From Cytophagaceae bacterium (GTDB taxonomy: Bacteria > Bacteroidota > Bacteroidia > Cytophagales > Spirosomataceae), in assembly GCA_027488335.1 (NCBI GenBank), contig JAIYBU010000219.1, forward strand, positions 1-64,000: 64,000 bases of DNA, given 5' to 3'. Position numbers and translations under genes: made by a program. Of the stretch, positions 1 to 64,000 are shown piece after piece. Every line of letters starts with the position of its first letter. The stretch's first letter is position 1. A model generated the notes under the pieces. It searched no databases, had not been told where the DNA came from, and was given only the letters and a program-made list of their open reading frames with translations.

Positions 1-683
<683 letters not shown>

Positions 684-1034
684 TTATTGAGAATTTTAAA
701 TTAAAATCTGAAACGTTGATTTTAGTGTACTCGCATTTCAGCGTGCAAAATTAGACAATCAAGTTCTGAAAAGCAAAACTTGTAGCAGAGTTTTTGTATT
801 TTTTTTAGAGAAAAGTTCTTTTTCTGCCTTATTTGTTGGAGTAAAAGAGGAAAATGAGTTTATTATACAAGTAAGGGTGAAAAATTTTAGTAATAATCAA
901 GTTATTAAAAGTAAAATATTAAGCAGGAAAAACGCACAAATAAGCCTTTACTGTTTCAAATTCATACACTTTGTCGGCTTGCTTACCTTGGTGTATGTAG
1001 AAAAAGCCTAAATTGCAGTCGAAATATAATTTTA
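684..1034. other. Divergent intergenic region, 351 bp
   Basis: AT-rich spacer between atpD and the GT2 gene. Apart from the atpD promoter I see no ORF, hairpin or repeat. A possible plus-strand promoter around 970-990 (TTTG, then TACCTTGG) has a spacer of only 10 bp and was not accepted. Confidence 0.5.
746..777 (-). promoter_or_regulatory. Bacteroidota-type promoter of atpD
   Basis: On the minus strand the -33 element TTTG (777-774) is followed by a 20-bp spacer and the -7 element TAATTTTG (753-746), a match to the Bacteroidota sigma-A consensus TTTG-N19-21-TAnnTTTG. Transcription would start near 739, giving a 5' leader of about 55 bases before the atpD ATG at 683. Confidence 0.7.
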
Positions 1035-1712
1035 ATGAAAATAATCGTCATCATTCCTGCTTTCAACGAAGCAAAATCTATTGATAAAGTAATTGCCGAG
1101 ATTCCACAAGATATTGTTGATGAGGTAGTTGTGGTAAATAATAATTCGAGCGATGAAACCTCAAAAGTAGCTCAACAAGCAGGAGCAACGGTTTTAGATG
1201 AATTTCAGCAAGGCTACGGTTTTGCGTGTTTGAAGGGAATTGAGTATGCAAAAAAACAAAAGCCCGATATTGTGGTTTTCTTAGATGCCGATTATTCAGA
1301 TTTCCCAGAAGAAATGCGAGCGTTAATAAAACCCATCACTGAGCAAAATTATGATATGGTGATTGGTTCACGAGCTTTGGGTGAGCGTCAGGCGGGGTCA
1401 ATGACTATTCCACAGATTTTTGGTAATTGGTTGGCAACTAATCTCCTGCGTTTGTTCTACGGCGTACGTTATACCGATTTAGGTCCTTTCAGAGCAATAA
1501 AGTTTGATTCGCTTTTGGCTTTGAATATGCAAGATACTACCTACGGCTGGACGGTAGAAATGCAGTTAAAAGCCGCCAAAATGAAAATGAAGACTACGGA
1601 AATGGCAGTTAATTACCGTCGTAGAGTTGGAAAATCAAAAATTTCGGGAACGGTGAAAGGAACTATTTTGGCAGGTTATAAGATTATTACTACTATTTTT
1701 AAATATTTGTAA
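1035..1712 (+). CDS. GT2 family glycosyltransferase, dolichyl-phosphate-mannose-synthase-like
   Basis: A 225-residue soluble GT-A glycosyltransferase. The N-terminus has the GT2 nucleotide-sugar signature IVIIPAFNEAKSIDKVI, then VNNNSSDET, and the metal-binding DxD-type motif FLDADYSDFPEE near residue 93. The family moves a sugar from an NDP-sugar to a lipid carrier or glycan, and the length and the segment YTDLGPFRAI resemble DPM1/UgtP-type enzymes. There is no C-terminal membrane anchor. The next GT2 gene begins six bases after the stop, so the two are probably cotranscribed for a surface polysaccharide or glycolipid. The exact donor and acceptor cannot be told. Confidence 0.9.
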   Translation: MKIIVIIPAFNEAKSIDKVIAEIPQDIVDEVVVVNNNSSDETSKVAQQAGATVLDEFQQGYGFACLKGIEYAKKQKPDIVVFLDADYSDFPEEMRALIKPITEQNYDMVIGSRALGERQAGSMTIPQIFGNWLATNLLRLFYGVRYTDLGPFRAIKFDSLLALNMQDTTYGWTVEMQLKAAKMKMKTTEMAVNYRRRVGKSKISGTVKGTILAGYKIITTIFKYL

Positions 1713-1718
1713 AGGTCA

Positions 1719-3176
1719 ATGGAGCTATTTATTCTTGTCATTTATGCCATTCCGTTGGTTTTTGTTTTTTCTTATAGCTTGGTTCAGTTGAGTTTGATTA
1801 TTAATTATTTAGGTAGTCGGCGGTCAGCAATCGGTGGACGACAGTCAGCAATGGTCGAAAAAGCCCCTTTCGTAACAATTCAACTTCCTATATATAATGA
1901 GCTCTATGTCGTTGAACGATTAATTGACGCCGTAGCGGCTTTTGATTACCCGAAAGAACGTTTTGAGATTCAAGTTTTAGATGATTCGACTGATGAAACA
2001 GTGGGGATTATTACTCGAAAATTAAAACAAATACACGCATTAGGTATTAATATTCAGCATATTAGGCGAGAAGATAGAAAAGGTTTTAAAGCTGGTGCTT
2101 TGGCTTTTGGCATGAAGATTTGCAAAGGTGAGTTTATTGCTATTTTTGATGCTGATTTTATTCCGCCAGTTGACTTTCTTCAACAAACTATCCCTCATTT
2201 TGCTGCACCAAATGTGGGCGTAGTACAAACTCGCTGGCAGCACCTCAACGAAAACTATTCTTTGCTAACTCAATTGCAAGCGTTTGGTTTAGATGCTCAT
2301 TTTACGATTGAACAAGGCGGCCGAAATAGTAAAAATCACTTCATTAATTTCAATGGTACAGCAGGAGTTTGGCGAAAAAGCACGATTGAAGATGCAGGTG
2401 GCTGGGAGGCCGATACGCTAACCGAAGATTTGGATTTGAGCTATCGAGCTCAGATGCGAGATTGGAAATTTGTGTATTTAGAGAATGTTGGATGCCCTGC
2501 CGAGCTACCCGTGACTATGAGTGCGGTGAAATCGCAACAATATCGCTGGACGAAGGGTGCAGCCGAATGTGTCGTAAAAAACCTACGTAAAGTAGTGTCT
2601 GATAACCATTTAAGCATTTCTACGAGGCTACACGGCTTCTATCATTTGATGAATAGTGCAGTTTTTGTGGCAGTTTTTTTCTTATCAATTTTGAGTTTGC
2701 CGGTTATGCTTATTACTTCGAATTCTAATAGATTCGAGGTGTTTTTTCGATATACAGCTTTATTTCAAGTCAGTTGGGTGATTTTGGGATGCTTTTATTG
2801 GATTTCTTTCCAAAAAACTGGGCTTGGTTTTTTGGAATTTGTGAAACGTTTTGTGCTATTTTTATTATTCATGATGGGGCTTTCATTTCATAATTCTATT
2901 GCCGTAGTAGAAGGTTGGATGGGTCGAAAAACACCATTTGTGCGTACACCCAAGTTTAATGTAAACAAGCAATCAGACTCGTGGCAGGGAAATAAATATT
3001 TGACCCAAAACCTTGGCAAAAGCACTTGGATTGAGCTTTTATTGATGCTTTACTTTGTGTTTGTTTTAATTATCGAAATTCGATTACAAAGCTTCGGTTT
3101 AATGCCTTTTCATTTAATGCTCATTGTTGGTTACGCAAGTGTGCTTTTTTATACTTTTAAGCAAGTTCGACGATAG
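1719..3176 (+). CDS. Membrane GT2 glycosyltransferase, cellulose-synthase-like
   Basis: A processive-type GT2 enzyme of 485 residues: one N-terminal membrane helix (residues 3-30), a cytoplasmic GT-A domain with VTIQLPIYNE, IFDADFIPP and TEDLDLSYRAQ, the acceptor-site motif QQYRW, then about four C-terminal membrane helices from residue 310. The domain order resembles bacterial beta-glucan or glucomannan synthases. The linker between helix 1 and the catalytic domain (residues 33-46) is encoded by six 7-bp repeats (separate entry). The DNA around this linker is richer in G and C than the rest of the gene. It forms a two-gene operon with the GT2 gene upstream. Confidence 0.9.
   Translation: MELFILVIYAIPLVFVFSYSLVQLSLIINYLGSRRSAIGGRQSAMVEKAPFVTIQLPIYNELYVVERLIDAVAAFDYPKERFEIQVLDDSTDETVGIITRKLKQIHALGINIQHIRREDRKGFKAGALAFGMKICKGEFIAIFDADFIPPVDFLQQTIPHFAAPNVGVVQTRWQHLNENYSLLTQLQAFGLDAHFTIEQGGRNSKNHFINFNGTAGVWRKSTIEDAGGWEADTLTEDLDLSYRAQMRDWKFVYLENVGCPAELPVTMSAVKSQQYRWTKGAAECVVKNLRKVVSDNHLSISTRLHGFYHLMNSAVFVAVFFLSILSLPVMLITSNSNRFEVFFRYTALFQVSWVILGCFYWISFQKTGLGFLEFVKRFVLFLLFMMGLSFHNSIAVVEGWMGRKTPFVRTPKFNVNKQSDSWQGNKYLTQNLGKSTWIELLLMLYFVFVLIIEIRLQSFGLMPFHLMLIVGYASVLFYTFKQVRR
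1815..1856 (+). repeat. In-frame array of six 7-bp repeats
   Basis: The segment splits exactly into AGTCGGC GGTCAGC, then AATCGGT GGACGAC, then AGTCAGC AATGGTC, consensus about RRTCRGC. Forty-two bases are both six heptamers and fourteen codons, so the array is translated as SRRSAIG GRQSAMV, residues 33-46 of the GT2 protein. The same heptamer family occurs at 10507, 30412, 30716, 35096 and 57335. Confidence 0.75.
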
Positions 3177-3177
3177 A

Positions 3178-3256
3178 TTTTTTACCACAGAGGCACGGAG
3201 GATACAAAGAAACACAGAGATATTCTCCGTAAAAATCTGTGTCTTCCGTGGTAAAA
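3178..3256. repeat. Imperfect inverted repeat of the ACCACAGAG type
   Basis: The outer arms TTTTTACCACAGAGGCACGG and the complement of the right end (TTTTTACCACGGAAGACAC) pair imperfectly over about 80 bp. It lies between the stop codons of the convergent GT2 and M16 genes, where the hairpin could end transcription from both sides. Similar ACCACAGAG-rich palindromes are, from memory, scattered in many Bacteroidota genomes. Confidence 0.65.
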
Positions 3257-3263
3257 ACTACTA

Positions 3264-4547
3264 CTACTTCCCTCCTACCACAACTTCGCAAAGTTCTTCG
3301 GCATTGAAATATTTATTGGTAATTTCCATGACATCTTCGCCCGAAACTGTATTTATTTGCTGAATATAATTTTGATAAAAATCGCTCGGGAGGTTCTCCA
3401 GAATTATTACTTTTTGGCGGTCAGCTACCTCAAATGGCGTATTCAAAGAACCTACAAATGAGCCAATCATATAGTTTTTGGCGGTTTCGAGTTCGTTTTC
3501 AGAAATTGGTTCTGTCTGTAAGCGAGCAATTTCTTTGTAAATTTCGTCAATGGTTTGTTGGGTAAATTCTTTTTTTACATCCGTTCCGATAATCAAATAG
3601 CCACCTTCTTTCTGTGGAATCAACGATGATGAAATTCCGTAAGTAAAACCTTTTTCTTCACGAATATTCTTCATTAATCGACTGCCGAAATATCCGCCAA
3701 AAATGGTATTGGTTACTATAAACTTAAAAAAATCGGGGTGCGAACGATTGAATAATTTTCTTCCTAAACGAATCGAAGATTGTAGGTTCTCGGAGCGATT
3801 GACAAGTAAATTTTCGCCAACCTTTGGCGTTTCTGGAAATTTTTCTCCTAAGTTTTCGGGCGAACTTACTGGCATTTGTCCAAAAACTTTATTTAAGCCA
3901 TTTATTTCTTCTTCACCGAAATTTCCTGATAAAAAAATCGTGAAAAGTTTCCCACTGATTTGTTTTGCATAAAACTCACGAACAGCTTCAGGAGTAATAT
4001 TTTCAATAATAGCTTGATTGACCGATTTTCCGTAAGGATGATTTGAGCCAAAAATCTGCTCTCTAAAAGTCTGACTGGCTACGAAAGCTGTTTTTTCGAG
4101 ATTAACTTTAAGACTTTGCGAAGCAATATTACGTTGCATTGCAAACTCTTTTTCGGGAAAAATCGACTCCGAAATCATTTCTTTGAGCATTGGCAAAAGT
4201 TTTGTCAGATGCTTGGTTAACCCATGAACCGTAATTGCCAAACGCTCGAAAGATTGGGAGATTTCAGTAAAAGCCCCAAACTGGTCGAAAAACTCGCTAA
4301 TTTCGGCAGCTTTATAATTTTTTGTTCCTTCGGTAAGCATTTTTGAAACAAAAAGCGACTCGCCACCGATGACATCGAATCGACTACCTGCATCAAAAAT
4401 CAACTCCAAACGCACAACTGGCTGCTCGCCTGCACGAATTGTGTAAAGTGGGATAGTATTATCAAGAATAGTCTTTTCAGCAGTCGGAATAGTTACGTGT
4501 TCTACTTTCCTTGAGGGCGGAGCAATGGTTCGGTCTAAAATCATCAA
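3264..4547 (-). CDS. M16 (insulinase/pitrilysin-like) family protein without the zinc motif
   Basis: A 427-residue protein with two M16 half-domains. The N-terminal half begins LELIFDAGSRFDVIGG, but where active members have HxxEH it reads SLFVSKM, so no zinc site is visible. The C-terminal half keeps the substrate-binding Arg/Tyr segment GGYFGSRLMKNIREEKGFTY. This pattern is that of the non-catalytic partner in two-subunit bacterial M16 peptidases. Such genes usually sit next to a catalytic HxxEH partner, but none is in this window. No signal peptide is evident. Either of the first two Met codons could be the start. Confidence 0.85.
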   Translation of the reverse strand: MMILDRTIAPPSRKVEHVTIPTAEKTILDNTIPLYTIRAGEQPVVRLELIFDAGSRFDVIGGESLFVSKMLTEGTKNYKAAEISEFFDQFGAFTEISQSFERLAITVHGLTKHLTKLLPMLKEMISESIFPEKEFAMQRNIASQSLKVNLEKTAFVASQTFREQIFGSNHPYGKSVNQAIIENITPEAVREFYAKQISGKLFTIFLSGNFGEEEINGLNKVFGQMPVSSPENLGEKFPETPKVGENLLVNRSENLQSSIRLGRKLFNRSHPDFFKFIVTNTIFGGYFGSRLMKNIREEKGFTYGISSSLIPQKEGGYLIIGTDVKKEFTQQTIDEIYKEIARLQTEPISENELETAKNYMIGSFVGSLNTPFEVADRQKVIILENLPSDFYQNYIQQINTVSGEDVMEITNKYFNAEELCEVVVGGK

Positions 4548-4635
4548 AAATCTATTTATAATTTATCGAATATGGTGTCAGTGAAAATGCTGACGTAAAT
4601 GTATGGTTAAAAAGTAAAAGTTTGGCCTTTTGCAT

Positions 4636-4686
4636 AAAAAAACGCACTTATGAAGATAAAAGTTTATCGACACAAGTGCGTTTTTA
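4636..4686 (-). terminator. Rho-independent terminator of the Deg/HtrA gene
   Basis: Arms AACGCACTT (4641-4649) and AAGTGCGTT (4674-4682) pair perfectly, flanked by A and T runs that extend the stem. On the minus strand the hairpin is followed by seven T. It lies 17 bp after the protease stop codon. Confidence 0.8.
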
Positions 4687-4702
4687 TTTACTCTTTACTT
4701 AT

Positions 4703-6235
4703 TTACTCTAAACTCAATCCGTAGCAGGTCGTACGAGCCGAACTTTGGTAAGTTCCGCAAATCATTACGCCCTCTTCTTCATTTTCTTTGGCTTCTTTAA
4801 TGGCTGCCTTGAAATCATTTGCTGAATTGATACGTTTGTCGCCTACTTTCATAATCACGAAACCTTCACGCATTTGTGTATAATCAGCAATATCTCCTTC
4901 ATAGATTTTCTTCACCATTACTCCGCCCTGAATACCCATACGTTGTTTATCAGTTGATGAAAGTTCGGCCAATTCTACGCCTAATTTTTCAAGAACTTTG
5001 CTTTCTGAAACAATCGTATTTTTCACGATGTCTTTTCCGCCGTCACGATTGCGAAGTGTCACCTCAAAGTCTTTCAACGAACCATTACGATTAACAGTCA
5101 CACGAGTGGACTCACCTGGACGTTTACGGCCAATCATTTCTTGTAATTTCGGACCGCTTTTTGTGTCTATTCCATCAACTTTCACAATCACGTCTCCTTT
5201 TTGAATACCCGCTGCTTTTGCTGCACCATTTTCTACAACATCGGCCACATAAATGCCTTCATCTGTTTTGGTTTTAAACTCATCGGCTTTTTTGCCGTCT
5301 AATTCAACCAAATTGATTCCTAAATAGCCACGTTGTACGTTTCCATATTTTACAATATCAGCCGTAACTTTTTTCACAATTTCAGAAGGAACAGCAAACG
5401 CATAACCTGCATAAGCACCATTAGGGCTGGCAATGGCTGTGTTGATACCAATCAATTCACCTTTGAGGTTTACCAAAGCACCACCACTATTGCCAGGGTT
5501 TACGGCTGCATCGGTCTGAATAAATGATTCAATAGCATCGCTGGTTCTTTGACGACCATCTTCGCCATAACGACGATACATTTGTTGTTGCTGTTTTTCG
5601 GCCAAAATACCAATACTACGACCTTTTGCACTTACGATACCTGCCGTAACAGTCGATTCTAAGTTGAACGGATTCCCTACCGCTAACACCCACTCTCCTA
5701 CTCTCACATTATCAGAGTTGGCAAAAGTTATCGCAGGGTGCTTACCACCTTCAATTTTGATAACTGCAATATCAGTCGAAGGGTCAGTACCGATAATTTT
5801 GGCTGTGTACGATTTATGGTCAGATGTTACGACTTCCAACTCGGTTGCACCTTCTACTACGTGATTGTTGGTAGCAATATAACCATCGTTGGTAATGATA
5901 ACTCCCGAACCCGACGATTCTTGTTGTTGGTTACGTGGTTGTCCGAAGGGATTTTCTCCACCAAAGAAATCATCAAAAATAGAGCGTTGCTGCGAGACCG
6001 CACGCACTGATTTTGCTTTGATATGCACCACCGAAGGTGTTGAAAGTTCGGCCGCATAAGTAAAGTCGCCTGGTACACCAGCAGGGCCATCATAATTTGC
6101 TAAACGTGCGAGAGAAGGCTTTGATGCTTCATTAAAAATTACGTCAGTGCCTTGCAACCCAAGCAAGTGATAACCTCCAATTGTGGCGATACTGCTCAAA
6201 ACAGCAATACCGATGGTTTTTACTGTGTTATTCAT
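4703..6235 (-). CDS. Deg/HtrA-family periplasmic serine protease with two PDZ domains
   Basis: A 510-residue Do-like protease for envelope protein quality control. An N-terminal hydrophobic segment (residues 7-27) acts as signal or anchor. The trypsin-like triad is visible as His125 in TNNHVVEG, Asp155 in DPSTDIAVIK and Ser250 in NPGNSGGA. PDZ1 follows at about 300-395 (GYLGINLVE, GIQKGDVIVKVDG) and PDZ2 at about 410-490. The C-terminus carries two cysteines (ICGTYQ and TTCYG) that could form a disulfide. It has its own terminator and is followed in the same direction by the M16 gene after a 155-bp gap, so they are probably separate units. Confidence 0.95.
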   Translation of the reverse strand: MNNTVKTIGIAVLSSIATIGGYHLLGLQGTDVIFNEASKPSLARLANYDGPAGVPGDFTYAAELSTPSVVHIKAKSVRAVSQQRSIFDDFFGGENPFGQPRNQQQESSGSGVIITNDGYIATNNHVVEGATELEVVTSDHKSYTAKIIGTDPSTDIAVIKIEGGKHPAITFANSDNVRVGEWVLAVGNPFNLESTVTAGIVSAKGRSIGILAEKQQQQMYRRYGEDGRQRTSDAIESFIQTDAAVNPGNSGGALVNLKGELIGINTAIASPNGAYAGYAFAVPSEIVKKVTADIVKYGNVQRGYLGINLVELDGKKADEFKTKTDEGIYVADVVENGAAKAAGIQKGDVIVKVDGIDTKSGPKLQEMIGRKRPGESTRVTVNRNGSLKDFEVTLRNRDGGKDIVKNTIVSESKVLEKLGVELAELSSTDKQRMGIQGGVMVKKIYEGDIADYTQMREGFVIMKVGDKRINSANDFKAAIKEAKENEEEGVMICGTYQSSARTTCYGLSLE

Positions 6236-6579
6236 GTTTTCTATGCCGTTGTTTTACCGTTAATATTATTTATCTAATCGACTTTCAAGTGCTAAAGCAC
6301 AATTAAGAATGTAGAATGCTGATTTAACATTATACAGATAATTCATACTTAGTACTTATTTCAATTATTAGTAATGTTTCTTCAAATAGTTTTGTGTTTA
6401 TAACGAAACAAGGTTAGTTTTTGTTTCATGCAAATTTAACGCAAAAGTAGGTAAGGAAATTCGGACGTTTAGTGAATTTTAACAAATTTTAACTGAATAA
6501 ATCGGCCACGAGTCTTACACACAAAAGCAAGGCATAGAAATTAATCTATACCCTGCCTTAACTCATTTATTACTCAAAC
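6236..6579. other. Intergenic region, 344 bp
   Basis: Upstream region of the protease and downstream region of hsp20. Two minus-strand -7-like boxes are present (TAAATTTG at 6438-6431 and TACTTTTG at 6449-6442), but neither has a TTTG at the expected -33 spacing. I see no ORF and no CIRCE-type heat-shock operator. Confidence 0.45.
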
Positions 6580-7005
6580 TTACGCAATCTCAATCAAGCG
6601 TGGCTCTTTTGGTTTTGCCTCTTCTTTTTTAGGAAGTTCCAAGCCCAAGATACCATCGTTGTAAGTAGCTACGATTTTTTCGCTATCCACGGTTTTTGGT
6701 AAAGTAAACGAACGCTTGAACGTACTAAAATTAAATTCTTTACGAGTATATTTTCCGACCGTCTCGGTGTTTTCTTCTTTTTTCTCAGTCGATATAGTCA
6801 ACGTATTTTCGTGAACGTTCACTTTAAAATCTTCTTTCTTCAAACCTGGGGCAGCTAATTCAACTTTGAAAGCTGCTTCACTTTCGATAACATTTACTGC
6901 TGGAAACGAATGTTGATGTGCAGGAGCAACACGCTCAAAATCATTCAAAAAATTGCCTAATACTGCTGGGAAAACTGGTGCGAAATTTCTTACTAACGTT
7001 GCCAT
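6580..7005 (-). CDS. Small heat-shock protein, Hsp20/alpha-crystallin family
   Basis: An ATP-independent holdase chaperone of 141 residues. The alpha-crystallin domain spans about residues 40-130, with the typical FKVELAAPGLKKEDFKVNV stretch and the end motif GILGLELPKKEE. The reading frame is open for 21 codons further upstream, but MATLVRNFAPVFP at 7005 matches where this family begins and follows an AT-rich leader. The leader contains a short GCCAC/GTGGC hairpin near 7041-7056. It is transcribed alone. Confidence 0.93.
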   Translation of the reverse strand: MATLVRNFAPVFPAVLGNFLNDFERVAPAHQHSFPAVNVIESEAAFKVELAAPGLKKEDFKVNVHENTLTISTEKKEENTETVGKYTRKEFNFSTFKRSFTLPKTVDSEKIVATYNDGILGLELPKKEEAKPKEPRLIEIA

Positions 7006-7223
7006 AATTTTTATTGTTTTTAATGTTTGTTTCTTTTTTATGCCACACCGTTGTGGCGACGCAAACATTTCATCAATTTGTGTACCAGTTGATTTTTTCG
7101 GACTTTTTGACCGAATTTAATATTTATGCCAAAATAAATAATGACAACTTGTCTTGTTTTTAATTTTTCAGACTGACTCAACGACAGAAATGGATAATTA
7201 GCTCGAATTCCCTAAAAACAAAA

Positions 7224-7249
7224 AAGGATTTGACCGAGGCCAAATCCTT
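7224..7249 (-). terminator. Terminator downstream of the haloperoxidase-like gene
   Basis: Arms AAGGATTTG (7224-7232) and CAAATCCTT (7241-7249) form a perfect 9-bp stem with an 8-base loop. Read on the minus strand it ends in a T-rich run, 24 bp after the stop at 7273. Confidence 0.8.
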
Positions 7250-7272
7250 TCTATTATTTAAAAAATATATAT

Positions 7273-8598
7273 TTATTTTTTCGCTTTCTGAATAATCAAT
7301 TTGCCAATTTCTTTACCTGCTTTGAGGCCTTCATCACAAGCAGAACGGAAGTGAATACCTCCATAAACACGACTGATAGATGCCTGTTCGGCTGCTTCGT
7401 TGAATGATTTAAATTGCCCAACTCCATGACCAAACTTGGCTTCGGTAGAGTCAGTGAATGAAACATTATCGCCAAATAGCTCGGTCATCACTTCGGCCGA
7501 TGCTCCAGAAATTGTACTATGACCACTGGTGTATTCTGGGAATGGTGGTGTTTGTAAAAACGGTACCCACTTAGTATCAACACTTGCATTAATAATTGTT
7601 TCTGGACGAATTTTGTGGAAACGATACTTTGTTTCCCAGCATTGAATGAAAGCATCACGCAAAGCCATCGAAACTAATAGATATGCTTGTACTGATTTGG
7701 CAAAATCTACTTTTTTGTCTTTACAAACAGTTTTTACAATAGCCAACCAGTGCCCACCTGGGGTCATTTTCTTATCAGCAAACATTACGTGACCTTGCAC
7801 ATTCATTACGAAAGCGTTATCGTCCCAAAACCATGCAATGCGTTTTTCTTCTTCCGAAAGTTTATTACCTATTTCATAAACCTCTGTTACTTCTTTCATA
7901 AACGGGCTTGTTTTTGCCAAATCATAAGCAAATGGTGGCGGTGGCAAAAACTGCGAAGACGAATCAATAATCATCGGTCTTATTTTGCCCCAGTTTGGCT
8001 CAATGGCATCGGCATACGATGGCGGCGTTGGAGTCCAAGCACCTGGTTTGTTTTGTAAAGTATAGCGTAAACCACGAGTTTGTGGGTAATTATCTTTTTT
8101 TGCGTAAGCCAAAACTGCTTTTCCAACTTCTGTTCCATAAGCTACCGAACGCTCAATTACTTCGCTTGGCACACCTGCTGTTTCAAATTTCTTATCCAGA
8201 GCTTTCTCGAAAGCATCGTATTTTTCAACCGAAAACGTAAGACCACGAGCAACCGTCATGAATGCTTTAATACTTGCCAATTGATAACAATATTCTTTTC
8301 CAGCTTCGATTTTGGGTACTTCGTTGAAATCTTTTACTCTGCCAACCATCGAAGGCATTTCTTTCTCGCCCGAAACAAGGGCTTCATAACCTGCCAAAGT
8401 TGCATACGAATAAATACGGCTCGCTACTGGGGGAGTGAAAATATCATGCACGATTACATCAGTAAGCTGATTAACACAATCATGATAAAAATCGGGATTA
8501 TTGACTTGAGGTGTGTATTCGGCCGACGTTTTTTGCTTACAGCCATTGGCAAACATAGCAATCAATACAAGCGTAAGCAGGCTTTTAAGAGGTTTCAT
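7273..8598 (-). CDS. PAP2-superfamily lipoprotein, vanadium-haloperoxidase-like
   Basis: A 441-residue protein with a lipoprotein signal (MKPLKSLLTLVLIAMFANGC, lipobox ANGC). The C-terminal half has the vanadate/phosphate pocket of the vanadium haloperoxidase and PAP2 superfamily: KYRFHKIRPET (Lys and Arg), EYTSGHSTISG (Ser-Gly-His) and SRVYGGIHFRSA (Arg and His). Members either oxidise halides with peroxide using bound vanadate or act as acid phosphatases; sequence alone does not decide which. It would face the periplasm on a lipid anchor. It appears monocistronic with its own terminator. Confidence 0.87.
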   Translation of the reverse strand: MKPLKSLLTLVLIAMFANGCKQKTSAEYTPQVNNPDFYHDCVNQLTDVIVHDIFTPPVASRIYSYATLAGYEALVSGEKEMPSMVGRVKDFNEVPKIEAGKEYCYQLASIKAFMTVARGLTFSVEKYDAFEKALDKKFETAGVPSEVIERSVAYGTEVGKAVLAYAKKDNYPQTRGLRYTLQNKPGAWTPTPPSYADAIEPNWGKIRPMIIDSSSQFLPPPPFAYDLAKTSPFMKEVTEVYEIGNKLSEEEKRIAWFWDDNAFVMNVQGHVMFADKKMTPGGHWLAIVKTVCKDKKVDFAKSVQAYLLVSMALRDAFIQCWETKYRFHKIRPETIINASVDTKWVPFLQTPPFPEYTSGHSTISGASAEVMTELFGDNVSFTDSTEAKFGHGVGQFKSFNEAAEQASISRVYGGIHFRSACDEGLKAGKEIGKLIIQKAKK

Positions 8599-8628
8599 CT
8601 TCTAAAAAATGTAAATGGTTAAGTACTT

Positions 8629-8691
8629 TGTAGGACAGGTTTGCAACCTGTCAAATGAGTATATTGATACAAGTTGCAAACCTGCCCTACA
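8629..8691. repeat. MITE-like inverted repeat with TGTAGG ends
   Basis: A 63-bp element whose 19-bp ends, TGTAGGACAGGTTTGCAAC and the complement of GTTGCAAACCTGCCCTACA, differ at one base. The left arm contains a smaller palindrome, CAGGTTTGCAACCTG. It sits just upstream of the haloperoxidase-like gene. Related copies are at 23534 and 35653. Confidence 0.8.
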
Positions 8692-8744
8692 TAAAACACA
8701 AAAATACATTGTTTTTTTAGATTCTTTCGCTAAAATTCTATTTT

Positions 8745-9470
8745 GCTGGAAAATTACTACGCAGAAAATTACCAAAAATTTGCAGCCCTCTCCTACTTTA
8801 GAAGTAGCTTCAAATTCCCTCTGTGAATTTGCCTGATTTGTCGAGGAAGGCTCAAGCCAATACCCGAAACTGTCTTTTTTGTAGTATATAAGGGAATGAA
8901 AATCTTTTTTATTCCCTCAGATTCTATACTACTTCCATTATCAGACACTTCAGTATATCGCTGATTATCAGACTGATAAACAGAAATTTTATTCCTAAAC
9001 TTAGTTTTCTTTCTAACATTTTTTATCAGATTAATTAAAAAACATGTCAATCTGCTCGGTATCTACAATGAGCGAAAAATCTTTTTTTATATTGGTTTGG
9101 AGATTAACTCCTTTTTCTTTTAACCAGATTCGTGAGATTTCCGACGAGTTGTTTGGCGGTAATTTCGGTAAAAACTGGCTTCGGAATTGTGGTAAATTTT
9201 CGGTAAGCATCCACAAAATTTATGATGCTTTTCACGGTTGTCGATGGATAACATTTATATAATGTAGATTGGCTTCTTTTTTGGCAGGTGCTTGGCGGAA
9301 AGCATCCAAAACGCTATTGAGCAGAATCCTTACTTCTTCAAAACTTTTGCCCAGTTTATTATCGGCTCTAAATTTTACGGCAAAGTCTGCATAACTAACC
9401 GATTCAAAGAAACGGACTAATTTCTGATTGACTGATGTGACATAGGTAAAGTCAGAAAAAAGTTAATACC
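8745..9470 (-). pseudogene. Decayed NtrY-like sensor histidine kinase
   Basis: Fragments of one kinase occur in order in different minus-strand frames: the post-membrane segment NQKLVRFFESVSYADFAV (about 9430-9370); the region just after the H-box, FVDAYRKFTTIPKPVFTEIT (about 9222-9150); EKGVNLQTNIKKDF and the N-box DTEQIDMFF / LIKNV; the G-boxes VSDNGS and SGIGLSLPRQI; and the C-terminus SKVGEGCKF in yet another frame. At least three frameshifts are needed, and the PAS and phospho-accepting His region between the first two blocks is deleted. A hydrophobic stretch at 9470-9620 may be the old membrane domain. Confidence 0.85.
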
Positions 9471-9661
9471 AATTCCTGTAAGAACAAAAAAGCAACAAAC
9501 CACTATTTTTGTAGCAAAAAAGATGCAAAAGTGGCTAAAAGCAGTGTCAAGAAACCCAAAAAAGGTATTTGCAATAGCAAAATTTCTATCCTTAAAAAAA
9601 TACGTTTTATACATTCTTTTTACCACTCATCAGAAAATTAAAAAGTTTTTAACCAAGTATC

Positions 9662-9692
9662 TTGCATTGCATAGTACCTTATTATATCTTTG
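9662..9692 (+). promoter_or_regulatory. Promoter of the padR-pspC operon
   Basis: TTG at 9662-9664, a 20-bp spacer, then TATCTTTG at 9685-9692, a full match to the TAnnTTTG -7 element. Transcription would start about 80 bases before the PadR start codon. PadR proteins normally repress their own operon, so the operator is expected near here. Confidence 0.6.
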
Positions 9693-9780
9693 TATTGTCA
9701 TCATCAGAAAGCTGCTGTTGATACGAAAGAAAACTTAAACTTTTTAAATTCCCCTTTTTGAAAAATAAGGGTTAAAAAAT

Positions 9781-10110
9781 ATGGATTTAGAAAACGCCCA
9801 AGTGCAGATGCGGAAAGGGATTTTAGAGTACTGCATTCTGCACATAATTTCGAGGGGCGAGATTTACGCCTCCGAAATTCTCTACGAACTTATCAACGCC
9901 AAAATAATGGTTGTTGAAGGTACACTTTACCCTTTATTGACTCGTCTGAAAAACGCAGGCTTACTCGACTATAAATGGGTAGAATCAACTTCTGGCCCAC
10001 CACGTAAATACTATGTACTGACTGATACAGGGTTAATGTTTTTAGAAAACTTGAATAATACTTGGAGTGAACTCGCAGAGTCCGTTACGACAATCATAAG
10101 CAAGAAATAA
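9781..10110 (+). CDS. PadR-family transcriptional regulator
   Basis: A 109-residue winged-helix protein. The N-terminal domain reads MRKGILEYCILHIISRGEIYAS, and the recognition part includes VVEGTLYPLLTRLKNAGLL, the PadR hallmark, followed by the wing PRKYYVLTDTG. It lacks the long C-terminal dimer domain of the larger PadR subfamily. It is followed after 98 bp by the PspC-domain gene, a pairing common in Bacteroidota, so it probably senses an envelope or compound stress and represses that gene. Confidence 0.93.
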   Translation: MDLENAQVQMRKGILEYCILHIISRGEIYASEILYELINAKIMVVEGTLYPLLTRLKNAGLLDYKWVESTSGPPRKYYVLTDTGLMFLENLNNTWSELAESVTTIISKK

Positions 10111-10208
10111 AGATTTCGATGTTAGGTGTTCGGGTTTCGTTATGCGTGGCTCGAAAACAAACATCGAAACAACAAACATCAGACACTGAAAAAGACGTTA
10201 ATAATACA

Positions 10209-12713
10209 ATGAAAAAGACTATACAAATAAATATAGCTGGCATGGTTTTCAATATTGAAGAAGATGCCTACGAAAAACTAAATGCTTATTTAGCTTCTAT
10301 AAAACAATATTTTGCCTCTTACGAAGGTAGTCAAGAAATTGTTTCAGACATTGAAGCACGAATTGCGGAAAAATTCTGGACAAACCAAAAGTCTGATAGT
10401 CAACCTGTTATTACACACGAAGGCGTAAACGACCTCATCAAATCAATGGGTAGTGTCTCTGACTTTGAGGCAATCGAAGAAGAAGAAGATTTGAAAAATT
10501 CGGCTCAGTCAACAGTGAGCAGTTCGCAGTCAACAGTTAACAGTAATCAGTCAACGGTGGGCAGCCAGCAGTCTGATACAATACAATCAGCCCAACCAAA
10601 ACGCCTTTATCGTGATGTAAAACGCAAAGCATTGGGCGGGGTTTTGGCAGGCTTAGCACATTATTTCAATATTGATGTGGTTTGGGTCAGAATCATTTTC
10701 TTGTTGTTATTCTTAGGTTTACCACCAATTGATGATAGCCTCGGCCCAATTTCAGGTTTTGTTTTCTTGGGATATTTTGTTTGCTGGGTTGTTTTCCCGC
10801 CAAACTTTAATTTAGACGAAGACAAAAAAATCAAGAAATTCTATCGTGATAACGACAACAAAGTTTTGGGCGGTGTTTGTAGTGGTTTAGCTGCTTATTT
10901 TGGCGTTGATATTACAGTTATTCGTTTGCTTTTTGTCGTGGGTGTATTTTTATTCGGAACGGGTTTCTTGGCTTACATTATCCTTTGGATTGTAGCTCCT
11001 AAAGCTCAGACACTTACACAAAAAATGGAAATGAAAGGCGAGCCAGTGACGCTTTCTAACATCGAAACGAATATCAAAGAAAGCATCAATGTCGATAAAA
11101 ATGCTCCTGAAAATGCTCTCACAAAAATCCTTTTGTTCCCTTTCCGCTTAGTTGGTATGGTTATCAAAGCTTTGGGCGAAGTATTAAAACACCTTGGGCC
11201 AGTTGCCAGAGTTTTGGCGGGCATAATGCTGATGTTGTTTTCTTTAGCAATGATTGTTGCAGTTATTGCTTCTGTGGCCGCATTTTTTGGAGTAGTATCA
11301 GGTATTGATGACTTTGGAATTCATTCTCCACTAAGGTTTTTTTCACAAGATGTTCACCCAATGACTGGTTTCTTTGCTTTCTTGGCAATGTTTACACCTT
11401 TCTTGGCACTTTTGCTGACGGGTTTGACCTTACTTTCAAACAGAAGAATCGGAAACCGTAATTTTTGGATTTCGCTCTTAGGCCTTTGGTTGGCTGGTTT
11501 GATGGGAACGGGTATTTTGGCTACAAAATATGCCCTAAACTTCAAGAAAAAAGCACGTTTCGAGCAAACTAAAAACTTCCCTTATACACTTTCAGGACAA
11601 ATATTAGTACTTGATGCGAATAATAATCAAGACGATAATTTTGATGAAATACAAATTAGAGAAGATGTTGAAGTAAACCTTGAGGGCTATGATGGCACTG
11701 ATTTGAAACTTGAACAACGTTTTGAATCATCAGGCCGTACGAAAGCCGAAGCCGAAGCAAATGCAAAGAATATCTTATATAATATCGTACAAAAAGATTC
11801 GTCTCTTTCATTCGACCAAAAGATTTCATTATCAGAGAAAGCTCGTTACCGTGGACAAGACTTGCACATGACGCTCTTCGTTCCTTACGACAAGCCTTTC
11901 AAAATTACGAAGTCGTTCTATTACAGCGTTTATCGCCACGACTGGAATAGCAAAAATTTTGATATAGATGGTGATGATGTGGATAAATACACCTACGTAA
12001 TGAAGCGTGATTCGGGAATGGTTTGCCGTGACTGTCCGCAACTGAGCGATGAAGAAAAAGAAGCTCTTAATGACCGTAATTATGAGAATGACGATGATTC
12101 TGCCTTTGATTATGGTGTTTTTGAAGAAAAAGGACAACACGAAAAGAAATTTGAGTTGAACGGTTTTGACAAAGTAGAAGTAGGTGGAGCATTTGTTGTG
12201 ACGATTCGTAAAGGGAATAACTTTGAGGTTATTGCGGATACCGACGACCAAAGCGACTTAGATGATATTGACTTTGAAGTTCGTAACAATACACTCGAAA
12301 TTGGTCATAAAGACAAATTTTCATTTAGCAGACGAAACGAAACCATTCGTATCAATATCACGATGCCATCACTCGAAGGACTTGATATTTCGGGAGCATC
12401 AAGTATCAAAGTTTTAGGCTTTAAAGATAAAAACCGTGACTTAGACATCGAGCTTACTGGAGCATCAAAAGCTGCCATTGATGTAGAAGTTCGTAAAATT
12501 GAGTTTGATGCATCGGGGGCTTCCAAAGCAGATTTAAGAGGCTCGGCCGAAAAAGTGAACATGGATGTATCAGGTGCGTGCCACATCAATGCCAAACGTA
12601 TGGAAATCAACCAAGTCAGAGCCGACGCCAGCGGAGCAAGCCATATCAATTTCGGAAAAGTAAAAGATTTCGATTCTAATACCAGCGGTGCAAGTAAAAT
12701 AAGCCGTGAGTAG
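10209..12713 (+). CDS. PspC-domain and GIN-domain envelope protein
   Basis: A membrane protein of 834 residues from the ATG at 10209 (MKKTIQINIAGMVFNIEEDA); the 30 codons open upstream look like untranslated leader. Order: a cytosolic N-terminal domain (1-95), a Q/S/T linker made of 7-residue repeats (about 100-123), two PspC domains (RKALGGVLAGLAHYF and NKVLGGVCSGLAAYF), four more membrane helices to about 460, and a C-terminal GIN (DUF2807) beta-solenoid with repeated SGAS turns. PspC proteins act in phage-shock-type envelope stress; GIN domains are extracytoplasmic. It is the second gene after PadR. Confidence 0.9.
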   Translation: MKKTIQINIAGMVFNIEEDAYEKLNAYLASIKQYFASYEGSQEIVSDIEARIAEKFWTNQKSDSQPVITHEGVNDLIKSMGSVSDFEAIEEEEDLKNSAQSTVSSSQSTVNSNQSTVGSQQSDTIQSAQPKRLYRDVKRKALGGVLAGLAHYFNIDVVWVRIIFLLLFLGLPPIDDSLGPISGFVFLGYFVCWVVFPPNFNLDEDKKIKKFYRDNDNKVLGGVCSGLAAYFGVDITVIRLLFVVGVFLFGTGFLAYIILWIVAPKAQTLTQKMEMKGEPVTLSNIETNIKESINVDKNAPENALTKILLFPFRLVGMVIKALGEVLKHLGPVARVLAGIMLMLFSLAMIVAVIASVAAFFGVVSGIDDFGIHSPLRFFSQDVHPMTGFFAFLAMFTPFLALLLTGLTLLSNRRIGNRNFWISLLGLWLAGLMGTGILATKYALNFKKKARFEQTKNFPYTLSGQILVLDANNNQDDNFDEIQIREDVEVNLEGYDGTDLKLEQRFESSGRTKAEAEANAKNILYNIVQKDSSLSFDQKISLSEKARYRGQDLHMTLFVPYDKPFKITKSFYYSVYRHDWNSKNFDIDGDDVDKYTYVMKRDSGMVCRDCPQLSDEEKEALNDRNYENDDDSAFDYGVFEEKGQHEKKFELNGFDKVEVGGAFVVTIRKGNNFEVIADTDDQSDLDDIDFEVRNNTLEIGHKDKFSFSRRNETIRINITMPSLEGLDISGASSIKVLGFKDKNRDLDIELTGASKAAIDVEVRKIEFDASGASKADLRGSAEKVNMDVSGACHINAKRMEINQVRADASGASHINFGKVKDFDSNTSGASKISRE
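10507..10576 (+). repeat. In-frame array of ten 7-bp repeats
   Basis: Ten consecutive heptamers starting AGTCAAC AGTGAGC and ending AGCCAGC AGTCTGA, consensus AGTSARC. Because three units are seven codons, translation gives a 7-residue repeat: QSTVSSS, QSTVNSN, QSTVGSQ, then QSDT. It forms the linker between the N-terminal and PspC domains. Seventy bases alone would shift the frame, so flanking bases must have been gained or lost with it. Confidence 0.8.
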
Positions 12714-12721
12714 AAACAATT

Positions 12722-12782
12722 AATAAACAAAACGGTGAGTGAATAAAACTTAATGATTTATTCACTCATCGTTTTGTTTATT
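12722..12782. terminator. Bidirectional terminator with a 26-bp stem
   Basis: Left arm 12722-12747 and right arm 12757-12782 are complementary over 26 bp with one G-T wobble and a 9-base loop. The arms begin AATAAACAAAACGG and contain GAGTGAATAAA. It sits between convergent genes, and its right arm covers the stop codon of rhaM at 12778. Its GAGTGAAT core resembles the repeats at 20052 and 45393. Confidence 0.85.
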
Positions 12783-13116
12783 GGTTCGTTAGCTTAAAAA
12801 TTTGCTTCATTAACATCCACTTTTCACCAGGTTTGGCCATGGGTAGAGCTTGCTGAAATTTCCACACTAAGGCTTCCCATTCTTGTACCTTGGGGTTATT
12901 AGCGTCCATTTCTGATTTTCTTTCAAACGAAAAATCATCGTCGGTTTCCATAATCATAAATAGGCGATTGCCGATTCGGTAAATTTCCATTTCGGTAATT
13001 CCCGCATCCGTAATACTCTTGGCTATATCGTCGGCGATACGTTCATGTAATTTTTCATATTCGGCAATTAAAACTGGGTCATCGACCAAATCAAGTGCAA
13101 GTGTGAAGCGTTTCAT
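12778..13116 (-). CDS. rhaM: L-rhamnose mutarotase
   Basis: A 112-residue ferredoxin-like protein of the RhaM (DUF718) family, which interconverts alpha and beta L-rhamnopyranose. Visible family features are the start MKRFTLALDLVDDPVLIAEY, the ITEMEIYRIGNRLFMIMET strand pair and the tryptophans in VQEWEALVWKFQ. Length is as usual. No other rhamnose genes are nearby, and some family members act on fucose or have unknown substrates, so the sugar is inferred from the family only. Confidence 0.88.
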   Translation of the reverse strand: MKRFTLALDLVDDPVLIAEYEKLHERIADDIAKSITDAGITEMEIYRIGNRLFMIMETDDDFSFERKSEMDANNPKVQEWEALVWKFQQALPMAKPGEKWMLMKQIFKLTNQ

Positions 13117-13267
13117 TAAGTGTTTTTTGAATATTTTTTAAAGATTCTATCTGATATAATTAATTGATAATCAGACTTTTTATTAATAAACGGAAATGTT
13201 TTTTGATTTTTCTACAATATTTTTCGTAAAAAACGTTTGAAATTAAGTAGATTTTTTCGTTATTTAA

Positions 13268-13297
13268 TTTGAGAAGTAAATTTTTATTATACTTTTG
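13268..13297 (+). promoter_or_regulatory. Promoter of the DUF2795 gene
   Basis: TTTG (13268-13271), an 18-bp spacer, then TACTTTTG (13290-13297). Both elements fit the Bacteroidota consensus exactly. Transcription would begin near 13304, about 35 bases before the ATG. This is one of the best promoters in the window and suggests strong constitutive expression. Confidence 0.8.
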
Positions 13298-13338
13298 CAG
13301 CCTTAAATTTTTTGTAACACTATAAAGGAATATAGACT

Positions 13339-13560
13339 ATGTATTGGACACTCGAACTTGCGTCATATTTAGAGGACGCTCCGTGGCCCGCTACAAAAGA
13401 TGAGTTGATAGATTTTTCGATTCGTTCGGGAGCACCCATTGAAGTTATTGAAAACCTACAAGAACTTGAAGACGACGGGCAGCCGTATGAGAGCATTGAG
13501 GAGATTTGGCCCGATTATCCGACCAAAGATGACTTTTTCTTTAATGAAGACGAATATTAA
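13339..13560 (+). CDS. DUF2795 small acidic protein
   Basis: A 73-residue protein. The N-terminal part (YLEDAPWPATKDELIDFSIRSGAP, given here as positions 10-33) is the DUF2795 helix bundle, seen in many bacteria but without an assigned function. The C-terminus is very acidic (ELEDDGQPYESIEEI, then FFFNEDEY). It has its own strong promoter and terminator and so stands alone. Confidence 0.85.
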   Translation: MYWTLELASYLEDAPWPATKDELIDFSIRSGAPIEVIENLQELEDDGQPYESIEEIWPDYPTKDDFFFNEDEY

Positions 13561-13603
13561 GCACGAATCCATAGTTCGTTAGCACAAATTATTCGTTAGC
13601 TTG

Positions 13604-13639
13604 CAAAGCAACAATCAGTTTCGTCTGGTTGTTGCTTTG
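13604..13639 (+). terminator. Terminator of the DUF2795 gene
   Basis: Arms CAAAGCAACAATCAG (13604-13618) and CTGGTTGTTGCTTTG (13625-13639) pair over 15 bp with one wobble, with a 6-base loop and a T-rich tail. Confidence 0.8.
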
Positions 13640-13668
13640 TTGTTTCTGGACTTTAAACCTTTCCTTCA

Positions 13669-14490
13669 ATGAATATTTTACAAATCTTTATCGCACTTCT
13701 CGTCCTAGTTTTGGTAGTTTTTGCTTGTTTTCCCAAGAAAAAAGCAAAAGAATACACGTTTCGGTATGATATTGACAAGCCAAATAATAGAATGGAGATG
13801 CCTCAAAACTTGAAAGAGATTTCGGGTTTATCGTTCTATAAAGACAATCTTCTTGCCTGCGTAAACGACGAAAAAGGTACGGTTTTTATCTATGATTTGT
13901 CTTCGCAGCAAGTTGTGGAAACAATCGACATTGGTAAAAATGGTGACTACGAAGGCATTGAGGTAGTTGATGATGAAATTTTTATCATGAAAAGTAACGG
14001 CAAAATCAAAGGCTTCCGAATAAGCGATGGTTCAGAAAGAAAAATTGACTGCTCAAATAAAGACGTAAAAGAATACGAAGGGCTGAGTTATCATCCACAA
14101 ACCAGAAGCCTTTTGCTCGTAACGAAAGAAAAGGACAAGGATAAAAACGATAAGAAGACCATTTATTCTTACTCGTTAAGCACCGAAAAATTTGATAAAT
14201 ATCTGACTATTAATGAAGACATGATAAAAGGTAGCGATGGCAAGAAAACTTTTGCACCGTCGAGCATTGCTGTGCATCCGATTGCGGGTGAAGTTTTTGT
14301 GCTTTCCTCTCAAGGCAAAAAACTCTTAATTCTATCGCCCGAAGGAGAAAAAAATACCCTCATTGAACTTAACCCTGAAACTTTCGTTCAACCCGAAGGA
14401 ATTTGCTTCACGCCCAACGGCGATTTATATATTTCATCAGAAGGCACAAATGCAAACGGTTATATTTTAAAATTTTCTTATTTTAATTAA
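13669..14490 (+). CDS. SdiA-regulated-like beta-propeller protein
   Basis: A 273-residue protein with an N-terminal hydrophobic helix (residues 3-22, ending VVFACF, possibly a lipobox). The remainder matches the SdiA-regulated (PF06977-like) propeller: LKEISGLSFYKDNLLACVNDE, GDYEGIEVVDDEIFI, EYEGLSYHP, FAPSSIAVHPIAGEVFVLSS and QPEGICFTPNGDLYISSE. The function of the family is not established; members are periplasmic or surface proteins. A lysine-rich insertion is seen near residue 160. The rhodopsin gene follows after 178 bp, with no sign of cotranscription. Confidence 0.8.
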   Translation: MNILQIFIALLVLVLVVFACFPKKKAKEYTFRYDIDKPNNRMEMPQNLKEISGLSFYKDNLLACVNDEKGTVFIYDLSSQQVVETIDIGKNGDYEGIEVVDDEIFIMKSNGKIKGFRISDGSERKIDCSNKDVKEYEGLSYHPQTRSLLLVTKEKDKDKNDKKTIYSYSLSTEKFDKYLTINEDMIKGSDGKKTFAPSSIAVHPIAGEVFVLSSQGKKLLILSPEGEKNTLIELNPETFVQPEGICFTPNGDLYISSEGTNANGYILKFSYFN

Positions 14491-14616
14491 TTTTTTTTGT
14501 ATTAGTTTCTTACTGAAAGAATTTGGCTATTTTGCCTTATTTTATTAGAATAATACAATTTAAAATTTTCAAAATTCAACATTTGTTTAATTTTGAAAAA
14601 AAATTATTAAACAAAA

Positions 14617-14628
14617 TAACACGTGTTA
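14617..14628. promoter_or_regulatory. Perfect 12-bp palindrome upstream of the rhodopsin gene
   Basis: TAACACGTGTTA, centred about 46 bp before the rhodopsin ATG. It may be a binding site for a dimeric regulator. Bases further out (AATAACA..., TTAGGTTATT) keep partial symmetry. A -7-like box, TAATTTTG, is at 14588-14595, but without a convincing -33 element. Confidence 0.4.
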
Positions 14629-14668
14629 GGTTATTATTGCATTGTTCAACTTAAAATAATAATACCTA

Positions 14669-15415
14669 ATGCACTCTCTATTCCTAAACATCGTCAACAT
14701 TGACGGCAAAGACCCAGTATCATTTACTTTCTTCACAGGCTACATGGCGATGCTCGCCGCATCAGTATTTTTCTTGTTCGAACGAGGAAGTGTTGATGGC
14801 AAATGGAAAACTTCTCTATTAGTTTCAGGTTTAATCACTGGTATAGCAGCGGTTCACTACTACTACATGAGAGATTTCTACGGAGCAACGGGCGAAACTC
14901 CAGTGGCTTTGCGTTACATCGACTGGACACTTACTGTGCCTTTGATGTGCGTTGAATTTTATTTATTACTTAAGCCAGCAGGTGCAAAACCAGCTTTTAT
15001 GTGGAAACTCATATTGGCATCGGTATTGATGTTGGTAGCAGGTTATATCGGAGAAGCTTTCAATCCAACAGCTTCAACGAGCCACTCTGTAATTTGGGGA
15101 GCAATCTCAACGGTAGGTTACATTTATGTACTTTATTCTGCTTGGGCTGGCGAAGCAAAGCAATTAGCTGCTTCTTCTAATTCTGCTTCAGTAAAATCAG
15201 GTATTCAAGCACTCGCTTGGTTCGTGTTAGCAGGTTGGGCAATTTATCCAATCGGTTACATGGCTGGCCCTGGTGGTTGGTTAGGACCAGATGGTGCAGG
15301 TTTATTTGAAACAAAAGATTTGAACTTGTTTTATAACATTGCTGATGCAATCAATAAAATAGGTTTTGGTTTAGTAGTGTATAACATTGCAACTACTGAA
15401 TCTAAAAAGGCTTAA
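14669..15415 (+). CDS. Light-driven outward proton pump rhodopsin (DTE motif, green-type)
   Basis: A seven-helix microbial rhodopsin of 248 residues. Helix C reads RYIDWTLTVPLMCVEFYL, giving the proton acceptor Asp85, Thr89 and donor Glu96 (DTE) and Met93 at the spectral-tuning site, typical of green-absorbing pumps. His63 matches the histidine that pairs with the acceptor. The retinal Schiff-base lysine is Lys230 in NIADAINKIGF, with counterion Asp226. In helix E, VIWGAIST has Gly144 where bacteriorhodopsin has Trp138 and xanthorhodopsin Gly156, the opening used by a carotenoid antenna. blh follows, separated by a strong hairpin. Confidence 0.96.
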   Translation: MHSLFLNIVNIDGKDPVSFTFFTGYMAMLAASVFFLFERGSVDGKWKTSLLVSGLITGIAAVHYYYMRDFYGATGETPVALRYIDWTLTVPLMCVEFYLLLKPAGAKPAFMWKLILASVLMLVAGYIGEAFNPTASTSHSVIWGAISTVGYIYVLYSAWAGEAKQLAASSNSASVKSGIQALAWFVLAGWAIYPIGYMAGPGGWLGPDGAGLFETKDLNLFYNIADAINKIGFGLVVYNIATTESKKA

Positions 15416-15424
15416 ATTTACCTT

Positions 15425-15459
15425 GTTTTGCCCAAAACTCTCTAAGTTTTGGGCAAAAC
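15425..15459 (+). terminator. Perfect 15-bp hairpin between rhodopsin and blh
   Basis: Arms GTTTTGCCCAAAACT (15425-15439) and AGTTTTGGGCAAAAC (15445-15459) with a 5-base loop. The downstream sequence is pyrimidine-rich (ACTTTTCTTCTCC) rather than a pure T-run, so it may terminate only partly or protect the rhodopsin mRNA 3' end. Confidence 0.7.
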
Positions 15460-15515
15460 ACTTTTCTTCTCCTTAGTACAATCAGTTTCTTTTTTCTGCT
15501 AAATACTCAAAATCA

Positions 15516-16448
15516 ATGAGAATCATCCTCTTGTTTGTAGGTTTTGCCATGCTGTTTGTGCATCAGTATATTCAGCAAATTTCGGTAGAAGGTCAGTTTT
15601 TGGCGTTTACTATCGGCATTTTGTTTTTAGGTATTCCGCATGGAGCTGCCGATTTATTGGTGGCTAATCAGAATGCAAGTAGTGAAAAGAAACGCTTTTC
15701 GATACTATACTTTTTTGTTAATTATTTAGGCAGACTTGTGGGTTTTGGTGCGATACTTTGGTTATTTCCGTTGATTGGAAATATCTTGTTTATTTTTCTG
15801 GCGGCTTATCATTTTGGTGAAACTGACTTACATCGTTTCAAAACAGATACTCTTCTCGGAAAATTTCTCGTGACAAGTTATGGATTGGTCATTTTAAGCT
15901 TAATTCTAATGCCTAATTTTAATGAGGTCAGACCAATATTATTACTTTTCAAGGCGGGTTCTGATAATTTGGCATTTATCAATTGGCTTGACTCTCACCG
16001 AATCAGCTTAATTTTCTCGGCAGTTTTCCTTTTTTTGATAAGTGTGATTATCTATTTCAGAAAAAATAAAGAAATGGTTTTTTCTGAAAACCGATATTTT
16101 TCTGTGCAATTTTTGTTGATTTTGGTCATACTTTATAACCTTCCGATGGTCTTGGGTTTTACCTTCTATTTTGTTATTTGGCACTCAACACTTTCACTCA
16201 AAAATATTACTGCTTATCTCCGAAACAACAGTAATTTCAATACTGCCAACCGTGTTATTCGGCAAATTGTGTTTTATAGTTTATTAGCCATTGGCGGAAT
16301 TCTGATTTTTGGCCTAACGGGCTTTATGTTCATCAACAATAATGCAATAATGGCGTATAGTTTCTTGGGCCTCGCTGTTCTGACTGCCCCGCACATGCAG
16401 GTCATGCACGATATGTACCATAAAATTCGGCTCAATCATAATGCCTGA
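15516..16448 (+). CDS. blh: Beta-carotene 15,15'-dioxygenase, Brp/Blh family
   Basis: A 310-residue integral membrane enzyme that splits beta-carotene to two retinal molecules. The histidines expected to bind iron are visible: PHGAADLL (His42), AAYHFGETD (His99), VIWHSTLS (His223) and APHMQVMHDM (His293, His298). About seven to eight hydrophobic helices cover its length. Position directly after the rhodopsin gene shows the two work together: Blh provides the chromophore. No carotenoid genes (crtEBIY) are in the window, so beta-carotene must come from elsewhere in the genome. Confidence 0.93.
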   Translation: MRIILLFVGFAMLFVHQYIQQISVEGQFLAFTIGILFLGIPHGAADLLVANQNASSEKKRFSILYFFVNYLGRLVGFGAILWLFPLIGNILFIFLAAYHFGETDLHRFKTDTLLGKFLVTSYGLVILSLILMPNFNEVRPILLLFKAGSDNLAFINWLDSHRISLIFSAVFLFLISVIIYFRKNKEMVFSENRYFSVQFLLILVILYNLPMVLGFTFYFVIWHSTLSLKNITAYLRNNSNFNTANRVIRQIVFYSLLAIGGILIFGLTGFMFINNNAIMAYSFLGLAVLTAPHMQVMHDMYHKIRLNHNA

Positions 16449-16505
16449 ATGCAATCTTGATTTGTTTTTGTACTTTTACCAAGTAAACTTCAAAAACAAT
16501 CAATT

Positions 16506-18638
16506 ATGAGAGTAATTCTAACCCTTATCTTTATCTCAAACTTAGTATTTGCCCAAGTTGGCAAAGAAAAAGTAGTAGTAACTGACCTCACCCGAATCAA
16601 ACAAATTGGCTCTATCAACATCGCTCCCGATGGAAAAAAAGCCATTTACTCGCTCCGAACTTCCGAACCAAGCGAAGAAAACAAACTCGAATACGATTAT
16701 CGCACGCACTTATTCTTAACTGATTTTCAGGCGGTTAAGCAAATTACTCGTGGAACCGAAAGCGTGGGTAGTGCGTCGTGGTCGCCTGATAGTAAACAAA
16801 TTGCCTTTGCCCGAAATGTAAAAGGTAAATCTCAAATTTTCGTAATGCCACTCGATGGGGGTGAAGCCTTCCAGCTAACCGATTCAAAATACGGTGCATT
16901 AAACCCAAATTGGTCGAAAGATGGTTCAAAAATTTCGTTCAGTGTGGGGCTATCTTTGACCGAGCTTTTGAAAGATACTGTTCTGAACCCATCAAAAGGT
17001 GTTCCTACATGGTCATTAGAGAAACCTGGTTTTGCAAAAAATGAGTTTTTAAAGCCAGCTAAAGGTGTAAAGCCCAATCCTGATGGTACAATCGAAGAAA
17101 TTAGAGCGTATTTAGAGAAAGACGTCGAAGATAAAAAAGCGAAAGTCATCAATCGTCTTACTTTTCAAGGCGAAGCCACAACACAACCTGAGTTGAATTT
17201 CTCGCATATCTACACAATCGAAGTAAAAGAAGGTGCAAAAGCTACGCCTCTCACTACAGGCTTTAGAAGCTATGGCGGTGGAGCATGGCTACAAGATGGA
17301 CAAATTGCGGTACAAACGGCACTCGATTCGCTACAACACCCCGACCGTGAACAAGATAATAGAATTATGGTTATGAACCCAGATGGCTCGAATCGTAAGA
17401 CGATATTAGGTGAAAAAGGGAAATCGTTTGGAGGGGTAACTTGGTCGCCTGACGGCAAAAGCATCGTTTATACGAAATCAAACTCACAAGGTGTAAATAT
17501 TGGCGATTTGTACATCGCAAAAGCCGATGGCACAAATCCGCAACTCATTAAATTTGACCGCTCGGTAAGTGGACTAACGTGGTCGAAAGACATGAAATAT
17601 GTCTATTTTACGGCACAATCAAATGGTGGACAGCCAATTTACAGGGTTGATGTTGCAAGCAAAAAAGTGGAACAGCTCACTGATTTTGAGTCAGGTATTT
17701 TAGGTTTTGATTTATCGGTCGATAAGATTCTTTATTCAAAAACCGAAGTTGCCAACCCAAATGAACTTTATGTAGCTGATTTGCAGATGAAAAACCCTGT
17801 AAAATTAACTTCGGTCAATGATTGGGTAAAAAACAAAGCATTAAGTTTTCCTGAAAAACGAACTTATACCAATTCAAAAGGCCAGAAAGTAGAATATTGG
17901 ATAATGAAACCAACTAATTTAGAAGCAGGCAAGAAATACCCACTTTTATTGAATATGCACGGAGGTCCAACTGCCATGTGGGGGCCTGGTGAGTTTTCGA
18001 TGTGGCATGAGCATCAATATTTTTGTTCGCAAGGCTACGGCGTGGTTTATGCCAATCCTCGTGGTTCAGGCGGTTATGGTTTAGATTTCTTGCGTGCTAA
18101 TATTAAAGATTGGGGAACTGGTCCAACCGAAGACGTTTTGGCTGCGGCAACCGATGCCGCAAAAGCATCATGGGTTGATACTTCTCGCCAAGTAATTACG
18201 GGTGGCTCGTATGCAGGGTATCTGACTGCTTGGATTGTGGCACACGACCACCGTTTCAAAGCAGCATTTGCTCAACGTGGCGTTTATGACCTAACAACAT
18301 TTTTAGGCGAAGGAAACGCATGGCGTTTAATTCCGAGCTATTTCAATTATCCGTGGAATGATACGCAAGAAAAAGTATTAGAAACCAATTCCCCTTATAC
18401 ATTCGTTGATAAGATTCGTACACCATTGCTCATCAAACACGGAGAAAACGACCTTCGTACGGGCGTGATTCAGAGTGAAATGATGTATAAATCGATGAAA
18501 ATTATGGGTAAAGAAGTAGAATACGTAAGAATGCCAGGTGGTACGCACGAACTTTCTCGCACAGGGAATGTCCGCCAAAGAATCGACCGTATGCTACGCA
18601 TTTATGAGTTTTTTGAAAGATTTGTTGGGAAGAAATAG
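16506..18638 (+). CDS. Exported S9-family prolyl oligopeptidase-like peptidase
   Basis: A 710-residue peptidase with a signal peptide ending VFAQ. The N-terminal two thirds is a seven-bladed propeller with TolB/WD40-like strands (SWSPDSKQIAFAR, NWSKDGSKISF, TWSPDGKSIVYT). The C-terminal alpha/beta-hydrolase domain has the triad Ser568 in GGSYAGY, Asp649 in HGENDLRTG and His681 in GGTHELS. The family cleaves short peptides, often as dipeptidyl or acylaminoacyl peptidases. It probably works in the periplasm. It is single-gene, with a terminator shared with the convergent DUF2911 gene. Confidence 0.95.
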   Translation: MRVILTLIFISNLVFAQVGKEKVVVTDLTRIKQIGSINIAPDGKKAIYSLRTSEPSEENKLEYDYRTHLFLTDFQAVKQITRGTESVGSASWSPDSKQIAFARNVKGKSQIFVMPLDGGEAFQLTDSKYGALNPNWSKDGSKISFSVGLSLTELLKDTVLNPSKGVPTWSLEKPGFAKNEFLKPAKGVKPNPDGTIEEIRAYLEKDVEDKKAKVINRLTFQGEATTQPELNFSHIYTIEVKEGAKATPLTTGFRSYGGGAWLQDGQIAVQTALDSLQHPDREQDNRIMVMNPDGSNRKTILGEKGKSFGGVTWSPDGKSIVYTKSNSQGVNIGDLYIAKADGTNPQLIKFDRSVSGLTWSKDMKYVYFTAQSNGGQPIYRVDVASKKVEQLTDFESGILGFDLSVDKILYSKTEVANPNELYVADLQMKNPVKLTSVNDWVKNKALSFPEKRTYTNSKGQKVEYWIMKPTNLEAGKKYPLLLNMHGGPTAMWGPGEFSMWHEHQYFCSQGYGVVYANPRGSGGYGLDFLRANIKDWGTGPTEDVLAAATDAAKASWVDTSRQVITGGSYAGYLTAWIVAHDHRFKAAFAQRGVYDLTTFLGEGNAWRLIPSYFNYPWNDTQEKVLETNSPYTFVDKIRTPLLIKHGENDLRTGVIQSEMMYKSMKIMGKEVEYVRMPGGTHELSRTGNVRQRIDRMLRIYEFFERFVGKK

Positions 18639-18680
18639 GAATTTGTTCTCGGAGCGTAGCCGAAAGAAACGAGCAACAAA

Positions 18681-18707
18681 AAAAGCCGAGGCAAAACCTC
18701 GGCTTTT
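18681..18707. terminator. Bidirectional terminator between S9 peptidase and DUF2911 genes
   Basis: Arms AAAAGCCGAGG (18681-18691) and CCTCGGCTTTT (18697-18707), loop CAAAA. A-run on the left and T-run on the right allow it to act on both strands. Confidence 0.9.
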
Positions 18708-18729
18708 TATTACTACACTTACCTAAACC

Positions 18730-19215
18730 CTAAAACTCCATAGGTACGCTCACACTCGTCGTATCCCAGGAAATGGTTAAAGTCTTGTCGTCAGTAGTGA
18801 TTGTTAGTTTCTCTACTACTTCTTTTAATGTTTTTACAGGAACTGTAACTTCAGCTACGTTTTTATCTTTGATTTTATCGTATCCATAAGCTCCCCATTG
18901 TTTTAATTCGCTATTTAAGATGATAGTCCATTCTTTCTCGCCTAATTTAGAGAATAAAGAATAAGTACCTGCTTTCACAGATTTACCACCAAATTTTACA
19001 TCTTTTTTGAAAGTGATTTCGGTTGCTTCGTTAGCACCAGTACGCCATACTGTTCCGAATTTTTCTAATCCCCCAAAAACCACACGTCCTTTTTTAGAAG
19101 GTTGACCGTAAGAAACTTTTACATTCGCACTTTCAGCCGAAACTCTTGGACTTTGTGCAAATGTTAATGTGCTAATTGTAAGCATTAAAGAGAAAAAGAA
19201 TAATACTTTTTTCAT
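18730..19215 (-). CDS. DUF2911 secreted protein
   Basis: A 161-residue protein with a clear signal peptide (MKKVLFFFSLMLTISTLTFA, cut before QSPR). The mature part matches DUF2911: VKVSYGQPSKKGRVVFGGL, GTVWRTGANEATEI, GTYSLFSKLGEKEWTIILN. The family is widespread in Bacteroidota and has no established function; it is predicted to be a periplasmic beta-sandwich. It ends at a bidirectional terminator. Confidence 0.9.
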   Translation of the reverse strand: MKKVLFFFSLMLTISTLTFAQSPRVSAESANVKVSYGQPSKKGRVVFGGLEKFGTVWRTGANEATEITFKKDVKFGGKSVKAGTYSLFSKLGEKEWTIILNSELKQWGAYGYDKIKDKNVAEVTVPVKTLKEVVEKLTITTDDKTLTISWDTTSVSVPMEF

Positions 19216-19308
19216 AAAATAATTGAGATTGAAAATGGTTGATTTACTATCATAAACGCTAAACTTTATATTTTAGTTTTAAACAATTATAATATTTCTA
19301 TCTAACAG

Positions 19309-20046
19309 TTATTCTTTCACTTTTTGAGCATAAAGTTTGGCCATTTCTCTTGGATTGGTTGGTTCTGGATTGATTTTATCCGACTCTAACAACCCATCAC
19401 GCAAACGTATGATTCGGTGCGAATATTTGGCAATATCTTCTTCGTGTGTAACCATTACGATAGTATTTCCTTTAGAATACAACTGGTCGAACAACTCCAT
19501 GATTTCGTAGGATGTTTTGGTATCCAAATTACCCGTTGGTTCATCGGCCAATAAAATACTTGGGTCGTTTACTAATGCACGGGCAATGGCGACACGTTGA
19601 CGCTGCCCACCCGAAAGTTCGTTTGGTTTGTGGTGAGCTCTGTTATCAAGACCAACATTTTTGAGAGCAAGCATGGCTTTCTCTGTTCTCTGCGATTTGG
19701 TATATCCCGCATAAATCAAAGGCAAGGCTACATTTTCGAGGGCTGACTGACGAGGAAGTAAGTTAAACGTCTGAAAAACGAACCCAATTTCTTTATTTCT
19801 TACTTCGGCCAGTTCACTTTCAGTCATTCGGCTTACGTCATTATTGTTCAAAACGTAGCGTCCGCCCGTTGGAGAGTCTAAACAACCAATAATGTTCATC
19901 AAGGTAGATTTACCCGAACCCGAAGGGCCCATAAATGCTACGTATTCGCCTTTATCGACCGAAATCGTTACCGATTTTAAGGCGTCAATAATTTCGCTAC
20001 CCATAATGTAGCGTTTTGAAATATTGGTTGTTTCGATAATTTTCAT
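19309..20046 (-). CDS. ABC transporter ATPase, MacB/LolD type
   Basis: A 245-residue ATPase from [16 protein letters not shown] at 20046; the 22 codons open upstream are repeat-derived (GAGTGAAT units) and not like a protein start. Walker A is GPSGSGKST (40-48), the Q-loop VFQTFNLLP, signature LSGGQRQR (144-151), Walker [10 protein letters not shown] (164-172) and the switch His in VTHEED. This subfamily powers lipoprotein release, macrolide export or cell-division permeases of the FtsX/MacB fold. No permease gene is adjacent; the gene upstream is a TPR membrane protein. The real partner lies elsewhere. Confidence 0.93.
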
Positions 20047-20051
20047 GAAAA

Positions 20052-20105
20052 GAAATGTTGAATGAGTGAATGAGTGAATGAGCGAGTAACTTTCACTCAT
20101 TTTAC
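20052..20105. repeat. GAGTGAAT octamer repeat upstream of the ABC ATPase start
   Basis: Tandem GAATGAGT units (three, the last degenerate) are followed by an inverted copy (TTTCACTCATT). It lies immediately 5' of the ABC gene start codon. The same octamer forms the ends of the element at 45393-45530 and the core of the terminator at 12722. Confidence 0.65.
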
Positions 20106-20129
20106 TATTCAATTTTCAAAGATATTATT

Positions 20130-22724
20130 CTATTCAAAACCAACCTTTGTTTTTTCCATCAATGCTTTTTGGGCTTGATAGATGGAAAGAAATGCTTGAT
20201 AATCGGCAGGGCTACTTAGCTGCTGTACTTTGGCCAAGCCATCGGCCACATAATCAGTCAAACCAATTTTGAGTGACTGGAGCGTGTAAAGTTTCCAAAT
20301 TTCGGCAGAGGTATCATTCAATTCAGCTGCTCGGAAAACGAAATTATAGGCATCGTTAGGCTTTTTGAGTGTATTGTTATAAAACTCAACAACTTTATTC
20401 AACACATACGAATTTAGCGGATTTTCTTGCAAAATCTTATCAAAATCAGCTTTACTGTTCTGATTTTTTGCCAAAGCCGTTTTAAGTATTTCCTCTGCTT
20501 TTGCTTTTTGAAAATCGGCGATTGTTTGTTGATAATTTTGTTTCTGTAAAACTTCTACCGACGATACATCGCCAGCTTTACTGAGAAACTCTACCGCTTT
20601 ATTATACACGCCTTGTTGCAAAAACCACATTCCTGCTACTTGATTATATAAGGGCTTATGTTTGGTCGAATCATTGGCCAAGACAGCCAGTTGTTTCAAT
20701 CCTTCGAGTTTATTTTCGCTAAAATAATTTCGGCAAGAAATAGCAAATTCTAAATCTTCAAAGAAATCGTTGTTTACTTCTTTTCGCTGGATATTTTGCA
20801 AATCTTTGCTCGAATACGGAAACATGGTATTATTGAACGACGACAAATTATAAAGCAAGGCAAATTGACTGACGTTAATGGCTGAATCTTTCGTGAATTC
20901 AATATTTGTTGTTGCTTGTTTTTGCAAAATTTTATCCGCTGCCGCCCTATTTGCACGAAGACTCATGCTTTTCGTTGCTCGATTATCTCCTCCAAGTTTT
21001 GGGTTTGAAGCAATCAAAGATTTGTAAAGAGAATCTTTTTCTCCATATTTCAACTGATAGGCCAACAAATTAGATTCCGCCAAATCGCAGTCGGAGCAGT
21101 TTGTTTTTGCTAAATTCAGATAATAAAAAGTCGAATCAAGTACTTTGGTTTTTTCGTAGAGATACGCAATGTTAGTTAAAAGTTGTTGATTCTTCGGGAA
21201 TTTACTCACGCCTTCTCGTAAGGTAAAAAGTGCATCAAAGAACATATCTTTTTCTTGCAACACCTTACTCAGACCCGCATACGCAAATGGGCTGGCGTTT
21301 TTTTCTAAAGCGTTTTTTAGAAACAGTCCCGTATTTTCTTTATCACCATTTTTTAGAGCCAATGAAGCCAACGCATAATTTGATTTATGGTTACGAATAT
21401 CGAAATGTAAAGCTTCTTTGTAAAAAGTCTCAGCCGCTTGAAAATCTTCGGTGGCAGTATAATAATCGGCAATGGCGTTGTAATAGCCAGCTTTGGTTTG
21501 GAAATAATTATTATAGTTTTTGAATGAAATCAGCGTGAAAACCAAAATTGCCCCCGCCATTCTGAAAAGCAATAATTCATAAAACTTTGGTTTGTAAATT
21601 ACCTTATGTACTTCTAATCCTTTTTGTAGCGGTTGCGTAAAGTTTATTAATACATAAAAGAAAAAACAAACCCCCATCGCTACGTGAGCATACGAGATAA
21701 AATCCTCAAAAGCTTCAATAAGTGGGTCGTTGGCAGTTGCGTAGGCGTTGCCAATCGTAGCGGTTGTAATAATGGCCAGACCCAAATAAAACCAAGAGCC
21801 AATGCTCCGAAAATCAAAGAAATTCGATTGCTCAGAATAATCTCTGAAACCCCAAATTCCTAAAAGTAGTGAAATGCCAAACAAAGCCACAGGATTGATA
21901 GAAATGATATTCCAGTCGATATACTGAGATTTTTCGAGGTAAATTAAAAGCACATTGAGCAGATAAATGCTCGAAATTAACAAAAACGAAGCAATATGAT
22001 TGCGATTTTTCACGCCCGAATTCGATACAACCCAAACCAAACTTGCCAAGATTTCGTGAGCAACCAATAAGATAAAAATCGCTGATAAAATAATTGCTGA
22101 AAGCAAACCATAAGAAAAAACAGCCAAACTTGGATTAAGAGCTTTAGCGGTAAAGCCAATCAATGCCGCCGCAGCCGTACTCAAAACAAGAAAAGCTAAG
22201 AATCTTTTTAAAGCATTGATTTGCGGTGCAAATGTATGAAAGTAAAAAGCCAAGCCCACAAACGCACCAAAAGCCACTAAAAATGGCAATTGATTGACGG
22301 AGTTAAAAACAATTTCGAGATGAAAAGTTATCAGAATACCTGCCAGTAAAATCATTCCACCCAAAAACCAATATCGACTCATACCTGAAAAAGCACTCAA
22401 CAGCAAATTCAGACCTAAGATAAACAATAGAGCAAAAGAATGGTTTGCCCAAAGGTTGATGTCCATCATCGAAGCGAGATAACGCTCTTTGACAATATAA
22501 GCATTTCCGTTGATGGTAAACTTTAAAGTCCCATCCGAGAAAGTATCTAAAGCGGCTGGAATTTCGTCAAGCTCGCTCAGAACATCCCAATGAATAACAT
22601 TTTCTAAATCTTTGAACCAGTAAAAAGAAAGTAATAGAATGGAGGTGAAAAGAATCGTAAGAATAAAAACAAAGCTAAATCGTTCATTTTTAGGCCAGTT
22701 TCGCCAAAAAAAGATTTTTTGCAT
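20130..22724 (-). CDS. Polytopic membrane protein with C-terminal TPR repeats
   Basis: An 864-residue protein. The first 410 residues hold about 11 to 13 hydrophobic helices (for example FVFILTILFTSILLLSFYWF and FLLISSIYLLNVLLIYLE). From about residue 425 onward it is helical with TPR-like units (AIADYYTATEDFQAAETFYKE, ALFTLREGVSKFPKNQQLLT). TPR arrays bind partner proteins. I do not recognise a named family. It is followed, 83 bp after its stop, by the ABC ATPase on the same strand, so the two may be cotranscribed. Upstream is a parS-like site. Confidence 0.75.
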   Translation of the reverse strand: MQKIFFWRNWPKNERFSFVFILTILFTSILLLSFYWFKDLENVIHWDVLSELDEIPAALDTFSDGTLKFTINGNAYIVKERYLASMMDINLWANHSFALLFILGLNLLLSAFSGMSRYWFLGGMILLAGILITFHLEIVFNSVNQLPFLVAFGAFVGLAFYFHTFAPQINALKRFLAFLVLSTAAAALIGFTAKALNPSLAVFSYGLLSAIILSAIFILLVAHEILASLVWVVSNSGVKNRNHIASFLLISSIYLLNVLLIYLEKSQYIDWNIISINPVALFGISLLLGIWGFRDYSEQSNFFDFRSIGSWFYLGLAIITTATIGNAYATANDPLIEAFEDFISYAHVAMGVCFFFYVLINFTQPLQKGLEVHKVIYKPKFYELLLFRMAGAILVFTLISFKNYNNYFQTKAGYYNAIADYYTATEDFQAAETFYKEALHFDIRNHKSNYALASLALKNGDKENTGLFLKNALEKNASPFAYAGLSKVLQEKDMFFDALFTLREGVSKFPKNQQLLTNIAYLYEKTKVLDSTFYYLNLAKTNCSDCDLAESNLLAYQLKYGEKDSLYKSLIASNPKLGGDNRATKSMSLRANRAAADKILQKQATTNIEFTKDSAINVSQFALLYNLSSFNNTMFPYSSKDLQNIQRKEVNNDFFEDLEFAISCRNYFSENKLEGLKQLAVLANDSTKHKPLYNQVAGMWFLQQGVYNKAVEFLSKAGDVSSVEVLQKQNYQQTIADFQKAKAEEILKTALAKNQNSKADFDKILQENPLNSYVLNKVVEFYNNTLKKPNDAYNFVFRAAELNDTSAEIWKLYTLQSLKIGLTDYVADGLAKVQQLSSPADYQAFLSIYQAQKALMEKTKVGFE

Positions 22725-22739
22725 AATTATATCAAGAGT

Positions 22740-22769
22740 TTTTCCACGTGAAACACCAACTTATCCACA
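22740..22769. other. parS-like site with an adjacent DnaA box
   Basis: TTTTCCACGTGAAACA (22740-22755) fits the ParB site consensus TGTTNCACGTGAAACA at all fixed positions but the second. Five bases on, TTATCCACA (22761-22769) is a perfect DnaA box. Both lie in the divergent 143-bp gap between the TPR gene and psd. Other CACGTG sites in the window do not match parS. Confidence 0.6.
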
Positions 22770-22867
22770 GCTTTTGCACACGTATTATAAATATTTGAGC
22801 TGTGAAGATAACGTAAAAACATTGTTTGATTATATTTGCGGTTCTAAAAAACTAAACAGCTCAGAAA

Positions 22868-23527
22868 ATGACACTTCATAAGGAAGGCACAGGAACGATT
22901 TCGTTGACAATTATTGGACTATTGGCAGCTAATGCGGCTTTAAGATATTTTTTACCCGAACAAGAAATTTTACATACATTATTGCTCATCGTGAGTTTAT
23001 TGTTGTTTGTAATTGTGGTTCAGTTTTTTCGTAAACCAACAAGAACCACTCCAGTAAATCCGAAGCACGTAATTGCTCCTGCCGATGGTAAAGTGGTTGT
23101 AATTGAAGAAGTTGTCGAAACAGAATATTTTAAAGGGCCACGTCGTCAGGTTTCAATTTTCATGTCGCCACTTAATGTGCATATCAATTTCAATCCAATT
23201 TCAGGAATTGTTACGTATGCCAAATATCACGCTGGCAAATATTTGGTTGCTTGGCACCCAAAATCAAGCACCGAAAACGAACGTACGACAATCGTCGTGA
23301 AACACCACAATGGCACAGAGGTTTTGTTTCGTCAGATTGCTGGAGCTTTAGCTCGTAGAATTTGCTGGTACGTAAAAGAAGGACAAGCCGTAGAACAGGG
23401 TTCGGAGTTTGGATTTATCAAATTCGGTTCGAGAATTGACATTTTCTTGCCTTTAGATGCAAAAATATTAGTAAATATTGACGATAAACCCGTAGGTGGT
23501 GAAACCGTGATAGCAGAATTAGTATAA
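22868..23527 (+). CDS. psd: Phosphatidylserine decarboxylase proenzyme (short form)
   Basis: Makes phosphatidylethanolamine by decarboxylating phosphatidylserine at the inner membrane. The 219-residue protein has two N-terminal membrane helices (about 10-27 and 36-54) and the self-cleavage site KFGSRIDIF at residues 185-193, where Ser188 would become the pyruvoyl group. Other conserved segments are IAPADGKVV and VSIFMSPLNVHINF. The length is that of the short archaeal-like Psd type common in Bacteroidota. pssA is not adjacent here. Confidence 0.95.
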   Translation: MTLHKEGTGTISLTIIGLLAANAALRYFLPEQEILHTLLLIVSLLLFVIVVQFFRKPTRTTPVNPKHVIAPADGKVVVIEEVVETEYFKGPRRQVSIFMSPLNVHINFNPISGIVTYAKYHAGKYLVAWHPKSSTENERTTIVVKHHNGTEVLFRQIAGALARRICWYVKEGQAVEQGSEFGFIKFGSRIDIFLPLDAKILVNIDDKPVGGETVIAELV

Positions 23528-23533
23528 ATTTAA

Positions 23534-23598
23534 GACAGGTTTCACAACCTGTCTTTTTTATCTACTACGTCATTGATGGGTTGAAAACCTATCCTACA
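23534..23598. repeat. Degenerate copy of the TGTAGG inverted-repeat element
   Basis: GACAGGTTTCACAACCTGTC at 23534-23553 and GGTTGAAAACCTATCCTACA at 23579-23598 (complement TGTAGGATAGGTTTTCAACC) match the two ends of the element at 8629 in order and spacing. It fills the gap between psd and the next gene, whose ATG lies 5 bp after it. Confidence 0.65.
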
Positions 23599-23602
23599 AA
23601 CG

Positions 23603-23953
23603 ATGGCAGAACACAACGAAATAGGTAATAAAGCCGAGGCAATGGCCGCCAAATTCTTGGAAAAGAAAGGCTACGAGATTCTCGACCAAAACTATACACA
23701 CGGAAAAGGCGAAATAGATATTATTGCTCTGAAAGATGGTTGGTTGGTTTTTGTAGAAGTGCGAGCGAGGTCTGAAGTTGCTTATGGATTTCCCGAACAA
23801 ACTATCTCAAAAGCAAAAGCCAGTCTTATTATCAAAACCGCCGAAACTTATATTTATAAGTATAATTGGCACGGAAACGTTCGTTTCGATGTAATTGCCA
23901 TAACCGTGGGTGAGAAATTTGAAATTATACACTTTGAAGATGCTTTCTTCTAA
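23603..23953 (+). CDS. YraN/UPF0102-family predicted nuclease
   Basis: A 116-residue restriction-endonuclease-fold protein. The catalytic-type core is visible: GNKAEAMAAKFLEKKGYEIL, the acidic residues in GKGEIDIIA and the EVRAR motif in WLVFVEVRARSEV, followed by VRFDVIAI. The family is thought to act on DNA ends or Holliday-like structures, with weak evidence. Its start lies right after a repeat element. It is convergent with the DsbA-like gene, with only 33 bp between stops and no visible terminator. Confidence 0.9.
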   Translation: MAEHNEIGNKAEAMAAKFLEKKGYEILDQNYTHGKGEIDIIALKDGWLVFVEVRARSEVAYGFPEQTISKAKASLIIKTAETYIYKYNWHGNVRFDVIAITVGEKFEIIHFEDAFF

Positions 23954-23986
23954 ACAGAAAAATCATCTTTCCTCATATCCAGATTT

Positions 23987-24682
23987 TCAACAATTCTTGC
24001 CATCCACATCGCAAACCTCACCAACAGCTTCAACTGGCTGCATTTCGGCGGCAACTTTAGTTAAGGTCTCCAAAAACACACTTGTTGGTTGAGCACCACT
24101 GATAGCATATTTATTATTCAAGATAAAAAATGGCACACCCGAAACTCCTAAGTTCTGAAAGTGCCTGATTTCTTGCGTAACATGGTACGTAATTTCTTCA
24201 TTGGCCAATATACTTTCGGTTTTTTCACGATTCCAACCAAACCCTTCCATAAAGGCGATGAGTTGTTCTTTTTCTGAAAAATCAATACCATCAGTAAAAT
24301 ATGCTTTAAAGAACTTTTCCTCTAACTCGATTTGTGTTCCTTCTTCACGGGCAATATGTAGCATTTTGTGCAACGGAATCGTATTGATGGCTTTAGGCAT
24401 TTTTTCAAAATCAAACTTAATACCTGCTTGCTCGCCCACTCCTACTACACGCTGAAACATTGGCTCGATACGCTCTTTGCTACCAAATTTATTGATGAAA
24501 TATTCCTCTTTATCAAGTCCTTCGGCTGGAATGGTTGGGTCAAGCTGAAATGGGTGCCAAGTAATCTCAACTGGTTGACTATCAAAATTTTCGAGAGCTT
24601 TTTCTAAATGTTTTTTTCCGATATAGCACCACGGACATGCTACATCGGACACGATGTCTATTTGCAAAGGTTTTTTATTCAT
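23987..24682 (-). CDS. DsbA-family oxidoreductase, FrnE-like
   Basis: A 231-residue cytoplasmic thioredoxin-fold protein with a helical insertion. The redox motif is CPWC in DVACPWCYIGKKHLEKAL, and the cis-Pro loop is GVSGVPFFILNN. It lacks a signal peptide, so it is not a periplasmic DsbA; it resembles FrnE and 2-hydroxychromene-2-carboxylate isomerase-like proteins involved in stress or thiol chemistry. The C-terminus ends with a Cys pair in EVCDVDGKNC, a possible second redox pair. The gene stands alone. Confidence 0.9.
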   Translation of the reverse strand: MNKKPLQIDIVSDVACPWCYIGKKHLEKALENFDSQPVEITWHPFQLDPTIPAEGLDKEEYFINKFGSKERIEPMFQRVVGVGEQAGIKFDFEKMPKAINTIPLHKMLHIAREEGTQIELEEKFFKAYFTDGIDFSEKEQLIAFMEGFGWNREKTESILANEEITYHVTQEIRHFQNLGVSGVPFFILNNKYAISGAQPTSVFLETLTKVAAEMQPVEAVGEVCDVDGKNC

Positions 24683-24736
24683 TCTGTATAATTGTTTTCA
24701 AATAAAACCTACGACGTCAAAGTTTGGTTCAAAAAA

Positions 24737-24764
24737 AAGGGGTTCGATTAATCGCACCCCTTTG
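24737..24764 (-). terminator. Terminator of manC
   Basis: Arms AAAGGGGT (24737-24744) and ACCCCTTT (24757-24764) with a 12-base loop. On the minus strand the hairpin runs into eight T, about 60 bp after the manC stop. Confidence 0.8.
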
Positions 24765-24825
24765 TAAATATATTGTAAGTTCTTGTCTAAAATCGCATTA
24801 AACGACCTCTATAAACTGTTTACAA

Positions 24826-25896
24826 CTACACAAACTCTTTTCCTTTTGTACCAGCAGCTGCGACAAATTCTTTCACTTTTTGTTCATCTTCTTTTTTACA
24901 AATCATCAATACATTATCATATTCGGCTACGATGTATCCATCCAAACTACTGACAACGACTAAGCGGTCTTTTGGGGTTTTTATGATGCTGTTTTTTGTA
25001 TCATAAAGCATTACATTAGCATCAATGGCATTTTCATTTTCGTCTTTGTCCGATATTTCATAGAGCGATTTCCACGTACCCAAATCTGACCAACCAATAT
25101 CTGATAATACTACAAAAACATTCTCGGCACGCTCCATGATACCATTATCAATCGAAATATTTTTGCATTGCGGATAGGCTCTGTTCAAAGCATCATCTTC
25201 TCTTTCAGTATAATAATCAGCCTTGATTTCTTCAAAAGCCTCGGCCATTTCGGGCAAAAATGCTTCAAAACATTTCTTGATAGCATTTACATTCCAGATA
25301 AAAATACCAGCATTCCAAACAAATTCTCCACTTTCAACAAATTTCTTAGCCCACTCCAAATTTGGTTTTTCGGTAAAAGTAACTACACGCTTTATATCAC
25401 CTTCAGATTCCGAAAACTGAATATAACCATAGCCAGTATCTGGACGAGTCGGTTTGATTCCGAGAGTAACCAACACGTCATTTTTTTCCGAAAAATGTAA
25501 CGCAATGCTAATTCGTTTACGAAATTCTTCTTCTTTTAAAATAATATGGTCGGCAGGAGCAACTACAATATTGGCATCGGGATTTTTAGCACCAATTTTA
25601 TAACAAGCATAAGCAATACATGGAGCTGTGTTTCGACGATTCGGCTCAAGCAAAATTTGGTCATCGCTCAAATACGGCAATTGTTGCTTGGTTATATCGT
25701 AATATTCTTTGCTCGTAACAATGTAAATATTTTCTTTCGGACAAATTCCATCAAAACGCTCAACCGTTTGTTGAATCATTGTTTTTCCGATACCCAATAC
25801 ATCATGAAACTGTTTTGGGTTTGTGCTTCGGCTAAATGGCCAGAATCTCGTTCCGACTCCACCAGCCATGATTATTACGTAATTATTATTATTCAT
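24826..25896 (-). CDS. manC: Mannose-1-phosphate guanylyltransferase
   Basis: Makes GDP-mannose from mannose-1-phosphate and GTP for surface glycans. The pyrophosphorylase signature VIIMAGGVGTRFWPFSRS is at residues 7-24, with PKQFHDVLG and the metal-site region VVAPADHIIL; FTEKP and WNAGIFIW are also conserved. At 356 residues it has only the transferase domain plus left-handed helix and lacks the phosphomannose isomerase domain of bifunctional ManC/AlgA. It probably supplies the GT2 enzymes encoded elsewhere in the genome, possibly those at 1035-3176. Confidence 0.95.
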   Translation of the reverse strand: MNNNNYVIIMAGGVGTRFWPFSRSTNPKQFHDVLGIGKTMIQQTVERFDGICPKENIYIVTSKEYYDITKQQLPYLSDDQILLEPNRRNTAPCIAYACYKIGAKNPDANIVVAPADHIILKEEEFRKRISIALHFSEKNDVLVTLGIKPTRPDTGYGYIQFSESEGDIKRVVTFTEKPNLEWAKKFVESGEFVWNAGIFIWNVNAIKKCFEAFLPEMAEAFEEIKADYYTEREDDALNRAYPQCKNISIDNGIMERAENVFVVLSDIGWSDLGTWKSLYEISDKDENENAIDANVMLYDTKNSIIKTPKDRLVVVSSLDGYIVAEYDNVLMICKKEDEQKVKEFVAAAGTKGKEFV

Positions 25897-25938
25897 TGAT
25901 TAAAATGCGTGCTTTATGGGCTCTATTTTACAGTTTTA

Positions 25939-26979
25939 TTATTGTTTGAGATATGTTTCTAAACGTAAAGCTACATTTTCTCTGATATTCATCCAAAAAA
26001 GATTTATATCAGCCACGTGCCAAACCTTTGTGTTCAAAAAAAATCGACCTCTGACATAAGGCTTATTTATCCATAACATTCCTTGATGTACTTGTGCATC
26101 GGCCGCTTGCTTCACAAAAGTATATTTTAGTCCAACGCCACCTTTGTTTAGTTCTTTTGGGGCAAATTCCTCATCACCTTTCCATGTAAGTGGATTTGTA
26201 CAAACGGCAGTACTAAGACCGTTTACATAGTATTCTGGTGTGAAACCTCGTGCATAAGTATTCCACGATACAAATCCACCAATTTGGTCAGCAGCATTAC
26301 TTGGTTTAATATTTTCAAAAGTATCAGGTTGGGTAGCAATACCTATTAAATATGCTTCTACCAATTGTTTTTGGAGAGGTTTGCCATCGAAAAACTCCTT
26401 TAATAATCGTTTAGCATGAACCGTTCCTTGGCTATGCGAAGCGATTATTATTGGTCGCCCTTGATTCCAATTGTTCAAATAATATTCAAAAGCAGCTTTG
26501 ATGTCAGAATAAGCCAAATCAAGGGCTTGTTTTTTATCAGCAGCATTTGGCGTTAGAAACGAATAGTAATGAGCTTGACGATAGCGTGGTGCATAAATTT
26601 TGCCCGAACCATTAAACGCTGTTGCTTGATTTAGAATCGTTGAATTATCAGTTTTCTCGTTCAACGCAGCATCATTTACATCGGCATTCCACTCATATTG
26701 ATTTTTTGGTTCATAGGTAAAAGTTGTTGGATGCAAAAAGAAAACATCGGCTTTTGCATCGCTTTGGTTATCGCTTAGATTCGACTTCTGAGGCGTTCTA
26801 TCTGCGGCATCGCTCTTAGTTGGTAATGCTGCCCACGCATCATTCTGTGTATAATCTGGAACTTTAGGAGCGATTTTTAAGTCAAAATGGGTTTTCAAAA
26901 CTACCGAGTTTTGAGCGGCAATTTTAATCGAAAAAATACTTGCAAAAGAAAAAATTGATAGAAAAATCGTATTTCGCAT
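25939..26979 (-). CDS. DUF3089 alpha/beta-hydrolase (lipase-like), exported
   Basis: A 346-residue protein with a signal peptide (FLSIFSFASIFSIKIAAQ). The DUF3089 domain has ADVFFLHPTTF, APRYRQAHYYSF and the nucleophile elbow IIASHSQGTVHAKRLL, in which the Ser of HSQG would be catalytic. The family is annotated as lipase-like but few members are tested. It is divergent from the TonB receptor at 27111, and the operator at 27027-27054 lies 47 bp upstream of its start, so it may share control with that receptor. Confidence 0.88.
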   Translation of the reverse strand: MRNTIFLSIFSFASIFSIKIAAQNSVVLKTHFDLKIAPKVPDYTQNDAWAALPTKSDAADRTPQKSNLSDNQSDAKADVFFLHPTTFTYEPKNQYEWNADVNDAALNEKTDNSTILNQATAFNGSGKIYAPRYRQAHYYSFLTPNAADKKQALDLAYSDIKAAFEYYLNNWNQGRPIIIASHSQGTVHAKRLLKEFFDGKPLQKQLVEAYLIGIATQPDTFENIKPSNAADQIGGFVSWNTYARGFTPEYYVNGLSTAVCTNPLTWKGDEEFAPKELNKGGVGLKYTFVKQAADAQVHQGMLWINKPYVRGRFFLNTKVWHVADINLFWMNIRENVALRLETYLKQ

Positions 26980-27026
26980 TGTATATGATTATTTTTTGTT
27001 AAAATTGTAACATTTTAATACAAACT

Positions 27027-27054
27027 AATAATAGTATGCTTGCATATTATTATT
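27027..27054. promoter_or_regulatory. 28-bp inverted-repeat operator, copy 1
   Basis: Half-sites AATAATAGTATGC (27027-27039) and the complement of GCATATTATTATT (27042-27054) match in 12 of 13 positions around a central TT. The left 20 bp, AATAATAGTATGCTTGCATA, recur exactly on the other strand at 59643-59662. It overlaps the -33 element of the TonB receptor promoter, as expected for a repressor site. The shape suits a TetR-type dimer. Confidence 0.75.
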
Positions 27055-27070
27055 TTCTTTTCTAAGTTTG
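27040..27070 (+). promoter_or_regulatory. Promoter of the TonB receptor gene
   Basis: TTG (27040-27042), a 20-bp spacer, then TAAGTTTG (27063-27070), a full TAnnTTTG match. The TTG is at the centre of the operator palindrome. The start site would be near 27077, about 35 bases before the ATG. Confidence 0.65.
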
Positions 27071-27110
27071 ACACAAAATTACGTTTTGTTAACCACTAAC
27101 CAATATTCTC

Positions 27111-30100
27111 ATGTACAAACTTTATGTTAAAAAATGTTTGCTCGGAATATGCTGCTTCCTAATAACTCAGCTTTCCTTTGCTCAAACAAAAGTGTCTGGA
27201 ACAATTACAGACGCCACAACTAAAGAACCACTAATCGGTGTTAGTGTTCAGGTAAAAGGAAAAGTCGTAGGAACTATCACTAACGCAAAAGGGGAGTTTT
27301 CTTTTAATGTCTCTACTCCTCCACCATTTACACTCCTCATTTCATCAGTAGGATACCAAAGTCAAGAGATGAATGTTTCTGGAAACAATGCTTCTATCAA
27401 TATTGCTTTAAAAGAGCAAGCAATTTTGGGGCAAGAAGTTGTTGTATCGGCTTCGAGGGTTGAAGAATCGGTTTTGAAATCGCCAGTTGCTATCGAAAAG
27501 ATGGATATTCGTACCATTCGTGAGACAGCCTCTCCATCCTTCTACGATGCTTTGGCCAACATGAAAGGTATTGACATGACAACACAGGGTTTATTATTTA
27601 AATCAATCAATATGCGTGGTTTTGGTGCTACTGGAAATCCACGTACTGTTCAAATGATTGATGGAATGGATAATCAAGCTCCAGGCTTAAATTTTCCTGT
27701 TGATAATATCGTGGGTATGCCCGAACTTGATGTTGAAAATGTTGAAGTTTTACCAGGTGCAGCTTCGGCTCTTTATGGCCCTAACGCTATCAATGGTTTG
27801 GTTTTGATGAATAGTAAAAGTCCATTCCTCTACCAAGGTTTAAGTGCAACCGTAAAAACGGGTATAATGAGTGCCAGCAACCGTGATGTTGTAAACACAC
27901 CGATGGCTGACTTTTCAATGCGTTATGCCAAAGCTTCAAAAAATAACAAATTTGCATTCAAAGTAAACTTAGCTTACATCACAGCGAAAGACTGGCAAGC
28001 AACCAACTATTCTAACCTAAATCTTGGTGGAGTAGAAACGGGTTCAAGAGGTGCAGGAACAAAGACCGATTACGACGGTATGAACATCTATGGTGACGAG
28101 GTTCAAGCAAATATGACTACCGTTGCTAATGGTTTGATTGCGGCTAAACTATTGCCCTCAGCTGCTTTAGGTTTGATACCAAACGTAAACGTTAGTAGAA
28201 CTGGCTTTTATGAGAAAGACATGGTAGACTATAATACGAAAAGCTTTAAAACAAATTTAGCTGCACACTACCGTATCAATGATAAAGTTGAGTTGGTAGG
28301 ACAAGTAAATTATGGTTATGGAACAACTGTTTATACAGGTACAGGTAGATATTCTCTTCGTAACTTTAACTTAACACAAGCAAAAGTTGAACTAAGAGGT
28401 GATAACTTTACTTTAAGAGCATATACTACTCAAGAGCGTTCGGGTCAATCATATACTGCTGGTTTAGCTGCGGTTGCGATGCTAAATAGTATTAAACCAC
28501 ATGCAACATGGTTTGGCGAATACGTAGGAGCATTTGCGGCTGCTCGTGGTGCGGGACAGTCAGAAGAACAAGCTGGAATTACGGCAAGAGGTGTTGCTGA
28601 TAAAGGAATGCCAACACCTGGAACAGCAGAATATACCACATTGCTCAATAAATTCCGTGATGCAGCCATTGTTGATGGCGGTGGTGCTTTCTTAGATAAA
28701 ACTAATATGTATCATGCAGAAGGTGTTTATAACTTCAAAAATCAAATTAAATTTATTGATTTATTGGCTGGAGCAAACGTTCGTCAGTACAGCTTACGCT
28801 CAAACGGAACTTTATTCTCAGATAAAAAAGAAGGGCGTTCAGGAGTAATTCCAATCAATGAATATGGTGCTTTTATTCAGGGTGCTAAAAGTTTATTCAA
28901 AGACCACTTGAAACTATCGGCTTCGATTCGTTATGACAAAAGCCAAAACTTTGAAGGCTTCTTTACGCCGAGATTATCAGCAGTTGCTTCATTTGGTCAA
29001 CAAAACTTCAGAATTTCATACCAAACTGGTTACCGTATCCCGACGACTCAAAATCAATACATTGACTTGAGAACACCAGCAGGTACTTTGATTGGTGGAC
29101 AACCAGAGTTTGATACAAGATATAACTTAGCTAATGGTGTAGATTTAGCAACATTGACCGATTTTTCAAGAAATCCTTCAAAGTATATTACAGCTGATGT
29201 TTTGGCTAAAGCACAGGCTTATGCTACTGCGGCTGTCACTGCTCAAGCAACACCACAAATTACAGCAGGTGTAAATGCTGCGATTCAGCAAAGTGTATTA
29301 CAAGCTGTTACTGCTGGTGCTACTCAACAAATCCAAGCGGGTGTATTAGCTGCTGTAACTCAACAAATTACAGCGGGTGTAACTGCTCAAGTAAATGCTG
29401 CGGTTGCAGCAGGGCAATTAGCAGCTTCGGCGGCAGCAGCAGCAATCCAAGCGGGTGTAGCTCAACAATTAGCTTTACCAGCCACACAAACAAGCATCCA
29501 AGCTGCGGTTCAACAACAATTAGCTTTACCAGCCACACAAGCAGGTATTCAAGCAGGTGTTGCGGCTAACTTACCAGCGGCTATTGCGGCTAACTTCCAA
29601 CCAGCATTCAATGCAGAATTAGCAAAAGCACTTGCTGCCAATGTACCAGGCGTAACTGCACAAGTTGCTCCTGCTTACGGATTAGCAGCATTGCCTAAGT
29701 ACAAAGCGGCTGCATTGAAACCAGAAAAAATCTCTTCTTATGAAATTGGTTATAAAGGTTTGATTGCTAAGAAATTATTTATCGACTCGTATTTCTATAC
29801 AAGTAAATATACCAACTTCATTGGTGGAACTGCGATACTTGTGCCAACAGCAGCAGCGGGTCCTGGTTTACCAATCGAATCTGGTCTTGGAGGTGCATCT
29901 ACTCGTTCAGCATATTCACGCGTAGCAAATTCTAAAGAAAAAATTACTGCTAACGGATTTGCTATCAGTGGTAATTATTCTTTATCAAAAGGATTTAATG
30001 TTGGTGTAAATTATGCTCAAAATAACTTGAAAGGCTTTACTGCAAGCCCAGAGCAACAATATGCTGGTTATAACACACCAAAAAATCGTTATAACTTAAG

Positions 30101-30413
30101 TTTTGGTAAACGTTTGAATAGTGGGGATAAATTTGGTTTCAATGTAAATCTAAGACACCAAGATGAGTTTGTATGGCAAGCAAGTTTCAATCAACCAACT
30201 ACAACTGGGGTTGCTTCATTTACAAACACAATCGTACCAGCTGTAACTACATTTGATGCACAAGTAAGCTATAAATTAGCTTCGATGAAATCTATCATCA
30301 AATTAGGTGGTACTAACATCGGTGGTAAACCATACATTCAAGCATTTGGTAGTGCAGCCGTTGGCTCGATGTATTACGTAGCTATCACATTCGACGAATT
30401 ATTGAATAAATAG
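27111..30413 (+). CDS. TonB-dependent receptor with Ala/Gln-rich insertion
   Basis: An 1100-residue outer membrane receptor. Signal peptide ends SFAQ; a carboxypeptidase-regulatory-like domain follows (VSGTITDATTKEPLIGVSV, 27-105), then the plug (about 125-235, with NMRGFGATGNPRTVQMIDG) and a beta-barrel to the C-terminus. Residues about 695-865 are a low-complexity stretch of Ala, Gln, Val and Thr (ITAGV, QQLALPATQ units), in what would be an extracellular loop. There is no SusD partner, so this is a single-protein TonB importer, not SusC. Operator context suggests a lipid-related substrate; this is inference. Confidence 0.92.
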   Translation: MYKLYVKKCLLGICCFLITQLSFAQTKVSGTITDATTKEPLIGVSVQVKGKVVGTITNAKGEFSFNVSTPPPFTLLISSVGYQSQEMNVSGNNASINIALKEQAILGQEVVVSASRVEESVLKSPVAIEKMDIRTIRETASPSFYDALANMKGIDMTTQGLLFKSINMRGFGATGNPRTVQMIDGMDNQAPGLNFPVDNIVGMPELDVENVEVLPGAASALYGPNAINGLVLMNSKSPFLYQGLSATVKTGIMSASNRDVVNTPMADFSMRYAKASKNNKFAFKVNLAYITAKDWQATNYSNLNLGGVETGSRGAGTKTDYDGMNIYGDEVQANMTTVANGLIAAKLLPSAALGLIPNVNVSRTGFYEKDMVDYNTKSFKTNLAAHYRINDKVELVGQVNYGYGTTVYTGTGRYSLRNFNLTQAKVELRGDNFTLRAYTTQERSGQSYTAGLAAVAMLNSIKPHATWFGEYVGAFAAARGAGQSEEQAGITARGVADKGMPTPGTAEYTTLLNKFRDAAIVDGGGAFLDKTNMYHAEGVYNFKNQIKFIDLLAGANVRQYSLRSNGTLFSDKKEGRSGVIPINEYGAFIQGAKSLFKDHLKLSASIRYDKSQNFEGFFTPRLSAVASFGQQNFRISYQTGYRIPTTQNQYIDLRTPAGTLIGGQPEFDTRYNLANGVDLATLTDFSRNPSKYITADVLAKAQAYATAAVTAQATPQITAGVNAAIQQSVLQAVTAGATQQIQAGVLAAVTQQITAGVTAQVNAAVAAGQLAASAAAAAIQAGVAQQLALPATQTSIQAAVQQQLALPATQAGIQAGVAANLPAAIAANFQPAFNAELAKALAANVPGVTAQVAPAYGLAALPKYKAAALKPEKISSYEIGYKGLIAKKLFIDSYFYTSKYTNFIGGTAILVPTAAAGPGLPIESGLGGASTRSAYSRVANSKEKITANGFAISGNYSLSKGFNVGVNYAQNNLKGFTASPEQQYAGYNTPKNRYNLSFGKRLNSGDKFGFNVNLRHQDEFVWQASFNQPTTTGVASFTNTIVPAVTTFDAQVSYKLASMKSIIKLGGTNIGGKPYIQAFGSAAVGSMYYVAITFDELLNK
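29463..29564 (+). repeat. 51-bp tandem duplication inside the receptor's A/Q-rich region
   Basis: Two 51-bp units start at 29463 and 29514 and are identical for their first 27 bases, then diverge. They encode 17-residue units beginning QQLALPATQ. Shorter repeats of the ITAGV or IQAGV type precede them from about 29260, and together they suggest growth by slippage. Confidence 0.8.
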
Positions 30414-30495
30414 TCAATAGACGACGGTCGATAATGTATAAAATCTAACTTCTATCGACTATGGAGCGAAATACCGCTCGCAATCGACTATAAAC
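30412..30495. repeat. Heptamer repeat array after the TonB receptor
   Basis: The array opens AGTCAAT AGACGAC GGTCGAT and begins inside the receptor's TAG stop codon. It is followed by inverted copies (complement units AGTCGAT AGAAGTT and AGTTTAT AGTCGAT). A short GAGCG/CGCTC hairpin lies in the middle. Same family as at 1815 and 10507. Confidence 0.65.
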
Positions 30496-30544
30496 TGATA
30501 AACGATTTTATTAATTTTCATAATTTTCTTTGGTTTAAGTCAGA

Positions 30545-30574
30545 AAAGAGCTTCCATTTGGAGGCTCTTTTTTT
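30545..30574 (+). terminator. Terminator downstream of the TonB receptor
   Basis: Arms AAAGAGCTTCC (30545-30555) and GGAGGCTCTTT (30560-30570) with one wobble pair and a 4-base loop, followed by TTTT. It lies 130 bp after the stop, beyond the heptamer array. Confidence 0.8.
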
Positions 30575-30715
30575 GTTTACCCAAATCTTAGAATATTTAT
30601 ATAAATCAATTACCTTTGTGACAGTAAAAAATTATTCATGTCAATTAAAGAATAAAATTGTGTTTTAGTTGTCAAAAAGAAAGGACGTCAAGGTGTTTTA
30701 GATAAGTAAAAAACT

Positions 30716-30743
30716 ATTGACAGTAGACTTTTGATAATTGACT
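30716..30743 (-). repeat. Four-unit heptamer array upstream of icd
   Basis: Read on the minus strand: AGTCAAT TATCAAA, then AGTCTAC TGTCAAT. Four units in phase with the family consensus, in the 415-bp gap between the receptor and icd. The rest of that gap holds the array at 30412, a terminator and a -7-like TACCTTTG at 30611 without a -33 partner. Confidence 0.55.
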
Positions 30744-30797
30744 ACTTTCTTATTCTTTATAATCGCCCCAAGACAATGAAATTAATATAAACTCGGT

Positions 30798-30817
30798 CTC
30801 CTGTTTGGGGTAAGGAG
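30798..30817 (+). promoter_or_regulatory. Shine-Dalgarno-like AGGAG with upstream CTCCT
   Basis: AGGAG at 30813-30817 lies 11 bases before the icd ATG, unusual for this phylum, where such sites are rare. CTCCT at 30798-30802 can pair with it over 5 bp with a 10-base loop, so the site could be hidden in a hairpin. Confidence 0.4.
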
Positions 30818-30828
30818 CATTTGGAAAA

Positions 30829-32061
30829 ATGGCAAAAATCAAAGTAGCAAATCCAGTAGTTGAGTTAGATGGCGACGAAATGACTCGTATCATTTGGCGA
30901 TTTATCAAAGAAAAATTAATTCTTCCTTACCTTGATGTTGATATCAAGTATTATGACCTCGGAATTGAGTATCGTGACGAAACAAACGACCAAGTAACGA
31001 TTGATTCAGCAAATGCAATCAAAGAATACGGCGTAGGTATCAAGTGTGCCACTATCACACCTGATGAAGCTCGTGTAAAAGAATTTAACTTAAAACAAAT
31101 GTGGAAATCACCAAATGGAACTATCCGTAATATCTTGGATGGTACTGTTTTCCGTGAGCCAATCGTTTGTCAAAACGTTCCTCGTTTGGTCTCAAACTGG
31201 ACTTCTCCAATCATCGTTGGCCGTCATGCTTTCGGTGACCAATACCGTGCAACTGATTTTGTTGTGAAGGGTGCAGGTAAATTAACAATGAAATTTGAAG
31301 CAGAAGACGGAACTGTACAAGAATACGAAATCTATAACTACAAAGGTGGTGGTGTAGCAATGGGTATGTACAACACCGACGAGTCAATCCGTGGATTTGC
31401 TCACTCGTGTTTCAATGTAGCATTAAACAAAAAATGGCCTTTATATCTTTCTACAAAAAATACAATTTTGAAGAAATACGATGGTCGTTTTAAAGATATT
31501 TTTGAAGAAATCTATCAAGCAGACTACAAAGCTAAGTTTGAAGCGGCGGGAATCGTTTACGAACACCGTTTGATTGACGACATGGTTGCTTCTGCCTTGA
31601 AATGGAATGGTTCATTCGTTTGGGCTTGTAAAAACTACGACGGCGACGTTCAGTCTGACTCAGTAGCACAAGGTTTTGGTTCACTTGGTTTAATGACATC
31701 AGTACTTGTTACGCCAGATGGTCAAACAATGGAAGCTGAAGCTGCTCACGGAACTGTAACTCGTCACTACCGTGACCACCAAGCTGGAAAACCAACTTCA
31801 ACAAATCCAATTGCCTCAATCTTTGCTTGGACTCGTGGTTTAGAGTTCCGTGGTAAATTAGATGGTAATCAAGAATTAATTGATTTCTGCCAAGCTTTAG
31901 AGCAAGTTTGTGTTGAAACAGTTGAGTCGGGTAAAATGACTAAAGATTTAGCTGTTTGTATTCACGGAAACAAAGTGACTCACGGAGAGCATTATCTTTA
32001 CACAGAAGAATTCTTAGATGCTATTGACCAAAATTTACAGGTTAAATTAGCTGCAAAGTAA
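30829..32061 (+). CDS. icd: NADP-dependent isocitrate dehydrogenase, eukaryote-like homodimer type
   Basis: Converts isocitrate to 2-oxoglutarate with NADP in the TCA cycle. The 410-residue protein matches the mitochondrial/cytosolic IDH type, not E. coli Icd: [14 protein letters not shown] at the start, [19 protein letters not shown] with the substrate-binding Ser and Arg, [29 protein letters not shown], then the NADP loop [13 protein letters not shown] hairpin may mask its ribosome site. It is transcribed alone, with a terminator 27 bp after the stop. Confidence 0.97.
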
Positions 32062-32087
32062 TAATAAACCCCTCTATAAAAACCCAG

Positions 32088-32121
32088 ATGCCTCGACTGT
32101 AATGGTTGGGGCATTTTTTTG
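32088..32121 (+). terminator. Terminator of icd
   Basis: Arms ATGCCTCGAC (32088-32097) and GTTGGGGCAT (32105-32114) pair with two G-T wobbles and are followed by seven T. Confidence 0.75.
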
Positions 32122-32179
32122 TGCTTGGTACGAAGTTTGTTATTGTTGTTAGAAATAATTTTCCGCAGCAAACTAATAC

Positions 32180-34057
32180 ATGAGGTTTTTACTGGTTATC
32201 ATATTTTCGGCTTTACAAACATTGCTATTTGCCCAAAACTTGGCCGTTCATTGGCAAAAAAGTTTAGGTGGAAAAGATAATGAATACGCCTACGCCAGTA
32301 CACAAACTTCTGATGGAGGGTATGTGATTGTAGGTTCGACGAATAACAATAAAGATGGTGATGTACCTGCTTCAAAAGCATTTAGTGGTGCTGGCGGAAG
32401 TGATATTTGGGTAGTAAAACTCAATAATTGGGGAGAAATGGAATGGTCAAAAACCTTTGGTGGCACAAAAGACGATGTTGCGACCGATGTTTTAGAAACA
32501 AAAGATAAAGGAGTTTTACTCATAGCCACTACTTCTTCATCCGATGGTGAAGCTGCAGGAAATGGTTCTCGTGGCGGCTTAATACTTCTGAAACTAGAAA
32601 CTGACGGCTCTATAGAATGGCGAAAAGTAATAGCCAGCGGATATAGCGTTGGCGAAATTTCCTTTGCCAGAGCTGATGCCAATGCGAAACCAACAATCAA
32701 ACCCACTGCCGATGGCGGATATATTATCGGAGCAACCATTAATCCTGTCAATACAACAGACTTTTGGTTATCAAAACTTAACGCAACGGGCGATATTCAA
32801 TGGACGAGAACGTATGGGAGTTCTTCCAATGATTCGATGAATGAGGTAATTGTTTGTACAGATGGGGGTTTTCTGATGGTTGGAGGAACTGAAGCTTCAA
32901 ATCTTGAAATTTCGGGAGCAGGCAAAGGGTTTATTGACTTTTGCATCATGAAAGCTGATGCTACTGGTAAACTTTTATGGTTAAGAGCGTTAGGTGGTAC
33001 AAATCTGGACATGGCGTATTCGGCCGTTGAAACTACCGATAATGCCTATATAATTGTAGGAGAAACTAACTCGACGAATGGCGATATGACGCCAAATCTT
33101 GGTCAAAAAGATGGAGTTTTAGCAAAATACTCAGCTACTGAAGGACGATTGCTTTGGAAAATACTGACTGGTGGAGACGATATTGATGGACTTTATACGA
33201 TAAAAAAAACAATGACAGGCAAACTCTTTGCCATGGGAATGAGCAGTTCGGTTATCGGAAAAGTAAAACCCAACGGGCCTGTGGGCGATATTTGGTTAGT
33301 AAACATCGAAAATTCGGGCGTGATAAGTAGCCATACCATGTTTGGCGGAGCTGATTCTGATATCGCTCGTGGAGCATTTCCCACTACTGATGGCGGATTT
33401 ATTATTGCAGGGAACTCCGACTCGGTTGATGGAGATGTGACCGAAAATAAGGGCGGAACAGATTTTTGGGCAGTTAAGGTTGGAAATCAATTACCAGTAG
33501 AAATAAAAACCTACGGAGCGAATATTACGCCCGAACAGTATGTAAAAGTTTCGTGGGAAACCTCGACAGAAGTACAATCTAAAAACTTTGTAATAGAGCG
33601 AAGCATTGATGGGTTCAAGTTTAATGTTATGAGCCAGATTGTCGCTTCAATCAATTCTACCACTAAAAAAACGTATTCTTATACCGACCAAAAGCCATTT
33701 TTGGGCAAAAACTATTACCGCTTGAAATTCTATGATGCGGCGGGAAAAGAATTTATCTACAAGACGCTGACCATTACGGTTTCTGTTCTTAGTACCGAAC
33801 CCCATATTTCAGAGCAAAAGGTAAGGATTTCGCCTAATCCTGTCGAAAATGCAAGTTTTTTAATCGAAACGATTGATAAACCAGCATCAACGATTCGATT
33901 ATTAAACATTTTCGGTTTACCAGTTTCTATCGAAAGTATCTTTCTTGACAATCGAAAAACACAAATCTTACTTCCGAAGTCGCTTCCTACGGGTTTATAT
34001 TTTCTTGTTTTAGAAATAGGTGAAGAGCAATTCACCGAAAAAATAATTATCCGATAA
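32180..34057 (+). CDS. Type IX secretion substrate with repeated propeller-like units
   Basis: A 625-residue secreted protein: signal peptide (ending LLFAQ), six or seven repeats of about 55-60 residues up to about 445, a fibronectin-like module (YVKVSWETSTEVQSKNFVIERS), and a T9SS C-terminal sorting domain (RISPNPVENASF to EKIIIR). The repeats share a core such as GGSDIWVVKLN, EWSKTFGGTKDD, TSDGGYVIVG and a DGD turn, as in calcium-binding propellers. T9SS would carry it to the cell surface and anchor or release it. Substrate or partner is unknown. No T9SS machinery genes are in the window. Confidence 0.92.
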   Translation: MRFLLVIIFSALQTLLFAQNLAVHWQKSLGGKDNEYAYASTQTSDGGYVIVGSTNNNKDGDVPASKAFSGAGGSDIWVVKLNNWGEMEWSKTFGGTKDDVATDVLETKDKGVLLIATTSSSDGEAAGNGSRGGLILLKLETDGSIEWRKVIASGYSVGEISFARADANAKPTIKPTADGGYIIGATINPVNTTDFWLSKLNATGDIQWTRTYGSSSNDSMNEVIVCTDGGFLMVGGTEASNLEISGAGKGFIDFCIMKADATGKLLWLRALGGTNLDMAYSAVETTDNAYIIVGETNSTNGDMTPNLGQKDGVLAKYSATEGRLLWKILTGGDDIDGLYTIKKTMTGKLFAMGMSSSVIGKVKPNGPVGDIWLVNIENSGVISSHTMFGGADSDIARGAFPTTDGGFIIAGNSDSVDGDVTENKGGTDFWAVKVGNQLPVEIKTYGANITPEQYVKVSWETSTEVQSKNFVIERSIDGFKFNVMSQIVASINSTTKKTYSYTDQKPFLGKNYYRLKFYDAAGKEFIYKTLTITVSVLSTEPHISEQKVRISPNPVENASFLIETIDKPASTIRLLNIFGLPVSIESIFLDNRKTQILLPKSLPTGLYFLVLEIGEEQFTEKIIIR

Positions 34058-34102
34058 AACGTTTTTTGCTTAATTTAGCTTCTCAAAAGAAACTGATTTA
34101 AG

Positions 34103-35092
34103 ATGAAAAAAAATATCAAGTGGGGAATTATTGGTGTAGGTAAAATTGCCGAAAAATTTGCCACAGACTTGAAATCCGTAAAAAACGCCCAACTTCATGC
34201 CGTTGCATCTTCGTCTTCGCTCGAACGAGCCAAAGATTTTGCCGAACGCTATGAAGCTTCCTATTTCTATGATTCTTACGAGAGCATCTTCCAAACCCCT
34301 GATTTGGACGCCATTTACATCGCCACACCGCATACTTCGCACGCCGAAAATACGCTTTTATGCTTGAAGCATAAAGTACCTGTTTTGTGCGAAAAACCAT
34401 TTGCAATGAATTTAAAGCAAGTGCAAAAAATGGTGGAAGCTGCCCGTGAAAACGACACTTTTTTGATGGAAGCAATGTGGACACGGTTTATTCCAGCCAT
34501 TCAAAAAACATTAGATTTAATTGCCGAAGGGCGTATCGGAAAAGTACGAAACGTGCAAGCTGACTTTGGTTTCACTGCTCCTTTTTTACCAGAAAAACGT
34601 TTATTAAACCCTAATTTAGGTGGCGGTGCTTTGCTGGATATTGGCATTTACCCTGCTTATTTAAGTTTGCTTTTATTAGGCTATCCTTCTGATATTCAAG
34701 CAATTAGTAATTTCGGGGAAACTGGAATTGATGAAACTACGAGTTTTGTATTGGGCTATAAAAACGAAGCGACAGCCAATTTGAGTTGTACGCTCAAATC
34801 ACGTACGCTTACGGAAGCGTTGATTTATGGCGAAAATGGTTACATTCATATTGAAGGCCGATTCATGGAGGCGAAACGAATCACGCTTCACGAAACGGAT
34901 AAAAAGCCCGTGAAATTCAATTTCCCACGTAAAACGTTTGGTTATAATTTTGAGATTGAAGAGGTGAGCCAGTGTGTGAGAGAAGGAAAAAAAGAAAGCT
35001 CAAAAATGCCCCTTTCGATGAGTGTAAAATTGATAAGTCTGTTAGATGAAATTAGACAAAAGTCAGGAATTATTTATGAAGGGATAGACTGA
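34103..35092 (+). CDS. Gfo/Idh/MocA-family NAD(P)-dependent oxidoreductase
   Basis: A 329-residue sugar-type dehydrogenase. The Rossmann fold starts WGIIGVGKIAEKFATDL, and the family motif is CEKPFAMN near residue 97. The substrate domain has GGGALLDIGIYPAYLSLLLLG, where the Asp and Tyr-type residues resemble those of dimeric dihydrodiol and 1,5-anhydrofructose-type enzymes. Substrate is probably a sugar or cyclic polyol but cannot be named. No signal peptide. It starts 45 bp after the T9SS protein gene, so could be cotranscribed with it, and ends at a hairpin-forming heptamer array. Confidence 0.9.
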   Translation: MKKNIKWGIIGVGKIAEKFATDLKSVKNAQLHAVASSSSLERAKDFAERYEASYFYDSYESIFQTPDLDAIYIATPHTSHAENTLLCLKHKVPVLCEKPFAMNLKQVQKMVEAARENDTFLMEAMWTRFIPAIQKTLDLIAEGRIGKVRNVQADFGFTAPFLPEKRLLNPNLGGGALLDIGIYPAYLSLLLLGYPSDIQAISNFGETGIDETTSFVLGYKNEATANLSCTLKSRTLTEALIYGENGYIHIEGRFMEAKRITLHETDKKPVKFNFPRKTFGYNFEIEEVSQCVREGKKESSKMPLSMSVKLISLLDEIRQKSGIIYEGID

Positions 35093-35095
35093 CAT

Positions 35096-35154
35096 AGTTA
35101 ACAGACAACGGTCGATAGAAAAAACTGTCGTCCGTCGTCTATTGACTGTTGTCT
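35096..35154. repeat. Inverted pair of heptamer arrays between convergent genes
   Basis: Three heptamers on the plus strand (AGTTAAC, AGACAAC, GGTCGAT; 35096-35116) face four on the minus strand (AGACAAC, AGTCAAT, AGACGAC, GGACGAC; 35154-35127). The two arms pair imperfectly around an A-rich loop and could serve as a terminator for the oxidoreductase and ndk. Confidence 0.7.
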
Positions 35155-35159
35155 AAAAA

Positions 35160-35579
35160 TCAATATTGCTCAATTGCTCCAAAGAAAAATGAGCCTTCGA
35201 TAGCCGCATTTTCATCTGAGTCTGAACCATGAATGGCATTTTCGCCCATTGATTTTGCATATTTTTTGCGAATCGTACCTTCCTCTGCATTTGCTGGATT
35301 TGTTGCCCCAATCAATGCACGGAAATCTGCTACTGCGTTTTCTTTTTCCAAAATCATCGGAACGATTGGACCAGAAGACATCATTTCGCATAATTCGCCA
35401 TAAAAAGGTCTTTCTTTGTGTACTTCATAGAATTTACCAGCTTGTGCTGCTGATAATTGTGTTTTTTTCATTGCCACGATTCTGAAACCAGCAGCCTCAA
35501 TCATCGCCGTAATTCCACCGATATGGCTATCTGCCACAGCGTGTGGCTTAATCATGGTGAATGTTCTGTTTGTTGCCAT
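35160..35579 (-). CDS. ndk: Nucleoside diphosphate kinase
   Basis: Transfers the gamma phosphate from ATP to other nucleoside diphosphates. The start [20 protein letters not shown] at 35579 gives the standard 139 residues; the frame is open 28 codons further but that part is not conserved-looking. The active-site His117 lies in NAIHGSDS, and the Arg/Thr nucleotide site is in RKKYAKS and [11 protein letters not shown]. It is monocistronic; a TGTAG-type palindrome lies about 75 bp upstream of its start. Confidence 0.96.
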
Positions 35580-35652
35580 GTGTAATAATATTTTGTTTAA
35601 TATTTTCACAAAAATACTCATTTTTCTTTGATTATGAGCATTTAAGCTGGTT

Positions 35653-35680
35653 TTGTAGCACAAGTTTTTAACTTGTACAA
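35653..35680. repeat. Short TGTAG-type palindrome
   Basis: TTGTAGCACAAGTT (35653-35666) faces AACTTGTACAA (35670-35680). It resembles one end of the element at 8629 with altered stem sequence, and lies between ndk and the DUF5009 gene. Confidence 0.5.
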
Positions 35681-35687
35681 TTTTTAT

Positions 35688-36959
35688 TCAGACCTTAAAT
35701 ATCATCTTCTTTCTATCAAACAAAACTAAAATCACGAACCAAATAAACAAATAAATCAACGCACCAGCCAAAGAAGCATTTTTGGGTTCAGTGAAAAACG
35801 GCTCAATCCAATGGCCATAAAGCCAAGCTACTAAGCCCGTACTTGTATTCTCGGTATTTTCGGGTTGAGTAATTTTTATCATATTCAAAACTCGTGGTAT
35901 AATTCCCGAAAAGAAAAATACCAACATCGGATTCACGCCAAAAATCACAAAAGGTTTTGTCCAAGCATTTACTTCGAGGACATCAATCACAAAATACAAC
36001 GCTCCGAGTACCATCAAGGCAATTCCTGCTGCGTAGCAAACATACGAACTCGTCCACAAAGCTTTATTTATCGGAAAAACTTCATTCCAAAGTAAGCCAA
36101 TCATTACGCCCAAAACACCCGCAGAAAGTAAATAAATAGCTTTTTTATTTTTCGGAAAATCATTGGTGAGCAATTTCCCTGTAAAAACACCCGCTAAGCC
36201 AGTTCCGATAGCTGGCAATGTACTTAAAATTCCCTCTGGGTCCCACGTTTTTGAAGTTACCCAAAGATGTCCTGATAATAGATAATTATCAAGCCAAGCT
36301 GCAAGGTTTGTTCCTTTTTCAAAATTAGCTGCTCCTACATTTGGTACATCAACAAGAGCCATCAAAGCCCAATAACCCAACAAACATACCAGACCAATGA
36401 TAATTTGCACGGTAGTATTGGTTGTGGCATAGATAATTGATACAATCAAATAAACAATGGCAATTCGCTGCAAAACCCCAGGGATTCTGACCGAAGCAAA
36501 ATCTTCAAAACCTCCAAAACACAAAATCATCATTAAGGCAAATAGACCAACAGCTACGTAAAGTTCCTTTTTTAGGTCATACTCACCGAGTAATAAGACC
36601 GTTATGATAGCCGTAAAAACCAAACGAATAAGCATCAAAGGAATACCTTCGAACGAAGCAAGGTGAATTTTTGAGAAGAAATTGAGCGATAAACCCAAGA
36701 GAAATATTCTCAATGCACGAGTGATAATTCTTTCTAAAACCGATTTGTCAAACTTCTTTACAGGCATAGAAAGTACCGTAGAGATACCAACGATGAACAA
36801 GAAAAATGGAAAAACTAAGTCGGTTGGCGTACACCCATGCCATTCGGCATGTTCGAGTGGGGCGTAGATATGACCCCAGTCGCCAGGGTTATTTACGATA
36901 GTCATGAGCATGATGGTCATGCCTCTAAAAACGTCAAGCGAAGTCAGGCGTTCTTTCAT
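35688..36959 (-). CDS. DUF5009/heparan-alpha-glucosaminide-acetyltransferase-like membrane protein
   Basis: A 423-residue protein with about ten to eleven membrane helices. The start RLTSLDVFRGMTIMLMTIVNNPG and the WHGCTPTDLVFPFFLFIVG segment are the hallmark of the HGSNAT/NagX family, in which a membrane-side histidine takes an acetyl group from cytosolic acetyl-CoA and gives it to an amino sugar outside. Substrate here is unknown. It is 36 bp downstream of the FGGY kinase and on the same strand, and likely the last gene of an AraC-kinase-DUF5009 unit. Confidence 0.88.
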   Translation of the reverse strand: MKERLTSLDVFRGMTIMLMTIVNNPGDWGHIYAPLEHAEWHGCTPTDLVFPFFLFIVGISTVLSMPVKKFDKSVLERIITRALRIFLLGLSLNFFSKIHLASFEGIPLMLIRLVFTAIITVLLLGEYDLKKELYVAVGLFALMMILCFGGFEDFASVRIPGVLQRIAIVYLIVSIIYATTNTTVQIIIGLVCLLGYWALMALVDVPNVGAANFEKGTNLAAWLDNYLLSGHLWVTSKTWDPEGILSTLPAIGTGLAGVFTGKLLTNDFPKNKKAIYLLSAGVLGVMIGLLWNEVFPINKALWTSSYVCYAAGIALMVLGALYFVIDVLEVNAWTKPFVIFGVNPMLVFFFSGIIPRVLNMIKITQPENTENTSTGLVAWLYGHWIEPFFTEPKNASLAGALIYLFIWFVILVLFDRKKMIFKV

Positions 36960-36995
36960 TAGTGTTTAGGGTTTGTTGATTGTTTTGCAAGATAA

Positions 36996-38522
36996 TCAAT
37001 CCTCTTGATTTTGTTGTAATTCGGCAATCAAATCAAATTCTTCGGTGAGCTTATGGCTCAACTTTTCAAAAATTGCATAAAGTTTTTGATATTTTTGATG
37101 ATTACCAGAGTTTGGTTGGTAAACTTTAGACGATTGAATTGTCTTAGCGGCTTCTTCTACGGAGCTAAAAACCTGCATCTCGGTTAAGGCAAGCATTGCG
37201 GCTCCTACATTTGCACTATCATGATTATCATTGATATATACTTGCTTTCCGTACATATCCGATATGATTTGCGACCAAAGCGGCAACGTAGCATAAGTGC
37301 CATTTACATAGAGTTTTTCAATTTTCCGATAAGTTTGAAGAAGCTTTCCGATACTATAAATTTCAAATAAAATTCCTTCGATTGTTGCCCTTACAAAATG
37401 AGACTGTTCGTGTGTAATATTAACCCCAAAATAAACTCCACGGGCATTGGCATTCCAAAGTGGTGCTCTTTCGCCAAGCAAGTAAGGAAGAAAAAGTAAA
37501 CCATTTGCTCCTGCTGAAATTTGAGCAGCATCTTTGAATAAATCGTTGAGACTATCTTCAAAATCAAGGCCGTTATTAAAATTTCCAAATTGTCGAGCAA
37601 ACCATTCGAAAGCAACGCCTCCATTATTTGTTGGTCCTCCCGACACATACAAGTCTTTATCCAAAATATAGTTAAAAAACCGTTGTTTTTCGTCTCGTAA
37701 AACCTTTTTCCCAGCTACCCTCACTGCACCGCTCGATGTTATAGAAATTGTTGCCTGGCCCTCGCCGACCACCCCCGAACCAAGTGTTGCAAAACACCCA
37801 TCACTACTTCCAACAATCAGTTTGGTTTTATCAGAAAGTCTTAAAGATTTTGCCAGTGCAGGTCGAAGTTTTAGCTCTGAATTAAAGATTGAAACTGGTT
37901 TTGAAAGTTGTTCAGCCGAAATTTCCGCAAAATTAAGTGACTTACTTTCCCACTCTAATTTGTGAATATTAAAAAGCCCAGTAGCAGAAGCTAAGCTATA
38001 ATCAATCAAATATTCGCCCGTAAATTGATATAAAATATATTCTTTCAAAGAAATGAATTTATTTGTTTTTGCGAAACGCTCAGGGTCGTGGTTTTTTATC
38101 CAAGTGATTTTGGCCAAAGGTGACATCGGATGAATAGGGGTGCCCGTATTTTGATAAATTTCACCCCCCAACGTTGAATTCTTTAGTTCGGTTGCAATCT
38201 TACTCGCCCTATTATCAGCCCAAATAATGGCATTTCCTAAAGGAACTCCATTTTTATCAACTGGCAAAACGCTGTGCATTGATGAGCTAAAGACGATAGA
38301 CAAGACCTTATTTTTTTTCATAAAATTGGGGTCGTTGAGCAATCCTTTTAGCACAAAAAGTACAGTGATAAAAACCTGCTCGGGGTCTTGCTCACTATAA
38401 TCAGGTTGCGTATGAAAAGTCGGATATGTGCCTTTGCGTGCAGCAATTTGTTTTCCTTCCAAGTCAAAAGCAATAACTCGTGCTGCTGTTGTTTCGATGT
38501 CGATAGTTATAATTGTTTCCAT
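36996..38522 (-). CDS. FGGY carbohydrate kinase, gluconokinase-like, with altered phosphate loop
   Basis: A 508-residue ATP-dependent sugar kinase related to the gluconokinase at 45531: both have MHSVLPVD/MHSIMAVD, WADNRA and TGTPIHPMSPLAK/TGTPIHPFSFLCK. The catalytic Asp is kept in GSSDGCFATLGSG, as is FLPYLLGERAPLWNA. The N-terminal phosphate loop, DIGTTS in the paralogue, reads DIETTA (residues 8-13), so the Gly and Ser that contact phosphate are replaced. It may be slow, have another substrate, or be a sensor. It lies between AraC and DUF5009 in one direction. Confidence 0.88.
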   Translation of the reverse strand: METIITIDIETTAARVIAFDLEGKQIAARKGTYPTFHTQPDYSEQDPEQVFITVLFVLKGLLNDPNFMKKNKVLSIVFSSSMHSVLPVDKNGVPLGNAIIWADNRASKIATELKNSTLGGEIYQNTGTPIHPMSPLAKITWIKNHDPERFAKTNKFISLKEYILYQFTGEYLIDYSLASATGLFNIHKLEWESKSLNFAEISAEQLSKPVSIFNSELKLRPALAKSLRLSDKTKLIVGSSDGCFATLGSGVVGEGQATISITSSGAVRVAGKKVLRDEKQRFFNYILDKDLYVSGGPTNNGGVAFEWFARQFGNFNNGLDFEDSLNDLFKDAAQISAGANGLLFLPYLLGERAPLWNANARGVYFGVNITHEQSHFVRATIEGILFEIYSIGKLLQTYRKIEKLYVNGTYATLPLWSQIISDMYGKQVYINDNHDSANVGAAMLALTEMQVFSSVEEAAKTIQSSKVYQPNSGNHQKYQKLYAIFEKLSHKLTEEFDLIAELQQNQED

Positions 38523-38603
38523 AATACCACCTCGCTCCTAATGGGGAGCGAAGGAAAAATGCTTTTTGTTGTAATTTTAGTCGGAAATACTTTTAGTTCT
38601 CCT

Positions 38604-39491
38604 TTAGGGTTGAGGGGGGATTCTCCTAAAATGCCCTGGGGTGTATCCTGTTAATTTTTTAAATGTTGTTGAAAAGTGCTGTGATGAATAAAAACCTGTA
38701 TCTAAAGCAATATCTGTCAAACTAATCTTAGTTGTTTTTAGCAAACGAATAGCCTCTGAAATCCGTAGATTTATTAAGTAGTTTAGTGGCGAAAAACCTG
38801 AGTACGACTTTACTTTTTCGGTAAAAGCGGTCGTGCCTAAACCAACAATGACCGCCATTTCTTCGACCGTCCATGGGTGAGCGAGGTTTTCACGCAAAAT
38901 ATGGTCAATTTTCTGAAAAGTCTGCGAAAAATCTCGCCGTTGATTATCTTGCTTACTCATTTGGCGTGCAATTCCAATCAATAATTCATCAACTAAGTGA
39001 TTAATTCTTGTCTTAAAACCTAATTCATTACTTACAATTTCGTTTTGAATCTTGAGTAAAACCTCTCCAACTAATTTAAAGTTTTGCAAAACTGGCTTTG
39101 TATTGAGCGAACAAAGCTTTCCAATAAGCCTTTGTTCGGCATCTGAAATTCCACTCCAATCACCCAAAATCAACTCACCCTCTTCCGAAAAAAAACGTGG
39201 GTTTATTGTAATTGATAAAACCAAACCCACATCCCATATTTCTTTTACACCCCCAAACTTTTGTTTTGGGAAGACCAAAACAGCATCGTTTGGATATACT
39301 GTAATCGACTGATTATCAACAATCCACTCAAATTTTCCTTCCAAAATAAAAACTATCCTTAAACCTTGATTTTCTTTTACAGGCATTGAGTTCGGCAACA
39401 CCTGTTGAATTTTCTTGCGAGAAAACTCAATCAAGTGCGGAAATGCTTGAATTTCTGGTGATTTACCTTTATGTAAAGAAAAATGAGACAT
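38604..39491 (-). CDS. AraC-family transcriptional regulator
   Basis: A 295-residue regulator. The N-terminal half is a cupin-like sensor (GLRIVFILEGKFEWIVDNQSI, VLVFPKQKFGGV) that would bind a small sugar or sugar acid. The C-terminal 100 residues are two helix-turn-helix motifs: HPWTVEEMAVIVGLGTTAFTEKVKSY and the AraC signature ISLTDIALDTGFYSSQHFSTTFKKLTGYTP, given as positions 255-284. It is divergent from susC and leads the kinase-DUF5009 genes, so it is the likely local regulator of both sides. Confidence 0.92.
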   Translation of the reverse strand: MSHFSLHKGKSPEIQAFPHLIEFSRKKIQQVLPNSMPVKENQGLRIVFILEGKFEWIVDNQSITVYPNDAVLVFPKQKFGGVKEIWDVGLVLSITINPRFFSEEGELILGDWSGISDAEQRLIGKLCSLNTKPVLQNFKLVGEVLLKIQNEIVSNELGFKTRINHLVDELLIGIARQMSKQDNQRRDFSQTFQKIDHILRENLAHPWTVEEMAVIVGLGTTAFTEKVKSYSGFSPLNYLINLRISEAIRLLKTTKISLTDIALDTGFYSSQHFSTTFKKLTGYTPGHFRRIPPQP

Positions 39492-39630
39492 TTGAATTAA
39501 TAATAATGTAAAAATATTACAATTTTTTCAAGTAATCATTATAATATTCACCGCCGAAATTATTTGGAAGTTTGACGTGATTTTGTTTAAGAAATTTGTT
39601 TTTCAGAAATAAAACCCATTCAAGTTACTC

Positions 39631-42600
39631 ATGAAAAAACAATTCCTATTATTTATACTGTTGATGTCTACATCAGCGGTTATTTATGCCCAAAAAATAT
39701 CGGGAAAAGTCACCTCCTCAAAGGAAGGAGTGCTGCTTCCTGGAGTTTCGGTGCAAGTAAAAGGCACAAACACTGGTACAAATACCAGTGCCGATGGTAC
39801 ATTTAGTGTCAGTGCTTCGTCTAATGCTACGCTTGTTTTTAGCTTTATTGGTTACAAAACTCAAGAAATTAAAGTCGGAAACCAATCAATTATCAATGTT
39901 TCGTTGGATGAAGATGCTCAACGCCTCGATGAGGTGGTCGTAACCGCTTTGGGTATCAAAAAAGAAGCTAAAAAATTAGGCTATGCTACCTCAACCGTAG
40001 GAAGAGAGCAATTGACGGAGAATCGTACACCTAATTTGATGAATGCCCTAACTGGTAAAATTGCAGGTGTGAATATCTCAGGATTGGGAACTGGCCCTGC
40101 TGGAACTTCAAAGATTAGAATCAGAGGTCAATCATCAATCTCGGGACAGAATAATCCTTTAATTGTTGTCAATGGTGTACCTATTGATAACACCAACTTT
40201 GGCACAAACCCTGGTAATGCGGGTGCTGATAACTCAATCGGCGTAAGAGGTGGTGGAAATACTTCTGATGGCGGTGATGGTTTATCATCTATCAACCCCG
40301 ATGATGTAGAAAGTATGACTGTACTGAAAGGTGCTACTGCGGCAGCTTTGTATGGCTCTCGTGCAAAAGATGGTGTAATTATGATTACAACCAAATCGAA
40401 AGGTGATAATAAAGGTATTGGCGTGACTTTCAACACTAACTTTACGAATGAAACGCCTTTAGATTTTACGGATTATCAGTATGAATATGGTCAAGGCGAA
40501 AATGGTGTACGACCAACCGCAGCCAACCCAACGTCGGGTCAATGGTCGTTTGGTGAGAAGTTTCAACCGGGTATGACTCAGGTATTATTTGATGGTGTAA
40601 GTGTTCCTTATGAGCCGCAATATAATCGTATTCGTAAGTTTTACCGTAACGGACAAAACTTTACCAATACTATTTCATTATCAAGTTCGGGCGAAAAAGG
40701 TGGCATGAACCTCTCTTTTTCTAACATGGATAATAAAGGTATTGTACCCAATAATACTTTCAACAGAAAAACCCTCAATTTAGGTTTTTCTTATAATTTA
40801 TCGAAAAAGCTAAGTTTTGCAGGAAATATCAATTACTCTAACGAGTTTAATAAAAACCCACCTAACGTTGCTAATCAAGATAACTCAATTCCGACAGCCC
40901 TCTCAAATATGGCCAACTCAATGCCTTTGAGTTTGTTGGAAGAAAAGAAATTTAATGCTGCTGGAAATGAATATATCTATTCAAGATTTATGAATCGTAC
41001 GAACCCATATTTTACTTTATCGGAGCAATTTCAGAATATTCGTAGAGATAGAATCTTTGGTAATGTTTCAGTAAAATATAACCTCACAGATTGGCTTTAT
41101 GTACAGGGACGTATCGGACAAGATTTTTGGTCACGTGACCAAGAGTTCAATAACTTCGCAACGGGTACTGCTTCGTTGGCTGCCGCACCTGCGGGTTTTG
41201 TGAATGGCTCTTTTACACAAGAATCCAGAAGATTTAGAGAAACCAATGCCGATATCTTGATTGCGGCTTCAAAAACTTTCGGAGATTTTGGTGTTGACGT
41301 AAACCTTGGTGGAAACCAAATGTATCGTCGTTCGGACTTGAACTCTACTGCTGTTCAGGATTTTGTTGTGAGAGGTTTATACACCGTTATGAATGGCCGT
41401 GTAAAAGACCCAATCTATGGCTTATCTGAAAGAGCCGTAAACTCTATTTATGGTTCGAGTGAATTTTCTTACAAAAACTATTTATTTGTAAACGTAACGG
41501 CAAGAAATGACTGGTTTTCAACACTTTCACCCGAAAATCGTAGTATTTTGTATCCATCCGTTTCGGGAAGTTATGTTTTCTCGCAGTCGTTCAATAATAT
41601 ACCAAGTTGGTTAAATTTCGGTAAACTAAGAGTTGCTTATGCCGAAGTGGGTAGCGATACCGATGTTTCGCCTTATTCAAATAATCTATTTTATGGTATC
41701 AACTCAAACTTACTGAGCAATCCTGCAGGAGCATTGCAGCCAGTTGGTGGTTCGTCTGGAAATACACTTCCAAACGCTAACCTTCGCCCGATGCGTGCCT
41801 CAGAAAAAGAAGCAGGTATCGAGTTAAAATTATTCAATAATCGAGTAGGTTTAGATTTTGCGGTTTACCAAAAAATCACGACCGACCAAATCGTTTCGGC
41901 ACAAATCTCTGATGCTTCGGGCTTTACCAGCACTCTCATCAATAGCGGACGTAGCCGCACCAATGGTGCCGAGGCATTACTGAACTTAGTTCCTGTTAAA
42001 ACCTCTGACTTCCAATGGGATATTACCTTAAATGGGTCTTATAATAAAACAAAAGTACTTAGCCTTTTGACCGATACACCAGGCGAAAGAATTACGGTCG
42101 GAACGCACGTTTTCAACGGAGAACTTCGCCAAGTAGTTGGTCAAGAAATGGGGCAGATTTATGGTTTTGGCTTCCGTCGTGATGCCAATGGTCAACAGGT
42201 TTTCGGGGCAAATGGTATTCCACTTCGCACAGCCGACTTGATTTCGTATGGTAGTGCCTTACCGAAATGGGTGGGTGGTATCAATAACGCTTTTAATTAT
42301 AAAGGAATTACCTTATCAGCCTTGATTGATTTCAAATTAGGAAATATGATGCTATCGGGTTCAAACTTCAACCTTTATCGTCATGGTTTGCACAAAAATA
42401 CCCTTGTTGGTCGTGATACTGGTGGTGTTATTGGTGTTGGCGTAAACGACAAAGGCGAACCAAATACAGTAAAAGCAAACGTACAAGATTACTGGTCGGT
42501 AGTACGCTCATTAGCAATCATTGAGCCTGTTGTTTACAACGGCGGTTTTTGGAAATTACGCCAAATTACAGCTGGTTATGACTTTACGAAATTTCTTCCT

Positions 42601-42786
42601 AAAAATTCAGTCATTAAAGGTGCAAAACTTAGCTTAGTTGCCAATAATGTATTATTACTCAAAAAATGGGTAGATAATATTGACCCTGAATCATTTGGTT
42701 ATTCTTCTGATAACCTTGTTGGGATGGAGTCGCATGGTTTACCAACCACTCGAAGCATGGGCTTTAATTTGAATGTGAAGTTTTAA
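39631..42786 (+). CDS. SusC/RagA-family TonB-linked outer membrane transporter
   Basis: A 1051-residue SusC-type barrel: signal peptide ending VIYAQ, carboxypeptidase-regulatory-like domain (ISGKVTSSKEGVLLPGVSVQ, 22-105), plug with the SusC motif KIAGVNISGLGTGPAGTSKIR and VLKGATAAALYGSRAKDGV, then the barrel ending NLNVKF. It pairs with the SusD lipoprotein 41 bp downstream to import a ligand with TonB energy. Neighbouring gnd and gluconokinase genes point to a gluconate-like or aldonate-containing substrate rather than a polysaccharide. No glycoside hydrolase is present. Confidence 0.95.
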   Translation: MKKQFLLFILLMSTSAVIYAQKISGKVTSSKEGVLLPGVSVQVKGTNTGTNTSADGTFSVSASSNATLVFSFIGYKTQEIKVGNQSIINVSLDEDAQRLDEVVVTALGIKKEAKKLGYATSTVGREQLTENRTPNLMNALTGKIAGVNISGLGTGPAGTSKIRIRGQSSISGQNNPLIVVNGVPIDNTNFGTNPGNAGADNSIGVRGGGNTSDGGDGLSSINPDDVESMTVLKGATAAALYGSRAKDGVIMITTKSKGDNKGIGVTFNTNFTNETPLDFTDYQYEYGQGENGVRPTAANPTSGQWSFGEKFQPGMTQVLFDGVSVPYEPQYNRIRKFYRNGQNFTNTISLSSSGEKGGMNLSFSNMDNKGIVPNNTFNRKTLNLGFSYNLSKKLSFAGNINYSNEFNKNPPNVANQDNSIPTALSNMANSMPLSLLEEKKFNAAGNEYIYSRFMNRTNPYFTLSEQFQNIRRDRIFGNVSVKYNLTDWLYVQGRIGQDFWSRDQEFNNFATGTASLAAAPAGFVNGSFTQESRRFRETNADILIAASKTFGDFGVDVNLGGNQMYRRSDLNSTAVQDFVVRGLYTVMNGRVKDPIYGLSERAVNSIYGSSEFSYKNYLFVNVTARNDWFSTLSPENRSILYPSVSGSYVFSQSFNNIPSWLNFGKLRVAYAEVGSDTDVSPYSNNLFYGINSNLLSNPAGALQPVGGSSGNTLPNANLRPMRASEKEAGIELKLFNNRVGLDFAVYQKITTDQIVSAQISDASGFTSTLINSGRSRTNGAEALLNLVPVKTSDFQWDITLNGSYNKTKVLSLLTDTPGERITVGTHVFNGELRQVVGQEMGQIYGFGFRRDANGQQVFGANGIPLRTADLISYGSALPKWVGGINNAFNYKGITLSALIDFKLGNMMLSGSNFNLYRHGLHKNTLVGRDTGGVIGVGVNDKGEPNTVKANVQDYWSVVRSLAIIEPVVYNGGFWKLRQITAGYDFTKFLPKNSVIKGAKLSLVANNVLLLKKWVDNIDPESFGYSSDNLVGMESHGLPTTRSMGFNLNVKF

Positions 42787-42827
42787 GCCTCAGAAGTCTA
42801 AGTAATCAATTTAAAAATGAATTTGAA

Positions 42828-44351
42828 ATGAAAAATATAGTAAAAGCTTTATTGTTATCTATTCCGTTTTGGGGGCTAACAAGCTGCGATAAAGGTTTCG
42901 ACGAACTGAATATCAATAAAACAGCCGCAACGTCGGTTAATCCAGTTTTTATTCTGAATAATGCGACCGTCAATTGCACGTATGCACCTGGTACTATTAT
43001 TTATGAAGCAGGTATTGTACAACAAATGGTATCGCCTAACTCTGGGGTTTTGACGGGGGCAAACTTTAATCAAGACAGCCGAGACAATACAGTTCAGAAC
43101 TGGCAAAAATATTACCGTACGGTTATCAGAAACACGCAAGACGTAATCGACCAAACAAAAGATGTGCCTGCACGCTCGAACCTCTATAACATGGCTCGTA
43201 TCTTACAAGCCTACGCTTATATGGTAACTACTGATTCTTACGGAGATATTCCTTATGTAAATGCAGCTAAAGGCTATACACAGCAGATTGTATTGCCTAA
43301 GTACGATACCCAACAGGCTGTTTATGCTGGAATTATTAAAGAATTAACCGATGCTTCAACTGCCTTAGATGCCAACAAAACCGTAGAAGCAGCCGATGTT
43401 CTATATGGCGGTAATATTGCTTTATGGAAAAAATTTGCTAATTCTCTCTTACTTCGTGCGGGTATGCGTCTGAGCAAAGTAGATGCCGCTCAAGCACAAT
43501 CAGTCGTGAATAAAGCTGTAGCGGCTGGCGTAATGGAACTCAATACCGAAAATGCAATGGTTCGTCACGATGCCAACTATGTAAATGCCGTAGGTAATAT
43601 GCTCAATTCAACCGAAGCTGCAAATATTTATATGGCAGCTCCATTTGTTGATTACTTGAAAAACACAAACGACCCTCGTCTAAAATCAATTGCTGTTCGG
43701 TATGTTGGAGCAAAATCTGGCCCCGAACAAGTAGCTTCACGAGCAAGTACTGACCCTACCGTACAAATAGGAATGCCCTTTGGTTTTGATAATAGTACAA
43801 TCTCGGCCGAGGTTACAAAAAATAAATTGGCAAGTTTCTATGATTTTACGCAAGTAGATAGAACTCGTATGGCCAAAAATACAGCTCCAAACTTCTTGGT
43901 AACAGCTGCTCAAACGCAACTCTTGCTGGCAGAAGCTGCTCAAAAAGGTTGGTTAACAGGTTCAACAGCAGAAGCCTATTTCAATAAAGGCGTCAGACTT
44001 CACATGGAACAACTGGCCAGTTATGATGCAAACGCAGCCGTTGCTCCCGCTGCAATTACAGCGTACTTGACAGAAAATCCATTTACCACTGCTACTGCAT
44101 TAGAGCAAATCAATACGCAATATTGGATAGCATCGTTTTTAAATGGCCCTGAAGCTTTTGCCAATTTCAGAAGAAGTGGTTTCCCTATACTTACGCCAAA
44201 TCCTTTCCCTGGAAAAGCAATTAAAGGCACATTTATTCGTCGCCTAACCTATCCAAACTCCGAAATTTCGGTCAATAGTATCAATGTAAAAGAAGCCATT
44301 GGCCGTCAAGGAGCTGATGATTTAGACACCAAAGTTTGGTGGGATAAATAA
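42828..44351 (+). CDS. SusD/RagB-family nutrient-binding lipoprotein
   Basis: A 507-residue outer-membrane lipoprotein with lipobox LTSC (Cys20), the lid partner of SusC. The sequence fits the SusD-like_2 (RagB) family: DELNINKTAATSVNPVFILN at the start, helical TPR-like parts (ARILQAYAYMVTTDSYGDIPY, LWKKFANSLLLRAGMRLS), and C-terminal FRRSGFPILTPNPFP and RRLTYPNSE. It has no partner enzymes with CAZyme folds nearby. Immediately after its stop lies a MITE-like element, then gnd. Confidence 0.94.
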   Translation: MKNIVKALLLSIPFWGLTSCDKGFDELNINKTAATSVNPVFILNNATVNCTYAPGTIIYEAGIVQQMVSPNSGVLTGANFNQDSRDNTVQNWQKYYRTVIRNTQDVIDQTKDVPARSNLYNMARILQAYAYMVTTDSYGDIPYVNAAKGYTQQIVLPKYDTQQAVYAGIIKELTDASTALDANKTVEAADVLYGGNIALWKKFANSLLLRAGMRLSKVDAAQAQSVVNKAVAAGVMELNTENAMVRHDANYVNAVGNMLNSTEAANIYMAAPFVDYLKNTNDPRLKSIAVRYVGAKSGPEQVASRASTDPTVQIGMPFGFDNSTISAEVTKNKLASFYDFTQVDRTRMAKNTAPNFLVTAAQTQLLLAEAAQKGWLTGSTAEAYFNKGVRLHMEQLASYDANAAVAPAAITAYLTENPFTTATALEQINTQYWIASFLNGPEAFANFRRSGFPILTPNPFPGKAIKGTFIRRLTYPNSEISVNSINVKEAIGRQGADDLDTKVWWDK

Positions 44352-44355
44352 AAAA

Positions 44356-44488
44356 TACTCCTAATCCCTAAAGGGGAATAATTTTGTGGGTAATTTTGTT
44401 CAAGAAAATATATTAAAGACTTCCCCATCTCTTTAGTTAAGGGGGTGGGGAAAATAAACATTAAATTCCCCCTTTAGGGGTTAGGGGT
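44356..44488. repeat. MITE-like element with CCCCTAA ends, abutting gnd
   Basis: Left end TACTCCTAATCCCTAAAGGG and the complement of the right end, TACCCCTAACCCCTAAAGGG, are near-identical inverted repeats (about 24 bp) around an interior hairpin. The right end reaches the gnd start codon, whose first A is the element's last base, and supplies the purine stretch AGGGG before it. Truncated relatives are at 38531-38620 and 59241. Confidence 0.7.
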
Positions 44489-45391
44489 ATGCAAATCGGA
44501 CTCGTAGGACTCGGTAAAATGGGTTATAATTTGGCTTTAAATCTAAGAAACAACAATTATGAAGTAGTTGCTCATGATGTAAATGAAGCATCGGTTGCTA
44601 AAATCGGGGAAGAAGGCGGTATTTTTGGAGCATATTCATTAGAAAGTCTATGTAGTAAACTCCAAGGACGTAGAGTAATTTGGTTGATGGTTCCATCGGG
44701 CGAAATCGTAGATGGCGTTATCGAAGAATTAAGCGAATATTTGAAGCCAAAAGATATTGTTATTGATGGCGGAAATTCAAACTTCAAAGATTCGGTAAGA
44801 AGGTATAACACCCTAAAAGCCAAACAAATTGAGTTTCTCGATTGCGGCACAAGCGGAGGTACAAGTGGAGCATTAAACGGAGCGTGTACAATGATTGGTG
44901 GCGATAAATCCACTTTTGAATATGTAGAGAAGGTTTTCAAAGATATTTCTCTCGAAAACGGTTATCTCTACACAGGCGAAGCAGGTAGCGGACATTTTGT
45001 AAAAATGGTACACAACGGTATCGAATACGGTATGATGCAAGCCATTGCAGAAGGTTTTGAGGTTTTCGACAAATCGAACTACGACCTTGATTTTGAGGCG
45101 GTTGCTAAACTTTTTAATCATGGTTCAGTAGTACGTGGTTGGTTAATGGAGTTAACCGAAAATGCTTTTAGAAAAGATGCAAAACTCGATGCCATCAAAG
45201 GAATCATGCACTCATCAGGCGAAGGAAAATGGACACTCGAAACAGCTCTCGATATGGGTGTTGCTACACCAGTAATCGCACTTTCTTTAATGATGCGTTA
45301 TCGTTCACAACAGACCGATACATTTTCAGGAAAAGTTGTGGCAGCTCTAAGAAACGAATTTGGCGGACACGCAGTTGAGAAAAATGAGTGA
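44489..45391 (+). CDS. gnd: 6-phosphogluconate dehydrogenase (short, decarboxylating type)
   Basis: Oxidises 6-phosphogluconate to ribulose-5-phosphate and CO2. The 300-residue protein is the short form (YqeC/GndA-like), lacking the extra C-terminal domain of the 470-residue enzyme. The NAD(P) fold begins IGLVGLGKMGYNLALNL; substrate motifs are DGGNSNFKDS, CGTSGGTSGALNGACTMIGG and the catalytic GHFVKMVHNGIEYGMMQ (Lys and Asn). With the gluconokinase next door it converts gluconate into pentose phosphate. Its ATG sits at the edge of a repeat element, which may have replaced its original leader. Confidence 0.95.
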   Translation: MQIGLVGLGKMGYNLALNLRNNNYEVVAHDVNEASVAKIGEEGGIFGAYSLESLCSKLQGRRVIWLMVPSGEIVDGVIEELSEYLKPKDIVIDGGNSNFKDSVRRYNTLKAKQIEFLDCGTSGGTSGALNGACTMIGGDKSTFEYVEKVFKDISLENGYLYTGEAGSGHFVKMVHNGIEYGMMQAIAEGFEVFDKSNYDLDFEAVAKLFNHGSVVRGWLMELTENAFRKDAKLDAIKGIMHSSGEGKWTLETALDMGVATPVIALSLMMRYRSQQTDTFSGKVVAALRNEFGGHAVEKNE

Positions 45392-45392
45392 G

Positions 45393-45530
45393 TTTTGAAT
45401 GAGTGAACGATAGAATATTTTAATTGAATTAGATAAAATCATTAGTTCTATTCTCTTATTCACTCATTACGAACGGGCGGCAAACCGCTTAAAAATTGAT
45501 TCTATCATTCCATCATTCACTCATTCAAAA
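45393..45530. repeat. MITE-like element with GAATGAGTGAA ends, abutting gluconokinase
   Basis: Left end TTTTGAATGAGTGAACGATA and the complement of the right end, TTTTGAATGAGTGAATGAT, form inverted repeats about 138 bp apart, with a further inverted copy inside (TTATTCACTCATTA). The right end stops exactly at the TTG start codon of the kinase. Length and placement parallel the element before gnd, although the sequences are unrelated. Confidence 0.7.
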
Positions 45531-46934
45531 TTGTATTTCACAGGACTTGACATAGGCACAACCAGCACAAAAGCCGTTGTTTTTAATATTTCGGGCAACG
45601 TTCTAACACAAAAGAGCATTTCTTATGAAATGTTTCATCATCACCCCAATTGGAGTGAGCAAAATCCAGACGAAATCTATGCAGCCGTAATAGAATGTTT
45701 AGCTTTTCTGGATAAACGTTCCTTACTCGAAACACTGAGTATATCATCGGCCATGCACAGCATTATGGCAGTTGATGAAAACGGGAAACCTCTCACAAAC
45801 CTAATGGTTTGGGCAGATAATCGTGCTATTGAAATTGGAAATAAGCTAAAAGAAAGCTCCGTAGGTCAAGAAATCTATCATCGAACTGGTACTCCTATTC
45901 ATCCTTTTTCTTTTCTCTGTAAAATTTTGTGGTTGAAAGAAAACGAGCCCGAAGTTTTTGTAAAAGCTCATAAATTTATAGGCATCAAAGAATACATTTG
46001 GCATAAAATCTTTGGCGAATACGAAATAGATGAATCACTTGCCTCGGCTACGGGCATGATGAATATCCAAGATTTATGCTGGGATACCAAAGCCTTAGAT
46101 TTGGTCGGAATAGGGAAGGAAAAACTACCCAAAATAGTTCCGACGACCTTTTCTCGAACCAAACAAGATAAAAAATACTTCATCGGTGGAGCCGACGGCC
46201 CTCTGGCCAATCTTGGTACTGGAGCAATGGGTAAAAATAAGTTGGCTTTCACGATGGGTACGAGCGGAGCCGTTAGAATTTGTGTGGACGAATACTACAC
46301 CGACCCACAAATGCGAACTTTCAATTATTTACTGACTTCAACCCAACACGTTGTAGGCGGAGCAACAAATAATGGTGCTGTGGTGATGCAATGGCTGAAA
46401 GAACAAATCTTACAAACCAATATTTCGACCGAAGAATTGATAGAAAAGGCTCAAAAAACTCCCGTAGGAGCAGAGAACCTTTTATTTTTGCCTTACATTT
46501 TAGGAGAAAGAGCTCCCGTTTGGAATGCTAACGCTAAAGGTGTTTTTTTCGGATTAAGCATCAATCACACCCAGACACACTTGACCCGAGCAGTTATGGA
46601 AGGATTGATTTTGAATCTCTACTCAGTCGGAAAAGTGTTGATGGAGAGATTTCCAGTGGACGAAATCTGTGCCAGCGGAGGTTTTGCCAAAAGTGATTTT
46701 TGGTTACAACTCGTAGCCGATATTTTTCAGAAAAAAGTCGTCATCACTGATAATGTCGAAGGTTCGGCATGGGGGGCAGTACTTTTAGCTTTGAAAGGTT
46801 TAGGCTTAGAAGCAACAATTTCAGCCCAATCCACCTCAAAGGTGTTTTTACCAGATACCACCAAAGCTAAAATTTATGACCAATTACACCAAAAGTTTGA
46901 GCGTTTGTACATAAAACTCCAAGACGAATTCTAA
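45531..46934 (+). CDS. gntK: Gluconokinase (FGGY family), TTG start
   Basis: A 467-residue FGGY kinase that would phosphorylate D-gluconate to 6-phosphogluconate, the substrate of the gnd product upstream. The phosphate loop GLDIGTTSTKAVVF is intact at residues 5-18. Sugar-site segments are SAMHSIMAVDENGKP and WADNRAIEIG; the catalytic Asp is in GGADGPLANLG; adenosine-site segments are GTSGAVRICV and ASGGFAKSDFW. TTG at 45531 is chosen because the next ATG lies beyond the phosphate loop and upstream sequence is repeat. A perfect terminator follows. Confidence 0.9.
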   Translation: MYFTGLDIGTTSTKAVVFNISGNVLTQKSISYEMFHHHPNWSEQNPDEIYAAVIECLAFLDKRSLLETLSISSAMHSIMAVDENGKPLTNLMVWADNRAIEIGNKLKESSVGQEIYHRTGTPIHPFSFLCKILWLKENEPEVFVKAHKFIGIKEYIWHKIFGEYEIDESLASATGMMNIQDLCWDTKALDLVGIGKEKLPKIVPTTFSRTKQDKKYFIGGADGPLANLGTGAMGKNKLAFTMGTSGAVRICVDEYYTDPQMRTFNYLLTSTQHVVGGATNNGAVVMQWLKEQILQTNISTEELIEKAQKTPVGAENLLFLPYILGERAPVWNANAKGVFFGLSINHTQTHLTRAVMEGLILNLYSVGKVLMERFPVDEICASGGFAKSDFWLQLVADIFQKKVVITDNVEGSAWGAVLLALKGLGLEATISAQSTSKVFLPDTTKAKIYDQLHQKFERLYIKLQDEF

Positions 46935-46954
46935 AATACGGTCCATTTCAATCT

Positions 46955-47004
46955 CCGAGCGATTATTTAATGTTATATTTCATTAAATAATCGCTCGGTT
47001 TTTT
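46955..47004 (+). terminator. Terminator of the susCD-gnd-gntK unit
   Basis: Arms CCGAGCGATTATTTAATG (46955-46972) and CATTAAATAATCGCTCGG (46981-46998) form a perfect 18-bp stem with an 8-base loop and six T. It marks the end of the gluconate operon. Confidence 0.92.
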
Positions 47005-47062
47005 GTTGGAATCAAATAAATGATGCAAATTCATTGCTTAAAACTATTCATTTATTCTGACC

Positions 47063-47872
47063 ATGAATCGCAAAGACTTTATCAAACAAATATCATTTGC
47101 TACATTCCTATTGGCCGATGGCAGTATTATTCCTGCATTTGCCAAAAACCTATCTTCCAAAAAATCAAAACTTCGGTTCGTAGTAGCATCCGACGGGCAT
47201 TTTGGTCAGCCCAAAACTGATTACAAAGCATACTTTGAGACTTTTGTCAACAATGTTAATGCTCAACACCGTGAGCAAAAATTTGACTTTTGCGTAATCA
47301 ATGGCGATATTATTCACGATGATATAAACTTCTTATCAACCGCAAAAAATCACTTCGATGACCTCGAAATGCCCTATTTTGTTACGCAAGGCAACCATGA
47401 CCACGCAACACCTGAGCAATGGGAGCGAGTTTGGGGTGTGCCTGTCAACTACGATTATGTGTTAGGAAACAACGCTTTTTTGTTCGGTACGACTTCAAAC
47501 GTGGAAGGGAAATACCTTCCACCCAATATTGAATGGTTTAAAACGAAACTCGATGAACATAAAAAGAAGAAAAATATCTTTATTTTCATACACATCACGC
47601 CCGTAAAATGGACTGATAATGCCGTAGATAGTAAGGAGTTTCAAGAATTGCTGAAACAATATAAAAATGTGCGAGCGGTTTTCAATGGCCATGACCACGA
47701 CCAAGAAAATGTAAAAATGCACGAAGGTATTCCGTATATGTTCGATTCTCACATCGGCGGAAACTGGGGAACAACTTATCGAGGATACCGAATTGTAGAA
47801 TTACAGCAAGAAAACAAGCTTCTCACCTACATCATGAACCCAACTATCAAAATCAACGAAGCAACTGTGTGA
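47063..47872 (+). CDS. Exported calcineurin-like metallophosphoesterase
   Basis: A 269-residue phosphoesterase. The N-terminus MNRKDFIKQISFATFLLADG looks like a Tat-type signal with an Arg-Lys pair. The two-metal site is complete: ASDGHFG (Asp, His), INGDIIHDD (Asp), QGNHDHA (Asn, His), a His in FIHITPVKW and FNGHDHDQ (His, His). Substrate unknown; members of this class hydrolyse phosphate mono- or diesters in the periplasm. It is followed 36 bp on by a second Tat-signal gene, with which it is likely cotranscribed, but separated from the gluconate genes by a strong terminator. Confidence 0.9.
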   Translation: MNRKDFIKQISFATFLLADGSIIPAFAKNLSSKKSKLRFVVASDGHFGQPKTDYKAYFETFVNNVNAQHREQKFDFCVINGDIIHDDINFLSTAKNHFDDLEMPYFVTQGNHDHATPEQWERVWGVPVNYDYVLGNNAFLFGTTSNVEGKYLPPNIEWFKTKLDEHKKKKNIFIFIHITPVKWTDNAVDSKEFQELLKQYKNVRAVFNGHDHDQENVKMHEGIPYMFDSHIGGNWGTTYRGYRIVELQQENKLLTYIMNPTIKINEATV

Positions 47873-47908
47873 TATTTACCCATTTTATTCAACCTTTATA
47901 ATAAACTA

Positions 47909-48958
47909 ATGAATGAATTTTTAACCCGTCGGAATTTCTTAAAAATTACAGGAATCACGACTGCCATTTCGGCTTTTCCAGAAGTCAGCTTTGGCAAAAA
48001 CGATGAAATCATCATCGGACACAACACACACAAATACCGAGTAAAAGTTGGTTGGGGTGTTTTGGATGCTGGGAAAAACCCTGTGAATGACTGCCACGAA
48101 ATGGTAGAAGATGCCAAAGGCCGCCTAATTATGCTCGGCAACGAAACCAAAAACAATGTATTGATTTATGATAAGTCGGGAAAATTGCTCGAAACTTGGG
48201 GAACAAGTTATATTGGCGGTCACGGGCTTACGCTCTTGAATGAAGGTGGTGAACAGTTTTTGTTGATTTGCGATACTGACCGCCATCAAGTTATCAAAAC
48301 GGATTTGAAAGGAAAAGAGATTTTCAAGATTGAATATCCAAAAGAAACGGGCGTTTATGACCACCCAGCTCAGTTTAAACCAACCGAAAGTGCCGTAAAC
48401 CCTGCCAATGGCGATATTTTTGTAACGGATGGCTATGGCCTGAACTATGTCATTCAATACGATTCAAAAGGCAAGTATATTCGTCATTGGGGCGGTGGCG
48501 GTGATGGTCTTGATAAATTCAAGTGTAATCACGGCATAGTGGTTGATACCCGAAATAAGCAAAACCCAACACTGATAGTTACTTCAAGAATTGAAAACTG
48601 TTGGAAACGATTCACGCTTGATGGTAAATATATTTCTACAATTGCGTTGCCAGGCACTTACATTTGTCGCCCAGTAATCAAAGGTGAAAATCTATATGGT
48701 GCAGCATTCCGCTCAACGTCAGATTCTTATCCGAACTCTGGCTATATCACAATTTTGGACAAAAACGACCGAGTTGTTTCAACCCCAGGCGGAAGTGAGC
48801 CAATTTATCAAAACAATCAACTTCAAGAACAACGTAAACAAGACCCATTTAAGGTTTTCTTGCACCCACACGATGTCTGTGTAGATAGCAACGATAATAT
48901 TTATGTGCCACAATGGGCTTCTCGTAAAACTTATCCAATTATGTTGGAGCGAGTTTAG
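47909..48958 (+). CDS. Tat-exported NHL-repeat six-bladed propeller protein
   Basis: A 349-residue protein with a twin-arginine signal (LTRRNFLKITGITTAISAFP). The mature part has NHL-type propeller strands: DAKGRLIMLGNETKNNVLIYD, NPANGDIFVTDGYGLNYVIQYD, GKYIRHWGGGGDGLDKFKCNHGI and HPHDVCVDSNDNIYVPQWA. This layout resembles the peptidylglycine lyase propeller and 6-bladed proteins of unknown role. No catalytic residues can be assigned. Tat export suggests it folds or binds a cofactor before export. It probably acts with the metallophosphatase upstream. Confidence 0.85.
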   Translation: MNEFLTRRNFLKITGITTAISAFPEVSFGKNDEIIIGHNTHKYRVKVGWGVLDAGKNPVNDCHEMVEDAKGRLIMLGNETKNNVLIYDKSGKLLETWGTSYIGGHGLTLLNEGGEQFLLICDTDRHQVIKTDLKGKEIFKIEYPKETGVYDHPAQFKPTESAVNPANGDIFVTDGYGLNYVIQYDSKGKYIRHWGGGGDGLDKFKCNHGIVVDTRNKQNPTLIVTSRIENCWKRFTLDGKYISTIALPGTYICRPVIKGENLYGAAFRSTSDSYPNSGYITILDKNDRVVSTPGGSEPIYQNNQLQEQRKQDPFKVFLHPHDVCVDSNDNIYVPQWASRKTYPIMLERV

Positions 48959-48995
48959 TGGTACTTAATCTTACCAAGAAATAGCCTAAACGAAC

Positions 48996-49093
48996 AAAAT
49001 TTGTGGTAAATTTGTATTTTAATACAGACAAAAGTAGCCTAAAATAGTTAAACTACTTATTGGCTTACAAATACTTGATTTACCACAAATTTT
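48996..49093. repeat. 98-bp inverted repeat forming the mutS2 leader
   Basis: Arms AAAATTTGTGGTAAAT (48996-49011) and ATTTACCACAAATTTT (49078-49093) are perfect complements. An inner AAGTAG/CTACTT pair lies between. The right arm ends one base before the mutS2 ATG, so pairing would bury the ribosome binding region. Confidence 0.75.
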
Positions 49094-49094
49094 C

Positions 49095-51536
49095 ATGCTT
49101 TACCCCCAAAATATAGAACAAAAGTTAGGTTTCGATAAAATCCGTGAACACATAGCCGAGCATTGCGTGAGTTCGCTCGGGAGAGCTTTTGTCGAAAAAA
49201 TTCGTTTTTCTGATGATTTCAAGATAATCGACCGTTTGCATCGCCAAGCGGCCGAGTTTAAGTTGATTCTACAAACCGAGTCTGATTTTCCGCAACAGAA
49301 TTATATTGATGTCAGCGAAGCCCTTTCAAGAGCAGCCATCGAAGGTGCCTTTGTGAGCGAAGAGCAATTTTTTGAGATAAAACTCTCGCTTCGCACGATT
49401 CAGCAAATCATTCATTTCTTTAAAGTAAAAGAAGACCACATCTATCCAGAACTCAAAACACTCGTTACGAATTCACTGCCCGTTTTAGCCGATGGAAAAA
49501 GTAGTGCCGATGGTTGGGCAGCGGTGATTTCACAAATTGATAAAATCATTGATGAGCGAGGAAAAGTACGAGATAACGCCTCTCCCGAATTAATGGATAT
49601 TCGTCGTCGATTGATTTCTGAACAAAGCGATTTACGTAAAACGTTGGAGCGAATCCTCCGTACTGCCCGTAATAGTGGTTGGATTGGCGATGAAATGTCG
49701 CTCACGGTGCGTGATGGCCGCATGGTGATTCCGATTTTGTCTGAACATAAGCGTAAAGTCAAAGGTTTTGTGCATGACGAATCGGCAACTGGACAAATGG
49801 CGTTTATTGAGCCTGCCGAAGTTTTAGAAGCCAACAACGAAATCCGAGATTTAGAAGCCCGTGAGCGTCGAGAAATCGTTAAGATTTTAGAGCGTTTGAC
49901 AGATTTCATTCGCCCGCACGTACCTGCCTTGCGTAAAGCCTATCTCTTTCTCGGAATCATAGATTTTATTGGTGCAAAAGCCAAGTTTGCCTTAGAAATT
50001 GATGCAACTGCCCCACTTTTGGTCGAAAATCAAGCCCTTGAATGGTACAGAGCTAAACATCCACTTTTATATCTATCTTTCAAGAAACAAAGTAAAAGTG
50101 TTATACCACTAAGTATCAAACTCGATAAAGACAATCGAATTGTGCTGGTTTCTGGCCCCAACGCAGGTGGAAAATCGGTCATGCTCAAAACCATTGGTTT
50201 AGTGCAGTACATGGCTCAATGTGGTTTGCTCGTGCCAGTTTCGCCCGATTCAAAAGTGGGCGTTTTTAAAAATATTTTCATTGATATTGGCGATGAACAA
50301 AGCATCGAAAACGACCTAAGTACGTATAGTTCGCACCTCACTAACATGAAACACTTTGTGAATTTTTCAAATAAATTTACTTTGTTTCTGATTGATGAGT
50401 TTGGCACTGGAACTGAGCCAAGTTTGGGCGGTGCAATTGCCGAATCGATTTTGGAGCAATTACTGAAATCGAATGCTCATGGCGTAATCAACACGCACTA
50501 TACAAATCTGAAAGTTTTTGCCGATAAACATAATGGAACAGTAAACGGTGCAATGAAATTTGATGCCGAGCATTTAGAACCACTCTACGAACTCGAAATC
50601 GGAAAACCTGGTAGTTCGTTTGCGTTGGAGGTAGCTCAAAAAATTGGTTTATCGAAACAAATCGTTGATAATGCCAAGCGAAAACTCGGCACACAGCAGA
50701 TTGATTTCGAGAAATTGATAAAAGAACTGGAGATTGAGCGAAAAGTTTTTTCAGAAAAAAACAAAGAATTTATTGAGAAAAACCAAAAACTCACCACTAC
50801 TCTTGAGCAATATACAGGTTTGAAAAGCTTTTTAGAAATTGAGAAAAAGAAGATTTTGAATGAAGCTAAAGCCCAAGCAAAAGAATTACTGAAAGAAGCA
50901 AACCGCAAAATAGAAAATACAATTCGTGAAATAAAAGAAGGTAAAGCCGAAAAAGACATCACGAAGCTGATTCGTCAAGAACTTCAAGAATTTGAGCAAA
51001 AAGAGTTGAAACTACAAAAAGTAGAAGAAACCAAAGCCCCCGCTGGCGAAGAATGGGAAGCGGGAAGCGGAGATATTGGCGTAAATGATTATGTGAGGAT
51101 CAAAGGTCAGCCAACAATTGGGCAAGTTTTAGCCATCAAAGGAAAAGATATTGAAGTGGCTATTGGTGAGCTTAAAACCAACATCAAGCTCAATCGTTTG
51201 GAGAAAATGAGCAAGAAAGAGTATAAAGAGGCCACCAAAGAAAGTCCCAAAGCCAAAGTTTCGGGCATTGATATGAATGAAAAAATGGTCAACTTTAGCT
51301 TTAATATTGATTTACGAGGTAAACGCAGCGAAGAAGCCCTCGGCGAAGTGGATAGTTTAATGAATGATGCCATTATGCTCGGCTACCCCGAACTACGCAT
51401 TGTTCATGGCAAAGGTGATGGTATTTTACGCACGCTTATTCGTCAGCATTTACGAGGCTATAAGCAAGTTTCAAGTACCTCTGACGAACACGCCGACCGT
51501 GGTGGGCAGGGCGTTACGATTGTGAAGATGAAATGA
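49095..51536 (+). CDS. mutS2: Endonuclease MutS2
   Basis: An 813-residue MutS homologue that acts on recombination intermediates and stalled ribosomes, not on mismatch repair. Order: helical core and clamp (about 1-320), ATPase domain with Walker A GPNAGGKS (354-361) and Walker B TLFLIDEFGTGTEP, a long coiled coil (about 540-650), and a C-terminal Smr nuclease domain with DLRGKRSEEAL and RIVHGKGDGILR. The leader contains a long inverted repeat. It is convergent with recF; a perfect palindrome lies between their stops. Confidence 0.95.
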   Translation: MLYPQNIEQKLGFDKIREHIAEHCVSSLGRAFVEKIRFSDDFKIIDRLHRQAAEFKLILQTESDFPQQNYIDVSEALSRAAIEGAFVSEEQFFEIKLSLRTIQQIIHFFKVKEDHIYPELKTLVTNSLPVLADGKSSADGWAAVISQIDKIIDERGKVRDNASPELMDIRRRLISEQSDLRKTLERILRTARNSGWIGDEMSLTVRDGRMVIPILSEHKRKVKGFVHDESATGQMAFIEPAEVLEANNEIRDLEARERREIVKILERLTDFIRPHVPALRKAYLFLGIIDFIGAKAKFALEIDATAPLLVENQALEWYRAKHPLLYLSFKKQSKSVIPLSIKLDKDNRIVLVSGPNAGGKSVMLKTIGLVQYMAQCGLLVPVSPDSKVGVFKNIFIDIGDEQSIENDLSTYSSHLTNMKHFVNFSNKFTLFLIDEFGTGTEPSLGGAIAESILEQLLKSNAHGVINTHYTNLKVFADKHNGTVNGAMKFDAEHLEPLYELEIGKPGSSFALEVAQKIGLSKQIVDNAKRKLGTQQIDFEKLIKELEIERKVFSEKNKEFIEKNQKLTTTLEQYTGLKSFLEIEKKKILNEAKAQAKELLKEANRKIENTIREIKEGKAEKDITKLIRQELQEFEQKELKLQKVEETKAPAGEEWEAGSGDIGVNDYVRIKGQPTIGQVLAIKGKDIEVAIGELKTNIKLNRLEKMSKKEYKEATKESPKAKVSGIDMNEKMVNFSFNIDLRGKRSEEALGEVDSLMNDAIMLGYPELRIVHGKGDGILRTLIRQHLRGYKQVSSTSDEHADRGGQGVTIVKMK

Positions 51537-51540
51537 TTTT

Positions 51541-51568
51541 GTAGAGGCGTTGCATGCAACGCCTCTAC
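51541..51568. repeat. Perfect 28-bp palindrome covering the recF stop codon
   Basis: The left half GTAGAGGCGTTGCA (51541-51554) is followed directly by its exact complement. The minus-strand recF stop TAG (51567-51565) lies within it. It ends with CTAC and begins with GTAG, as do the TGTAG-type elements. It is likely a bidirectional terminator for mutS2 and recF. Confidence 0.85.
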
Positions 51569-52647
51569 TTCGTTCTGATATAATTTATTTCAGCCTTTAC
51601 ATTTTCCAGAATCTTTTCAGTTCGTTCGGGGCGAGCATCCGAAATAAAAACCTGCCCCAAAACCTGATTATCAATGCTTTCTATTAATTTCTGAATCCTG
51701 CGGTCATCGAGTTTATCAAAAATATCATCTAAAAGTAAAATAGGTTTCACTTCTCTAAACTCTTCCAGCATCTCAAATTGTGCCAAACGTAATGCCATCA
51801 CAAACGATTTTTGTTGTCCTTGCGAACCAAATTTTTTGACAGGATAACGGTCGATTTCAAAGACATAATCGTCTTTATGAATTCCCTTTGTGGTGCGTTG
51901 GGCTTTTATGTCAGTTTGTCGGTTCAATCGAAACTCCTTCACAAAGTTGCCACTCGCCACTTCTGATTCGTAAATAATTTCTACTTCTTCACGGCCTTCC
52001 CCTAAAATTTGATAATGTTTTTTGAAAATTGGCAGAAATTTTTCGATGAAGTTTTTACGCTGCTCAAAAATTCGGATGGCGAGTTTCACCAAGGGGTCTG
52101 AGTAAGTATCGAGCAAATCTTGGTCGAGGAAATTTCGCTCAAAGAAAATTTTCAGAAGGCTATTCCGCTGGTCGAGAAGTTTATTATAATGTTGATAATC
52201 AGTCAGATAATCATTATCCATCTGCGAAAGTACTCCATCAAAAAAACGACGACGCCCTTCGCTCCCATCTTTTATCAATTCGGTATCGTCGGGAGCAATC
52301 AAAACTACGGGAAATTGGCCAATGTGGTCAGACAAACGTTCATAAGACTTTTTATCATGTAGCAACACTTTCTTCTGGCCACGTTGAATAGAACAAGTAA
52401 TTTGATGCTTCTTCTCTCCTTTCCTAAAAATCCCGTCAATCATCATTACATCGGCATCATGATTGATATTGAGAGCATCTTGGCTATGAATGGCACTTTT
52501 GCTCAACGCCAAAAAATAGACCGCATCGAGCAAATTTGTTTTTCCACTGCCATTTTCGCCCACAATACAATTCACCTGACTCGAAAATGTAAAGTTTGCT
52601 TCTTCGTAATTTTTGAAATTTGAAAGATATAATTTATCTAAAAACAT
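51565..52647 (-). CDS. recF: DNA replication and repair protein RecF
   Basis: Loads RecA at single-strand gaps as part of the RecFOR pathway. From MFLDKLYLSNFKNYEEANFT at 52647 the protein has 360 residues, the usual size; the six codons further upstream are a less likely start. Walker A is GENGSGKTN (30-38), the signature region KSFVMALRLAQFEM, and Walker B KPILLLDDIFDKLD, then the D-loop. The stop codon is formed by a palindromic repeat, and the last residues (INYIRTK) may therefore be derived. It is not beside dnaA or dnaN here, unlike the classic origin order. Confidence 0.95.
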   Translation of the reverse strand: MFLDKLYLSNFKNYEEANFTFSSQVNCIVGENGSGKTNLLDAVYFLALSKSAIHSQDALNINHDADVMMIDGIFRKGEKKHQITCSIQRGQKKVLLHDKKSYERLSDHIGQFPVVLIAPDDTELIKDGSEGRRRFFDGVLSQMDNDYLTDYQHYNKLLDQRNSLLKIFFERNFLDQDLLDTYSDPLVKLAIRIFEQRKNFIEKFLPIFKKHYQILGEGREEVEIIYESEVASGNFVKEFRLNRQTDIKAQRTTKGIHKDDYVFEIDRYPVKKFGSQGQQKSFVMALRLAQFEMLEEFREVKPILLLDDIFDKLDDRRIQKLIESIDNQVLGQVFISDARPERTEKILENVKAEINYIRTK

Positions 52648-52767
52648 TATAAGCGATTTTGACAACCCGAAAAGTTGTCCTATAAATTAAGGCGAAATTT
52701 AGGCATTTTTCCCTAAAGTTTAGTTTATTTGTAATCCTAATACTTACTAAACCTATTAAATGTTCTG

Positions 52768-54117
52768 ATGAATAAAAACTCGCTTCTTTATTTCATTGCT
52801 GCCGTTGCTGCAACGGGCGGCCTACTTTTTGGCTTTGACACAGGCGTTATCAATGTTGCTTTGCCTCAACTCCGTACAAAATTCAACCCAAGCCCCGAAA
52901 CCGAAGGTATTATCGTAAGTGCAGTTTTGTTTGGCGGTATGGCTGGGCCGTTTATTAGCGGGCCTTTGACTGACTTATTAGGTCGTAAAAAAATCAACAT
53001 CATTGCTTCTTTTGTCTTTGTTGTTGGTTCAATTATTACCGCTATTGCCCCATCGGTTTCGTTCCTAATTATTGGTCGTTTATTTTTAGGTTTAGCCATC
53101 GGAATTGTAGCCTCAACTGTGCCACTTTATTTAGCCGAAATCGCTCCAACCGAAAAAAGAGGACAACTCGTTACCTTCTTCCAGTTAGCCATCACACTGG
53201 GCATTCTACTTTCGTATGTGGTTGGCTATTTCTTTGCTGAGCAAGAAGATGGCTGGAGAAGTATGTTCTGGACAGGCTTTATTCCTGCCGCAATTCTGAT
53301 GGTCGGAATGTTTTTTGTACCAGAAAGTCCACGTTGGTTGATTGGCAAAGGTCGTGATGCCGAAGCCCTCGAAGTTTTAAATCGCTTGCGTGACCCCGAG
53401 CAGGCACTGCTTGAAGTTGCTCAGACTCGACAAATTATCGAAGACGAAAAGCACAACAAAGGCGACTGGAGAATGCTCTTTAGCAAGCGTTTACGTATTC
53501 CGCTATTTATTGGTATTGGTATTTTCTTTATTCAACAGTTTTCGGGCATCAATGCCATCATTTATTTTTCGACCGACATTTTCAAAAATGTATTTCCTGA
53601 TGGCAATACGGCTGCACTTGCCACTGTGGGTGTGGGCGTAATCAATGCGGCTTCTACGTTTTTGGCCATTATGATTTTAGATAAATTTGGCAGAAAACAA
53701 ATTCTCTACACAGGGCTTCTCGGAACAGCCGCTTGTTTAGCAACCGTTGGTTTGGCTTTTTACATGAAAGATTCGCTTAGCCCCGAACTACAAAAAATAA
53801 TGCTTGTGGGCGGAGTTTATGTCTATATTATTTTCTTTGCTATTAGCCTCGGGCCATTGGGCTGGTTATTAATTTCGGAGATTTATCCGCTCAAAATTAG
53901 AGGTTTTGCCTCGAGTATGGGTAGTTTTAATCACTGGCTTTTCGATGCTGGCGTGGCTTATTCATTCCCGATTTTAGCGGCAACATCGCTTGGCACTAAT
54001 GGTGGAATTTTTGGTATTTACATGACCGTAGTCTTACTCGGTTTACTTTTTGCCAAATACATTGTTTTTGAAACAAAAGGCATGAGTTTGGAGGAAATCG
54101 AAAAACGATATAATTAG
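52768..54117 (+). CDS. MFS sugar/proton symporter
   Basis: A 449-residue carrier with 12 membrane helices, of the sugar porter family (XylE/GLUT). Motifs in order: GGLLFGFDTGVINVALPQL, the loop DLLGRKKIN, RLFLGLAIGIVASTVPLYLAEIAP, the PESPRWLIGKGR motif, QQFSGINAIIYFS, and the C-terminal FETKGMSLEEIE. It probably brings a hexose or pentose through the inner membrane; the exact sugar is not visible. It is divergent from recF, single, and closed by a perfect terminator. It could serve the SusC/SusD importer, but is not in that operon. Confidence 0.93.
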   Translation: MNKNSLLYFIAAVAATGGLLFGFDTGVINVALPQLRTKFNPSPETEGIIVSAVLFGGMAGPFISGPLTDLLGRKKINIIASFVFVVGSIITAIAPSVSFLIIGRLFLGLAIGIVASTVPLYLAEIAPTEKRGQLVTFFQLAITLGILLSYVVGYFFAEQEDGWRSMFWTGFIPAAILMVGMFFVPESPRWLIGKGRDAEALEVLNRLRDPEQALLEVAQTRQIIEDEKHNKGDWRMLFSKRLRIPLFIGIGIFFIQQFSGINAIIYFSTDIFKNVFPDGNTAALATVGVGVINAASTFLAIMILDKFGRKQILYTGLLGTAACLATVGLAFYMKDSLSPELQKIMLVGGVYVYIIFFAISLGPLGWLLISEIYPLKIRGFASSMGSFNHWLFDAGVAYSFPILAATSLGTNGGIFGIYMTVVLLGLLFAKYIVFETKGMSLEEIEKRYN

Positions 54118-54138
54118 TCCAAGAATAAAATTCTTCAT

Positions 54139-54178
54139 CGAAAGAGCTTAGTTTATGAAAACTAAGCTCTTTCGTTTT
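54139..54178 (+). terminator. Terminator of the MFS gene
   Basis: Arms CGAAAGAGCTTAGTTT (54139-54154) and AAACTAAGCTCTTTCG (54159-54174) form a perfect 16-bp stem with loop ATGA and a following TTTT. Confidence 0.92.
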
Positions 54179-54288
54179 ATAAAACCTTGCTTTTTCGAGC
54201 AAATTAGAGAAAATTGCAGAAATATTTTCTTCATCTATCATTCTCGGTCAGACCTTCGGTTCAGACCGAATTAAAACCAAAAGAAATC

Positions 54289-54741
54289 ATGAAAAAACTC
54301 ATTTTATGCTTATTTTTCGCTACAAATGTTGCCTTTGCACAGCACAAAGAAATCATCAAAACCGATAAAGCCCCCGTGCCGATTGCTCCATACAGCCAAG
54401 CCGTAAAATCCAATGGTTTTCTGTTTGTAGCAGGTCAAATTGGCCTCGACCCTACCACCCGAAAACTCGTTGATGGTGGCTTTGAAGCCGAAACCGTTCG
54501 TATCATGGAAAACATCAAAGCAGTTTTAGAAGCTGCCGATGCAAAGTTGAGTGATATTGTAAATACAACCATTTACATCAAAGACATGAACAACTTTGCG
54601 AAGGTAAACGAAATTTATGGCAAATACTTCACAGGCGACTTTCCTGCACGTACGACGGTTGGGGTAGCTAATCTACCAAGTGGGGCAAACATAGAAATTG
54701 CAGTAGTAGCAGCCATAGCTCATAAGCCTCGTCGTAAATAA
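54289..54741 (+). CDS. RidA/YjgF-family protein with a signal peptide
   Basis: A 150-residue protein. The first 18 residues (MKKLILCLFFATNVAFAQ) are a cleavable signal. The rest is a normal RidA domain: APVPIAPYSQAVKSNGFLFVAGQIGLDP, VNTTIYIKDMNNF and the catalytic Arg in FPARTTVGVANLPSGANIEIAVVA. RidA usually works in the cytoplasm, deaminating reactive enamines; an exported member would act in the periplasm. The upstream bases 54244-54269 contain a TCGGTC/GACCGA hairpin. A longer frame starting upstream was rejected because it would bury the signal peptide. Confidence 0.88.
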   Translation: MKKLILCLFFATNVAFAQHKEIIKTDKAPVPIAPYSQAVKSNGFLFVAGQIGLDPTTRKLVDGGFEAETVRIMENIKAVLEAADAKLSDIVNTTIYIKDMNNFAKVNEIYGKYFTGDFPARTTVGVANLPSGANIEIAVVAAIAHKPRRK

Positions 54742-54843
54742 GCACTAAATCATCTCGAAAAGAAACTAAATTGACTTATTTTGGGCAAAATATCGTCTTT
54801 GAATTCATATATTTGTCTTTTTACTAACCCTTCATCATGCTTT

Positions 54844-57267
54844 ATGAGAAAACTATCAGTATTAGGTAGAGCGTTTCGAGTAAGCGAACTCCTTTTCGCT
54901 TCGCTTTTAATTCTTCAAGCATTAGTTGCTGTTGCCCAACAAGGCGGCAATCAGTATAATGCAAACACCCGTTTCGAGCAAATGGGAACCGAACTTCCAA
55001 CACCAAACACCTATCGTACCGCTTCTGGAGCCCCAGGAAAAGACTATTGGCAACAAAAAGCCGATTACGATATCAAGGCTGAGTTAGATGATGTAAATCA
55101 GAAAATCATCGGAACGGAAGTTATTACCTACACCAATAAATCACCAGACGAGTTGCGTTATTTGTGGTTACAACTTGACCAAAACCTTTTCGAGAAAGGT
55201 TCAATCAATGCCATGACAAAAACTGGTGGAGTTGATGCTCAAGGAATGTCGTTCAATGCTCTTCAAAACGTAAATGCCCCTTCATCAGTTTTTGGGGGAA
55301 TTTCGGGAAATAAAGAGTATGGCTACAAAATTACGGTTGTAAAAGACGCCAAAACTGGAGCAGATTTGAAATATACCATCAACAACACCATGATGCGTAT
55401 TGATATTCCAGCAATTTTAAAGCCAGGTCAATCATATTCTTTCCGTATCGACTGGAATTATAACATCACTAACTACTACGGCCGCTCAGGTATGGAGTAT
55501 TTCGCTAAAGATGGCAACTATAACTACTTCATTGCACACTGGTTTCCACGTATGGCGGTGTATGATGATGTAAACGGCTGGCAGCACAAACAATTCTTAG
55601 GACAAGGTGAATTTACACTTCCTTTCGGAGATTATAAAGTAGAGCTTACCGTACCTAACGACCACGTTGTGGGTGCAACTGGCGAATGCCAAAACTATGA
55701 TAAAGTATTAAGTGCGGAGCAATTAAAGCGTTTCCAACAAGCTGCTAATTCAAAAACACCTGTACTTATCGTAACACAAGCCGAAGCAGAAGCTGCCGAA
55801 AAAGGCAAGCCAACTGGCAAAAAAACTTGGATTTACAAAGCAACCAACGTGCGTGACTTTGCTTTCACATCTTCACGTAAATTTATCTGGGATGCCATGC
55901 AAACCGATGTGTATAACAACGGACGCAAAATTTGGAGCATGTCCTTTTATTCAAAAGAAGGAAACCCACTTTGGGGGCAATATTCAACTCGTGTAGTTGA
56001 GCATACGTTGAGAAGCTATGGAAACCGTACGGTTCAGTACCCGTATCCAGTAGCTATTTCTTGCCATGCAACTGCGGGTGGTGGCATGGAATACCCTATG
56101 ATTTCATTTAACGGTGGTCGCCCAGAAGCAGATGGCACATATTCAGAACAAGTAAAAGCAGGTATGATTGGCGTAATTATCCATGAAGTGGGCCATAATT
56201 TCTTCCCGATGATTGTAAACTCAGACGAACGTCAATGGTCGTGGATGGATGAAGGTTTAAATACTTTCTGCCAATATCTCGCCGAGCAAGAATGGGACAG
56301 AAACTTCCCTTCTCGTCGTGGCGAGCCTCAATTTATTGTTCCTTACATGAAAACAGAAAAGACCCAGCAAGTGCCAATCATGTCGAGTTCTGATAATATC
56401 ATGGCATTCGGGCCAAATGCGTACGCAAAACCAGCAACAGGCTTAAATATCTTGCGTGAAACAATCATGGGTCGTGAATTATTCGACTATGCTTTCAAAG
56501 AATATGCACGTCGTTGGGCATTTAAGCATCCAACTCCTGCTGATTTCTTCCGTACGATGGAAGACGCTTCGGGCGTTGACTTAGACTGGTTCTGGAAAGG
56601 TTGGTTCTACGGTGTTGAGCCTGCCGACCAAGATTTAGCAGAAGTTGAATGGTACGCTGCTGATAACCAAGACCCTATAGCTAAAAAAGCGGCCGAAAAA
56701 GCTGATGCAGAAGCAAAAAAACAAACATTGAGCAACATCCGTAATCAAACTGATATCAAGCAAACAGTAGTTGAGGCAGATTCTACGATGAGAGATTTCT
56801 ATAATTCGTACGATAGATACGCTGTAACTTCGGCTGACAAACAAAAATCTGAGCAATACAAATCAAGTTTGAGCGAAGATGAGCGTAAAGTATTGGAGTC
56901 AGGAATGAACTACTATGTTGTGAAAGTAAAAAACAAGGGTGGTTTACCGATGCCAGTTATCATCAAAATGGATTATGAAGATGGCACGAACGAAATCGTT
57001 AGAATTCCTGCTGAAATCTGGCGTTTAAATGACAGAGAAGTGAAGAAAACAATTCCGACAAAGAAAAAGGTAACGAAATTTACACTCGACCCATTCTACG
57101 AAATTGCTGATATCGACACGGAAAATAATGCGTTCCCACGTGAACCAGAAAAACCAACGAAATTCCAAGCATTTAAACAAGGTTCGTTCCGTCCACAAGG
57201 CCAAAATCCTATGCAACAAGCGAGACAATCGCAACCTGCTGGAACTCAGACGAGTGGAAAGAATTAA
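54844..57267 (+). CDS. M1-family metallopeptidase (gluzincin), exported
   Basis: An 807-residue peptidase from MRKLSVLGRAFRVSELLFAS at 54844, with a signal ending AVAQ. The zinc site is HEVGH (447-451) with the third ligand Glu470 in MDEGLN, the exact M1 spacing; the exopeptidase loop is GGGMEYPM. The N-terminal beta-sandwich (about 65-300) and the C-terminal unique region with an acidic/basic-rich tail (EPEKPTKFQAFKQG) complete it. It probably works in the periplasm on peptides. A -7-like TATATTTG lies at 54808. It has its own terminator. Confidence 0.93.
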   Translation: MRKLSVLGRAFRVSELLFASLLILQALVAVAQQGGNQYNANTRFEQMGTELPTPNTYRTASGAPGKDYWQQKADYDIKAELDDVNQKIIGTEVITYTNKSPDELRYLWLQLDQNLFEKGSINAMTKTGGVDAQGMSFNALQNVNAPSSVFGGISGNKEYGYKITVVKDAKTGADLKYTINNTMMRIDIPAILKPGQSYSFRIDWNYNITNYYGRSGMEYFAKDGNYNYFIAHWFPRMAVYDDVNGWQHKQFLGQGEFTLPFGDYKVELTVPNDHVVGATGECQNYDKVLSAEQLKRFQQAANSKTPVLIVTQAEAEAAEKGKPTGKKTWIYKATNVRDFAFTSSRKFIWDAMQTDVYNNGRKIWSMSFYSKEGNPLWGQYSTRVVEHTLRSYGNRTVQYPYPVAISCHATAGGGMEYPMISFNGGRPEADGTYSEQVKAGMIGVIIHEVGHNFFPMIVNSDERQWSWMDEGLNTFCQYLAEQEWDRNFPSRRGEPQFIVPYMKTEKTQQVPIMSSSDNIMAFGPNAYAKPATGLNILRETIMGRELFDYAFKEYARRWAFKHPTPADFFRTMEDASGVDLDWFWKGWFYGVEPADQDLAEVEWYAADNQDPIAKKAAEKADAEAKKQTLSNIRNQTDIKQTVVEADSTMRDFYNSYDRYAVTSADKQKSEQYKSSLSEDERKVLESGMNYYVVKVKNKGGLPMPVIIKMDYEDGTNEIVRIPAEIWRLNDREVKKTIPTKKKVTKFTLDPFYEIADIDTENNAFPREPEKPTKFQAFKQGSFRPQGQNPMQQARQSQPAGTQTSGKN

Positions 57268-57287
57268 TTAACATAGTTTCAATAAAC

Positions 57288-57326
57288 AAAAAGCCCCGAA
57301 ATAGAAATTCTACTTCGGGGCTTTTT
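57288..57326 (+). terminator. Terminator of the M1 peptidase gene
   Basis: AAAAAGCCCCGAA (57288-57300) pairs with TTCGGGGCTTTTT, flanked by an inner TAGAA/TTCTA extension. T-run follows. Its A-run allows action on the minus strand as well. Confidence 0.88.
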
Positions 57327-57334
57327 TGTTTTCT

Positions 57335-57362
57335 ACGGACTGTTAACCGTAAACTATTGACT
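57335..57362 (-). repeat. Four-unit heptamer array after the acyl-CoA dehydrogenase
   Basis: Read on the minus strand: AGTCAAT AGTTTAC, then GGTTAAC AGTCCGT, four units in exact 7-bp phase with the family. It lies two bases after the acyl-CoA dehydrogenase stop, mirroring the array that begins at the TonB receptor stop. Confidence 0.6.
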
Positions 57363-57364
57363 TG

Positions 57365-59164
57365 TTACATCACCACTTCTTTCTCGGTCATAATCGTGAG
57401 CACTTCTTCATCCATCAATCGAGTGGCCAAACCTTGCGTTTTCGGAATCTCGTAGTGGAAGAAATACTTCATCGTATGAATCTTACTTTCATAAAATTCT
57501 ACATCATCCGCATTATCCAACGAAACGATTAACTTCTGTTTAGCCACTACTGCTTGTTTAAGCCATTGCCACGCCACCACATTTAAGCTAAACATCTCTA
57601 TATAAAGTGTCGCATCTGACAAGAAACGCTCCACATCACCCGTTCCAGCAATTCCCAGCAAGTGCATAGTCACTTTTTGGAGGCGTTCGCCTTCGTCTTT
57701 TAATGAAAGTGCATAACGCTTCAAATCATCGTATTGCAAAGCCGCCATTACGGTTTTACCAACTTCTTGGGCGAGCAACATGGTTGCCTTCCCTCCTGCC
57801 ATTGGTACTTTACGGCCCAGTAAATCTTGCGACTGAATACCGGTTGTTCCCTCATAAATTGGCGTGATACGAATATCTCGGTAATATTGTTCGACAGGAA
57901 AATCTTCCGTAAAACCATACCCACCAAAGCATTGCACTGCATCGCTTATTGCCTTCATACCATACTCACAAGGGAAAGTCTTAGCTATTGGTGTCAGCAA
58001 TTCGAGCATCAAATGTGCCTTTTCTTTTTCTTCTGGGTCATCAGAGGCTTCCGAAAGGTCAAAATATTTAGAAGTTTCGAGCAAAAGCGACAACGAACCT
58101 TCAACGACAGCCTTCTGAAACAACAACATTCGCTTCACATCTGGATGCTGAATAATCTGAATCTGCGGAGCATCCAATGCATGTTTCTGATTTAATCGAC
58201 GGCTCTGTGGACGCTCTTTTGCATACTCAAGTGCTGCATAATAAGCAGCCGATGCTATTGACGCCCCCGTGATACCCACGCCTATACGAGCCTCGTTCAT
58301 CATCTGAAACATATAATTCAAGCCCTTATTTGGTTCGCCAACCAAATATCCGATACAATCATCGTTTTTATCACCAAAACCCAAGTGCATAGCTGGTACG
58401 CCTTTCTGCCCGAGCTTATGGTAAATTCCCATTGAGGTAACATCATTATCGGTGCCATCTATTCGGAATTTTGGAATCACAAACAACGAAATACCCTTCG
58501 TACCAAGTGGAGCTCCTTTAATACGACCAATGAATAGGTGAATCACATTATCGGTAGCGTCGTGGTCACCCGCCGAAATAAAAACTTTCTGTCCACGAAT
58601 TTTATACGTTCCATCTTCCAAAGGTTCGGCCGTAGAAGTAATATCCGATAACGAACTTCCTGCCTGTGGCTCGGTTAGGCACATTGTACCCTGCCATTTT
58701 CCCGAAATCATATTTGGAATATAAGTATCTTTCAATTCTTGCGAACCAAAACTGGCAATCAGACGAGCCGCTCCTGCCGTAAGACCCGTAAACATCATTC
58801 CGTTATTGGCCGACATCAAAATATACCCCAAAATACTCGTAATCGTTACGGGCATTTGAGCTCCACCATTTTCGTAATCAAAGTCTGCTCCAATAAGACC
58901 TGATTCGCCGAGAGCTTTCAAGTAATCTTTAATGGCTGGATGAACCGTTACTTTTCCATCTTTAAGTTCGGGTTGATTTTTATCGACGTCTTTCACAAAC
59001 GGAAACATGAGATTGTCAGCAATTTGGGTTGCTGCATCAATCGTCATGTCGAAAGTTTCTTTATTGTGGTCGGCATAGCGAGCGTGTTGCGTCAGCGTTT
59101 CTGCCTCATGAACTTCATAAAGCAAGAAGTCCACATTTCTCTTATTAAAATAGTTCTTTGCCAT
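57365..59164 (-). CDS. Acyl-CoA dehydrogenase with C-terminal extension
   Basis: A flavoenzyme for fatty-acid beta-oxidation, 599 residues from MAKNYFNKRNVDFLLYEVHE at 59164. FAD/substrate segments are MCLTEPQAGSSLSDI and YKIRGQKVFISAGDHD; the dehydrogenase C-terminal fold has CFGGYGFTEDFPVEQYYRD and ITPIYEGTTGIQSQDLLGRK, in which the Glu of YEGT is the likely base. The extra 120-residue C-terminal helical part is that of the long (DmdC/AcdA-like) class. It follows the SCP2 gene on the same strand, 100 bp apart, so both are likely read from the promoter near 59635. Confidence 0.94.
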   Translation of the reverse strand: MAKNYFNKRNVDFLLYEVHEAETLTQHARYADHNKETFDMTIDAATQIADNLMFPFVKDVDKNQPELKDGKVTVHPAIKDYLKALGESGLIGADFDYENGGAQMPVTITSILGYILMSANNGMMFTGLTAGAARLIASFGSQELKDTYIPNMISGKWQGTMCLTEPQAGSSLSDITSTAEPLEDGTYKIRGQKVFISAGDHDATDNVIHLFIGRIKGAPLGTKGISLFVIPKFRIDGTDNDVTSMGIYHKLGQKGVPAMHLGFGDKNDDCIGYLVGEPNKGLNYMFQMMNEARIGVGITGASIASAAYYAALEYAKERPQSRRLNQKHALDAPQIQIIQHPDVKRMLLFQKAVVEGSLSLLLETSKYFDLSEASDDPEEKEKAHLMLELLTPIAKTFPCEYGMKAISDAVQCFGGYGFTEDFPVEQYYRDIRITPIYEGTTGIQSQDLLGRKVPMAGGKATMLLAQEVGKTVMAALQYDDLKRYALSLKDEGERLQKVTMHLLGIAGTGDVERFLSDATLYIEMFSLNVVAWQWLKQAVVAKQKLIVSLDNADDVEFYESKIHTMKYFFHYEIPKTQGLATRLMDEEVLTIMTEKEVVM

Positions 59165-59240
59165 ACTCCTAAACCGATACGTCGGAACGCCCAAAAGGGA
59201 CTTTACATTTGAATTATTATAAAACTGTAACAAAAATAAG

Positions 59241-59262
59241 CTCCCCTTTAGGGGCGGGGGGC
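59241..59262. repeat. Fragment of the CCCCTTTAGGGG repeat
   Basis: CTCCCCTTTAGGGGCGGGG at 59241-59259 resembles one end of the element at 44356. It lies at the SCP2 stop codon, between SCP2 and the acyl-CoA dehydrogenase. Confidence 0.5.
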
Positions 59263-59264
59263 AA

Positions 59265-59576
59265 TTACATCAAGCCCAACATTTTAGCATATTTCATCAT
59301 TGCTCCAGGATTAGATAGTTTTAGTTTGCCCATCATCATGGCCATCATTGGGTTCATATCACCCGTTGCAATTTTCACAAAATCATCAGCATCGGCTTTT
59401 ACTACGCACTCGGCTGTTCCTACGAATCCATCCACAAATTCAGCTTTTCCATCAGCCACTACCATTGAGTAATCCGCACCGCCACCAAAATCAAAATGTA
59501 GTGTAGTGGTTACACCATCAATATCTGCCGCTGTTAGTCTCGAAGCTGTATTCTGTAAATATTCTTTTGCTGTCAT
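59265..59576 (-). CDS. SCP2 sterol-carrier-domain lipid-binding protein
   Basis: A 103-residue single-domain SCP2 protein from MTAKEYLQNTASRLTAADID at 59576. Family features: VTTTLHFDFGGGADYSMVVADG, AECVVKADADDFVKIATG and the C-terminal helix NPMMAMMMGKLKLSNPGAMMKYA that lines the hydrophobic cavity. It binds fatty acyl-CoA or similar lipids in the cytoplasm. With the acyl-CoA dehydrogenase it forms a lipid unit, and the shared operator lies 58 bp upstream. An open frame of 22 further codons upstream does not look coding. Confidence 0.9.
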   Translation of the reverse strand: MTAKEYLQNTASRLTAADIDGVTTTLHFDFGGGADYSMVVADGKAEFVDGFVGTAECVVKADADDFVKIATGDMNPMMAMMMGKLKLSNPGAMMKYAKMLGLM

Positions 59577-59634
59577 GTTTTTATTTTTTTGAAATGTACG
59601 ATTTAAAAGATTCCGAAAGTTAGTAAAAAAAAGA

Positions 59635-59662
59635 AATAACATTATGCAAGCATACTATTATT
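59635..59662. promoter_or_regulatory. 28-bp inverted-repeat operator, copy 2
   Basis: Half-sites AATAACATTATGC (59635-59647) and the complement of GCATACTATTATT (59650-59662) agree in 11 of 13 positions around AA. On the minus strand its first 20 bp equal those at 27027. The 20-bp core ends 66 bases before the SCP2 start, against 64 for the TonB receptor. No clean -7 box follows here (TAACTTTC is the closest). Confidence 0.7.
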
Positions 59663-59885
59663 TTTTACATGAAATTTGTCTTTTTGTCAAAAAAAGCCAA
59701 TATTTAGCAAGAATAAACAGAAAAATTCGCAATAATGTATCCGTTCGTTCAGAAAACGAAGTTTGCCTTTTGTTTTTCTGAAACACGCCGTAACTTTTCT
59801 GCAATTATGGTATAAGAATTACTCAGATAACCCATAAAGAAAAAACACTAAAAAGTGTTACTTTTTTCTAACCACTTGGTCAAAA

Positions 59886-60494
59886 TTGAAAAATAAAGCA
59901 TTTAAAAACACGCCTGATGAGGAGTTGGTTCGACTATACGTTGAAACCCAACGAAATCTTTATTTTGAAGAACTCTACGACCGTTACGTTGATAAAGTTT
60001 ACAGGAAATGCCTTTCCTTTGTAAAAAACGAAGCACAAGCCGAAGATTTCACACACGACATATTTTTGCGTTTAGTCCTCAAAATCGGAGGGTTTAAAGA
60101 GCAGGCGAAGTTTTCAACTTGGCTGTATTCGATTACCTACAATTATTGTATGGACCAAATGAGGATTGCAAAAAAACAAGCCGAAACCGCTCTCGACGAA
60201 AACTTCGACCTCGAACAAGAAGACGACGACTCTGAATTGGTAGAAAGTCAAGTACTGGATTTGAAAAAAGCCTTGCAGAAAATCGACCCAGATGAGCGTG
60301 CCATCTTGTTGATGAAATATCAAGACGATTTTAGTATTAAAGAAATTGCCGATACGTTCAATATCAGTGAAAGTGCGGTAAAAATGCGTTTGATGCGTAC
60401 GAAAGAAAAATTGAGAAAGATTTACACCGAAAATGTTGTTTTCTTCTTAATTATTATCGCTAAAGCCGTTTGGTTTTGGAAAAATAACAAATAA
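59886..60494 (+). CDS. ECF-type sigma factor with a C-terminal membrane segment, TTG start
   Basis: A 202-residue sigma-70 family factor. Region 2 is LYFEELYDRYVDKVYRKCL with AEDFTHDIFLRL and TWLYSITYNYCMDQMR; an acidic linker (about 108-122) follows; region 4 is LPDERA-like (IDPDERAILLMKYQDDFS) with IKEIADTFNISESAVKMRLMR. The last 20 residues, from Asn183, form a hydrophobic helix with aromatic residues and a basic end (WFWKNNK), which is unusual for sigma factors. TTG at 59886 is the only suitable start. A 55-residue ORF follows after 23 bases; no anti-sigma gene is recognised. Confidence 0.9.
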   Translation: MKNKAFKNTPDEELVRLYVETQRNLYFEELYDRYVDKVYRKCLSFVKNEAQAEDFTHDIFLRLVLKIGGFKEQAKFSTWLYSITYNYCMDQMRIAKKQAETALDENFDLEQEDDDSELVESQVLDLKKALQKIDPDERAILLMKYQDDFSIKEIADTFNISESAVKMRLMRTKEKLRKIYTENVVFFLIIIAKAVWFWKNNK

Positions 60495-60517
60495 TACCTT
60501 AAACTTAGACTTACAAA

Positions 60518-60685
60518 ATGGCAGATTTTGATGATGACGCAACCGCTCCCGAACATCTAAAAGGAATGCTTACGGCAGAAATTGATGTCATTCGAGATGC
60601 CATGCAAATCGTACAAATGTTTTTAGGCGAAACAATGGTAGCAGGCGTAAAGCTTTTACAAGAATTAGAACCAAAAGATGATTGA
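60518..60685 (+). CDS. 55-residue ORF after the sigma factor
   Basis: A small ORF starting MADFDDDATAPEHLKGMLTA and ending LLQELEPKDD. It is acidic at both ends and otherwise predicted helical (EIDVIRDAMQIVQMFLGE). It lies 23 bp after the sigma factor stop and 38 bp before the mechanosensitive channel gene, all on one strand, so it fits an operon. I do not recognise a family. It could be a small partner of the sigma factor, but position is the only support. Confidence 0.6.
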   Translation: MADFDDDATAPEHLKGMLTAEIDVIRDAMQIVQMFLGETMVAGVKLLQELEPKDD

Positions 60686-60723
60686 ACAACCAACAACAAC
60701 CATTTCAAAATTAAATACCATAC

Positions 60724-61551
60724 ATGAAACCGACGCTGAATTTTACTGATACACTACTGGCAACTTTTAATGACATGATTAGAAGCTTCATGACGTTCTT
60801 CTATAACCTGATAAGTGCTGTAATTATTTTATTAATTGGGTGGGGAGTTGCCAAGATGGTTGCTGCCGTAACAAAAAAGATGCTCGAACAAGTTGGAGCA
60901 GACAGAATAGGTGATAAACTCAACGAAATTGATGCAATAAAAGGCTTAAAGTTAGAAATAAAGTTGAGTTCTATTATTTCTAAGGTTCTTTATTACTTTA
61001 TTCTTATTTTCATGCTTCGCCCAGCAGCTGACACCCTTGGTGTTCCTGCCATTTCGGACATGGTGAAGCTATTGGTCGAATTTATTCCTAAATTAATATC
61101 TTCAGCACTGATGCTTTCAGCAGGTGTTTTCTTAGCCGATGCTCTCAAAAATTTCGTGGTTACACTTTGTAAATCATTCAATATTGCGGCAGGGAAACTC
61201 ATCGGTAGTGCTATTTTCTTTTTCTTACTGATAATCTTTGTTATTCAAGCAGTTGCTCAGGTAGGCATCAATACGAGTCTTTTAGAATCAAGTTTTAACC
61301 TTTTGGTTGGAGGAATCATTCTTGCCTTTGCTATTGGTTATGGTTTTGCTTCTAAAGAAATTTTACTAAATATTATTTCATCATTTTATAGCAAAAATCG
61401 CTATAAAGAGGGTCTAACTATTGCAATTGATGGAATAAAAGGAGAAATTATTGCGATGGATAATACAACCATTACGCTCAAAACTGGTGATTCAAAAACC
61501 ATTTTTCCGTTACAAGTCTTACAATCGAAAACCGTCACCGTTTTTGAGTAA
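60724..61551 (+). CDS. Small mechanosensitive-channel-like (MscS-type) membrane protein
   Basis: A 275-residue protein with about five membrane helices, among them LISAVIILLIGWGVAKMVAA and GGIILAFAIGYGFASKEILL, the latter resembling the MscS pore helix. Repeated conserved-TM-helix (PF05552-like) segments precede it, and a short beta domain (GEIIAMDNTTITLKTGD) follows, ending TVFE. It lacks the full MscS cytoplasmic cage, as in other members of this small class. It is the third gene after the sigma factor and closed by a terminator; mscL lies 1.1 kb downstream. Confidence 0.85.
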   Translation: MKPTLNFTDTLLATFNDMIRSFMTFFYNLISAVIILLIGWGVAKMVAAVTKKMLEQVGADRIGDKLNEIDAIKGLKLEIKLSSIISKVLYYFILIFMLRPAADTLGVPAISDMVKLLVEFIPKLISSALMLSAGVFLADALKNFVVTLCKSFNIAAGKLIGSAIFFFLLIIFVIQAVAQVGINTSLLESSFNLLVGGIILAFAIGYGFASKEILLNIISSFYSKNRYKEGLTIAIDGIKGEIIAMDNTTITLKTGDSKTIFPLQVLQSKTVTVFE

Positions 61552-61558
61552 TATTTCT

Positions 61559-61592
61559 GCCCCACGTTGGTTTGCAATGTGGGGCTTTTTTT
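61559..61592 (+). terminator. Terminator of the sigma-ORF55-channel unit
   Basis: Arms GCCCCACGTTG (61559-61569) and CAATGTGGGGC (61575-61585) pair with one wobble and are followed by seven T. Confidence 0.9.
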
Positions 61593-61743
61593 ATGTTTAA
61601 TCTTTTTGTTGTTACTATTTTCCTCTCCGAAAGTCTTAAAAGCATATAAGTATAAAATAGCTAAACGTTGTTTTCTATGTCGTAATTTTCACAAACACTT
61701 ATTAAACATTATCGTATAATCATTAAACAAACCCCTATTTGTA

Positions 61744-62664
61744 ATGAAAAAGATTTTCTTAACAGTCTGCTACTTATCTCTTGCGGCATTTACTTTTGCC
61801 CAAGAAGGGCCAAAAAATCTTGAAGATTCACTTCGTATTGGTTGGTGGGACCCACGCAGTACTCAATTTGGTATAAATTTTTCACAGGCAAGCTTCAATG
61901 ATGCTTGGGCAGAAACTCAAGGTGGCGTTGGAAACTTTGGGCTGGGCTTTTATTTTAATAACAAAGCCATGTATCACAAGAAAAAAGGTGTTTTTACATC
62001 CGATATTCAGTTTCAATACGGTACACAAAAATTCAAAGGACAAGATGCTCGTAAAAGCATAGACCGTATCTTTATTGATAATAAATATGCCAGTAAATTA
62101 TCACCAACCATCAATTGGTTTGCGGGTATAAATTTCTTGTCACAATTTGCTTCGGGTTTTGCCTATGACGCCAAAGGAGTAAAAGGGAATAAAATTTCGG
62201 CCTTGTTTGCACCTGCTTTTCTTTCAGAAGGTGTGGGTCTTGAATGGAAACCTAAAAAATATTTTGTTATGCAATTAGGTGGTGCAACTTTTCGCCAAAC
62301 ATTTGTGAGTAATAATACTGTTTTTGACAATACCAACAAAGATGTAATCGAAGACGGTAAGGTTGTGAAACGTTCTTACGGAACACTTAAGGGAAAAGTA
62401 CTGAATGAAATGGGTTTTCAGGTTGTAGCAGCATTTGATAAAGATATTGCTAAAAACGTAAACCTAAAATGGCGTTACCAAGGTTTTGTGGCTTATGCTC
62501 CAAAAACAAAACCCATGGACCACAACGTGATGCTCATTACAACCGCTAAAGTAAATAAATATCTGAATATAAACCTTACTCTTTTGGGCGTTTATGATGC
62601 TGATATTGTAAAGAAATTCCAAATTAGCGAAGGCTTTGCCGCAGGATTTGTATTTAATCTTTAA
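61744..62664 (+). CDS. DUF3078 outer-membrane beta-barrel protein
   Basis: A 306-residue protein with a signal peptide (ending FTFAQ). The body matches DUF3078, a Bacteroidota-only family: GINFSQASFNDAWAETQGG, NKAMYHKKKGVFTSDIQFQYG, APAFLSEGVGLEWKPKKYFVMQLGG, and alternating strands ending in the aromatic GFVFNL, typical of outer membrane barrels. Function is not established. mscL follows after 29 bp on the same strand and may share its transcript. Confidence 0.9.
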   Translation: MKKIFLTVCYLSLAAFTFAQEGPKNLEDSLRIGWWDPRSTQFGINFSQASFNDAWAETQGGVGNFGLGFYFNNKAMYHKKKGVFTSDIQFQYGTQKFKGQDARKSIDRIFIDNKYASKLSPTINWFAGINFLSQFASGFAYDAKGVKGNKISALFAPAFLSEGVGLEWKPKKYFVMQLGGATFRQTFVSNNTVFDNTNKDVIEDGKVVKRSYGTLKGKVLNEMGFQVVAAFDKDIAKNVNLKWRYQGFVAYAPKTKPMDHNVMLITTAKVNKYLNINLTLLGVYDADIVKKFQISEGFAAGFVFNL

Positions 62665-62693
62665 TTATTTTGTACTCAAACTTATTTAAAACA

Positions 62694-63014
62694 ATGTTAA
62701 AAGAATTCAAAACATTTATTGCACAAGGTAATGTCCTTGATTTGGCCGTTGGTGTGGTTATTGGCGGAGCATTTGGTAAAATCACCACTTCATTGGTTGA
62801 TGACATCATCATGCCCATCGTTGGCTTTTTCCTTGCAGGCGTAGATTTCAAGAGTCTTGCCTTGCATTTAGGTCAAGCCGATGCAAAAGGCGTTTATCCA
62901 GTAAATATTATGTATGGCAACTTTATTCAGATTGTTATTCAATTCTTAATTATCGCTTGGATTATTTTCTTGGTTGTCAAAGTAGCTAACAAAGCAAAAC
63001 TAAGCGATAAATAA
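62694..63014 (+). CDS. mscL: Large-conductance mechanosensitive channel MscL
   Basis: A pentameric inner-membrane valve opened by membrane tension. The 106-residue protein starts MLKEFKTFIAQGNVLDLAVG with the N-terminal amphipathic helix and pore helix GVVIGGAFGKITTSLVDDIIMP; TM2 is QIVIQFLIIAWIIFLVVKV, ending in a short basic tail. The periplasmic loop and C-terminal bundle are reduced compared with E. coli (136 residues). ATG at 62694 is preferred over an upstream in-frame TTG. A terminator follows. Confidence 0.95.
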   Translation: MLKEFKTFIAQGNVLDLAVGVVIGGAFGKITTSLVDDIIMPIVGFFLAGVDFKSLALHLGQADAKGVYPVNIMYGNFIQIVIQFLIIAWIIFLVVKVANKAKLSDK

Positions 63015-63035
63015 TACCATATCTTTGCTTTTAAC

Positions 63036-63068
63036 AGGTCGTATTTATCAGAAATACGACCTTTTTTA
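63036..63068 (+). terminator. Terminator of mscL
   Basis: Arms AGGTCGTATTT (63036-63046) and AAATACGACCT (63052-63062), loop ATCAG, then a T-run. Perfect 11-bp stem. Confidence 0.9.
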
Positions 63069-63225
63069 TATTATACTTATTAAAAGTATTTACCAATTTA
63101 AACAGTAAAACCAAATAAAATTTTGCCAAAAGCACCAAAAAGTTAATTTTAAGTGAAAACAATACTATTTGGTTACCCTAAAATAAATTTCTCAAATTTT
63201 TCTTTTCTTTAACTCTGGAATAATT

Positions 63226-63326
63226 TACATTTGTTACCAGTTTTAAATTTAGACAAAGACTTGCCTATTATTTAAAATGCTAATCGTGCTTATTCCTTAT
63301 AAATTTAATCGGTGGCTTTTGCCACC
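63226..63326 (+). promoter_or_regulatory. ftsW upstream region: possible -7 box and leader hairpin
   Basis: TACATTTG at 63226-63233 fits the -7 element but has no clear TTTG at -33. A hairpin GGTGGC-TTTT-GCCACC (63311-63326) lies 11 bases before the ftsW ATG. The rest of the 323-bp gap (63015-63337) holds only the mscL terminator and AT-rich sequence. Confidence 0.35.
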
Positions 63327-63337
63327 AAAGCAAAATC

Positions 63338-64000
63338 ATGGAAACGTGGTTGAAAAACAAACTACGTGGTGACTGGCAAATCTGGTTCATCATTGTGCTT
63401 TTATCTTTATTTAGTATGCTGGTCGTTTATAGTGCCAGCTCTGCTCTTGCCTACAAAAAAGCAGGCGGAAATACCGAAAGCTACCTCCTTACGCATACAG
63501 CACACTTATTACTTGGCTTATTTGTTATTTGGATAATTCATCGTATTGACTACACAAAATATGCAGGAATCTCCAAGATTTTACTTTGGATTACCCCTTT
63601 CTTACTGTTATATACCTATTTGTTCGGAACAACCGTTGGTGGTACTAAACGTTGGATTAGCCTCTTCGGTATTTCGTTTCAATCTTCAGATTTAGTGCGT
63701 TTAGTCCTTATCACTAATCTTGCAGCAATGTTGGCTCGCCGACAAAATGTAGAATACACCCAAAAAACGCTCATGGGGCTAATTTTTTGGTGCGGTTTAC
63801 TCTGTGGTATGCTTGCTATTACTAATTTTTCGACGGCCATTATCTTAGGCGTAACTTGTTTTTTGATTATGTACATGGGTCGAGTACCTGGCCGATATTT
63901 ATTACGAATGGCTCTTTCGGTAATTGGAGCATTGGTTATCGTGATGAGCGTCAGTATTTATTTATATTCAAGAGGCGTAGAGTTTGGTCGTGGGCAGGTT
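63338..64000 (+). CDS. ftsW: FtsW, septal peptidoglycan glycosyltransferase (N-terminal part, runs off window end)
   Basis: A SEDS-family polymerase that builds septal peptidoglycan. The first 221 codons are present; the frame is open to the last base. Helix 1 is WFIIVLLSLFSMLVVYSASSALAY, with the phylum-typical KKAGGNTESYLLTHTAHLLLG after it; the SEDS signature KRWISLFGISFQSSDLVRLVLI is at about residues 107-128. It is closer to Bacteroidota FtsW than to RodA by memory of the start. No other division cluster gene (murD, murG) is within the window. Confidence 0.9.
   Translation, partial: METWLKNKLRGDWQIWFIIVLLSLFSMLVVYSASSALAYKKAGGNTESYLLTHTAHLLLGLFVIWIIHRIDYTKYAGISKILLWITPFLLLYTYLFGTTVGGTKRWISLFGISFQSSDLVRLVLITNLAAMLARRQNVEYTQKTLMGLIFWCGLLCGMLAITNFSTAIILGVTCFLIMYMGRVPGRYLLRMALSVIGALVIVMSVSIYLYSRGVEFGRGQV

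Follow-up and report, generated by a model that had tools for sequence, protein, structure and literature searches.

The window, by which we mean the whole stretch of 64,000 nucleotides that was analysed, contains two exact copies of the 20-mer AATAATAGTATGCTTGCATA, one at 27027-27046 on the plus strand and the other at 59643-59662 on the minus strand. The first is part of a predicted operator placed between a TonB receptor gene and a divergent DUF3089 gene, and the second is part of one that precedes an SCP2/acyl-CoA dehydrogenase unit. The features are listed below.

25939-26979, minus strand: DUF3089 protein, 346 amino acids, divergent from the receptor gene across operator 1
27027-27054, no strand assigned: predicted operator 1, 28-bp inverted repeat with 12 of 14 pairs, core TATGCTTGCATA at 27034-27045
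27063-27070, plus strand: putative -7 element TAAGTTTG of the receptor promoter, 20 bp past the central TTG of operator 1
27111-30413, plus strand: TonB-dependent outer-membrane receptor, 1100 amino acids, with CarbopepD_reg_2 and Plug domains
57365-59164, minus strand: acyl-CoA dehydrogenase, about 600 amino acids from an ATG chosen by eye (a longer form from a TTG start is possible), second gene behind operator 2
59265-59576, minus strand: SCP2 sterol/lipid-carrier domain protein, about 103 amino acids from the ATG at 59576, first gene behind operator 2
59635-59662, no strand assigned: predicted operator 2, 28-bp inverted repeat with 11 of 14 pairs, core at 59643-59654
59886-60494, plus strand: sigma-factor-like ORF, recognised by eye, divergent from the SCP2 gene

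When up to three mismatches to the 20-mer were allowed, the window gave 3 matches against 0.01 expected from shuffled sequence, the third match being copy 1 read on the opposite strand. A first-pass annotation of this DNA had held that such a 20-mer pair is improbable by chance, and these counts bear it out. The spacing that it reported is also found, with 64 bases from the 20-mer to the receptor ATG at 27111 and 66 bases from copy 2 to the SCP2 ATG at 59576. The 28-bp inverted repeats that it described are present, but both are imperfect. Overall, our analysis suggests that the repeated 20-mer is very probably a real palindromic gene switch.

Analysis of the source assembly (5.0 Mb in 240 contigs) with the pattern TAGTATGCnnGCATACTA at up to two mismatches revealed 14 sites, against one for the reversed pattern used as a control. 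All 14 sites are found 32-150 bp before a start codon and they serve 13 transcription units, the unit on contig C73 having two sites. The units, named after their contigs, are as follows.

C2: acyl-CoA dehydrogenase
C40: CCG-domain Fe-S-type protein
C60: DUF4442 protein, two small ORFs, 3-hydroxyacyl-CoA dehydrogenase and thiolase, with a second site at four mismatches
C73: acyl-CoA dehydrogenase
C85: thiolase
C109: fatty-acid hydroxylase family protein
C120: MarR regulator, the sole regulator among the 13 units
C186: 4Fe-4S protein
C190: enoyl-CoA hydratase/3-hydroxyacyl-CoA dehydrogenase
C210: EtfB-EtfA
C218: zinc-type oxidoreductase
Window: TonB receptor
Window: SCP2-acyl-CoA dehydrogenase

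Beta-oxidation or ETF genes occur in seven of the 13 units (C2, C60, C73, C85, C190, C210 and SCP2), which is the outcome that had been anticipated for a genome scan, namely sites in front of fatty-acid degradation genes. None of the 13 own-genome units contains a recognised acyl-CoA synthetase. The sequence does recur in the genome, as a dispersed repeat or a chance pair without regulatory role might, and nothing more speaks for such a reading. We reject it as practically negligible in probability, since 14 of 14 sites stand just upstream of genes and these are related in function, rather than in the unrelated positions that had been named as the mark of a dispersed repeat, and the sites are conserved across genera. 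At the level of sequence the operators and their target genes are evident. The CCG and 4Fe-4S genes are separate in this genome, with one operator each (L053:6988-7782 and L054:6362-7705), and in two relatives at the level of the order (L424 and L426) they are neighbours under a single operator; the two proteins may each supply one half of an ETF-linked electron-transfer unit.

The best-known regulators of fatty-acid catabolism belong to the GntR and TetR families. Bacillus FadR and PsrA are TetR-type fatty-acid regulators with palindromic operators, and FadR of Escherichia coli, of the GntR family, is a global repressor of fatty-acid catabolism that is released by acyl-CoA. The system proposed here would resemble E. 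coli FadR as a global catabolic repressor that acyl-CoA frees, and it differs from it in the protein family. The first-pass annotation had proposed a TetR-type repressor, and the regulator loci of the genome were therefore compared: seven with TetR_N and 12 that are MarR-like by PF12802 alone, five of the 12 being under the Pfam cut-off. Each locus was scanned for the site over about 1.5 kb on either side. Among all of them, the MarR gene on contig C120 (L058:7638-8108; PF01047, 48.5 bits against a cut-off of 24.6) was alone in having a site at up to three mismatches. This site, CAGTATGCCTGCATACTG, is a perfect palindrome with two mismatches and is found 42 bp before the ATG. The best site at any other MarR-like locus has four mismatches; none of the seven TetR_N loci has one at up to three mismatches within about 1.5 kb, the best having five, which sets the present system apart from the known TetR-type fatty-acid regulators.

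The C120 protein is 99% identical to its ortholog in Emticicia aquatilis, which places the source organism close to Emticicia within Spirosomataceae. The AlphaFold model of that ortholog (pLDDT 87.9, pTM 0.74) returned MepR, MarR, CouR and FabT among the top Foldseek matches. The regulator accordingly has a MarR domain and, as modelled, the MarR fold, with helical arms around a wHTH. A MarR-type regulator is most likely the protein that binds the operator, judging from the distribution of sites.

Comparison of 150 genomes of the family revealed a MarR match in 149 (at 1e-49 or better in 148) and at least one site at up to two mismatches in 148, the number per genome being 0-16, compared with 0-4 for the control pattern. 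At up to three mismatches, a site was found upstream of 25 of the 30 fetched MarR orthologs, including L095 with its short flank (one mismatch), and five of the 30 were without it; in a set of 25 named orthologs that overlaps the 30, the figure was 22. The same threshold gave a site upstream of 19 of the 30 fetched SCP2 matches. Conservation of the site before orthologous genes, which had been proposed as a check, is thus observed, and together with the genome-wide palindrome scan it strengthens the earlier suggestion that one palindromic operator is common to the receptor and the fatty-acid oxidation genes. A few genomes depart from the pattern: G129 has four sites and no MarR match, G092 has two sites with no more than a weak MarR match, and in G009 and G083 a MarR match is present but no site at up to two mismatches. 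Three Siphonobacter loci have a 3-hydroxyacyl-CoA dehydrogenase gene 0.5-0.6 kb downstream of the MarR gene, with one small ORF (DUF2721 in L132) between them; two of these loci, L133 and L134, have no recognisable site at the MarR gene.

Of 197 sampled Bacteroidia genomes with a completeness of 90% or more, 98 have a MarR match at 1e-10, the own genome included, and the best MarR locus from each of the 97 others was analysed. The exact core TATGCnnGCATA occurs within 200 bp upstream of the MarR match in 83 of the 97, against none of the 97 for the reversed control; the remaining 14 have one mismatch (five) or two or more (nine). Fifty-nine permuted palindromes gave at most one exact occurrence each at the same 97 loci, with a median of zero. 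In 90 of the 97, a 3-hydroxyacyl-CoA dehydrogenase homolog follows on the same strand no more than 3.5 kb downstream. The 97 MarR-positive genomes contain 140 sites against 49 for the control and 99 MarR-negative genomes contain 26 against 51, counts that leave out the own genome, include the regulator's own sites and ignore kinship; the chance level is about 0.5 site per genome. Outside the core, the arms of the 83 operators are AT-rich, most strongly at positions -9 and +9. The association of regulator and operator is hence apparent across the class. In the small-genome genus g13 (G012, G041, G070 and G090) the normal palindrome upstream of the MarR gene is accompanied, at a distance of about 44 bp, by a variant palindrome, TAGGATGCnnGCATCCTA, as in L196, L198 and L204.

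These results bear on the reading that an acyl-CoA sensor from the TetR family, of FadR/PsrA type, owns the operator and that the MarR gene is just another of its targets. Genes of fatty-acid metabolism are under TetR regulators elsewhere, an example being FadR of Sulfolobus acidocaldarius (PMC6449355, in part), which belongs to a different protein family from the regulator found here, and the genome does have its seven TetR_N loci. However, no TetR locus has the site within about 1.5 kb, the MarR gene itself has it in 83 of the 97 class genomes, and G149 combines a MarR gene and four sites with no detectable TetR protein; TetR matches are present in 19 of 20 small genomes, G149 being the one without and just 86% complete. 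The TetR assignment of the first-pass annotation is consequently rejected, and we regard a TetR owner of the operator as very improbable.

Sites away from MarR genes were followed in 35 regions outside the own genome (36 regions were fetched in all) by reading the nearest genes, and 14 of the 35 loci fit the regulon. These comprise EtfBA (seven), short-chain dehydrogenases (two), DUF4442 proteins (two), the Fe-S pair (two) and one Oxidored_FMN/Pyr_redox enzyme, which we take to be of the 2,4-dienoyl-CoA reductase type. Two TonB receptors (L432 and L436), one GMC oxidoreductase and one KAS III-like enzyme were also found. The neighbours of nine of the remaining 17 loci were scanned with Pfam. 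L419 (G303) has a two-mismatch site 18 bp upstream of a gene of the ceramidase family (PF04734), a type of lipid-cleaving enzyme, and in L434 a site faces an acyltransferase but lies within a predicted ORF. Many of the 17 sites are probably due to chance, since 15 of the 35 distant loci have no recognised lipid link and six of the 17 have the site centre inside a predicted ORF or at its border. The MarR match of G271 has neither a dehydrogenase neighbour nor a close site, and two sites in this genome (L416 and L417) precede secreted-looking proteins.

Promoters of Bacteroidota follow a -33/-7 consensus in which the -7 element reads TAnnTTTG. Judged by this consensus, the earlier claim that copy 1 overlaps the -33 element is plausible: the centre of the operator 1 palindrome is TTG at 27040-27042, followed by the putative -7 element. 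No exact TAnnTTTG occurs between operator 2 and the SCP2 start. In the own genome TAnnTTTG begins 21-23 bp past the operator centre at four sites (22 bp at the window receptor); the distance is 18 bp for the MarR gene and 7 bp for C40. At four further sites (C60 proximal, C73 proximal, C190 and C210) it stands just before the operator, so that the start site would fall inside the operator. The remaining own sites have no exact TAnnTTTG in the stretches inspected. In both C60 and C73 two operators 44-45 bp apart have one TATATTTG between them (L049:8540-8601 and L050:7584-7646), an arrangement that suggests two dimers on one promoter.

In 38 of the 83 class MarR promoters a TAnnTTTG starts between +14 and +23 relative to the operator centre; counted by position, this is 38 of 830 in that interval against 12 of 14027 elsewhere. 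TTG occupies the operator centre in all six promoters with a spacing of 20-23, which is what a centre that also serves as the -33 element would predict. Such a double role may also account for the 20-base agreement between the two window copies, although at the SCP2 promoter an exact -7 element is missing. Where promoters are recognisable, the operator appears mostly to cover the -33 element or the start site, a geometry that can be read off the promoters themselves.

We consider it very likely, with a probability of roughly 0.88, that both window copies are operators of one beta-oxidation regulon under an autoregulated MarR repressor, with acyl-CoA probably as the releasing ligand. A homodimer of the winged-helix protein encoded on C120 would read the palindrome with its AT-rich flanks. 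At recognisable promoters the dimer would cover the -33 element or the start site and for this reason would block transcription, that of its own gene included; repression is what this promoter geometry points to. When fatty acids enter the cell and are activated, acyl-CoA or a beta-oxidation intermediate would probably bind the MarR protein and free the operators, a ligand suggested by the pathway and by precedent. Acyl-CoA dehydrogenases, hydratase/3-hydroxyacyl-CoA dehydrogenases, thiolases, ETF and their likely Fe-S partners would then be switched on and, in this genus, the TonB-dependent receptor as well.

This proposal of an acyl-CoA-released MarR repressor of beta-oxidation follows from the MarR domain and fold together with the precedents of CouR and FabT. 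CouR of Rhodococcus jostii is a MarR-family protein that shares the fold (Foldseek match 5cyv, 19-21% identity). As described in excerpts of the CouR paper (PMC4737184), its inverted-repeat boxes overlap the -35 element, that of its own promoter included, which is similar to the operator here; one box is proposed to serve divergent promoters; and p-coumaroyl-CoA abolishes binding, so that a CoA thioester plays the part proposed for the ligand here. The same excerpts also mark the difference, in that the CouR box is cATTGA-5 bp-TCAATg and its pathway is hydroxycinnamate catabolism, against TATGCnnGCATA and mainly beta-oxidation in the present system, which does not qualify as CouR. FabT of streptococci and enterococci, according to the partial text of PMC13046290, is a MarR protein encoded first in its own fatty-acid operon, which it represses, and autoregulated, but it controls synthesis and acyl-ACP tightens its binding, whereas the targets here are catabolic. 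The MarR protein scores 22.9 bits against the NCBIfam FabT equivalog, below the cut-off of 200.

The FabT precedent raises the possibility that the same operator and MarR protein work in the opposite sense, as an activator or with an acylated ligand that strengthens DNA binding. FabT heads its operon and binds its operator better with acyl-ACP (PMC13046290, in part), FabT-DNA is among the fold matches, and activators exist among MarR proteins (PMC5487221, in part). With catabolic targets, however, ligand-tightened repression would shut the pathway when its substrate is present, and the position of the operators at recognisable promoters is that of repressor sites. We therefore regard this alternative as unlikely and retain the acyl-CoA-released repressor. 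Among the matches listed from open-access full-text literature, the titles and opening lines of the abstracts describe neither this operator nor a Bacteroidota MarR regulator of beta-oxidation; subscription papers are mostly outside this literature and some queries were perhaps too strict.

The receptor is the member of the regulon for which the site is most patchy. Its score against the SusC/RagA profile TIGR04056 (107.1 bits) is below the cut-off of 368.25. A site is found 61-63 bp before the receptor gene in 11 of the 11 genomes of the genus sampled. In a first set of 30 receptor loci, 11 have a site at up to three mismatches, ten of them from the genus and one (L143) with the site at a different position; four g31 loci have four mismatches, three of these with an exact core. 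A second set of 20 further matches added three (L381, which is from the genus, L383 and L393), and 11 of the 14 receptor loci with a site belong to the genus itself. A receptor of 37% identity in G211 (L436) has a two-mismatch site about 170 bp upstream, with one mismatch in the core, which could be due to chance. Within the genus, footprinting of the receptor promoter is uninformative because promoter and leader are largely as conserved as the operator. In L432 (G021), from another genus, a perfect operator is found about 140 bp before a SusC-like TonB receptor, and a different TonB receptor seems to have joined the regulon there.

The DUF3089 protein presumably has a hydrolase fold and is possibly a co-regulated hydrolase. 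A DUF3089 homolog adjoins the receptor gene in 24 of the 30 loci of the first set, and in G327 (L266/L293) such a homolog stands opposite the MarR gene, with the operator between the two.

Chelates or glycans are the usual cargo of TonB receptors. The receptor site could hence be real and the cargo something other than lipid, the receptor having been captured for supply of, for example, iron or a cofactor to the Fe-S and ETF proteins. This reading, which we hold to be a serious minority possibility, accords with the usual cargo of these receptors, with the small share of receptor loci having the site and their concentration in one genus, and with the perfect site before a different SusC-like receptor in L432. 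It sits less well with the retention of the site at the receptor throughout the genus genomes sampled, with the weaker site of the distant homolog L436 and with the common DUF3089 neighbour. Lipid import is made more likely by the companion genes in the regulon, and it stays a prediction since most of the receptor homologs analysed from outside the genus lack the site.

We tentatively propose, at somewhat less than even odds, that a MarR-type master repressor of beta-oxidation working through this palindrome is ancestral to much of Bacteroidia, and that in Emticicia it also drives a dedicated TonB importer of exogenous acyl lipids together with a divergent DUF3089 hydrolase, a route of fatty-acid uptake unlike FadL. 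For a large bacterial class, the analysis names a specific MarR protein together with a simple operator and a list of targets, all of which can be tested directly. Poorly annotated genes under the same switch (the DUF4442 protein, the Fe-S proteins beside ETF and DUF3089) gain candidate functions, and one subfamily of TonB receptors gains a hypothesis on its substrate, the cargo of such receptors being usually difficult to deduce from sequence.

Residues from about 740 to 865 of the receptor form an Ala/Gln-rich low-complexity insert that is unaligned with the 37%-identical L436 receptor, and many family alignments are interrupted near these residues.
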